Positions 1 to 34,456 of a stretch of DNA of 34,456 nt are shown piece by piece. The first letter of the stretch is position 1. Every line of letters begins with the position of its first letter. The translations under genes were made by a program, and so were the position numbers. This DNA comes from Crocinitomicaceae bacterium. GTDB taxonomy: Bacteria; Bacteroidota; Bacteroidia; Flavobacteriales_D; Crocinitomicaceae. The DNA lies in the NCBI GenBank assembly GCA_021740745.1, contig JAIOZF010000029.1, positions 1-34,456 of the forward strand. Reading direction: 5' to 3'. Under the pieces are notes generated by a model. It made no database searches. It was given only the letters and a program-made list of their open reading frames with translations, and was not told where the DNA came from.

Positions 1-1
1 C

Positions 2-643
2 GAGATTCATGCTGAAACTATAATCATCTCAACAGGAGCATCAGCAAAATACCTGGGATTAGAAAGTGAACAGCATTATTTAAAAATTGGTGGTGGTGTT
101 TCTGCATGTGCAGTTTGTGACGGATTTTTCTACCGTGGACAAGAAACAGTTATCGTAGGTGCTGGAGATTCAGCGTGTGAAGAAGCGCACTACTTATCTA
201 AATTATGTACGAAAGTTACCATGCTTGTTCGTCGTGATGAGTTTAGAGCATCTAAAATTATGGCAGAACGAGTTAAAAATACACCGAACATTGAAATTCT
301 ATTCAATACGGATACGGTTGAAGTTTTAGGTGATGGACAAGTTGTAACTGGTGCACATGTTAAAAACAGTGTTACTGGAGAAGAAAGAACAATTCCTTGT
401 ACAGGATTCTTTACTGCAATTGGACACAAACCGAACACTGATATCTTTGCTGATTACATCAACCTAGATGAAACAGGCTACATCAAATACGAACAAGCAG
501 GGACTTCAAAAACGAATGTACCAGGTGTTTTCGTTGCTGGTGATGCTGCAGATAAAACATATCGTCAAGCAATTACTGCTGCAGGTACAGGTTGTATGGC
601 AGCCTTAGATGCAGAGCGTTATTTGGCTGCTAAAGGACACTAG
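2..643 (+). CDS. trxB: Thioredoxin-disulfide reductase, 5'-truncated by the window edge
   Basis: The C-terminal two thirds of an NADPH-dependent flavoprotein that reduces thioredoxin in the cytoplasm. The frame is open from base 2, so the start lies upstream of the window. Visible marks are the redox-active CxxC as SACAVCDGFFY (about residues 38-48 of the visible part), the NADPH-binding loop VIVGAGDSACEEA, and the closing FAD segment GVFVAGDAADKTYRQA followed by AAGTGCMAALDAERYL. These are characteristic of low-molecular-weight bacterial TrxB. The FAD-binding N-terminus is missing only because of the window boundary. The gene ends in TAG just before a repeat-rich gap and converges on a lipoprotein gene. 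Confidence 0.95.
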   Translation, partial: EIHAETIIISTGASAKYLGLESEQHYLKIGGGVSACAVCDGFFYRGQETVIVGAGDSACEEAHYLSKLCTKVTMLVRRDEFRASKIMAERVKNTPNIEILFNTDTVEVLGDGQVVTGAHVKNSVTGEERTIPCTGFFTAIGHKPNTDIFADYINLDETGYIKYEQAGTSKTNVPGVFVAGDAADKTYRQAITAAGTGCMAALDAERYLAAKGH

Positions 644-720
644 TTAGAGGCTAGAGGTTAGATATAGAGGTTAGATATAGATGTTAGAGATAGAGGTTAG
701 AGATAGATGTTAGAATTAAC
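644..720. repeat. 13-bp tandem repeats, four clear units
   Basis: Directly after the trxB stop codon lie four back-to-back 13-bp units at 658-670, 671-683, 684-696 and 697-709. The general form is TTAGA(T/G)ATAGA(G/T)G. The last variable position alternates GG, TG, GG, TG, while the inner one changes in pairs, so the array also has a 26-bp higher-order period. A degenerate unit precedes it (644-657) and a truncated one follows (710-720). There are no spacers, so this is a minisatellite-like array and not CRISPR. Function is unknown. Confidence 0.85.
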
Positions 721-789
721 GCCTGCCGCGATGTGCTGAGCTTGTCGAAGTAAGTGTCCGCCGCGGCGGAAGTATCGAGGAAGGCATTA
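717..789. repeat. GC-rich palindromic intergenic element (REP-like)
   Basis: A sharply GC-rich patch in AT-rich surroundings. It contains a perfect 14-bp palindrome TCCGCCGCGGCGGA at 757-770. It also holds the core GCTGAGCTTGTCGAAG at 735-750, whose reverse complement CTTCGACAAGCTCAGC recurs nearly unchanged at 10737-10752. The ends TAACGCCT (717-724) and AGGCATTA (782-789) are inverted repeats with one mismatch. The composition and the recurrence in a second intergenic gap suggest a dispersed REP/MITE-like element. That it is mobile is inference. Confidence 0.6.
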
Positions 790-820
790 GAGAGCAGGAT
801 CTAGAGGGTTCAGCAGATTA

Positions 821-850
821 AAAAAAGAAGCTTTAGGGCTTTTTTTTTTA
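821..850. terminator. Convergent intrinsic terminator between trxB and the lipoprotein gene
   Basis: An inverted repeat of about 8 bp (AAAGAAGC pairing with GCTTTTTTT, one G-U) with a short loop and A/T runs on both sides. It could stop transcription from either direction. It sits just downstream of the minus-strand gene ending at 855 and of the repeat block behind trxB. Confidence 0.55.
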
Positions 851-854
851 ATCT

Positions 855-1493
855 CTAATATCCAAATAAATAGGCTATCAATGCAAGTAAGAGCAATATA
901 GGAACTAGGATTAAAGTTATTCCGCCGATGATTAATGCTAAATAAACAAAGATCCCTCCTATTGATAAGCCTTCTACTTCAATAACAACTATGAATAGTA
1001 TTGCAATACCGACCAAAACAGCCCCAATCAGTAAGCACCATAGAGCGCCTAATAAATATTCTCTTGGCGACCTGAGTATTGGTTGACCAATGTTGAGATC
1101 CTTTTTGTGTTGTTTAATCTTTGTTAATTTATTACTAAGCGCATTTCCTCCTCTTTTTATAGTTGATTTTAGTTTAATCGGAAATGATTTCAATGTTTCG
1201 TTGACTTCAAAATCCTTTGAAACTTTTGTAGTATTATTGTTAATATCATTTCGTATTGGTTTATTCAATTCATTTTGGGTTGTTTCTGATGCATGATTTA
1301 ATTCAAGCTCTTGAGGATTTACTGAACTATTGTTCGATTCAGTTATAATTTCACCTTCCGAATTTGCGGCCTTCTCTTGATTAGAATAGTTTTTATTCCA
1401 TTCTATATGATAGCCACGATTAAACTGACGCTTGGTTATCGTGCAAGAGACCAATGAGAATCCAATTAAAATTGCAATTACAATCAATTTCAT
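855..1493 (-). CDS. Lipoprotein with two C-terminal membrane segments, function unknown
   Basis: 212 residues. The N-terminus is a type II signal peptide with lipobox LVSC (Cys at about 17), followed by TKRQFNRGYHIEWNK, a basic/aromatic stretch I have seen after the lipidated Cys in other Bacteroidota lipoproteins. Residues 30-125 are polar, low-complexity and Asn/Glu/Lys-rich. The C-terminus has two strongly hydrophobic segments (about 148-170 and 177-210). A lipid anchor combined with two C-terminal helices is unusual and leaves topology open. A 7/8 match to the -7 box, TTATTTTG, lies at 1527-1534. No enzymatic motif is visible. Confidence 0.75.
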   Translation of the reverse strand: MKLIVIAILIGFSLVSCTITKRQFNRGYHIEWNKNYSNQEKAANSEGEIITESNNSSVNPQELELNHASETTQNELNKPIRNDINNNTTKVSKDFEVNETLKSFPIKLKSTIKRGGNALSNKLTKIKQHKKDLNIGQPILRSPREYLLGALWCLLIGAVLVGIAILFIVVIEVEGLSIGGIFVYLALIIGGITLILVPILLLLALIAYLFGY

Positions 1494-1715
1494 CCTGTAA
1501 ATGTTAAATTAAAAACTTTTTTATGTCAAAATAATGGTTTCGAAGAATAATCATAGATGATGTAATTCAAAGACAAAATTATATTTTTTTCATTAAACGA
1601 ATTAAATAAGAAATGAGGAAATTGAAATTTTAGCGTTTAAGAATAAAAAGCATTATTATACTTGTTTTTTAGGTTTAATGCTGTTTAAGAAGAACAAGAT
1701 TAATAAGAAAGTAGA

Positions 1716-1751
1716 ACCAAAAAAAAGATTTTATGAAACCTCTTTTTTGGT
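1716..1751 (-). terminator. A/U-rich hairpin downstream of the GIN-domain gene
   Basis: On the minus strand ACCAAAAAAGA can pair with TCTTTTTTTTGGT around a 12-nt loop, leaving a small bulge. The hairpin lies immediately after the stop of the gene at 1762. It is A/U-rich and therefore weak. The rest of the 1494-1761 gap shows no gene or other signal that I can support. Confidence 0.35.
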
Positions 1752-1761
1752 GTTACTTAGT

Positions 1762-2946
1762 TTAAATATCTTTGAATTTAAGTTTAGAACCTTTCGTGAC
1801 TTGCTGGCGCACAATTTCAGGTGAACCTAGAATTATAACAGTATTCTCTCCAGAAATTTCGACATCCAATTTTTCAGAAACGGCGATTTCAAATTTTTCA
1901 TTGCTTCCACTTACCGTCAAAAACAACTCTTGAGAGGTAAATTCTTCCGCAGATAATTTAGAATCTCCCGTTACCTCCATAATTGTGGTTGCAGATGTGC
2001 CAACAAATTGAATCTTGGAAAATCCATTGACTCCAATTCTACTTTGCTCATAATCGCTTTCAATCTCTACGTCAACAAAACCGTTACTTTCTAAGTCTAA
2101 ATATTTGCCTTTTAGATTTAACTTGCCCTTTGTTTCACCATTCATGTCAATTTCGAGATCTTTTACATTTAAATCTAAACTTAAATTGATGAAACCATTT
2201 ATATCAATTTCCAAATCTGTTGATTCAAAAGAAGAATTCGTTACCACCTCGCAAAACCCGTTCAACTTGATTTTTTCTAAATCGGTTACCGTAATGATTA
2301 AATCTTGTGCCTTGTTTTCAACTGCACTATTTAAATACAAGGTTCCATTTTTGATTGAATAATTCAATGTAGGTTCTCCATCTTCGGCTGGTATAGAATT
2401 TTCAATTGAACAGCTTGATCCATTCACCAGTGTAAAACGAACAAATCCATTCGCATCAATTCGTGTAAAATGATCTTTTGATTCATTGTATTTTAAAATA
2501 TTTGGAACCGCATACTGAACAGGTTCAATTGAATTATGTTCATGTTCCATAAAGAATTGCTGCGGGGATAAAAACGTCATTTTATACATTTCGTTCATAA
2601 ATCCTTTTTCAACTGCTGGAATAACTTTAACTTCAGTTTCAACTACTTTTTCTGGCATTGCCTTGTTCCCTATTTCCTTTGATTTAACAGAGGTGTAATT
2701 AGTTGATTTTAATAAAGTTGGTGATGATGAATTAATTTGAACAATTGTCAAAATTGATACAATTGAAATTGAAGAAATACTTGTTAACATAAGCCACATT
2801 TTTTTAGTGAATAACCATTTTAAATAAGCAAATAGCCCCACGATGGCAATCCCTCCCTTTAACCACGAATCGACATCATTAATAGAAACAGAAATTGTTT
2901 CTTCCCGTTTTGATCTCAGTAATTTATCTAAATCCAACTCTCTCAT
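1762..2946 (-). CDS. Membrane-anchored GIN-domain (DUF2807-like) protein, possible sigma-factor partner
   Basis: 394 residues. A short cytoplasmic N-terminus (MRELDLDKLLRSKREE) is followed by hydrophobic segments at about 30-46 and 50-71. A linker and then a long beta-strand-rich region follow (about 165-390), built of short alternating strands with repeated 'NGF' turns (INGF, SNGF, VNGF). This is the style of the GIN/DUF2807 putative adhesin fold. The start codon overlaps the end of the ECF sigma gene (ATGA-type, 4 nt), so the two are co-translated. By position it would be the sigma factor's membrane partner, with the short N-terminus facing the cytoplasm. No classical anti-sigma zinc-binding motif is visible, so that role is inference. 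Confidence 0.75.
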   Translation of the reverse strand: MRELDLDKLLRSKREETISVSINDVDSWLKGGIAIVGLFAYLKWLFTKKMWLMLTSISSISIVSILTIVQINSSSPTLLKSTNYTSVKSKEIGNKAMPEKVVETEVKVIPAVEKGFMNEMYKMTFLSPQQFFMEHEHNSIEPVQYAVPNILKYNESKDHFTRIDANGFVRFTLVNGSSCSIENSIPAEDGEPTLNYSIKNGTLYLNSAVENKAQDLIITVTDLEKIKLNGFCEVVTNSSFESTDLEIDINGFINLSLDLNVKDLEIDMNGETKGKLNLKGKYLDLESNGFVDVEIESDYEQSRIGVNGFSKIQFVGTSATTIMEVTGDSKLSAEEFTSQELFLTVSGSNEKFEIAVSEKLDVEISGENTVIILGSPEIVRQQVTKGSKLKFKDI

Positions 2947-3452
2947 ACTACAATTGTTTTAGTTGTTTTTTCTGACAATGCCACCAATAACATTTTTCTA
3001 CCTCTCATCAAACGCTGTTTTACCGCGTCTACAGTACAATCTTGAATTTCTGCCGTTTCTTTTAACGAAAAACCTGCAATTTCGAAAAGAATAATACAAG
3101 TGCGATAATTCAAAGGAAGCATATTAAGTGCCTCGTAAAGCTCATCGTGTTGGAAGTTTTTGTCAACGGAAAATGAATGATCTTGGGTGTTTTCTATACC
3201 TTTCAATTCCGAAAATGACAAGGGTTTATTTTTCCTTCGGAAATTGGCATGTACCTTATTTGCTATTCCAAACAAAAAAGACAAAAAAACTTGTTTGTTT
3301 TTCAATGAATCAAATTGCTCAAAAGCAATTACCAAGGTATCATGCATCAAATCGTTAAAATCACAAACGCCATAAGAACGCGCTTTACAAAATCGTTCAA
3401 AACTCCCGTGCACAGGATTGTACAATTCCATAAATTGTTTCTTTTTTGTCAT
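2943..3452 (-). CDS. ECF-type RNA polymerase sigma factor
   Basis: 169 residues, the usual ECF length. Region 2 spans about 8-77, with the core-binding/-10 segment recognisable as DLMHDTLVIAFEQFDSL and FLFGIANKVHANFRRK. Region 4 spans about 105-155, with the helix-turn-helix LKETAEIQDCTVDAVKQRLMRGR preceded by LPLNYRTCIILFEIAGFS. It is a cytoplasmic transcription initiator. The downstream membrane protein overlaps its stop by 4 nt, consistent with a sigma/membrane-partner pair. The target promoters are unknown. No clear TAnnTTTG box was found in front of it. Confidence 0.9.
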   Translation of the reverse strand: MTKKKQFMELYNPVHGSFERFCKARSYGVCDFNDLMHDTLVIAFEQFDSLKNKQVFLSFLFGIANKVHANFRRKNKPLSFSELKGIENTQDHSFSVDKNFQHDELYEALNMLPLNYRTCIILFEIAGFSLKETAEIQDCTVDAVKQRLMRGRKMLLVALSEKTTKTIVV

Positions 3453-3539
3453 TCTATTCGCATACTATTTGCTTCTTAAACAGTAAGTGTTAACCTGCTT
3501 AAAAAAGTGACAAGAATACATGAAATAATAATTAGATAG

Positions 3540-4193
3540 TTACTTGGCAGTGCGCTCAAGCATTGGCACAAACTTAAACGTTCCAAACTCTTGTACGTCT
3601 AATTCTGTTTCGGTTTTCTTAATGATTCGCTTCATGATTTGTTCCCCACCTTCACCGACTGGAATTATCATTATTCCTCCAACTTTTAGTTGATCTATAA
3701 GTGTTTGTGGGACTTCTGGCGCACCACATGTTACAATGATTTTATCAAAAGGAGCATCAATCGGCATTCCTTTGTAACCATCACCAAACTGTAGTTTTGG
3801 GTTAAAACGAAAATGATCCATGATTTTCTTCACTTTCAAAAACAACTCTTTTTGTCGCTCAATGGAATAGACTTTTGCACCCATTTGACAAAGGATGCAC
3901 GTTTGAAAACCAGAACCTGTGCCTATTTCTAATACTCGGTCTCCTCTTTTAATTTCTAACATTTGACTTTGGAAAGCTACTGTTATTGGGTGCGAAATCG
4001 TTTGACCAGCTCCAATTTGAAATGCTTTATTCGAATAAGCTTGTTCTAAAAACGCTCTATCCAAGAAGAAATGACGCGGAATTTCATAGAAAGCATCAAA
4101 TATGGCTGAATTAGTGATACGCTCGTCTTTTTTTAATTCATCGATTAATTGACGACGCATTCCTTTATGTTTGAAAGTATCCTGAAATTGCAT
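3540..4193 (-). CDS. pcm: Protein-L-isoaspartate O-methyltransferase
   Basis: 217 residues. The enzyme methylates isoaspartyl residues in aged proteins with S-adenosylmethionine, starting their repair to aspartate. The family hallmarks are present: the substrate-loop segment GAGQTISHPITVAFQ (about 61-75), the SAM motif VLEIGTGSGFQT (87-98) and the later motif FDKIIVTCGAPEVPQ. Length is standard. The start is fixed by a perfect -7 box, TAACTTTG, ending only 4 nt before the ATG, which predicts a leaderless mRNA. It is a single gene, separated from the sigma-factor operon by about 90 nt. Confidence 0.95.
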   Translation of the reverse strand: MQFQDTFKHKGMRRQLIDELKKDERITNSAIFDAFYEIPRHFFLDRAFLEQAYSNKAFQIGAGQTISHPITVAFQSQMLEIKRGDRVLEIGTGSGFQTCILCQMGAKVYSIERQKELFLKVKKIMDHFRFNPKLQFGDGYKGMPIDAPFDKIIVTCGAPEVPQTLIDQLKVGGIMIIPVGEGGEQIMKRIIKKTETELDVQEFGTFKFVPMLERTAK

Positions 4194-4197
4194 GGTT

Positions 4198-4205
4198 CAA
4201 AGTTA
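4198..4205 (-). promoter_or_regulatory. -7 box of pcm
   Basis: TAACTTTG on the minus strand matches the Bacteroidota consensus TAnnTTTG at all six fixed positions. Four bases (AACC) separate it from the pcm ATG, so transcription should begin at or next to the start codon. No clear -33 TTTG is seen. Confidence 0.6.
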
Positions 4206-4340
4206 CATTTTCAAAAGGGATTATGATTCACGTATTTTCAAACATTTACGTGTTAACAGTTGGATTCTGGATTTTAATTCTTCAATGATTTAATTGCAAT
4301 TCCTTAATATACAGTTAACATTACTTATCACTCCAAACTC

Positions 4341-4348
4341 TACTTTTG
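4341..4348 (+). promoter_or_regulatory. -7 box of the small lipoprotein gene
   Basis: TACTTTTG fits TAnnTTTG exactly. It lies 18 nt before the ATG at 4367, leaving a leader of roughly 14 nt. It also overlaps a possible TTG start at 4346, which argues for the ATG as the true start. Confidence 0.5.
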
Positions 4349-4366
4349 AGACCTAATTTAACACAC

Positions 4367-4681
4367 ATGAAAGCACTTTTTATCGGAGTAATTCTATTCT
4401 CAACCTTAGTAATAAACGCTTGTTCAGTAACTAGAAACATTGACACAACTGGATTTACCATTTCAGGAAATGTTGTTTCGTACAACAATAAACCCATGGC
4501 AGAATTAAAAGGAATTGAATTCGCGCTTGACAATAAAAAATTCGTTAAAGAAATGAGCTTTACCTTACTTCATGGTGATGACAATGATAAAATCCACAAC
4601 TTGATTGCTTTCTTGCACAATCACTACAAGGAATATGAAATTGAAGTTGAAATTCCTATGGATTCATTCAAAGTTGAATAA
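4367..4681 (+). CDS. Small lipoprotein, function unknown
   Basis: 104 residues from the ATG. MKALFIGVILFSTLVINAC is a type II signal peptide with lipobox INAC, so the mature protein would be lipid-anchored. The mature part (about 85 residues) is mixed alpha/beta and ends in an acidic strand EYEIEVEIPMDSFKVE. A TTG seven codons upstream is open but overlaps the -7 box, so I chose the ATG. It converges on the TPMT-family gene with only 4 nt between stop codons, so any terminators must lie inside the coding regions. I do not recognise the family. Confidence 0.75.
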   Translation: MKALFIGVILFSTLVINACSVTRNIDTTGFTISGNVVSYNNKPMAELKGIEFALDNKKFVKEMSFTLLHGDDNDKIHNLIAFLHNHYKEYEIEVEIPMDSFKVE

Positions 4682-4685
4682 AACG

Positions 4686-5267
4686 TTACTTTATCAATCG
4701 AATAAATAACTCATTACCGCTTCTTGGCGCTGCAGAGTTATGACAAGTTTCCATTGAACAACTTTTGAAATAAGGCGCGAAGCATTCTAAGTATTCTTCT
4801 TTATTTCCACCAAATGGTGGTCCCGAATCAAAAGTACGGTTGAATAATACGCCAACTAGCTTCCCGCCTGTATCTAGTAATTCAGCTGATTTTCGTACAT
4901 AATCATTGCGAAGAAGTGGATCAATAGCACAATAAAGTGTTTGCTCAATTATCAAATCATACCTTCCTTGGTGCGCAAAAAAATCACCACAATGCATTTG
5001 ATCTATTGGGAAATCTGAATTTCTAGCTTTGAAATTATCTAATGGAGCTTGTGCAAAATCCAAGATATGCACGTTTTTGAATCCTTTGAGAAAAAGGTAC
5101 TCAGCCTCCCAAGCATTTCCACAGCCAGGAATTAGAATACGTAAATTGATATCAGTCAATTGTTCAACATATGCATGAATTGGTGGCGAAATAGCGCCTA
5201 AATCCCAACCAATTTGACCTTCATGATAACGATTGTTCCAAAATTCTGAGGATAAGAAATCTACCAT
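4686..5267 (-). CDS. Thiopurine S-methyltransferase (TPMT)-family SAM methyltransferase
   Basis: 193 residues. The N-terminal FWNNRYHEGQIGWDLGAISP (9-28) is the characteristic opening of the TPMT family. The SAM-binding motif is ILIPGCGNAWEAEYL (44-58), followed by the acidic end of strand 2, VHILDFAQAPLDN. The family methylates small thiols, selenium or tellurium compounds; the substrate here is unknown. Its ATG lies 4 nt after the stop of the preceding T9SS cargo gene, making it the apparent last gene of the cobalamin-riboswitch operon. A cytoplasmic methyltransferase at the end of an outer-membrane uptake operon is noteworthy. Confidence 0.85.
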   Translation of the reverse strand: MVDFLSSEFWNNRYHEGQIGWDLGAISPPIHAYVEQLTDINLRILIPGCGNAWEAEYLFLKGFKNVHILDFAQAPLDNFKARNSDFPIDQMHCGDFFAHQGRYDLIIEQTLYCAIDPLLRNDYVRKSAELLDTGGKLVGVLFNRTFDSGPPFGGNKEEYLECFAPYFKSCSMETCHNSAAPRSGNELFIRLIK

Positions 5268-5271
5268 ACAA

Positions 5272-6240
5272 TTAATTTTTAATCACTCTTTTTACAAATG
5301 CCCTACCGTTTAATTGAACTTTAAACAACAAAACCTGTGGGTCAAAGGATGTTAAATCCACCAACAAATCTCCATTAAATATCGAGCTAAAGAGCACTCT
5401 CCCACTTAAATCTAAAATCGTCAATTCACCTGAAAAATCACTCGATAAACGAACAAAATCATTGCTAGGATTAGGATATAGCGAAAAATCAAGTGAATTC
5501 TCACCCAACTCCAAAGGCTGTGAATGAATCACCCCGACAGCATCTAAATCAAATCCACTCGACTCCCAGGGAGTTGAAAAAGGATCATTGATGATGTTAC
5601 CCAAACCATCATAAGTTGCATACAATGGATTAATACTGCCTACAACATCAATGATTCGGACATGTGTAATATGATTAACATCTAAATTTAAATTATGAGC
5701 GAGATCCTCCAAATCGAAAGGAGTCCCAAATCCTTGACGGTATTTTCCAGCTAAATTGTTCACATAGCGACAATCACCAAAAGTAAAGTTTGTTATTTGA
5801 ACATCAATTGGTGTTTCACTTACCGAAGGAAAACGATAGAAATCAAGCCCATTAGAACTCACTTCAACATGTCCCAATTCCATATAATTGTCAGTAAAAC
5901 CATTTTCAAAGATGGCAAAATCGGGACCGGGACCATTGATAATTAAACCAGGGAAAGTCAAGGTTGCACTACCTCTATCGCCGAGGGAAACAATCGTTGT
6001 ACCGTCACCTTCTGCAATTCCCAGTGCATTTTCAGGTACTCCAAAAGAAGCATAGCCTTGGAATTCTTCTGACACATCTCTAAATCCTCGTACAACATCT
6101 ACTCCATCAGCCCATAACACAAAAACAGATGAATCTTTATGAATAGCTGTACTTCCAGGCAATCCAGCAGCTGGAGCAAAACTTTGAGCCGCTAATTTAA
6201 ACTGAAGAAGTATCAGGAAAATGAAACTAATTTTATTCAT
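5272..6240 (-). CDS. T9SS-exported surface protein of the cobalamin operon
   Basis: 322 residues. A signal peptide (MNKISFIFLILLQFKLAAQ) is followed by a domain of about 215 residues containing GGPGPDF-type turns (IINGPGPDFAIFENGF), VEVSSNGLDFYRFP, GTPFDLEDLA, HVRIIDVVGS and SGFDLDAVGVIH. I recognise this layout from Bacteroidota surface proteins encoded beside TonB receptors and beta-propeller lipoproteins. Residues about 250-322 are a type A T9SS sorting domain (FSLYPNPSNDFVRLS ... FVKRVIKN). Its start overlaps the end of the BtuG-like gene by 8 nt. A role in capturing corrinoids or their carriers at the cell surface is inferred from the riboswitch-controlled context. Confidence 0.8.
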   Translation of the reverse strand: MNKISFIFLILLQFKLAAQSFAPAAGLPGSTAIHKDSSVFVLWADGVDVVRGFRDVSEEFQGYASFGVPENALGIAEGDGTTIVSLGDRGSATLTFPGLIINGPGPDFAIFENGFTDNYMELGHVEVSSNGLDFYRFPSVSETPIDVQITNFTFGDCRYVNNLAGKYRQGFGTPFDLEDLAHNLNLDVNHITHVRIIDVVGSINPLYATYDGLGNIINDPFSTPWESSGFDLDAVGVIHSQPLELGENSLDFSLYPNPSNDFVRLSSDFSGELTILDLSGRVLFSSIFNGDLLVDLTSFDPQVLLFKVQLNGRAFVKRVIKN

Positions 6241-7285
6241 AAAAGAGAATTTTACTTGGATTCAATCCGACATGATAACTCGTTTCGTAAACTCCTTGCG
6301 ATGAATACCGGCGCACATATCCCGTATTGGTAAAGTTCATTGCATCTAAGCAGTAGATCTTATCGTTGTAGGGATTATAACTCACTCCATAAAGTGTTTG
6401 AATATCACTCGTATTGATAAAATTGGAATTCAACAATGTTTCATTTAAGGGATCAAATAAACGAACCGACGAAGATTGTGTTGAATAATTATAAAACGTT
6501 ATTAGAAAATTGTCATTCATATGGGAGAATCCCAATGCATCAAAAGGAAATTGTTCTTCAACGGCAAGGCTACTAGCATTGATACGAACCATTCTTGAAG
6601 GATTGGACCCATAATTTCCTCTTGCTATCACATACACATCACCTTCTTGATCGACAATTACACTTCCTGGATTCTTACCTACTGTGATTTTTTGAATTTC
6701 TTGATAGGTTGTTAGATCAATAACCGAAAGCGTAGAATCGACATTTGGGAAATTCAAACCACCTGAATTCGCCACAAATAATTTCCCATTACTTACAGCT
6801 AATCCTTCTGGATTTGATCCAACTTGAATTCGCTGAACGATACTCAACGATGTTGTATCCAAAACATCTACGAAACCGTCATAGCAACTAATATACGCCT
6901 TGTTTCCATGAAACGTGATTGATCGTGGCGATTTTGCTGTGGTACCGACAAACATATTAATTTGCTTCAAGCTTTTTCCCGTTGATTTTTCTAATACTTC
7001 GACCAAACTTGAACCGTTAACGACAACGTATATTTTTCCACCGTAAACCTGCATGTCATTTCCTGTATCTCCCAATAGACGGTTGTTTTTCGATAAAAAG
7101 AAGTCAATATTAACAACTGTACTTTGATTATCAACCCACGAAATGGAAGAATTGTTTTGCTGAAACAGTCCCTCATTTAACACTAAAAATCCATTTGACA
7201 AGCTTTCAGGCACAACAGGTTCAATCGGTTCTTTTTTACAAGAGACAATTAGTGATAGCAAGAATAAACTAATAACGTAACGCAT
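6233..7285 (-). CDS. btuG: BtuG-like beta-propeller surface lipoprotein
   Basis: 350 residues. Lipobox LIVSC places the lipidated Cys at 16, followed by KKEPIEP. The remainder is a YncE-like propeller with recurring blade motifs (NKAYISCYDGFVDVLDTTSLSIVQRIQVG, GKLFVANSGG, STLSVIDLTTYQEIQKITVGKNPGSV). In Bacteroides thetaiotaomicron, BtuG is exactly such a lipoprotein; it binds vitamin B12 very tightly and caps BtuB. Here the gene overlaps the BtuB-type receptor by 17 nt and lies under a cobalamin riboswitch. That context makes the assignment stronger than the generic propeller fold would. Identity of the B12-binding residues was not checked. Confidence 0.75.
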   Translation of the reverse strand: MRYVISLFLLSLIVSCKKEPIEPVVPESLSNGFLVLNEGLFQQNNSSISWVDNQSTVVNIDFFLSKNNRLLGDTGNDMQVYGGKIYVVVNGSSLVEVLEKSTGKSLKQINMFVGTTAKSPRSITFHGNKAYISCYDGFVDVLDTTSLSIVQRIQVGSNPEGLAVSNGKLFVANSGGLNFPNVDSTLSVIDLTTYQEIQKITVGKNPGSVIVDQEGDVYVIARGNYGSNPSRMVRINASSLAVEEQFPFDALGFSHMNDNFLITFYNYSTQSSSVRLFDPLNETLLNSNFINTSDIQTLYGVSYNPYNDKIYCLDAMNFTNTGYVRRYSSQGVYETSYHVGLNPSKILFYE

Positions 7286-9242
7286 AATTCAGGCTTAGTA
7301 AGTAATTTCTTCCAGGCATTACGTAGTAGCGAACGTGTGCATACGAAGTATTCAAGATGTTCTTGCACGAAAGCTGTAAACGGAGCTCGTGTTTTTTAAT
7401 GATAAACGATGTGAAGACGGATAAATCAACTAAAATGAATCCATCGACTTTATTTCCAAGCGTATTTTCATTCAATGAATATCTCAAGGAATTGGCATAA
7501 ATACTTGAACGAATTCCATGCTTTTTATAATGATATGATATATCCCAATTACCCGAATGAACTGGCAAATAAGCTACTTGGTGACGGTAGGTTGGACTTG
7601 TCTTATCCGTTAAATCAATCACCGATTGGTAGGTGTAATTAATGATTGAGTTGACAAATGATTTATCACTGAATTTCAAATAGATATCAGTAGAAAAATC
7701 AAATCCCAACACTTGTACTTTTCCAACATTTTGCATGGACCAAATGAATAAATTTTTAGTCGGAACAGCAATAATTTTATTGGCTACCAAGTTGTAATAA
7801 AGATTCAATTTAGATCGAACATTTAGTATACCCTTGATGCGTTTGTGCTGTGCCCCAATAGCAAATTGATTCGCCTTTTCTGGTATTAAATCTAAATTTC
7901 CAATATTGTTGTAGTACAACTCATTGAAACTTGGCATTCGGAAAGAATTACGATAGAAGGTGTAAAATTCTAAGTTCTCTCGCTTACCATATTCTTTTGT
8001 TTCCAATTGAACAAAAGGATTCACATGAAATTCTTCTGACTGATTGATAGAAGAATAGTCCAAAACATATTGCGCACTCAATTGAGCTGTTGCTCGGAAA
8101 ATTCTGCCTAAATGCTTCACTGAAACAAATGAAAAATTATGCTGACGTATAGGTGAATTAACTGATATCATTGTCGACTCTAACAAGCTCATTTGTTGTT
8201 CGGTACCACCACTATATTGCCAGCCATTACCAGTTGAATAAAAAGCATTGACACCAGTATTTAATGACTTATTAAAGTATTGTGAGAACATTCCGCCTGC
8301 AGCGTTTAAATAGCTTGAATCAGCGTATTCCATATTAGAAATGGTTGCCATTGCAAAGGTGTGTAATCGAATCTGATTAAGTTGAAAGCTATATGAACCT
8401 TGGATGCGATGACTCAACTGACTCAAGGTTTGCGCTGAATTATCATTATACAATATCACTGCACCCGGCAATTCTTGGTCACTATAACACGTCCGATAAG
8501 AAATGAAGGCTTTGCCCCCTTTATTGAAGTTTCTCGAAATAGAAAATACACCATTAGCATCTTGATATTGATTATTCGACCGCACACCTTCGTAAAAATT
8601 AGAACCATTTCTGACGGAAAATGGATACTCACCATTCGCCATTCGGTATTTACCAGATGCAGCGAAAAACCACTTATCCGTGCTATGTTTATAACCTAAG
8701 TATGAATCAGTTTGACCAAAAGAACCTATTTTTTGAGTTAATCGCACTTCATTTTTTACATTCGAAAAAGTATTTTCAAATGTTGAAATCGAAAGTACAT
8801 TTCCTGCAGCAAAACTCGATGCTGGTGACAAATAAAAACTTGATTTCCCACTTAACATAAAGACTGATTCTACATTTTCCGTTTGAATTTGTCCTAAATT
8901 AATTTGTCCTGACTGATCTTGACTAACCGCAAATCCATCGATGATTAATTGTGTGTGTTGTCCGCCAATTCCACGCACAGAAATCGTTTTCATACCGCCC
9001 AAACCACCGTAAGACTTCACTTGAACCCCTTCCATTTTCTGAAGTAATTGTCCAACATCTTCAGCTTGAAGCTCCAATATTGCAGCTCTTTTAAGAATCG
9101 AAATACGGTCCTCAAGTCTTATTACTTTGATCACAGTTGTTAAATTATCAGTAACCTTTACCTCTGGTAATTCTTGATCTATAACCTGTCCGAATGACAA
9201 GCTACAAATCAATAAATAGAACAAGGTTATACTGCGTTTCAT
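7269..9242 (-). CDS. btuB: BtuB-type TonB-dependent cobalamin receptor
   Basis: 657 residues. A signal peptide (cleaved near SFGQ) is followed by a short segment ELPEVKVT that may serve as TonB box. The plug (about 45-150) shows GQLLQKMEGVQVKSYGGLGGMKTISVRGIGGQHTQLIIDGF split over its expected strands, and the 22-strand barrel ends in YVMPGRNYLLSLNYALRY with a terminal aromatic residue. There is no N-terminal CarboxypepD_reg domain, and the size is close to E. coli BtuB. It follows the DUF4465-like gene by 20 nt and overlaps the BtuG-like gene. The cobalamin riboswitch upstream gives the substrate. Confidence 0.88.
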   Translation of the reverse strand: MKRSITLFYLLICSLSFGQVIDQELPEVKVTDNLTTVIKVIRLEDRISILKRAAILELQAEDVGQLLQKMEGVQVKSYGGLGGMKTISVRGIGGQHTQLIIDGFAVSQDQSGQINLGQIQTENVESVFMLSGKSSFYLSPASSFAAGNVLSISTFENTFSNVKNEVRLTQKIGSFGQTDSYLGYKHSTDKWFFAASGKYRMANGEYPFSVRNGSNFYEGVRSNNQYQDANGVFSISRNFNKGGKAFISYRTCYSDQELPGAVILYNDNSAQTLSQLSHRIQGSYSFQLNQIRLHTFAMATISNMEYADSSYLNAAGGMFSQYFNKSLNTGVNAFYSTGNGWQYSGGTEQQMSLLESTMISVNSPIRQHNFSFVSVKHLGRIFRATAQLSAQYVLDYSSINQSEEFHVNPFVQLETKEYGKRENLEFYTFYRNSFRMPSFNELYYNNIGNLDLIPEKANQFAIGAQHKRIKGILNVRSKLNLYYNLVANKIIAVPTKNLFIWSMQNVGKVQVLGFDFSTDIYLKFSDKSFVNSIINYTYQSVIDLTDKTSPTYRHQVAYLPVHSGNWDISYHYKKHGIRSSIYANSLRYSLNENTLGNKVDGFILVDLSVFTSFIIKKHELRLQLSCKNILNTSYAHVRYYVMPGRNYLLSLNYALRY

Positions 9243-9262
9243 TTGTTACAAATCAGCAATAA

Positions 9263-10228
9263 TTATTTGATGATTTTTTGGACTGAAACTCCATTTTCGT
9301 GATGCATTTCAATGAAATATACACCAGAATCGAAGTCGCTAAAATCGATTTGAGACTCCAGTATATGTTCAGAGACAGTTAACAATTCACCTTTCAAATT
9401 GAAAACGCGAATTTCTCCTTCACTTCCTTTTAAATTGAGAATATCTTCCACAGGATTTGGATAGACCTGAAAGACATTTTCTTTTTCAGCAACACCTAAA
9501 TATGGCTGATAAGCAACATTGTCAACAGCTAAATACGAAGGTGTATTCATTCCGAAATCACCGTTATCACTTGATTCGAAACGGAACCGAATCGAATAGA
9601 TAGGGAATAAAATCCCAGTTAAATCAATTTTCGTCCATTGATCTATGATATAATCCTGTGAGTTATCAGAAAATCGATAATCAGCCAAAAAGAATTCGAT
9701 TGAATCTTTATCTGAACCATTTCCTCCCTCAGCTATAATCCAAACCTTAAGAAAATCCTCGCCATTCGTTCCGTCATCAACTCCATTTGCATTGAGTGAA
9801 GAACCAAATTGTTTCGCAAAATCATCCCCATCGCGCATTGAAATTGCAGTGTAGGTCGTATTTGTGATAAATAAAGAATCAATGGTCCCAAACTCAAAAT
9901 TGCTTAGGAAATTAATTGTACCATCTGGATAGAAAATCGAGTAATTACTTGAATTCAAACCTGAACCAGGGAAAGCACTGTATTGATTTCCCCAACCTGC
10001 TGTCGTATTATCTGTGATATTTGAAATCGAAAAACCATTCCAAGACATCCAACCCGCATCGTAAAAATTATAAAACTCAAGACTTTCATCAATGAAACTA
10101 CCATTTCCAGCAGAACCATTATTATAAGATTCGGGAGTTAAAGTGAAATTTTCAAAATCAGCAACCATTTGCGAGCTGACTAAACTGCTGAAAGAAATTG
10201 CAGCAACTAATAAATAAATTTTCTTCAT
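9263..10228 (-). CDS. DUF4465-like T9SS-exported protein, first gene of the cobalamin operon
   Basis: 321 residues. A signal peptide (MKKIYLLVAAISFSSLVSSQ) is followed by about 225 residues resembling DUF4465: ADFENFTL, then SWNGFSISNITDNTTAGWGNQYSAF split by a linker, TTYTAISMRDGD, and the closing SYLAVDNVAYQPY. A type A sorting domain follows (about 247-321, FQVYPNPVEDILNLKG ... VSVQKIIK). It is the first gene behind the riboswitch, so it should be among the most strongly B12-controlled. DUF4465-like proteins often sit beside TonB receptors. Bacteroides cobalamin loci also carry extra surface B12-binding proteins (BtuH), but I cannot tell from sequence alone whether this is one. Confidence 0.82.
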   Translation of the reverse strand: MKKIYLLVAAISFSSLVSSQMVADFENFTLTPESYNNGSAGNGSFIDESLEFYNFYDAGWMSWNGFSISNITDNTTAGWGNQYSAFPGSGLNSSNYSIFYPDGTINFLSNFEFGTIDSLFITNTTYTAISMRDGDDFAKQFGSSLNANGVDDGTNGEDFLKVWIIAEGGNGSDKDSIEFFLADYRFSDNSQDYIIDQWTKIDLTGILFPIYSIRFRFESSDNGDFGMNTPSYLAVDNVAYQPYLGVAEKENVFQVYPNPVEDILNLKGSEGEIRVFNLKGELLTVSEHILESQIDFSDFDSGVYFIEMHHENGVSVQKIIK

Positions 10229-10273
10229 CGTTTTTAAGTTTTAAAATGAAACATTAAACGTGAAGAATTCAGT

Positions 10274-10313
10274 AAAAAAGAAATAACACTCGCTCTTTAG
10301 AATAGCGAACATT
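10274..10313 (-). terminator. Intrinsic terminator, expression platform of the cobalamin riboswitch
   Basis: On the minus strand AATGTTCGCT pairs with AGCGAGTGTT (10 bp, three G-U) around a 9-nt loop, followed by ATTTCTTTTTT. It lies between the B12 box and the first gene. Just upstream, AGACTT and AAGTCT around 10320-10340 can pair in alternative ways, a candidate antiterminator segment. The arrangement predicts transcriptional shut-off when cobalamin binds. Confidence 0.75.
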
Positions 10314-10348
10314 AAGTCAGACTTTGATCTGAAGTCTTCATTAAAAAC

Positions 10349-10513
10349 GATTTAAGGCAAGTATTCTGACTCCTACCAACTCGCCTTCGTCTTCCCATTC
10401 GCCGGAGCAAACAGTGACCTATTGAAAGCGATTTTACAGTAGTTACAGCTGCAGATACAGTTCTGGATTTTCACCAGATTCCTTTTTAGTCCACCAAGGT
10501 GGCACCATAAATC
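10349..10513 (-). promoter_or_regulatory. Cobalamin (B12) riboswitch
   Basis: Read on the minus strand, the conserved elements come in the right order. P1 forms from GATTTA (10508-10513) and TAAATC (10349-10354). GGTGCC lies at 10501-10506. The core AAAAAGGAATCTGGTG followed by AAAATCCAGAA is at 10461-10487, CAGCTGTAACT at 10441-10451, and GGTCACTG at 10412-10419. A GGGAAG segment lies near 10392-10397, and the B12 box GAGTCAGAATACTTGCC at 10356-10372. The box deviates slightly from the textbook AGYCMGGAGACCKGCC. The aptamer sits 120 nt upstream of the DUF4465-like gene, with a terminator in between. Confidence 0.93.
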
Positions 10514-10517
10514 TTTG

Positions 10518-10525
10518 CGAAGATA
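10518..10525 (-). promoter_or_regulatory. Likely -7 box of the cobalamin operon
   Basis: TATCTTCG matches TAnnTTTG at all fixed positions but one. It ends 4 nt before the P1 stem, so transcription would begin at or close to the first base of the riboswitch. No convincing -33 TTTG was found. Confidence 0.45.
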
Positions 10526-10674
10526 CCTTTTTTCGAGCAGAAAATTCGCTAGAAACGAGTAATAATGAGAAATATGATAGAAAGCATCTCATTTTAACAC
10601 ATATGAACACATTGAGCGAAGAAGTATTCAAAATTAATCCCATCATTATTGAGTTCATCGGATTTCATAATTAA

Positions 10675-10786
10675 TCCTTCGGCCTATCGGCGAGCTCAGG
10701 GGAGTCCAGCTCAGGAGCCTTAATTTATAATTCATCCTTCGGCAAGCTCAGGAGCCTAAATTCATAATTCATCTTTCATAATTCAT
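10675..10786. repeat. Imperfect tandem repeat carrying the CTTCGGCAAGCTCAGG core
   Basis: Unit A (10675-10734) and unit B (10735-10771) both start TCCTTCGGC, contain GCTCAGGAGCC and end in AATTCA. Unit A carries an extra insertion of about 23 nt. A third degenerate piece, TCTTTCATAATTCA, runs into the stop codon of the TonB receptor gene. The core is the same family as the element at 735-750. The remaining stretch 10526-10674 of this 554-nt gap holds no supported gene. Confidence 0.6.
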
Positions 10787-13215
10787 TTCTTCGCTTTACC
10801 TTCCAATTTCCATGTATATTGAACCATTATTGTTCTTGGAGCTTCAATCTTTAAAGGTCGCAAAGAATAACTGCGATTAAATATATTCGTACCAATAATT
10901 GCTAACTTATGTTGTTCACTTATTTGATACGAAATGCGTGCGTCAAAAATCCAGTTACCAAAACGATGCGAATCAAAATAATCCATATATCTTAAATCTT
11001 GAAGAACAGCAATATCAGTCGTTAAATCCTCAAAATCTTTTATAATCGCATCCATGTTAACGATCTTACTGAAATATTTCGCACTCGCTCCAATTCCGAT
11101 TTTCTTATTGATCAGTAACTCCATGTCTGCTTTAATATTGTGAAGAAAACGGTACTTCAAAATTCCTTTTGTAGAATCTAAAGATGTTGTATTATAACTA
11201 AAAACACGCTCCAAAGAATCAATTGCATAAACATAATCTGGTGTCAAGGTTTTGGGAACTATGTAATTATAGCCTGCCATAAATGTCAATTCTGACTTCT
11301 TGCTCAATTTTGCCATTCCTGAAAATGATAAATCCAAACCTAAAACTCTTGAATTTCCAGTGTTTAAGAATTTGAATCCAGCGCTTGAACCAAGTGCTTG
11401 TGGTGTTGTAAGTGGATTCCAAATTCCAAACATATATTCAATTGTGTTTTGATATTCTTGCCAAAAACCTGCTAAATCTAAATATCCATATATTTTACCA
11501 AATTTCAATCCTTGTTTAATACCAACTTCGGCATTCCAGCTACTTTCTGGCTTTAAATTTGGATTCGGAAAAACGCCCATATTTCCTACTCCCGTTTTAA
11601 TAAAACGCTCGGTGATTGTTGGAAAACGGTATCCTTGACCATAAGACGCTCTTAAATATGTTTCTTGATATATTTTAATACTCGTTCCAGCTCTAAAAAT
11701 AGGTTTCATTGCCGTGACAGTATCATTCAATTGAAAATATTCCAATCTACCACCTACTGATAAATTCAAGGTTTTATTAATCTTATTTTCCAATTGAGTA
11801 TATGCAGAAATATTCAAAAGCTGATTATTTGGTGTACCTGAACCTACATAAATGTTTGAATACGAATCGGTAAAAGTCCCTGTAATTCCTCCAATAAAAT
11901 CAAGTTTACGCAACTGAGGAAACGTTTTTTGAAACATATAATCTCCATAGATTGTTGTCGCTCGATTCGATTGATTGGCCGTCATTTCGTTATCTACATG
12001 CAAAATACGGGAACGCAAGCTATGTTTACCATCTGTTTGTGTAAAAAAATTGACGTATGGATCTAAATTAAAAATGAACTGATCTTGAAGGAAAACCGCT
12101 CCAGGATAAGCATTATATAAGCCAGAAGTATCATTCAACCATGCAAAAGCCATAGCAGAATGTGAAAGCATAAAATTCCCATTCATTCCATAGTTCAAGC
12201 CTTTTACTTTCTTTGATCTATAGCGAAGATTAAAATTAATTCGGGCTCTCTTTGAAACCAAATCATTTTCACTAAAATTTGAAATAGTATCCGGAAACAT
12301 TGTTGCGACTATTGAATCAGTCTTTGGGGGGCCAATATAACCATGATCGTAATTAAAGTTTCCGCCAACAACTAAATCTAAATTCCCAATGATTCTTGAA
12401 TGTAAAAAATTCACACCGTGAATTCCTGGATAATTATCCCACCATGCATCATAATCATTAGATGGGTTTGAATAAAATCCTGAATAGACATTAACCTTTG
12501 TTAATGGTTTTATTTTTGGATATGCCGTGCGAATATGAACAGATCCAGAAAGTGCTGAACTTCCTGAAAGAACAGAAGCTGCGCCTTTGATTACTTCTAC
12601 TTGATGTATATTTTCAACTGGAATAAATCCCCATTCTGGTCGACCTGCATCTCCTGATAACATTGGCATGTCATCAACGATTACAGCCACTTTGGAACCA
12701 ACTCCAAATGTAAAACCACTTCCACCTCTAATTTGAGGTTCACCATCTAAAATGTTCAAACCTGGTGTTTGGTCTAATGCTGTTTCGATGCTTCGTGTAT
12801 TCTTATTTTCAATTAATGCAGGCTTAATGACTTCCATCGAAACGGTTTGATCTTCAAAGGCCTTGTCAAACTTCCCCACTCTCACTTCTACTCCGTCAAT
12901 TTCCTGAACATAAGCACTTAAAATAACATCTTGAGTAACCATCTGTCCAGCCAACACATTCACTTGAATTGTATCTGTAACCATTCCTGATGCTCGACAA
13001 ATTAAATTTGCTTTACCTGCTGGAACTTCCAACATAAAATTCCCTTTTTCGTCAGTCACCGCGCCAATTGTAACATCTTTCTTGTATATAATTGTCGCGC
13101 CAATTAGACTTTCACCTTTATCGTCACGGACTTTTCCAGTTATTTTACCGTCTTGTCCAAATGCAAAAGAGGTAAGACAAATAAGCAGTAGTGTAGAAAA
13201 TATATTGAGCTTCAT
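10783..13215 (-). CDS. TonB-dependent receptor with CarboxypepD_reg N-terminal domain
   Basis: 810 residues. A signal peptide (cleaved near FAFGQ) is followed by a CarboxypepD_reg-like domain (about 22-105, GKITGKVRDDKGESLIGATI opening) and a plug (about 125-235, ETALDQTPGLNILDGEPQIR, then KVAVIVDDMPM and VEVIKGAASVLSGSSALSGSV). The long barrel includes the SYGQGYRFPTITERF segment and ends in TIMVQYTWKLEGKAKK, so a charged tail follows the last strand. It resembles outer-membrane receptors for siderophores or metal complexes; the substrate cannot be read from the sequence. A strong terminator lies only 19 nt before its ATG, so it needs its own promoter in that gap or depends on read-through. 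Confidence 0.88.
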   Translation of the reverse strand: MKLNIFSTLLLICLTSFAFGQDGKITGKVRDDKGESLIGATIIYKKDVTIGAVTDEKGNFMLEVPAGKANLICRASGMVTDTIQVNVLAGQMVTQDVILSAYVQEIDGVEVRVGKFDKAFEDQTVSMEVIKPALIENKNTRSIETALDQTPGLNILDGEPQIRGGSGFTFGVGSKVAVIVDDMPMLSGDAGRPEWGFIPVENIHQVEVIKGAASVLSGSSALSGSVHIRTAYPKIKPLTKVNVYSGFYSNPSNDYDAWWDNYPGIHGVNFLHSRIIGNLDLVVGGNFNYDHGYIGPPKTDSIVATMFPDTISNFSENDLVSKRARINFNLRYRSKKVKGLNYGMNGNFMLSHSAMAFAWLNDTSGLYNAYPGAVFLQDQFIFNLDPYVNFFTQTDGKHSLRSRILHVDNEMTANQSNRATTIYGDYMFQKTFPQLRKLDFIGGITGTFTDSYSNIYVGSGTPNNQLLNISAYTQLENKINKTLNLSVGGRLEYFQLNDTVTAMKPIFRAGTSIKIYQETYLRASYGQGYRFPTITERFIKTGVGNMGVFPNPNLKPESSWNAEVGIKQGLKFGKIYGYLDLAGFWQEYQNTIEYMFGIWNPLTTPQALGSSAGFKFLNTGNSRVLGLDLSFSGMAKLSKKSELTFMAGYNYIVPKTLTPDYVYAIDSLERVFSYNTTSLDSTKGILKYRFLHNIKADMELLINKKIGIGASAKYFSKIVNMDAIIKDFEDLTTDIAVLQDLRYMDYFDSHRFGNWIFDARISYQISEQHKLAIIGTNIFNRSYSLRPLKIEAPRTIMVQYTWKLEGKAKK

Positions 13216-13233
13216 TGATCTATTTTAATAAAA

Positions 13234-13268
13234 TGAAAAAAACACCCCCAAATGGAGGTGTTTTGAAA
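13234..13268 (-). terminator. Strong intrinsic terminator between the T9SS cargo and the TonB receptor
   Basis: On the minus strand AAAACACCTCC pairs with GGGGGTGTTTT (11 bp, one G-U) around ATTT and is followed by a U run. It lies 16 nt after the stop of the gene at 13284 and 19 nt before the ATG of the TonB receptor gene. Confidence 0.88.
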
Positions 13269-13283
13269 AAAATACTTGAGTCA

Positions 13284-14837
13284 TTAGAATGAAATAACTT
13301 TTCTAATCAATTCACCCATTGCATTCTCGATATGCACAAAATAAACTCCTGCTGGGTGAGAGAAACTTGTCTTAGAAACAACTTGACCTTCTTGAATCAT
13401 TGTTCCTAACGATGAATAAACTGTGTATGTACCCTCTAGTTCATTTAAAGAATTCACGAACAGTTGACCATTGTTAACAGAAATTTGAATGTTTTCAAGT
13501 TCATTTTCTTCAATACCTGAAGTATTAATCACATTGACAAACACAATTGCTTGATCACAAGTCGCAGGTGAACCACCATCACAAATTGAATAAGTAAATG
13601 AATCGAAACCAGAGAAACTTGCATTTGGCGTGTACGTTATTTCTCCTGTTACAGTATTAATCGACGTTGAACCATTCGTTGCATTTGCTACAATTGTTAG
13701 AGATGTATTGTCAATATCGTTTTCGAAATCAACATCATTTGCTGTTACAGCGATAATTAAAGCTGTATTCATATTTGTTGATACATTGTCATTCACAGCG
13801 TTAATAGGATTATTACCAACAATTACTTCTAAAACATTGATATTTACAGTAGCGATATCACAAAAAACAGGTGTTCCATTGTCGCAAATCTCATACTCAA
13901 ACATGTCTGTACCGAAATAACCAGCATTTGGTGTGTAGGTAATAACACCTGTTGTTGTATTTATAACCACACTTCCATTCGCTGGAGCAGTAGTTATGGT
14001 AATTCCTGCGATATCAAAATCATTCTCAGGATCTGTATCATTTGCCAAAATATCAATATCAACAGCTACATCTTCAAAGGTATTTGCTGCATCATTTACT
14101 GCAACAACAGGAAGATTTGTAACAACTGGGTTGTAAATCAATTCAACATCATCTATCCACAATTGGTCATTATCGCTTCCTCCTCCTGGAATTTTGTTGG
14201 TAGTATAAGTCAAAAGAATAAATTGCGTTGTTGCAGCAGGTCCACTGTAGTTAAATGGAACTGAAATACGTATCCAACCATTCGCTGTTTTAAAGTTTCG
14301 GATTGCTGTTGCAACCACATGGGAAGCAGACGCTGCATTAATTGGATCTCGTAAATTGTAAGAATCATGCAGTATTGCACTTACACGAGCGGAATCAGAC
14401 CCAGCACCGTTTGCAGGTATGAATTTCGCCCAAAACACCAATGAATCTGGTTCAACAGTTAAGGCTTCCGAAAAATTAGTACCACTGGTGATTGAAGAAT
14501 TGTAATTTGCAGGATCATTGGCTGCGGTTGCACCCATATTAATTTGTCCCAATGTCACATTACCGTTTGCAATTGTACCCAAAACACTGTTCGACCAAAT
14601 CTTCACACTTTTCGTTCCTGTGCTTCCAGGACGAACATCTGTTGACCAATCCATTTGTTGACCTGCAAAAGTCGACCATGTACCAGAAGCGGTCATAAAA
14701 CTGTTCCAATTGATTGGTTCATGAAGTTCATCAGTAGTTGTTTCCCAGTTTTCAAAACCAGCATTCCCAATTTGCGTTTGAGCAAAAAACATAGCTGAAG
14801 TTGAAACTGCAATTATAAATAGTAAAAATCTTTTCAT
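13284..14837 (-). CDS. T9SS-exported surface protein with two cadherin/Ig-like repeats
   Basis: 517 residues. A signal peptide (cleaved near FFAQ) precedes an N-terminal beta-rich domain (about 22-240) that opens IGNAGFENWETTTDELHEP and closes DNDQLWIDDVELIY, similar in style to the PCMD/carbohydrate-associated domains of Bacteroidota. Two tandem repeats of about 90 residues follow (about 248-340 and 345-437), each with VNDAANTFEDVAVDIDILAND- or NDVDFEND-type opening, GVITYTPNAGYFGTDMFEYEICD-like middle, and VNINV end. These look like Ca-binding cadherin/Big_9 repeats. A type A sorting domain closes the protein (about 445-517). It is probably surface-attached; the ligand is unknown. Confidence 0.85.
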   Translation of the reverse strand: MKRFLLFIIAVSTSAMFFAQTQIGNAGFENWETTTDELHEPINWNSFMTASGTWSTFAGQQMDWSTDVRPGSTGTKSVKIWSNSVLGTIANGNVTLGQINMGATAANDPANYNSSITSGTNFSEALTVEPDSLVFWAKFIPANGAGSDSARVSAILHDSYNLRDPINAASASHVVATAIRNFKTANGWIRISVPFNYSGPAATTQFILLTYTTNKIPGGGSDNDQLWIDDVELIYNPVVTNLPVVAVNDAANTFEDVAVDIDILANDTDPENDFDIAGITITTAPANGSVVINTTTGVITYTPNAGYFGTDMFEYEICDNGTPVFCDIATVNINVLEVIVGNNPINAVNDNVSTNMNTALIIAVTANDVDFENDIDNTSLTIVANATNGSTSINTVTGEITYTPNASFSGFDSFTYSICDGGSPATCDQAIVFVNVINTSGIEENELENIQISVNNGQLFVNSLNELEGTYTVYSSLGTMIQEGQVVSKTSFSHPAGVYFVHIENAMGELIRKVISF

Positions 14838-14860
14838 GTTTTTTTGATTTGTTTAGAGCC

Positions 14861-14868
14861 CAAATATA
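14861..14868 (-). promoter_or_regulatory. -7 box of the cadherin-repeat T9SS cargo gene
   Basis: TATATTTG on the minus strand fits TAnnTTTG. It lies 23 nt before the ATG at 14837, giving a leader of about 18 nt. A TTTT run lies around the expected -33 position. Confidence 0.55.
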
Positions 14869-14969
14869 GAGATTGCGGAGTAAACTAAAAAATAGAGATT
14901 TCAACGTGTGTTGATAACATTATTCAAAATGCTCTCCAACCTTTTCCCAAAAACAATCGTCATTGCTTT

Positions 14970-15338
14970 ATGTATGTAAAAAGAGACATAATAAAATCCA
15001 ATAAAATCAGAGAGATCAATGATGCTGTGATTATTGTGAAGCATTTTATTGATTTGAGCTCAAAACTTCTACCAATTTTAGCTGAGTTACAAGCAAAGGA
15101 AGAATTATCAGCAAAGGAACAAGGGGATAAAAAGAAGATTATACAAGTATTCAATAGTTTCAACTTTGACACTTCTAGCTCTGAGATACTCTTAGAATCC
15201 TCAGCTTTAGAATTAATCAAGATAACTTATCTAGAAATCATATCGGACGAAAAACGTGAAGCGAAGTACAATATTATTGCATTTCAAAATGAATATACTC
15301 GCTTGAAAATGAATTGGCAAAAAGCAACACTGAATTAG
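14970..15338 (+). CDS. Small helical protein, function unknown
   Basis: 122 residues, no signal peptide, no membrane segment. The composition is Lys/Glu/Ile/Leu-rich with long amphipathic helices (LLPILAELQAKEELSAKEQGDKK split over two helices, and LEIISDEKREAKYNI). The codon choice looks like that of neighbouring genes, and this frame is longer and more protein-like than the competing minus-strand frame at 14960-15220. No promoter box or ribosome site was found. The gene ends 47 nt before queE. I do not recognise a family. Confidence 0.5.
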   Translation: MYVKRDIIKSNKIREINDAVIIVKHFIDLSSKLLPILAELQAKEELSAKEQGDKKKIIQVFNSFNFDTSSSEILLESSALELIKITYLEIISDEKREAKYNIIAFQNEYTRLKMNWQKATLN

Positions 15339-15373
15339 TCGCACTCTTTTTAGTTTTACCATCTATTTTCTTT

Positions 15374-15381
15374 TATTTTTG
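15374..15381 (+). promoter_or_regulatory. -7 box of the queE operon
   Basis: TATTTTTG fits TAnnTTTG, with exactly four bases (TATC) before the queE ATG. This predicts a leaderless mRNA and rules out the open frame extending upstream of that ATG. Confidence 0.55.
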
Positions 15382-15385
15382 TATC

Positions 15386-16009
15386 ATGCAAGTTAAGGAT
15401 TTCGATTCCTCCCGAGAATTGCCTGTTATGGAATATTTTTATACGATTCAAGGTGAAGGATTTCATTCTGGGAGAGCAGCATTTTTTATTCGTTTGGCTG
15501 GCTGCGATGTTGGTTGCGTTTGGTGTGACGTGAAAGAAAGTTGGGACCCACAACTTCATCCATTGGTTTCAATTGTTACCCTAGTAAATCTAGCGAAAGA
15601 ATCGAATTGTGGTTTTGTTGTGATCACTGGCGGTGAACCTGCAATGTATAACATCAGCTCACTTACATCCGCACTGAAAGCCGCTGATATTGAAATTGCT
15701 ATCGAAACTTCAGGATGTTATACACTTCAAGGTGCAGTTGATTGGTACACTTTTTCACCAAAGAAATTTAAAGCGCCGTGCGAAGAAGCTTATAGTAAGG
15801 CAAATGAACTTAAAGTAGTGATTGCACATCCATCTGATTTTGAATGGGCAAAAACACATGCCGAAAAAGTTTCTCCTACTTGTAAACTCTATGTTCAACC
15901 TGAATGGTCAAAACAGGAACGGTTTTTGTCAAACGTCATCGATTTTGTAAAAGAAAATCCTTCGTGGCGCATTTCTTTGCAGACTCATAAATTCATGCAA
16001 ATACCTTAA
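15386..16009 (+). CDS. queE: 7-carboxy-7-deazaguanine synthase
   Basis: 207 residues from the ATG at 15386. A radical-SAM enzyme that converts 6-carboxy-tetrahydropterin to 7-carboxy-7-deazaguanine in queuosine biosynthesis. The opening YFYTIQGEGFHSGRAAFFIRL is the QueE substrate/SAM region (in two parts, 17-37). The iron-sulfur motif is CDVGCVWC (Cys40, Cys44, Cys47, CxxxCxxC). The glycine-rich SAM segment VVITGGEPAMY follows. Its frame extends upstream to 15314 but that segment is hydrophobic and unrelated, and the promoter box lies inside it. It is first gene of a four-gene unit, 3 nt before the PorE-like gene. Confidence 0.93.
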   Translation: MQVKDFDSSRELPVMEYFYTIQGEGFHSGRAAFFIRLAGCDVGCVWCDVKESWDPQLHPLVSIVTLVNLAKESNCGFVVITGGEPAMYNISSLTSALKAADIEIAIETSGCYTLQGAVDWYTFSPKKFKAPCEEAYSKANELKVVIAHPSDFEWAKTHAEKVSPTCKLYVQPEWSKQERFLSNVIDFVKENPSWRISLQTHKFMQIP

Positions 16010-16012
16010 AAT

Positions 16013-18031
16013 ATGAAGTTCGGACTCTTTTTTATCAGCCTTTTAACCTTTTGTGCATGTTCAATCGGTCAAACAAAATATTCGACAACGAATAAAAAAG
16101 CTATCAAACTTTTCGAACAAGGTCACCTTGCTCCTTCTCAATCTATTGATGAACAAACAAATCTACCTAACTATAAAGGAGGGATTGTTTTAATGAATCA
16201 GGCTCTTGAGAAAGATCCAAACTTTTGGGAAGCACATATGGTAGCTGGAGAATTTTGTGAATATTTAGGTAGAAATGAAGAAGCTATTAAGCATTACGAG
16301 GCAGCATTGAGCATTAATCCTAATCATAGTCCTTCTGGTTCAACTTATTATTTCTTAGCAAGTCTTCAGCACTTGACTGGCGATTATGTAAATAGCAATA
16401 AGAATATTGATTTGTTTGTTCGAAACAGAAATGCCAATCAACAATTAGTAACCAAAGCATACGAAATTCAAGCGAACAACGATTTTGCCATTCATTCATT
16501 GGCTAGTCCAACTAATTTCAATCCAGTTAACATTGGTCCTGGAATCAACACTGCTGATCATGAATATTTTCCTACAATTACGGTAGATGGCAAAACAATT
16601 TTATTTACACGCCGAATTAAAGATGAACGAGTTGAAGGCCCAATTAAAGAACAGGAAGATTTCTTCGTTTCAGACTTAAACGAGCGTGACATGTGGGGAA
16701 CTGCGATTGCAATGCCGCCAAACATTAATACCATTAACAATGAAGGAGCGCCTACAATTGGTCCCGATGGTCGATCGTTGGTTTTTGTTGCTTGTCCTGA
16801 TGCTACCGGCGAAAACTACGGTGAAAACAGAACAGGTAAAGGTTCATGTGATTTATTTTATACAAAGAAAATTGGTTCGCGCTGGACTGATCCAACGAAT
16901 ATTCCAGGAAATGTAAATTCATTTCATTGGGAAACTCAACCATCATTATCAGCTGACGGAAAGACGCTTTATTTTGTGCGAGGTATCCGCGGAAGAAATC
17001 AAACAGAAAATTCTGACATCTATGTCACACGTTTACAAGCAAATGGAAGCTGGAGTTCACCAGAACGTTTGCCAGACATTATAAACACTCCTTACCAGGA
17101 AGAATCTGTATTGATTCACCCTGACGGAAAAACATTGTATTTTGCTTCTAGAGGTCACGTTGGAATGGGCGGATCTGACTTATTTGTTTCTCGTTTGGAT
17201 GAAAGTGGCAATTGGAGTAAGCCTGTTAACTTAGGCTACCCTATTAATACCATGTTTGATGAAAATTCACTTATGGTTTCTCCCGATGGTGAAATTGCTT
17301 TCTTTGCTTCTGACCGTAAAGGTGGATATGGTGGTTTAGATATCTACTATTTTAATATGCCATTGGAAATGCGCCCAACGAAGACAGTTTACTTCGAAGG
17401 AATTGTATATGACGTACAAACACGTTTGCCTTTGGCTGGAAAGTTTCAATTGATTGATATTAAAACTGGTAAGGAAGTAGTGATCTCTGAGGCTGACAAG
17501 GTAACAGGTGAATTCTTAGTAACACTTCCGGTTGATCGTGAATATGCCTTGAACGTTACGTATCCTGGTTATGCATTCTTTTCTAAGAATTTCAACATGA
17601 CGTTAGCAGAAAATCAGGACGCGGTTCACATGGATGTACCAATGATGCCTATCTCTATGGAGCAAACGGTTTTATTAGCAAATGTATTCTTCGATTTAGG
17701 TAAAGCTACATTGCGACCAGAATCGAACATCGAATTAGACAAATTGGTTGATTTCCTTCAAAAGAATCCAACGTTGAAAATAGAATTAGGTGGTCACACA
17801 GATACGCGTGGTGATGACAAAGAAAATTTAAAATTATCAAATGACCGTGCAAAAGCTGTGTTTGATTATGCCATTGCAAAAGGTGTAGATGGAAAACGAT
17901 TAACATTCAAAGGCTACGGTGAAACGAAACCTGTAATTTCTGATGCTGAAATTGCTAAATTAGGATCTGATAGTGAGAAAGAAGCTGCTCATCAATCAAA
18001 CCGTAGAACTGAATATAAGATAATTAAATAG
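16013..18031 (+). CDS. PorE-like OmpA-family lipoprotein (TPR, WD40-like propeller, CRD, OmpA)
   Basis: 672 residues. The N-terminus MKFGLFFISLLTFCACSIGQ has a lipobox-like FCAC. In order come TPR helices (about 40-145), a PD40/WD40-like propeller (about 165-440) with repeated DGKTILFTRR, DGRSLVFVAC, DGKTLYFVRG, DGKTLYFASR and DGEIAFFASDRKGGYGGLDIY, a carboxypeptidase-regulatory-like domain (about 455-540), and a C-terminal OmpA peptidoglycan-binding domain (about 550-672; ELGGHTDTRGDDKENLKLS). This order and length match the T9SS component PorE of Porphyromonas gingivalis. Bacteroidota carry several paralogues, so PorE itself is not certain. The ubiA-like gene starts on its last stop base. 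Confidence 0.8.
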   Translation: MKFGLFFISLLTFCACSIGQTKYSTTNKKAIKLFEQGHLAPSQSIDEQTNLPNYKGGIVLMNQALEKDPNFWEAHMVAGEFCEYLGRNEEAIKHYEAALSINPNHSPSGSTYYFLASLQHLTGDYVNSNKNIDLFVRNRNANQQLVTKAYEIQANNDFAIHSLASPTNFNPVNIGPGINTADHEYFPTITVDGKTILFTRRIKDERVEGPIKEQEDFFVSDLNERDMWGTAIAMPPNINTINNEGAPTIGPDGRSLVFVACPDATGENYGENRTGKGSCDLFYTKKIGSRWTDPTNIPGNVNSFHWETQPSLSADGKTLYFVRGIRGRNQTENSDIYVTRLQANGSWSSPERLPDIINTPYQEESVLIHPDGKTLYFASRGHVGMGGSDLFVSRLDESGNWSKPVNLGYPINTMFDENSLMVSPDGEIAFFASDRKGGYGGLDIYYFNMPLEMRPTKTVYFEGIVYDVQTRLPLAGKFQLIDIKTGKEVVISEADKVTGEFLVTLPVDREYALNVTYPGYAFFSKNFNMTLAENQDAVHMDVPMMPISMEQTVLLANVFFDLGKATLRPESNIELDKLVDFLQKNPTLKIELGGHTDTRGDDKENLKLSNDRAKAVFDYAIAKGVDGKRLTFKGYGETKPVISDAEIAKLGSDSEKEAAHQSNRRTEYKIIK

Positions 18032-18960
18032 TGTACTTTTTAAGACTTATTCGCCCCACTAATCTATTCATCATCATTTTGACGATGTACGGAACGGTAT
18101 ATTATGTTCAACGGACTTCACTTTTTTACGGATATTCCATCTCTTGGATTGATTTTATTCTGCTTGTATTTTCCACCTGTTTAATTGCAGCTGGAGGAAA
18201 CATAATCAATGATTATTTTGATGTAAAAGCAGATCGAATTAATAAACCTGAGAAATTAATTATAACAAAACATATTAAGCGCCGGTGGGCAATTGTTTCC
18301 CACTGGAGCTTTAATGGTATTGCTTTTTTGATTGGAATTTATTTATCGATTAAATACAGCTCACTCAGTTTTGTATTCATTCATTTGATTTCCATCAACC
18401 TACTTTGGTTTTACAGCATGTATTTCAAGCGAAAAGTGTTGATTGGTAATATTATGATTGCATTTCTCACAGCACTCGTTCCAATGCTTGCGTTGCTATT
18501 TATGATTTATTCTCCTAATGAGAGCAATCAATTGGCTGATCCATCTGCTTTTGGTTGGATAATGGATTATGATTTCGCACTAATTCAATTCATTACCTTT
18601 TTTGCTTTTGTACAGAATTTAGCGCGAGAAATACTTAAAGATATTCAAGACATTGAAGGAGATAAATTAATATACGTCAAGTCTTTACCTATGGTGATTG
18701 GCATTAAAAAAACAATGGCTATTACATTTTTGCTTTTATCTTTTTTACCAGTCTTTTTACTATTTCTATTTTTTAGTCAAGCCTATTTGACCAGTTCTTT
18801 TGTGTTAAATAATTGGACCTTTTTGTTAGCCGGAGTAATCAATTTAATTATTCTCATGCTTATCCTTTTAGGTAAAGGAAACTTTAAATTTTATGATCGC
18901 TTGATCAAAATATCAATGTTGTTAGGGATTCTTTCCCTGTTTCAAATGGCACATATTTAA
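18031..18960 (+). CDS. UbiA-family prenyltransferase
   Basis: 309 residues, GTG start overlapping the previous stop by one base (TAGTG). A polytopic inner-membrane protein with about eight or nine helices. The two Asp-rich motifs of the family are present: NDYFDVKAD (60-68, NDxxDxxxD) and DIQDIEGD (about 210-217). In many Bacteroidota genomes relatives are labelled geranylgeranylglycerol-phosphate geranylgeranyltransferase, and a pairing with maf is common in that phylum, to my knowledge. MenA or UbiA proper is less likely from sequence feel, but the substrate is not provable here. Confidence 0.85.
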   Translation: MYFLRLIRPTNLFIIILTMYGTVYYVQRTSLFYGYSISWIDFILLVFSTCLIAAGGNIINDYFDVKADRINKPEKLIITKHIKRRWAIVSHWSFNGIAFLIGIYLSIKYSSLSFVFIHLISINLLWFYSMYFKRKVLIGNIMIAFLTALVPMLALLFMIYSPNESNQLADPSAFGWIMDYDFALIQFITFFAFVQNLAREILKDIQDIEGDKLIYVKSLPMVIGIKKTMAITFLLLSFLPVFLLFLFFSQAYLTSSFVLNNWTFLLAGVINLIILMLILLGKGNFKFYDRLIKISMLLGILSLFQMAHI

Positions 18961-19523
18961 TGAAAAAACTAATATTAGGTTCAAAATCTCCACGCAGATC
19001 AGAACTAATTGGAGCATTAGGCTTTGAATTTACCATCCGTACAAAAGAAACCGATGAGTCCTACCCTGCTGATATTGCAGCTAAAGACGTCGCTTTGTTT
19101 ATTGCAAAGAAAAAAGCAGATGCATTACTACCAACTTTAAATGAAAACGAAGTCTTGCTTTGTGCCGATACGGTTGTTATTTTGAACGATAAAGTGTTAG
19201 GTAAACCAAAAGACATGCTTGAGGCAAAAGAAACAATTCAGCAATTGTCAGGAAAAACACATAGCGTGATAACGGGAATTGTCCTTCAATCTACAACCAA
19301 AGAAACTGCCTTTACCTGCGAAACCAAAGTTGTTTTCGGAGAATTATCAGAGGAGGAAATCAACCGCTACATTCGCCACTTTAAACCATTTGACAAAGCT
19401 GGCTCTTATGGTATTCAAGAATGGATTGGTCACGCATTTATTGAACGAATCGAAGGATCTTACAATAATGTTGTTGGTCTCCCTACTCATGAAGTGTATC
19501 GAGAATTACAGAAGTTTATGTGA
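18960..19523 (+). CDS. maf: Maf-family nucleoside triphosphate pyrophosphatase
   Basis: 187 residues; its ATG shares one base with the previous TAA. Maf proteins hydrolyse non-canonical or dTTP/UTP-type nucleotides to monophosphates and are linked to septum control. The opening KLILGSKSPRRSELI (3-17) is the phosphate-binding signature, followed by LLCADTVVILNDKVLGKP with the catalytic Asp and by KAGSYGIQEWIG, which is the YhdE/dTTP-UTP-type sequence. Last gene of the queE operon, followed 15 nt later by a strong terminator. Confidence 0.93.
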   Translation: MKKLILGSKSPRRSELIGALGFEFTIRTKETDESYPADIAAKDVALFIAKKKADALLPTLNENEVLLCADTVVILNDKVLGKPKDMLEAKETIQQLSGKTHSVITGIVLQSTTKETAFTCETKVVFGELSEEEINRYIRHFKPFDKAGSYGIQEWIGHAFIERIEGSYNNVVGLPTHEVYRELQKFM

Positions 19524-19538
19524 AATTTATAAGACATT

Positions 19539-19567
19539 AAAAAAGCCGATTTACATCGGCTTTTTTT
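19539..19567. terminator. Bidirectional intrinsic terminator, end of queE operon and OmpA gene
   Basis: A perfect inverted repeat GCCGAT/ATCGGC extended by A6/T7 on the outside, loop TTAC. Runs of A and T flank both sides, so it can work for maf (plus) and for the convergent OmpA gene (minus). Confidence 0.92.
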
Positions 19568-19585
19568 ATTCTCTCTAGTTTTGAT

Positions 19586-20770
19586 TTACATCAATTTAAA
19601 TGTCAATCTTCTATTTTTTGCCATTTTCAAATCATCATCATCTGATTCCATAATTTCCGGATTTGGCTCTGCGCTTCCTTTTGTAGAAGATTTAATTCTT
19701 CCTTCAGCAATACCTTTTTTAGTCAAATAAGACACTGCTGCATTTATACGCTTTTCAGCCATGTCAGCATATTGTGGTTTCTCCAAAGCTACTTGATCTT
19801 CTTGAGCGTCGCTATGACCTGAAATCTCCAATGTCATATTCGGATTTGCGTTCATAATTGCTATGATTTGATCCAAAGCCTCCTCACCACTAGGGTTTAA
19901 ATTACTCTTACCGAATGCAAAAAATGCTTTTTGAGCTTCTACTTTTTGTTGAGGCGTCATTTTATCATTTACAATAATCGCTTTTTGATAAATTGTTGTT
20001 GAGTATAAATTTTCATTCTCCGTCAACATACAATCGCATTCCTCATTCGAGTTAATCAACGTCACAGAAACATCATCGATGTAGTAATAAGCTGAAATAA
20101 CTTGTGCTACTTTAACATCTTTAATTTTCTTGTTCGTTTCTGTTTTCATAACATCATTCTTCGAGAAATTACCGATAGTAATAAATTTCTCTCCACCTTC
20201 AGCCTCATACACACCGCAAACTTTTTCCCAGTTATAAGTTGCATTAAAGATTTGATTATTGTGATGCAAAATATGTGATTTGTCAATTATAGAAGACTTT
20301 GTATCAGTTGCAAATGGCTTTTTAGATAGATTCGCACCGATATTATTTACTGAATATTTCGATGATTCAGCAAGTGAAACATGAAATTGAACACAGTATT
20401 TCATTCCTTTTTTCAAAGGAGCATCGAACTTAGCAGTAACATAAGAACGTGGAATTTTGTCACCAAATGAATAAGCTACAATACCTGCATAATTAGAACC
20501 TTCTTTTGGTGTTTCTTTTCCATACAAATTGTCTGGAGTATTAATGTCAACCACCTTTGAAGGAGTAAATACATCTGCTCTAACTCCTGTTGGAGATGTC
20601 CAGCCATTTGCACTTTCAATTGAACCTAATTTTTTGATTTTACCATCAGTAGATTCAAATCCACCATTTGGTACTAAATTCTCCCCTTGTTGGGCAGAGA
20701 TCATAACAGTTGTCAAACTCATTAAAGAGATTGAACAAATTGTTTTCCAATTTTTAAAAACGTAATTCAT
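19586..20770 (-). CDS. OmpA-family outer-membrane protein with N-terminal beta-sandwich-like domain
   Basis: 394 residues. A signal peptide (cleaved near MISAQ) is followed by [18 protein letters not shown], an opening typical of CBM-like beta-sandwich domains (about 30-245), ending [12 protein letters not shown]. The C-terminal OmpA domain (about 285-394) carries [32 protein letters not shown] and a final NRRLTFKLM, so it should bind peptidoglycan. A Cys pair ECDC lies in the linker. The start overlaps the hemE stop by 17 nt; no separate promoter is seen, so it is probably co-transcribed. The pairing with a haem enzyme is positional only. Confidence 0.85.
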
Positions 20771-21791
20771 AGTCTTTTACAGTTTTAATGAACGTTTTAA
20801 CCTTTTCTGGGTCAACATCCGGATACACACCGTGTCCCAAATTTACAATATGTCGCTTACTTGTGAAAGAATCCATCAAACGAATTGTTTGTTTTTCAAC
20901 TTCACTGTGTGCAGCGTACAGTACACACGGGTCTAAATTCCCTTGAATAGTTCTTGATTCGCCAATAATTTTGCGCGTTTCAACAATATCCATATTCCAA
21001 TCCAAACCAATTGTATTGCAATTCAACTTTGCTATTGCTGGCACTGAAGTAATTGCACCTTTCGAAAAAATTGTCAACGGAACTTCGTTTAGTTCATTTG
21101 CAATTTTTTCTAAATATTTCATTCCAAATTCAGCATATTGTTCTGTTCCAAGAATTCCTGCCCATGAGTCAAAAATTTGTAACATATGCGCTCCAGCTTT
21201 CACTTGAGCTTTTAAGTACTGAATTGTAACATCTGTAATCCGGCTTAGCAACTCATGTGCCAAAGTCGGATTCGTATATAAAATCTTACGCGATTCAGAA
21301 AATGTTTTTGAGCCTTTTCCTTCAACCATGTAGCAGAAGATTGTCCACGGTGCTCCCGCAAAACCTATCAACGGTACTCTCCCATCCAGTTCCTTATTTG
21401 TCAAACGAATGGCTTCCAAGACATAGCCTAAACGGTCCTCAACATCAATTGTTACATCGATATTTTTCATATCATCCACTGAACGAATCGTTTTCTCGAA
21501 CCAAGGACCTTTCGCCTCTAGCATTTGGTATTCTAAACCCATCGCTTCAGGTACCACCAAAATATCTGAAAAGATGATTGCCGCATCTACACCAAGTAAA
21601 TCAACTGGTTGAACAGTAACTTCAGCTGCTCGTTCAGGAGTTTCAACTAATTCTTTAAAACCAGATAATTTTGCTCGAACTGCTCGATATTCAGGAAGTA
21701 TTCTTCCTGCTTGACGCATCAACCAAACGGGATAACGTTCGATATCCTCCCCTTTTGCGGCGCGTAATATAAGATCATTTTTAAATTGCAT
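20754..21791 (-). CDS. hemE: Uroporphyrinogen decarboxylase
   Basis: 345 residues from the ATG at 21791. It decarboxylates the four acetate chains of uroporphyrinogen III to give coproporphyrinogen III in haem synthesis, in the cytosol. The two family signatures are visible: [16 protein letters not shown] (21-36) and [16 protein letters not shown]. The C-terminal INLGHGV-type segment appears as [15 protein letters not shown]. An upstream in-frame ATG at 21824 would add 11 residues but lies upstream of the promoter box, so the shorter start is preferred. Confidence 0.95.
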
Positions 21792-21797
21792 GCTAGG

Positions 21798-21805
21798 CAA
21801 AGATA
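21798..21805 (-). promoter_or_regulatory. -7 box of hemE
   Basis: TATCTTTG fits TAnnTTTG exactly, with six bases between it and the hemE ATG. TTTG sequences lie 16 nt and about 23 nt upstream as possible -33 elements. The predicted leader is at most one or two bases. Confidence 0.6.
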
Positions 21806-21840
21806 AGTATTCTTTTGTTTTCAAAGTACAAAATTCAATT

Positions 21841-22506
21841 TCACCAATTGATTGGATTTTTTCCTAGTGTAATCAAGTATTCATTTGTCTTAGAAAAATG
21901 CTTACAACCAAAAAATCCACGGTAGGCTGACAAAGGAGAAGGATGAACAGATTTTAGAATTAAGTTATGTTTTTCATCAATTTTTGCTGCTTTTTCTTGA
22001 GCTTTACTTCCCCATAAAAGATAGACAATGCCTTCTTTTTCTTTTCCCAAATAATCAATTGCAGCACTCGTGAAAATTTCCCATCCTTTTTTGGCATGGC
22101 TATCGGGTTTACCTTCAATAACACTTAAAACATTATTCAAAAGCAACACTCCTTGATTCGCCCAACGTTCCAAATTTCCATTTTCGGGTGAAGGAATACT
22201 CAAATCATTTTCAATTTCAGAAAAAATATTTTTTAAACTCTTTGGGAACGGCTTCACATCTTCGTTAACAGAGAAACACAAACCATTTGCATAACCCTTT
22301 GTTGGATAAGGATCTTGGCCAAGTATGACGACTGTGACATCTTCTATTGAGCACATTGAAAACGCTTTCAATAATTCATTTTTTGCGGGAAAAACTGTTT
22401 CATTTTTATAAGCTACATCCATAAAGGAAATCAACTCAACGAAGTAGTTCTTTTTAGATTCTTCATCTAAAAATTTTTGCCACGAATTATTCAGTTTTAA
22501 ATCCAT
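21841..22506 (-). CDS. ung: Uracil-DNA glycosylase, family 1
   Basis: 221 residues from the ATG at 22506. It excises uracil from DNA to start base-excision repair. The water-activating motif is GQDPYPTKG (63-71, catalytic Asp65, Tyr67 excluding thymine). The DNA-intercalating motif is [13 protein letters not shown] (188-200, His188). The substrate-pocket segment LLLNNVLSV is the usual LLLN-LTV type. GQDPYPT replaces the more common GQDPYHG; a similar form is known in actinobacterial Ung. A TTG two codons upstream is open, but the -7 box overlaps it, so the ATG is preferred. Confidence 0.95.
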
Positions 22507-22509
22507 ACT

Positions 22510-22517
22510 CAAAATTA
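22510..22517 (-). promoter_or_regulatory. -7 box of ung
   Basis: TAATTTTG on the minus strand fits TAnnTTTG and ends three bases before the ung ATG. It shares the 60-nt intergenic space with the divergent lipoprotein promoter. Confidence 0.55.
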
Positions 22518-22554
22518 CACTTTAAATGAAAAGCAATTCATTTCGAATATCTTC

Positions 22555-22562
22555 TATCTTTG
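22555..22562 (+). promoter_or_regulatory. -7 box of the divergent lipoprotein gene
   Basis: TATCTTTG fits TAnnTTTG exactly and is followed by four T and then ATG, predicting transcription start at the initiation codon. No TTTG at the expected -33. Confidence 0.6.
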
Positions 22563-22566
22563 TTTT

Positions 22567-23331
22567 ATGAAAACAGATCTACTTTTTATTATTGCCATTT
22601 CCCTGGTTTTTTCATCGTGCAAGGAAGGTAAACCGGCAAACGACACAGTTGAAGATATCCCAAAAATTGAGAAAGGTTCGCTAGAAGATATAATTGAACA
22701 ACACATCGAAGGAAACCTGAAAATTCAAGGAACCGAAGATTATTCTTTTAAAATCTATAAAGAACATTTGGATGGTGATGATAAAATGGATGCAATTATT
22801 ACTGTAAATAGATTGCAATTTGCTTTAGATGAAGCCGCAAAAAGTGATAACAGTGCTAAAAGAGCTGAATTTGGTTTCATGGGAAACCATAACTATATGT
22901 TTTATTACGATGGTGGCTTGGACAAAATTTCTCCTCAAATAGCAATTCCTTCTACCCCTCAAGCTGAATTAAAAGTTTCATTTGAGCATGTTTCAAGTGA
23001 CGCTTACAAAGATATTTTGATTGACTTCAGGGTTCGAAACGCTAGTTACAAAGACTTTTACACTGTTAGTAATCACACTCCAAGAAGAATTTTTCAATGG
23101 AAAAACTTTGATGGCTTAGGAAGTGATGTTAGCGAAGCTTTTACTTTTAAAATTGAAGAAGGTGCTGTTGGATTACAAAAAGACATTTTGGTAATGAAAG
23201 CAAACATTGTTCAACCTACGAAAAAAGTTGATTTATTTACATTTGAACCTGAATTAACGGAAACCAATGAACTTGTGCATAGATTCTTCTACAATGATCA
23301 AATGGGCAAGTATGTTACACTAAAGAAATAG
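22567..23331 (+). CDS. Lipoprotein with a calcium-loop-like segment, function unknown
   Basis: 254 residues. The signal peptide ends in lipobox FSSC (Cys19). An acidic region (about 25-50) precedes YKEHLDGDDKMDAIITVNR (about 65-83), a DxDxD-like loop seen in proteins with FG-GAP or VCBS-type calcium sites. The remainder looks beta-rich, with IDFRVRNASYKDFYTV and a C-terminal HRFFYNDQMGKYVTLKK. It is divergent from ung and convergent with a TonB receptor gene, so it is a stand-alone unit. The family is not recognised. Confidence 0.8.
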   Translation: MKTDLLFIIAISLVFSSCKEGKPANDTVEDIPKIEKGSLEDIIEQHIEGNLKIQGTEDYSFKIYKEHLDGDDKMDAIITVNRLQFALDEAAKSDNSAKRAEFGFMGNHNYMFYYDGGLDKISPQIAIPSTPQAELKVSFEHVSSDAYKDILIDFRVRNASYKDFYTVSNHTPRRIFQWKNFDGLGSDVSEAFTFKIEEGAVGLQKDILVMKANIVQPTKKVDLFTFEPELTETNELVHRFFYNDQMGKYVTLKK

Positions 23332-23357
23332 GCAAGGAATTCAATTTCCCTGCCTAT
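23328..23357. terminator. Stem-loop between the lipoprotein and TonB receptor genes
   Basis: ATAGGCA pairs with TGCCTAT, continued after one mismatch by GGAA/TTCC with a 6-nt loop. It lies in the 39-nt gap between convergent genes and includes the lipoprotein stop codon. There is no good U run on either side, so it is a weak terminator call. Confidence 0.45.
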
Positions 23358-23370
23358 CAATTAAAACTCC

Positions 23371-25779
23371 CTAAAAGTTTCCTCTTAAGGTAAGTATCAA
23401 GTTTCTGCCAGGTGCTGATATATTTGAAGCAAACACGCGGTAATTTTGATCTAATATATTCTCGCAAGCTACTTGCAATCCAATGTATTTATTGAATTGA
23501 TAAGAAACGCGAGCATTTATCGTATACCAAGATGGCATTCCTTCAGGCAAGGCAAATGCTTGATTATCTTCCCCTGATGGGTTATAATCTTTAATTCTCT
23601 TCCAAGCACTGTAATTCACGAAAAAGTCAGCTCTAAACTTGTTCTCAATAATTTGAAAGCCAAATTTTCCAAACGCTGGCGGAATGTGATCCAAAGGAAT
23701 TGCTGTTGTGTCAGTTACAATATTGGCTTTCGTATAATTATAGGTTCCATAAATGGATAAATTGTTATTCAATCGACCATTTGCGCTTAATTCTAAACCA
23801 TACATATATGCCTTATTCGCATTAGTTGTTGCAACTACCTTACTCATTGTTCCAGCATACAAAAGCGAATCTTGTCCGTTAAAGGAGAAATCTTGAGTTG
23901 TCAATGCGTTCGTATAAAGTGTATAATAACCGGTTGCACCAATTGTCAACCAACCATTAAACCTATTTGAGAAGCCAATTTCACCATTGTATGTGTATTC
24001 TGGTTTTAAATCAGCATTTGGAACATTAATGTTTCCCGGTGTCGATTCAAATACTTTGCTTAAATCATCCACATTCGGCGCTCTGAATCCTGAAGAAACC
24101 AATGCCGACAAACGTGAATCCTCCGCAGGCATGTAAATCAAGCCTAAATTGCCCGTTAATGCAGTGTTATTTTGAACAGCTTCTTTGAACGGAAAATTAA
24201 AGAAGGTGGTGTCCGTAAATTTGGCATTTAATCCAACATTTGACAAGCGTAAACCATCATTAAAGATAAGTTTATCAGATATCTCCCAGGTATGGGTCGC
24301 ATAAACAGCGATTGATTGCATTGTCGCGCCACCGGATGCATAACGTGTATCTAACGGTGATTCTTCTTCAGTTAAGATATTCCTCTCAAATGCAGTGGAA
24401 TTCACTTTGTTGTACCAACCTTCAATTCCATAGCGCATTTCATGTTTACCTACTTTTTTGGCCAAATCCAAATTCGCTGAAAAGATGTCAAGGTTTTCAA
24501 TTCTATTACTTTGAGTAACACTGTTCAATCGTCGGTCAATTCGACTCTCTTCAATTTGTTGATATCCCAAAATAAAACGAAGATTGTCATACATTTTTGT
24601 TTTCTTCGAAACTACCATTGTATATGAGCCAAGCATTCTTTTTTGTGGACCATAATACCATTCTGCAAACTTCGGCATACCTCCTGAGACTTGTGTCAAA
24701 CGGTCATACCTGTCTATAGTTGAGGATGTTGAATACTGAAAATTCAAGAGGTGCTTAACATTTTCATTTTGCTGAAATAGAAATTTTTGAAGGATGTCAA
24801 TTTGAGAATACCCAGAGCCTACTTGTAGATTTGTATCTTTATTTACAAAAACTGAATCTTTTCCATCAACTCTTTGAACATACCAAGGGCGTGCACCAAA
24901 ATTTCCTACTTCGGGATTCCGATTCGCCCCTTGTCTCAAATCGCCGAAATTAGAGTAAGTAAATGAAGTGAGTGATCCAAAACGCTTTCCTCCAACAGAT
25001 ACATTTGCGTGAGCAGCGTAACCAGATGAAGCGGACATATAGCGTGTATAAGCTCCTGCATTAACTCTTAATTTATCATCTGAAGAAAGCAAGGGATTTT
25101 TGGTTGTGAATGACATAACTCCTCCGAGCGCATCCGAACCATAAACGACTGATCCTGGACCATAGACTATTTCCGTTCGATCCATAATTGCATTATCAAG
25201 GGTTATTACATTTTGTAAATGTCCGCCTCTATATATTGCATTGTTCATTCGAATTCCATCCACAACAATTAAAACTTTATTGGTTTCAAAACCTCTGATA
25301 ATAGGACTTCCTCCGCCTTGTTGACTTTTTTGAACCATTATATTTCCCGCATTTGCCAACACATCGGCCATTGAAGATTGATTCATATTTTGAATTTCTG
25401 ACGCTCGCATAACTTGAATCTTTTGAGCAACGTCCTTGCGCTTCTCTTCAAACTTGCTGGCTGAAATGACTACTTCATCAATTGAATAAATATTCTCAAC
25501 CATTTTGAGAATATATTCATTGTTTTTGATATCGGTCCATTTAATCGTCACAGTTGTGTAAAGAGGATGCATGAACGTTATCGAACTGTCAGCAGAACCA
25601 CTTTTTACAATAATTTGACCTTTATCGTTGGATTTCCCAATGGATGGTTCACCTCTTTTTAGATAAACTTCAACATTATTAATTGGTTGAAGTGTGTTAT
25701 AATCAATGATTGTAATTGTTTGCGCATTAATGCACAATGCTGTAATTAGGGCATAAAATAATATACCTATTTTTTTCAT
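23371..25779 (-). CDS. TonB-dependent receptor, haem/haemoglobin type
   Basis: 802 residues. A signal peptide (cleaved near CINAQ) is followed by a short CarboxypepD_reg-like domain (about 20-95), then a plug (about 105-230) with VVISASKFEEKRKDVAQKI, ADVLANAGNIMVQKSQQGGG, PIIRGFETNKVLIVVDG, and IRMNNAIYRGGHLQNV. The barrel includes SSGFRAPNVDDLSKVFE, the FRAP-containing block typical of haem/haemoglobin receptors, and ends in APGRNLILTLRGNF with terminal Phe. Assignment to haem is from these two motifs and is not proven. It follows a small membrane-anchored gene on the same strand by 61 nt. Confidence 0.87.
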   Translation of the reverse strand: MKKIGILFYALITALCINAQTITIIDYNTLQPINNVEVYLKRGEPSIGKSNDKGQIIVKSGSADSSITFMHPLYTTVTIKWTDIKNNEYILKMVENIYSIDEVVISASKFEEKRKDVAQKIQVMRASEIQNMNQSSMADVLANAGNIMVQKSQQGGGSPIIRGFETNKVLIVVDGIRMNNAIYRGGHLQNVITLDNAIMDRTEIVYGPGSVVYGSDALGGVMSFTTKNPLLSSDDKLRVNAGAYTRYMSASSGYAAHANVSVGGKRFGSLTSFTYSNFGDLRQGANRNPEVGNFGARPWYVQRVDGKDSVFVNKDTNLQVGSGYSQIDILQKFLFQQNENVKHLLNFQYSTSSTIDRYDRLTQVSGGMPKFAEWYYGPQKRMLGSYTMVVSKKTKMYDNLRFILGYQQIEESRIDRRLNSVTQSNRIENLDIFSANLDLAKKVGKHEMRYGIEGWYNKVNSTAFERNILTEEESPLDTRYASGGATMQSIAVYATHTWEISDKLIFNDGLRLSNVGLNAKFTDTTFFNFPFKEAVQNNTALTGNLGLIYMPAEDSRLSALVSSGFRAPNVDDLSKVFESTPGNINVPNADLKPEYTYNGEIGFSNRFNGWLTIGATGYYTLYTNALTTQDFSFNGQDSLLYAGTMSKVVATTNANKAYMYGLELSANGRLNNNLSIYGTYNYTKANIVTDTTAIPLDHIPPAFGKFGFQIIENKFRADFFVNYSAWKRIKDYNPSGEDNQAFALPEGMPSWYTINARVSYQFNKYIGLQVACENILDQNYRVFASNISAPGRNLILTLRGNF

Positions 25780-25840
25780 ATTTTTAATTCTTGAATTAAT
25801 ACTTGAAGATTAGAACAACTAGGCTCTAAAAGATTGTGAT

Positions 25841-26374
25841 TCAAGAGATTTGGGGAGGTGGACTAGGAATTCGTTTCGATTCGAAACAATATTTGTTTAA
25901 AAAGGGGATTAAACTAAACACTTCTAATTCATGATCAACAAGTTCTATCTGCAACTCATTTTGATGCAAATTGGCTGGCGTTTTTAGCAGCTTCATCCAA
26001 TTTGAAATTGGAGTTGGATGCTTTTCATCTCCTAAATTCTGAGCGATTGTTTGATTTAAGCGAGCAAACAAAACAGTTTCTTTTTTATCCGAAATACATT
26101 CAAGATGATTCACGCCGTTTTTGTCCTTGGATTTTCTGACAACATCAAATAAACTACCATTCAGATTAAATTCATTTTTCTTTAACCAAATGAGATCATT
26201 CATTTCATTATCTGTCAATTCGAAATAAACCAATTCATCTTTTGGAACACCTTGCTTCAACAATAACTTGACTTCTTTCTTTAATTTGAAGTGTGAAATT
26301 TCAAAATAAGTAACGAATCCAACGATTTGCCAGATAAAAATAAAGAGCAAAATATATTGAACTGTTTTTCGCAC
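25841..26374 (-). CDS. Small membrane-anchored protein preceding the haem-type receptor
   Basis: 177 residues from a GTG at 26374. This start gives a normal signal-anchor N-terminus (RKTVQYILLFIFIWQIVGF, about 2-20). The frame is open further, to an ATG at 26410, but those codons overlap the -7 box, so the GTG is preferred. The rest is soluble and mixed (KKEVKLLLKQGVPKDELVYF split across a helix and strand, then HLECISDKKETVLFARLNQ), ending in a proline tail SPPPQIS. Small membrane proteins with such tails are, in my recollection, common in front of Bacteroidota TonB receptor genes. The function is unknown; a periplasmic helper is inference. Confidence 0.7.
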   Translation of the reverse strand: MRKTVQYILLFIFIWQIVGFVTYFEISHFKLKKEVKLLLKQGVPKDELVYFELTDNEMNDLIWLKKNEFNLNGSLFDVVRKSKDKNGVNHLECISDKKETVLFARLNQTIAQNLGDEKHPTPISNWMKLLKTPANLHQNELQIELVDHELEVFSLIPFLNKYCFESKRIPSPPPQIS

Positions 26375-26377
26375 AAA

Positions 26378-26385
26378 CAAATGTA
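26378..26385 (-). promoter_or_regulatory. -7 box of the small membrane protein / receptor operon
   Basis: TACATTTG on the minus strand fits TAnnTTTG and ends three bases before the GTG at 26374. On the opposite strand TAATTTTA (26386-26393), a 7/8 match, could serve the esterase gene. Confidence 0.5.
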
Positions 26386-26423
26386 TAATTTTACAGTCAA
26401 ATTCAATCATAAAAACCAATTCA

Positions 26424-27056
26424 ATGCTTCACGAATTTATTTCGACAAAGACATTTCGATATATAACGATTGGAAATCCTAAAAAGGCAAGTAAGTTACT
26501 GATTGTTCTTCATGGTTATGGTCAGCTAGTTGAATATTTCGTGCGTAAATTTGACGGTTTAAAGGAGGATGTTTTCATTGTTGCACCAGAAGGCATGCAT
26601 CGTTTTTACTTGAAAGGAAGTTCAGGTCGAGTTGGCGCATCATGGATGACCAAAGAAGCTAGAGAAGCTGATATTCATGATAACATTCATTGGTTAAATC
26701 AACTCAACGAACTTATTCAGAAAGAACAATCATTCGAAAAAACGATTCTACTAGGATTCTCTCAGGGTGGAGCTACTGCTGCAAGATGGTACGAAAATAG
26801 CACGATTCAGTTTGATCATTTAGTTATGTGGGCGAGTGTTTTTCCTCCTGATTTACAAATGAATCTAAAATCGACCACTGTTAAGACTGAAAAAAATATT
26901 TTTGTTTTAGGAAATGATGATCCTTTTTTCAATTCTGAAGAACAGTCAAAAGTGCTTGAATTTTACAAAACAATTGATTTTGGTTTAATACAGTATAATG
27001 GAAACCATGATATTGATCTAGCTACACTAAAGGTTTTGCTTGAGGATTTAAAATGA
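26424..27056 (+). CDS. Alpha/beta-hydrolase, phospholipase/carboxylesterase family
   Basis: 210 residues, no signal peptide, so cytosolic. The oxyanion segment IVLHGYGQ (27-34), the nucleophile elbow GFSQGG (111-116, Ser113), the likely acid Asp165/166 in GNDDPFF, and the likely base His195 in NGNHDID follow the order of the family. APEGMHRFYLKG is the family's cap-region segment. Length is typical. Substrate unknown, probably a small acyl ester. It is divergent from the receptor operon and followed 63 nt later by the LolA-like gene. Confidence 0.88.
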   Translation: MLHEFISTKTFRYITIGNPKKASKLLIVLHGYGQLVEYFVRKFDGLKEDVFIVAPEGMHRFYLKGSSGRVGASWMTKEAREADIHDNIHWLNQLNELIQKEQSFEKTILLGFSQGGATAARWYENSTIQFDHLVMWASVFPPDLQMNLKSTTVKTEKNIFVLGNDDPFFNSEEQSKVLEFYKTIDFGLIQYNGNHDIDLATLKVLLEDLK

Positions 27057-27119
27057 AATTCGTTTTTTTGAGTTTTATTTGGCACAATTTCTGATATTTG
27101 CAGCGAAAACAATGAAAAA

Positions 27120-27755
27120 ATGAAATATCTATTTACATTACTGACCCTTTGTAGTCTTACAGTTTACGGACAAGATGCTAAATCTCAAGCCATTTTAGAT
27201 AAACTATCAACAAAAATGAAAGGTTACAAAACCTTTTATATTGAGTTTTCTGCAAATATCAAGAACACTTCTAACGGAACAAACGAAACCGAAACAGGTA
27301 AAGGATGGGTTAAAGGAGACAAGTTTACAGCTAGTTATGGTGAAAACACAATCATTTCGAATGGCGTAAAAACTTGGACAGTTGTAAAGGAAGAAAAATC
27401 AGTCTACGAAACGGATGCTTCTGAAAACGATGATGAATCCATTAATCCTAAAAAATTAATGACCATTTGGGAAAGTGGATTCAAGAATAAATATGAAAAA
27501 GAGGATAAAATTGGCACTGAAGCAGTTCATGTAATAAATCTTTACCCAAAAAATCCAGCGAAAGTAGATTACCATACAATTGTTTTATATGTTTCGAAGG
27601 CGACGAATGAATTAAAGAAAGCAGTTTTGAAATCAAAGGATGGAACAACAATGACATACTCGGTGACAAAATTCACTGCTAATCCATCGGTTGAAGATTC
27701 AATCTTTGTATTTGATTCTAAAAAATATCCTGGATACAAAGTAATCAAGGATTAA
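27120..27755 (+). CDS. LolA-like outer-membrane lipoprotein carrier
   Basis: 211 residues. A signal peptide (cleaved near TVYGQ) leads into LolA-style sequence: LDKLSTKMKGYKTFYIEFSA, then strands with KGWVKGDKFTASYGENTIISNGVKTWTV split, the NPKKLMTIWESGFKNKY helix, and FDSKKYPGYKVIKD at the end. LolA carries lipoproteins across the periplasm. The ATG is the second of two close ATGs; the first is out of frame. A near-match -7 box (GATATTTG, 7/8) lies about 20 nt upstream of the start. Terminator directly downstream. Confidence 0.85.
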   Translation: MKYLFTLLTLCSLTVYGQDAKSQAILDKLSTKMKGYKTFYIEFSANIKNTSNGTNETETGKGWVKGDKFTASYGENTIISNGVKTWTVVKEEKSVYETDASENDDESINPKKLMTIWESGFKNKYEKEDKIGTEAVHVINLYPKNPAKVDYHTIVLYVSKATNELKKAVLKSKDGTTMTYSVTKFTANPSVEDSIFVFDSKKYPGYKVIKD

Positions 27756-27770
27756 AAAAATGATAAGCAT

Positions 27771-27804
27771 AAAAAAGTCCGATTCGGTTGAATCGGACTT
27801 TTTT
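27771..27804. terminator. Bidirectional intrinsic terminator between lolA-like and E1 genes
   Basis: A perfect 15-bp inverted repeat (AAAAAAGTCCGATTC with GAATCGGACTTTTTT, loop GGTT). Outer A and T runs allow it to serve both convergent genes. Confidence 0.93.
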
Positions 27805-27816
27805 GTTTTCTATAAT

Positions 27817-29817
27817 CTAGTAATTCATTAATTCTTCTATGGCAGTTTTTAGCCTGTCTTTAGGCAAGAATTGGTTTTCCAATGGAATTGTAAATGGCAC
27901 TGGCGTATCTATTGACGCAACACGTTTAACAGGAGCATCAAGATCATTGAAACAATTTTCTGTTATCAATGCAACAAGCTCGCCTCCTATTCCACCAGTC
28001 ATGCAATCTTCATGTAGAACGATTACTTTTCCTGTTTTTCTAACAGCAGCAAAGATTGCTTCATTATCTAAAGGAAGTAAAGTTCTTAAATCAAGTATTT
28101 CTGCAGATAAACCAGGAATCGCTTCCACAGCCTCTAAAGCCCAATGAACTCCTAATCCATAAGTTATAATCGTCAAATCAGCACCTTCTTTCACTGTTCG
28201 CGCTTTTCCGATTTCAACCGTGTAATAATCGTTCGGAATTTCTTCCTTAAGACTTCTATACAAGAATTTATGTTCAAAAATCATAACAGGATTTGGATCC
28301 TCAATAGCAGCATTCATTAATCCTTTCGCGTCATAAACACTTGAAGGATAAACTACTTTCAATCCTGGTGTATGAACAAACCATGCTTCATTGCTTTGTG
28401 AATGGAATGGTCCTGCTGCCGTACCTGCACCCGTCGGCATTCTTACAACAACATCTGCATTTTGCGACCATCTCCAATGCATTTTTGCTAAGTTGTTGAC
28501 GATTTGATTAAATCCACACGTTACGAAATCAGCGAACTGCATTTCAACAATAGCTTTCATTCCAGCGATAGATAATCCTAGTCCAGCACCAACAATAGCA
28601 GACTCACAAATTGGTGTATTTCTAACTCTATCTCTTCCAAATTGATCAACAAATCCTTCGGTAACTTTAAAAGCACCTCCGTATTCGGCAATATCTTGAC
28701 CCATGATGACCAATTCAGGATATTTTTCCATTGATTCGCGCATTCCATCTTGGATTGCATCAATAAAACGTTTTTCACTTTTAGCGCCTTTTCCTTCTGC
28801 TACTTTTTGATCGAAAGGGGCATAAACATCGTTCAACTCCGTTTCCATCGAAGCAATGATTGCAGGCTCAGCGTGCGCAGTATCAAATCCAGTTTGAATT
28901 TCTTCTTTCAGCGATTTACGAATTTCTTCGTCTATTTCATCGGTTAAAACACCTTGCTCTTTTAAGTACAACTCATAATTAGCAACTGGATCTTGCTTAG
29001 ACCATTCGTCTTGAAGTCCTTCAGGATAGTATTTTGTGCCAGATGCCTCTTCGTGACCACGCATTCTGAACGTCATCAACTCTAAAATATAAGGTTTGGG
29101 ATCGATACGAATTTCATCGTTGATTTTTCTAACCGTTCGAATAACATCAAGAATATTATTTCCATCAACTTGAACGGCTTTCATTCCGTAACCAATTCCT
29201 TTATCAATAAATTGTTTGCATCTGAATTGTTCTGATGATGGAGTTGATAAACCCCAACAATTATTTTCTATAGCAAAAATCACAGGTAAATCCCAAACAG
29301 AAGCGACATTTAAAGATTCATGAAAATCTCCTTCTGAAGCTCCACCATCACCTGTAAACACAATGGTTGATTTCTTATTCTTTTTCAGCTTGTTTGCTAA
29401 AGCTATTCCATCTGCGATCCCCAATTGTGGACCCAAATGCGAAATCATTCCAACAATTTTATATTCTTGTGTTCCAAAATGAAAAGAACGGTCACGACCT
29501 TTTGTAAAACCAGAAAGTTTTCCTTGAAACTGAGCAAATAGTCGCTCCATAGGTATGCCTCGAGTTGTAAATACACCTAGATTACGGTGCATTGGCAAGA
29601 TATATTCATCTTTATCCATTGCATAAGCGCAACCAACAGATATTCCTTCTTGTCCCCAACCAGAAAACCATTTAGTAATTTTCCCTTGACGCAATAGAAT
29701 CAACATTTTTTCCTCAATCAATCGAGGTTTGATAAGCGTTTTATAAATTGTCAACAATTCTTGGTCATCAAAACCTTCTCGATTGTATTCTAAGTGTCTT
29801 TTTTCTAAAACTTCCAT
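27817..29817 (-). CDS. 2-oxoacid dehydrogenase E1, fused alpha and beta subunits
   Basis: 666 residues combining both E1 chains. The alpha part (about 1-335) has the thiamine-diphosphate motif starting GDGGASEGDFHESLN (156) and ending ENN (184-186). The beta part (about 345-666) starts SEKRFIDAIQDGMRES and contains GQDIAEYGGAFKVTEGF, PTGAGTAAGPFHSQSNEAWF, EDCMTGGIGGEL and IDTPVPFTIPLE. The enzyme decarboxylates a 2-oxoacid and passes the acyl group to the E2 lipoyl domain. The sequence style is that of the branched-chain (2-oxoisovalerate) type, common as a fusion in Bacteroidota. E2 and E3 are not in this window. Confidence 0.92.
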   Translation of the reverse strand: MEVLEKRHLEYNREGFDDQELLTIYKTLIKPRLIEEKMLILLRQGKITKWFSGWGQEGISVGCAYAMDKDEYILPMHRNLGVFTTRGIPMERLFAQFQGKLSGFTKGRDRSFHFGTQEYKIVGMISHLGPQLGIADGIALANKLKKNKKSTIVFTGDGGASEGDFHESLNVASVWDLPVIFAIENNCWGLSTPSSEQFRCKQFIDKGIGYGMKAVQVDGNNILDVIRTVRKINDEIRIDPKPYILELMTFRMRGHEEASGTKYYPEGLQDEWSKQDPVANYELYLKEQGVLTDEIDEEIRKSLKEEIQTGFDTAHAEPAIIASMETELNDVYAPFDQKVAEGKGAKSEKRFIDAIQDGMRESMEKYPELVIMGQDIAEYGGAFKVTEGFVDQFGRDRVRNTPICESAIVGAGLGLSIAGMKAIVEMQFADFVTCGFNQIVNNLAKMHWRWSQNADVVVRMPTGAGTAAGPFHSQSNEAWFVHTPGLKVVYPSSVYDAKGLMNAAIEDPNPVMIFEHKFLYRSLKEEIPNDYYTVEIGKARTVKEGADLTIITYGLGVHWALEAVEAIPGLSAEILDLRTLLPLDNEAIFAAVRKTGKVIVLHEDCMTGGIGGELVALITENCFNDLDAPVKRVASIDTPVPFTIPLENQFLPKDRLKTAIEELMNY

Positions 29818-29842
29818 TGTATTCTATTTGGAAATGAAGCTG

Positions 29843-29850
29843 CAAAATTA
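29843..29850 (-). promoter_or_regulatory. -7 box of the E1 gene
   Basis: TAATTTTG on the minus strand fits TAnnTTTG, 25 nt before the ATG. The leader would be about 20 nt. Confidence 0.5.
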
Positions 29851-29898
29851 ATAGATATTCTTGCAGAAAATGGCATAATTTGTAATTATTTATACCCA

Positions 29899-29932
29899 AT
29901 AAAAAAGGCCAATTCTTTCGAATCAGCCTTTT
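29899..29932 (-). terminator. Intrinsic terminator of gdhA
   Basis: On the minus strand AAAAGGCTGATTC pairs with GAATTGGCCTTTT (13 bp, two wobble pairs) around GAAA, followed by TTTATT. Located 19 nt after the gdhA stop. Confidence 0.88.
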
Positions 29933-29950
29933 CAACTTATAATTTAGCGA

Positions 29951-31306
29951 TTAAACCAATCCTTGGTCAATCATTGAATCTGCTACTTTCACGAAACCAG
30001 CGATATTAGCACCTTTTACGTAATCAACATTTCCATTTGCATCTTTTCCGTATTTCACACAAGCTTCGTGGATAGAAACCATGATACCGTGTAAACGTTG
30101 ATCAACTTCTTCAGCTGGCCAAGATAAACGCAACGAGTTTTGTGACATTTCTAATCCTGAAGTTGCAACACCACCAGCATTTGATGCTTTTCCTGGAGCA
30201 AACAAGATATTTGCAGCTTGGAATGCAGTGATTGCTTCTGGGGTAGATGGCATGTTAGCACCTTCAGCAACACAGATTACTCCGTTTGAGATTAATGCTT
30301 TTGCTTCGTCACCATTTAATTCGTTTTGAGTTGCACAAGGTAAAGCGATATCAACCTTAACCTCCCAAGGACGTTTACCAGCAACAAATTTAGCTGAAGG
30401 GTATTTTGCAACGTATTCTTCAATACGACCTCTTTTCACGTTCTTAATCTCCATTACGAAAGCCAATTTCTCCGCGTTGATTCCGTCAGCGTCATAGATA
30501 TAACCTGAAGAGTCAGACAATGTAACCACTTTCGCACCTAATTGAGTAGCTTTTTCACAAGCATATTGCGCAACGTTTCCAGATCCTGAAATTGCAACAA
30601 CTTTACCATTGAATGAATCATTCTTAGTTGCTAACATTTCTTTTGCGAAATAAACAGTACCATAACCAGTTGCTTCTGGACGAATCAAAGATCCACCCCA
30701 GTTGCGTGCTTTACCAGTTAATACACCTGTAAATTCATTACGAATTCTTTTGTATTGACCGAACATGTAACCAATCTCACGACCACCTACACCGATATCT
30801 CCGGCAGGTACATCTGTATCAGCTCCAATATGACGAGAAAGCTCCGTCATGAAAGATTGACAAAATTTCATTACTTCATTATCAGACTTCCCTTTAGGAT
30901 CGAAATCAGATCCTCCTTTACCACCACCCATAGGTAATGTTGTAAGTGAATTTTTAAAGATTTGTTCGAATCCTAAGAACTTAAGAATAGATAAGTTAAC
31001 TGATGGATGAAAACGTAAACCACCTTTGTAAGGTCCGATAGCAGAGTTGAACTCAACACGGTAACCTCTATTAACTTGTACATTTCCATTATCGTCTAAC
31101 CAAGAAACACGGAAAATAATCGTTCTTTCTGGTTCAACAATACGATCTAAAATTTTAGCCGTTTTATACTTCGGTGTTTCTTCAATTACAGGGATAACTG
31201 CTTCTGCCACTTCGTGTACAGCTTGAAGAAATTCTTTTTCATGACCATTAGTGGCTTTCACACGATCCATGAAAGCATCAATTTCTGCTTGATATTTATT
31301 TGACAT
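29951..31306 (-). CDS. gdhA: Glutamate dehydrogenase, hexameric NAD(P) type
   Basis: 451 residues from the ATG at 31306. It interconverts glutamate with 2-oxoglutarate and ammonia in the cytosol. The active-site lysine motif is [17 protein letters not shown] (125-141, Lys130). [19 protein letters not shown] and [20 protein letters not shown] frame it. The Rossmann segment is [18 protein letters not shown]. Length fits the NADP-type E. coli GdhA subfamily. The frame is open nine codons upstream to a TTG, but that TTG is within the -7 box, so the ATG is the likely start. Stand-alone gene with own promoter and terminator. Confidence 0.95.
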
Positions 31307-31330
31307 AATGTTGTTTTTTATATGACCCGA

Positions 31331-31338
31331 CAAATGTA
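31331..31338 (-). promoter_or_regulatory. -7 box of gdhA
   Basis: TACATTTG on the minus strand fits TAnnTTTG, 24 nt before the ATG at 31306. The predicted leader is about 20 nt. Confidence 0.55.
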
Positions 31339-31435
31339 TATAATTTTTATACGGAGTAATTAAAAAAGTGAATTATGTTTGAAAACCTATTAACAATTCA
31401 TAGCTAATAAATAGAAGTATTTACCATGGTTTTAA

Positions 31436-31467
31436 TTTGTTTGGTTAGTAGAGTTAGATTATTTTTG
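31436..31467 (+). promoter_or_regulatory. Promoter with both -33 and -7 elements
   Basis: TTTG at 31436-31439, a 20-nt spacer, then TATTTTTG at 31460-31467. This is the best match in the window to the full Bacteroidota promoter (TTTG, about 19-20 nt, TAnnTTTG). It drives the small secreted protein and the SprB-repeat gene behind it. Confidence 0.65.
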
Positions 31468-31525
31468 CGAAACAAAGCAACCTATTACTAATGTCCATCG
31501 TTTAATGGACAATCAATACTATAGA

Positions 31526-31918
31526 ATGAAAAAAAACAACTTTATTGTAGCTTTAATTTTAAGCTTTACCTCCTTTCAAGCTTTTACCCAGAGTTATGAA
31601 CAGATTTACGCTGTTGCAAGTCAAGAAGTGCAATCAAGAATTGATTTAAACAAAATGCAAGGCATCAATATATTAACTGGAATACTCAGCAATCATACAA
31701 TTGGATTTACTGGGGTGGGTTTTTCTCAAAAAGAGATGCTTCAGGAGAAATTGAGTGAACAAGAGCATATTTTTTCTTTTCAAATAAATGACGACAACAC
31801 TTCCATTACAATGGAAACATCACCACTTTTTACAAAAGTGACTTTCGAAGAATTATTGAATAATTTTCAAGCTACAATTACTGGTTACACTGTGAATTAT
31901 ACAGTTAATGAACAATAA
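31526..31918 (+). CDS. Small secreted protein upstream of the SprB-repeat adhesin, function unknown
   Basis: 130 residues from the ATG at 31526. MKKNNFIVALILSFTSFQAF followed by TQ is a normal Sec signal peptide, which makes this start better than the ATG seven codons upstream. The mature part is about 108 residues, mixed helix (EVQSRIDLNKMQG) and strands (HIFSFQINDDNTSITMETS). There is no T9SS sorting domain and no lipobox, so it is probably periplasmic. It ends 10 nt before the ATG of the adhesin gene, suggesting co-expression. I do not recognise the family. Confidence 0.75.
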   Translation: MKKNNFIVALILSFTSFQAFTQSYEQIYAVASQEVQSRIDLNKMQGINILTGILSNHTIGFTGVGFSQKEMLQEKLSEQEHIFSFQINDDNTSITMETSPLFTKVTFEELLNNFQATITGYTVNYTVNEQ

Positions 31919-31928
31919 CAAGACTCAA

Positions 31929-34430
31929 ATGAAAAAAATATATTTATTAACACTGCTATTATCTATTTTCCAAGTGGCATTTGCACAGGTTAATCCCGGT
32001 GCTACATGTGCTCAAGCGGGTTGCACCACCTCGGGTTCATATCAGAACTTATCTGGAGTTCCAAGTATGGGTGCCTACCAGTGTCTGGGATCAACACCTA
32101 ATGCCAATTGGCTTGCCCTAGGTATTGCAACAAGTGGTAGTGTAAACTTAACGTTAACACAAGTTACAGCTAATGGAACTCCAATTGATGTTGATTTTGC
32201 ATTGTACGGACCTTATTCTAGTGTTGCTGCAGGTTGTCCAATTGGACCAGGAACACCGACAGTTGATTGTTCATATTCAGGTTCTGCGACAGAATATGTA
32301 GATATTGCTAATGCAGTAGCTGGTCAGGTTTATATTTTACTAGTCACTAATTTTAATGGACAATCGGGAACAATTAGTTTAGTTCCAAATGCATCTCAAC
32401 CTTCTACAGGATCAGTGAATTGTGCGATTAATTTTAGTGCAACTACCTCTCAAACCTCTGCAACATGCGGTCAAGCCACAGGGACTGCAACTGTCACACC
32501 AGTTGGAGGTTACCCGCCGTACACGTACAGCTGGAATTCGCCCGGTAATCCTACGACACAAACGGCAACAGGTTTAACGCCTGGTTCATATATTTGTACG
32601 ATTACATCCTCTCCAAATCCTACTACTGGTCAAACAGTAAATCCAACAACAGCAACAGTTACTGTTTTGAATATTAATGCTATTTACACAGCTACATCAG
32701 TTCCCGCATCTTGTGCGAATGGTAATAACGGTTCCGCTACGGCAAACTTTAATATTTCTGGAGGAATAGCGGGTATAACTGCAACCTACCTTTGGAATGA
32801 TCCAACTGGTCAAACTACCCAAACAGCAACTGGCTTAACTCCTGGTTCATATTCTTGTGCAGTTACTCTTTCAAATGGATGTTCTGGAACTGCCAATGTG
32901 GTAGTTGGTGCAAGTCCAGTTACATACTCAGGTACAACAACAGTTGTTTCTTGTCCTGGAGGATCTGATGGAACTGCTACTGCGATTATGACACCCGTTG
33001 TAGGTACATTATCATATTTATGGAATGATCCAAATGCTCAAAATACTGCTACAGCGACAGGATTAGCTGTAGGAACCTACACATGTGCGGTTTCTTCTAC
33101 TATTGGATGTACTGGCACTGTAAATGTCACTGTTACCCAAATACCTGGTATGATTGCAACTATTGCTAACCAAACAGACGTTACATGCAGTGCCGGTAAT
33201 GATGGAATGATTGATGTAGATGTAACGCAAGGTACAGCAGGTTACACTTATTCTTGGGACAATTCATCATCAACTACTGATATTGCAAATGATTTAATCG
33301 TTGGTTCACACACTGTAACAATAACTGATGCATTAGGATGTGTTATAGATATAACTGGAACTTTAGCTGAACCAGACAGATTAGAAATCGTAACAATCAC
33401 TCCAGACACTCAAATTTGTCCAGAAGCAGAGATTACCTTGTCGGCAACGGGAACTGGTGGTTCAAGTCCATATCTATTTTCATGGTTTGAAAATGGTGTT
33501 GCTATTGGAACGGGCTCTTCTATAACAGTAGATCCAACAAACACAAACACTGATTATTGTGTAATACTATCAGAACTGTGTGGATCACCAACTGCTGATA
33601 CTTGTACAAAAATCTATTTCCCTACTCCTATTGAGCCAATTTTAACACCTGATAAATTTGAAGCTTGTATGCCTGGTACATTTGTATTCTCAAACACATC
33701 TGTTAATGGAGGAGAAATTGCCACAATGGACATCATTTTCTCTGAGGGAAGTGAATATACTGCAAATGGAACAGATGGTGTAACTCATACTTTTGAAGTC
33801 CCTAATTTTTATTCTGTGAATTTAACAGCAACTTCAATTTATGGTTGTGTCTATACCGCTGATATTACAAATATTATTAGAGTTAAACCTTTACCTATAG
33901 CCGATTTTACTTTTTCTGCGAATCCAGCTACTATATTTGAAACAAATATCTTAATGCAAGATCGTTCATCTTTTGATGTGATTTCATGGGAATGGTTTAG
34001 TCCTGGTTCTACTCCAACATATAGTTACTCAGAAAATCCTCAGTTCTTTTTCCCTGAAGAGGTTGGAACTTACCCTGTAACGTTACTTGTTACGACAGAC
34101 CTAGGGTGTACAGATACAGTAACTATTGAGATGAATATTGTTCCTGCCATCCTATTCTATGCTCCAAATACTTTTACTCCTGACAATGATGAGTTTAATA
34201 ATTCTTGGGAGTTCTTTGTTTCTGGAATTGACGAATACAATTTTGAATTATATATCTTTAATAGATGGGGTGAAATAATTTGGGAAACCCATGATCCAAA
34301 ATCTAAATGGGATGGCTCATATGGTGGTAAGCCAATTCAAGAAGGAACATATACCTGGAAAGCAACTGTTAAAGAACCATACAATGATGGTAAACAGGAA
34401 TTCAAAGGATACATAAACGTTTTAAGATAA
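31929..34430 (+). CDS. SprB-repeat adhesin-like protein with type B T9SS sorting domain
   Basis: 833 residues from the ATG at 31929, chosen because it begins the signal peptide (MKKIYLLTLLLSIFQVAFAQ). Residues about 20-170 form a Cys-containing N-terminal beta domain. Four SprB-type repeats follow (about 175-490), each with a Cys-start, an SWN or LWNDP core, TATGL.PGSY and a paired Cys. Next come Ig/PKD-like domains (about 500-745), and a CHU_C gliding-motility C-terminal domain (about 752-833; APNTFTPDNDEFNN, FNRWGEIIWET, WDGSYGGKPIQEGTYTWK). In F. johnsoniae, SprB is a mobile surface adhesin exported by T9SS; this shorter relative is likely a surface adhesin. A PorP/SprF-type partner would be expected downstream, outside the window. 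Confidence 0.88.
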   Translation: MKKIYLLTLLLSIFQVAFAQVNPGATCAQAGCTTSGSYQNLSGVPSMGAYQCLGSTPNANWLALGIATSGSVNLTLTQVTANGTPIDVDFALYGPYSSVAAGCPIGPGTPTVDCSYSGSATEYVDIANAVAGQVYILLVTNFNGQSGTISLVPNASQPSTGSVNCAINFSATTSQTSATCGQATGTATVTPVGGYPPYTYSWNSPGNPTTQTATGLTPGSYICTITSSPNPTTGQTVNPTTATVTVLNINAIYTATSVPASCANGNNGSATANFNISGGIAGITATYLWNDPTGQTTQTATGLTPGSYSCAVTLSNGCSGTANVVVGASPVTYSGTTTVVSCPGGSDGTATAIMTPVVGTLSYLWNDPNAQNTATATGLAVGTYTCAVSSTIGCTGTVNVTVTQIPGMIATIANQTDVTCSAGNDGMIDVDVTQGTAGYTYSWDNSSSTTDIANDLIVGSHTVTITDALGCVIDITGTLAEPDRLEIVTITPDTQICPEAEITLSATGTGGSSPYLFSWFENGVAIGTGSSITVDPTNTNTDYCVILSELCGSPTADTCTKIYFPTPIEPILTPDKFEACMPGTFVFSNTSVNGGEIATMDIIFSEGSEYTANGTDGVTHTFEVPNFYSVNLTATSIYGCVYTADITNIIRVKPLPIADFTFSANPATIFETNILMQDRSSFDVISWEWFSPGSTPTYSYSENPQFFFPEEVGTYPVTLLVTTDLGCTDTVTIEMNIVPAILFYAPNTFTPDNDEFNNSWEFFVSGIDEYNFELYIFNRWGEIIWETHDPKSKWDGSYGGKPIQEGTYTWKATVKEPYNDGKQEFKGYINVLR

Positions 34431-34442
34431 CACAATCATTAA

Positions 34443-34450
34443 AAGGAGGT
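34443..34450 (+). promoter_or_regulatory. Strong Shine-Dalgarno sequence for a gene beyond the window
   Basis: AAGGAGGT, followed by TTAAAA at the window end. It lies 12 nt after the adhesin stop codon. No other start in this window has such a sequence, so it probably sets translation of the next gene. Confidence 0.6.
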
Positions 34451-34456
34451 TTAAAA

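Follow-up and report, generated by a model that had tools for sequence, protein, structure and literature searches.

A halide/thiol-methyltransferase-like gene ends a cobalamin-riboswitch operon in one branch of the Crocinitomicaceae

In this study, we analysed a 34,456-nt stretch of DNA from a Crocinitomicaceae bacterium (the window, by which we mean this whole stretch) and, within it, the gene at 4686–5267 on the minus strand, which encodes a 193-aa protein from an ATG start. The gene closes a B12-uptake operon that lies behind a cobalamin riboswitch. On balance, we favour the reading that its product is a sulfur S-methyltransferase that was captured by the B12 regulon in one Crocinitomicaceae-type branch. 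Such a regulatory setting is unexpected for a known enzyme type, and it is conserved yet limited to one clade.

All operon elements are on the minus strand. The riboswitch aptamer (RF00174) at 10524–10339 scored 96 bits against a gathering cut-off of 31.5 and is the only such match in the window's genome, which is 96% complete. Between the aptamer and the first gene (10229–10345), a hairpin followed by a U-rich run is a possible expression platform, with a weak fold signal (z −2.19; 5 of 200 shuffles folded equally well). Behind the riboswitch come, in order, genes for a DUF4465 protein with a T9SS tail (9263–10228; Pfam and NCBIfam profiles), a BtuB-like TonB-dependent receptor (7269–9242; 108.1 bits for TIGR01779, under the equivalog cut-off of 599.7), a DUF5074 beta-propeller protein (6233–7285; Pfam), a secreted protein with a T9SS sorting tail (5272–6240; here T9SSx), and the methyltransferase. 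Successive genes are spaced by a 20-nt gap, a 17-nt overlap, an 8-nt overlap and a 4-nt gap. An upstream cobalamin riboswitch and contiguous genes on the same strand mark the gene as a predicted member of a B12-riboswitch regulon. The initial annotation had described the gene as the last of a B12 operon, beginning 4 nt after the preceding stop. Both statements hold: 5272–6240 ends 4 nt before it on the same strand, and the operon is bounded by a small convergent plus-strand ORF that comes next, at 4346–4681 (listed with a TTG start, and with an ATG in frame at 4367). The strand of the gene had not been given in that annotation. Beyond its tail, T9SSx gave no match in Pfam or PDB searches; a homologue is present in 10 of the 14 mapped relatives that share the window's gene order. 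DUF5074 domains occur in surface proteins that bind B12, for example BtuG. B12 binding by eight DUF4465 members is described in excerpts of PMC13398666, as is the colocation of PF16819 and TonB receptors with DUF4465 genes. The riboswitch, the BtuB-like receptor, DUF5074 and DUF4465 are therefore shared with Bacteroidota B12-uptake operons (BtuB, BtuG, DUF4465), but the window operon differs from these in ending with a cytosolic methyltransferase, and no B12-uptake operon with such an ending was found among the literature matches listed.

Two further features border the operon. Before the riboswitch, at 10783–14837, the window encodes a large TonB-dependent receptor together with another protein of secreted type, a gene pair that is syntenic in most of the linked relatives mapped. 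In five same-genus loci (L062:1547–4213, L064:6422–9088, L065:1845–4505, L071:10854–13529 and L074:507–3197), a protein of ~886–896 aa is encoded 3′ of the methyltransferase, ~15–40 nt behind it, and the operon may be longer in these loci; the window lacks this protein at the corresponding position, and its L062 copy has no confident Pfam family.

It had also been stated earlier that neither a promoter nor a terminator is visible before the gene. No inverted repeat of ≥8 was found in 5200–5420. As for promoters, sigma-70-like sites in 3400–11000 show no excess over shuffles (26 versus 29.4 ± 5.6), but single minus-strand look-alikes lie upstream of the methyltransferase, the best at 6516–6488 inside 6233–7285 (11/12 matches) and another at 5345–5318 (9/12 matches). 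Because of these look-alikes, there may be an internal promoter ahead of the methyltransferase. The −7 promoter motif of Bacteroidota is TAnnTTTG; one copy, at 5778–5785 and without a partner −33 box, occurs on the minus strand from 6240 to 5267.

Across the family, 127 of 200 genomes, from 22 of 24 genera, gave a match to the methyltransferase (weak, at 20–25 bits, in three of the 127), and a cobalamin riboswitch was found in 186 of the 200. We compared linkage at 126 of the 134 methyltransferase places (124 genomes), the eight weakest or second-fragment rows being excluded. In at least 31 places, a listed riboswitch precedes the gene by 1.4–6.3 kb on the same contig and strand; among those listed, 13 are in the window's genus (g1), 2 in g10 and 16 in g18. 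In seven places the riboswitch is on the same contig but 18 kb to 1.2 Mb from the gene, 53 have their riboswitch on another contig, and 35 are without a listed riboswitch; the riboswitch place of one genome (G125) is not among the matches listed. Among 29 loci tested, a same-strand operon gene is found no more than 1.5 kb upstream in 13/13 g1, 8/8 g18, 2/7 g10 and 0/1 g22 loci, which makes the methyltransferase a conserved operon member in g1, g10 and g18. Neighbourhood conservation in relatives, on which the initial annotation had made its operon assignment depend, was thus seen in these three genera, but no linked place was seen in the others.

Linked loci show two operon layouts. Fourteen mapped loci have the long layout, as in the window, and eight have a short one consisting of the riboswitch, a ~425-aa protein and the methyltransferase. 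The ~425-aa protein is, by weak similarity, a BtuG-like propeller with a T9SS tail: it shares 22% identity with the window's DUF5074 protein (E 1.5e-8), reaches PDB surface-layer propellers at E about 0.1, and only its tail is detected by Pfam. An assignment of this protein to DUF4465 was rejected, as the match covers the T9SS tail alone and the remainder is weakly DUF5074/BtuG-like. A search with the window's BtuB at E 1e-10 detected a homologue in all four long-layout genomes tested but in none of the eight short-layout genomes and not in G017; five of these last nine are <90% complete, and G017 itself has no methyltransferase.

A tree of 107 proteins (L102, L103–L106, the duplicate L165 and four odd-length rows were omitted, the genomes of L103–L106 being already present) placed 23 of the 24 rows labelled B12-linked in one 28-row set with weak branch support (43). 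As labelled, the tree needs seven label changes, three of them forced by well-supported branches. The set also holds L067, labelled unlinked but in fact linked, and L083, likewise labelled but cut by a contig end, together with L094, L097 and L107, which are unlinked. One capture followed by a few losses would be compatible with the tree. The label of L140 as B12-linked was discarded as false; it arose because a neighbour of 863 aa gave a short match. Beside the methyltransferase of L094 (G191) is a 203-aa ORF (L094:6699–7310) whose first ~20 residues equal the start of that methyltransferase and whose remainder is the C-terminal half of a class-III aminotransferase; it is either a tandem partial duplication or an assembly error. 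The MAGs of L107 and L103 are titled 'Actinomyces viscosus' and 'Chitinophaga pinensis', whereas their methyltransferases group with the window's family, and these public titles look mislabelled.

The main rival to capture by the regulon is that a rearrangement placed the gene of a housekeeping sulfur enzyme behind the B12 operon, from which read-through transcribes it, its B12 control being without physiological meaning. We regard this as a serious possibility, short of the reading that we prefer. It would fit the wide distribution of the gene in the family and the fact that 0 of 66 places outside g1, g10 and g18 are linked to a listed riboswitch, although contig breaks hide some. It would also fit four same-genus genomes of 94–99% completeness (G017, G063, G106 and G130) that keep the riboswitch and gave no methyltransferase match. 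Moreover, the operon and the methyltransferase are separated by an opposite-strand ORF in L077 (G075) and by a SpoIIE-type gene in a linked g10 locus (G069), and the promoter look-alikes leave room for separate expression. Against it stand the occurrence of the link in two layouts, one of them in genomes without a detected BtuB homologue, its presence in every g1 and g18 locus tested, and the frequent gene overlaps, the methyltransferase overlapping the preceding gene by 1–17 nt in 7 of 24 linked loci (mechanical start calls).

The protein belongs to the Pfam TPMT family (PF05724; E 1.3e-23, 84.2 bits versus a cut-off of 26), as had been annotated. The name nevertheless needs refining, since the protein scored only 41.3 bits for the TPMT equivalog TIGR03840 (cut-off 223.2) and 38.1 bits for PRK13255 (cut-off 213), for which reason we dropped the canonical TPMT label. 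In a profile search of PDB sequences, the best relatives are halide/thiol methyltransferases, with human TPMT ranking eighth (E 2.6e-10). The predicted structure (pLDDT 93.7) is best matched by 8ajp, a bacterial halide methyltransferase (Z 25.5, 29% identity). The next rows are tied (3lcc 22.3, 7bgg 22.3, 6mro 22.1, 9h09 22.1, human TPMT 21.4); they include a mycobacterial heterocyclic-toxin methyltransferase (Z 22.3), and the plant and fungal halide enzymes at Z 21.5–22.3 are level with human TPMT, so that 8ajp alone stands apart. Taken together, profiles and model suggest that the enzyme probably belongs to the halide/thiol-methyltransferase branch of the TPMT fold and is a small cytosolic SAM-dependent S-methyltransferase. 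The thiol-type chemistry proposed in the initial annotation is supported by these relatives.

The halide and thiol methyltransferases of known structure (8ajp from Paraburkholderia, 3lcc from Arabidopsis, the Tulasnella halide enzymes 9h04–9h09, and thiol methyltransferase 1 in 9h0d and 9h0g) resemble the window enzyme in size and fold at 24–29% identity. The cysteine of an FLCA/FFCA stretch is common to the window enzyme, 8ajp, 3lcc and 9h04 but is absent from 9h0d and 9h0g, and E-R-A of 8ajp corresponds, almost without exception, to E-Q-T in the Bacteroidota clade. Thiopurine S-methyltransferases (human 2bzg and bacterial Tpm/TIGR03840) share the Pfam family and the fold (Z 21.4), with only 18% identity between 2bzg and the window enzyme. 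The column of human R152 presumably corresponds to Gln 109 of the clade. In excerpts of PMC13089183, R152 (human numbering) is called an important active-site arginine of TPMT, and hydrosulfide and persulfides are reported as TPMT substrates; halides, HS− (bisulfide) and SCN− are named as substrates that halide/thiol enzymes can methylate in excerpts of PMC8453949.

Gene neighbourhoods elsewhere bear on the substrate. The methyltransferase is widespread in Bacteroidota: named genomes yielded at least 589 confirmed loci, of which the best 80 formed our neighbourhood set; clustering of neighbours recognised the methyltransferase in 116 of 120 loci. By clustering and Pfam, some gene clusters combine an ArsR-type regulator, TauE/SafE, the methyltransferase, a metallo-beta-lactamase-rhodanese and the YeeE/YedE halves, and alternative clusters contain a thioredoxin and a rhodanese. 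Judged from its domains, the metallo-beta-lactamase-rhodanese would be persulfide-dioxygenase-like. Probed sulfur genes accounted for 49 of 580 genes up to 4.5 kb away and for 4 of 536 at greater distance in 74 loci counted as unlinked, one of which (L104) is in fact B12-linked. A recount that excluded the misfiled L104 as well as L106, L136 and L181, from which the probe proteins came, gave 39 of 550 versus 3 of 505 (Fisher p 1e-8), an enrichment that is inflated because the probe proteins were picked from among the neighbours. A metallo-beta-lactamase-rhodanese or TauE lies within 4.5 kb in 11 of the 74 loci, and none of the probed sulfur genes does in 58 of them. Given these 58 loci and the origin of the probes, the sulfur context recurs without being universal. 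Within the family to which the window belongs, the metallo-beta-lactamase-rhodanese adjoins the methyltransferase in three (L085, L086 and L089) of the 14 unlinked loci checked, with both YeeE/YedE halves also nearby in L085 and L089. Counting against a sulfur role, the three metallo-beta-lactamase-rhodaneses of the window's genome are all on other contigs. Because TauE, metallo-beta-lactamase-rhodanese, YeeE/YedE and ArsR neighbours occur in some relatives, methylation of sulfide or small thiols appears the likeliest chemistry. No publication placing this enzyme with sulfur genes or in a B12 regulon was found among the matches listed. A comparable job, detoxification of H2S and methanethiol, is proposed in excerpts of PMC12904073 for the S-methyltransferases MddA, MddH, MddM1 and MddM2; as described there, MddA is a membrane enzyme and the others are of the UbiE/UbiG family, which would set them apart from the window enzyme.

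The initial annotation had instead considered a corrinoid-linked substrate. In its most explicit form, the enzyme would methylate the cobalt of reduced cobalamin, or a corrinoid-bound thiol, and so aid the formation of methylcobalamin from imported corrinoid. The place of the gene in a B12-uptake operon would agree with this, as would the attack of the family on soft nucleophiles, cob(I)alamin being one. We nevertheless consider it very improbable: many Bacteroidota carry the enzyme with none of the probed B12 genes beside it, its closest relatives methylate small anions and thiols, Pfam detected no corrinoid-binding domain in its 193 aa, and CobS was found in 0 of 13 genomes tested.

Methionine synthesis provides the physiological background. 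MetE was found in only one of 200 family genomes (G096), where its gene (G096:C1:2210736–2213018) has a same-strand cobalamin riboswitch ~185 nt upstream. The window's genome has MetH, its metH being in two adjacent pieces (G000:C65:9227–12894; model positions 2–325 and 325–1181), and the MetH activation domain was found in 12 of 13 genomes tested. With MetE nearly absent and MetH present, most cells of the family probably need B12 for methionine. The earlier proposal that the enzyme compensates for lost B12-dependent methylation, by supplying methionine or methyl groups when MetH fails, is thereby given a use, as a bypass would be valuable where MetE is so rare. However, enzymes of this fold take their methyl group from SAM, which cells make from methionine; therefore, a SAM-dependent enzyme gives no net methionine and cannot replace MetH. 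We dropped the proposal on this stoichiometry and hold it to be very improbable. The single genome with MetE, moreover, already has it behind a cobalamin riboswitch, and riboswitch-controlled MetE is a known way to compensate B12 shortage. Tailoring of a cobamide lower ligand, for example by S-methylation of a thiopurine base, would suit the name of the family and the fact that methylthioadenine cobamides exist, but it can practically be dismissed because CobS, needed for ligand attachment, was not found in any of the 13 genomes by a search that was positive in 10 of 14 control genomes.

Given these data, we return to the sulfur S-methyltransferase captured by the B12 regulon and propose how it might work. 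The enzyme would most likely act on soft sulfur nucleophiles such as HS−, small thiols or persulfides. Its ancestral role, in a widespread Bacteroidota enzyme, was probably sulfur handling, and the gene would then have come to lie at the end of the riboswitch-controlled uptake operon, with whose genes it would be co-transcribed. Cobalamin riboswitches usually allow expression at low cobalamin. From its position in the operon, the enzyme would be expected to appear alongside the uptake proteins under cobalamin shortage. In cells with MetH as sole methionine synthase, B12 shortage would cause homocysteine and, behind it, sulfide to back up, and methylation of sulfide or thiols would relieve this back-up. 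As the physiological reason for the link, such relief is only a tentative suggestion, and one linked genome, G018 (98% complete), counts against it with no match to the MetH activation domain. Thiol stress is tied to B12 through the SAM/homocysteine cycle also in Caenorhabditis elegans, where, according to excerpts of PMC9090326 and PMC9548181, the thiol-response methyltransferase RIPS-1 makes thiols toxic at low B12 through SAM drain. RIPS-1 differs in being an animal protein that is induced by thiols and the HIF pathway, with no B12 riboswitch. By analogy, thiol methylation would drain SAM, and induction of such an enzyme under B12 shortage would for this reason be puzzling.

In summary, a probable S-methyltransferase ends a riboswitch-controlled B12-uptake operon in three genera of Crocinitomicaceae. 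It is conceivable, though we think it rather unlikely, that B12 starvation has a sulfur arm in these bacteria, in which a riboswitch-induced S-methyltransferase vents the sulfide and thiols that accumulate behind a stalled methionine synthase or, more boldly, methylates incoming reduced corrinoid. If the enzyme is a true member of the B12 response, B12-dependent bacteria would treat sulfide and thiol overflow as part of B12 starvation, and vitamin supply would be linked to the release of volatile methylated sulfur. Even if the gene merely travels with the operon, its sulfur neighbourhoods give a substrate hypothesis for a widespread and apparently uncharacterised enzyme of Bacteroidota.
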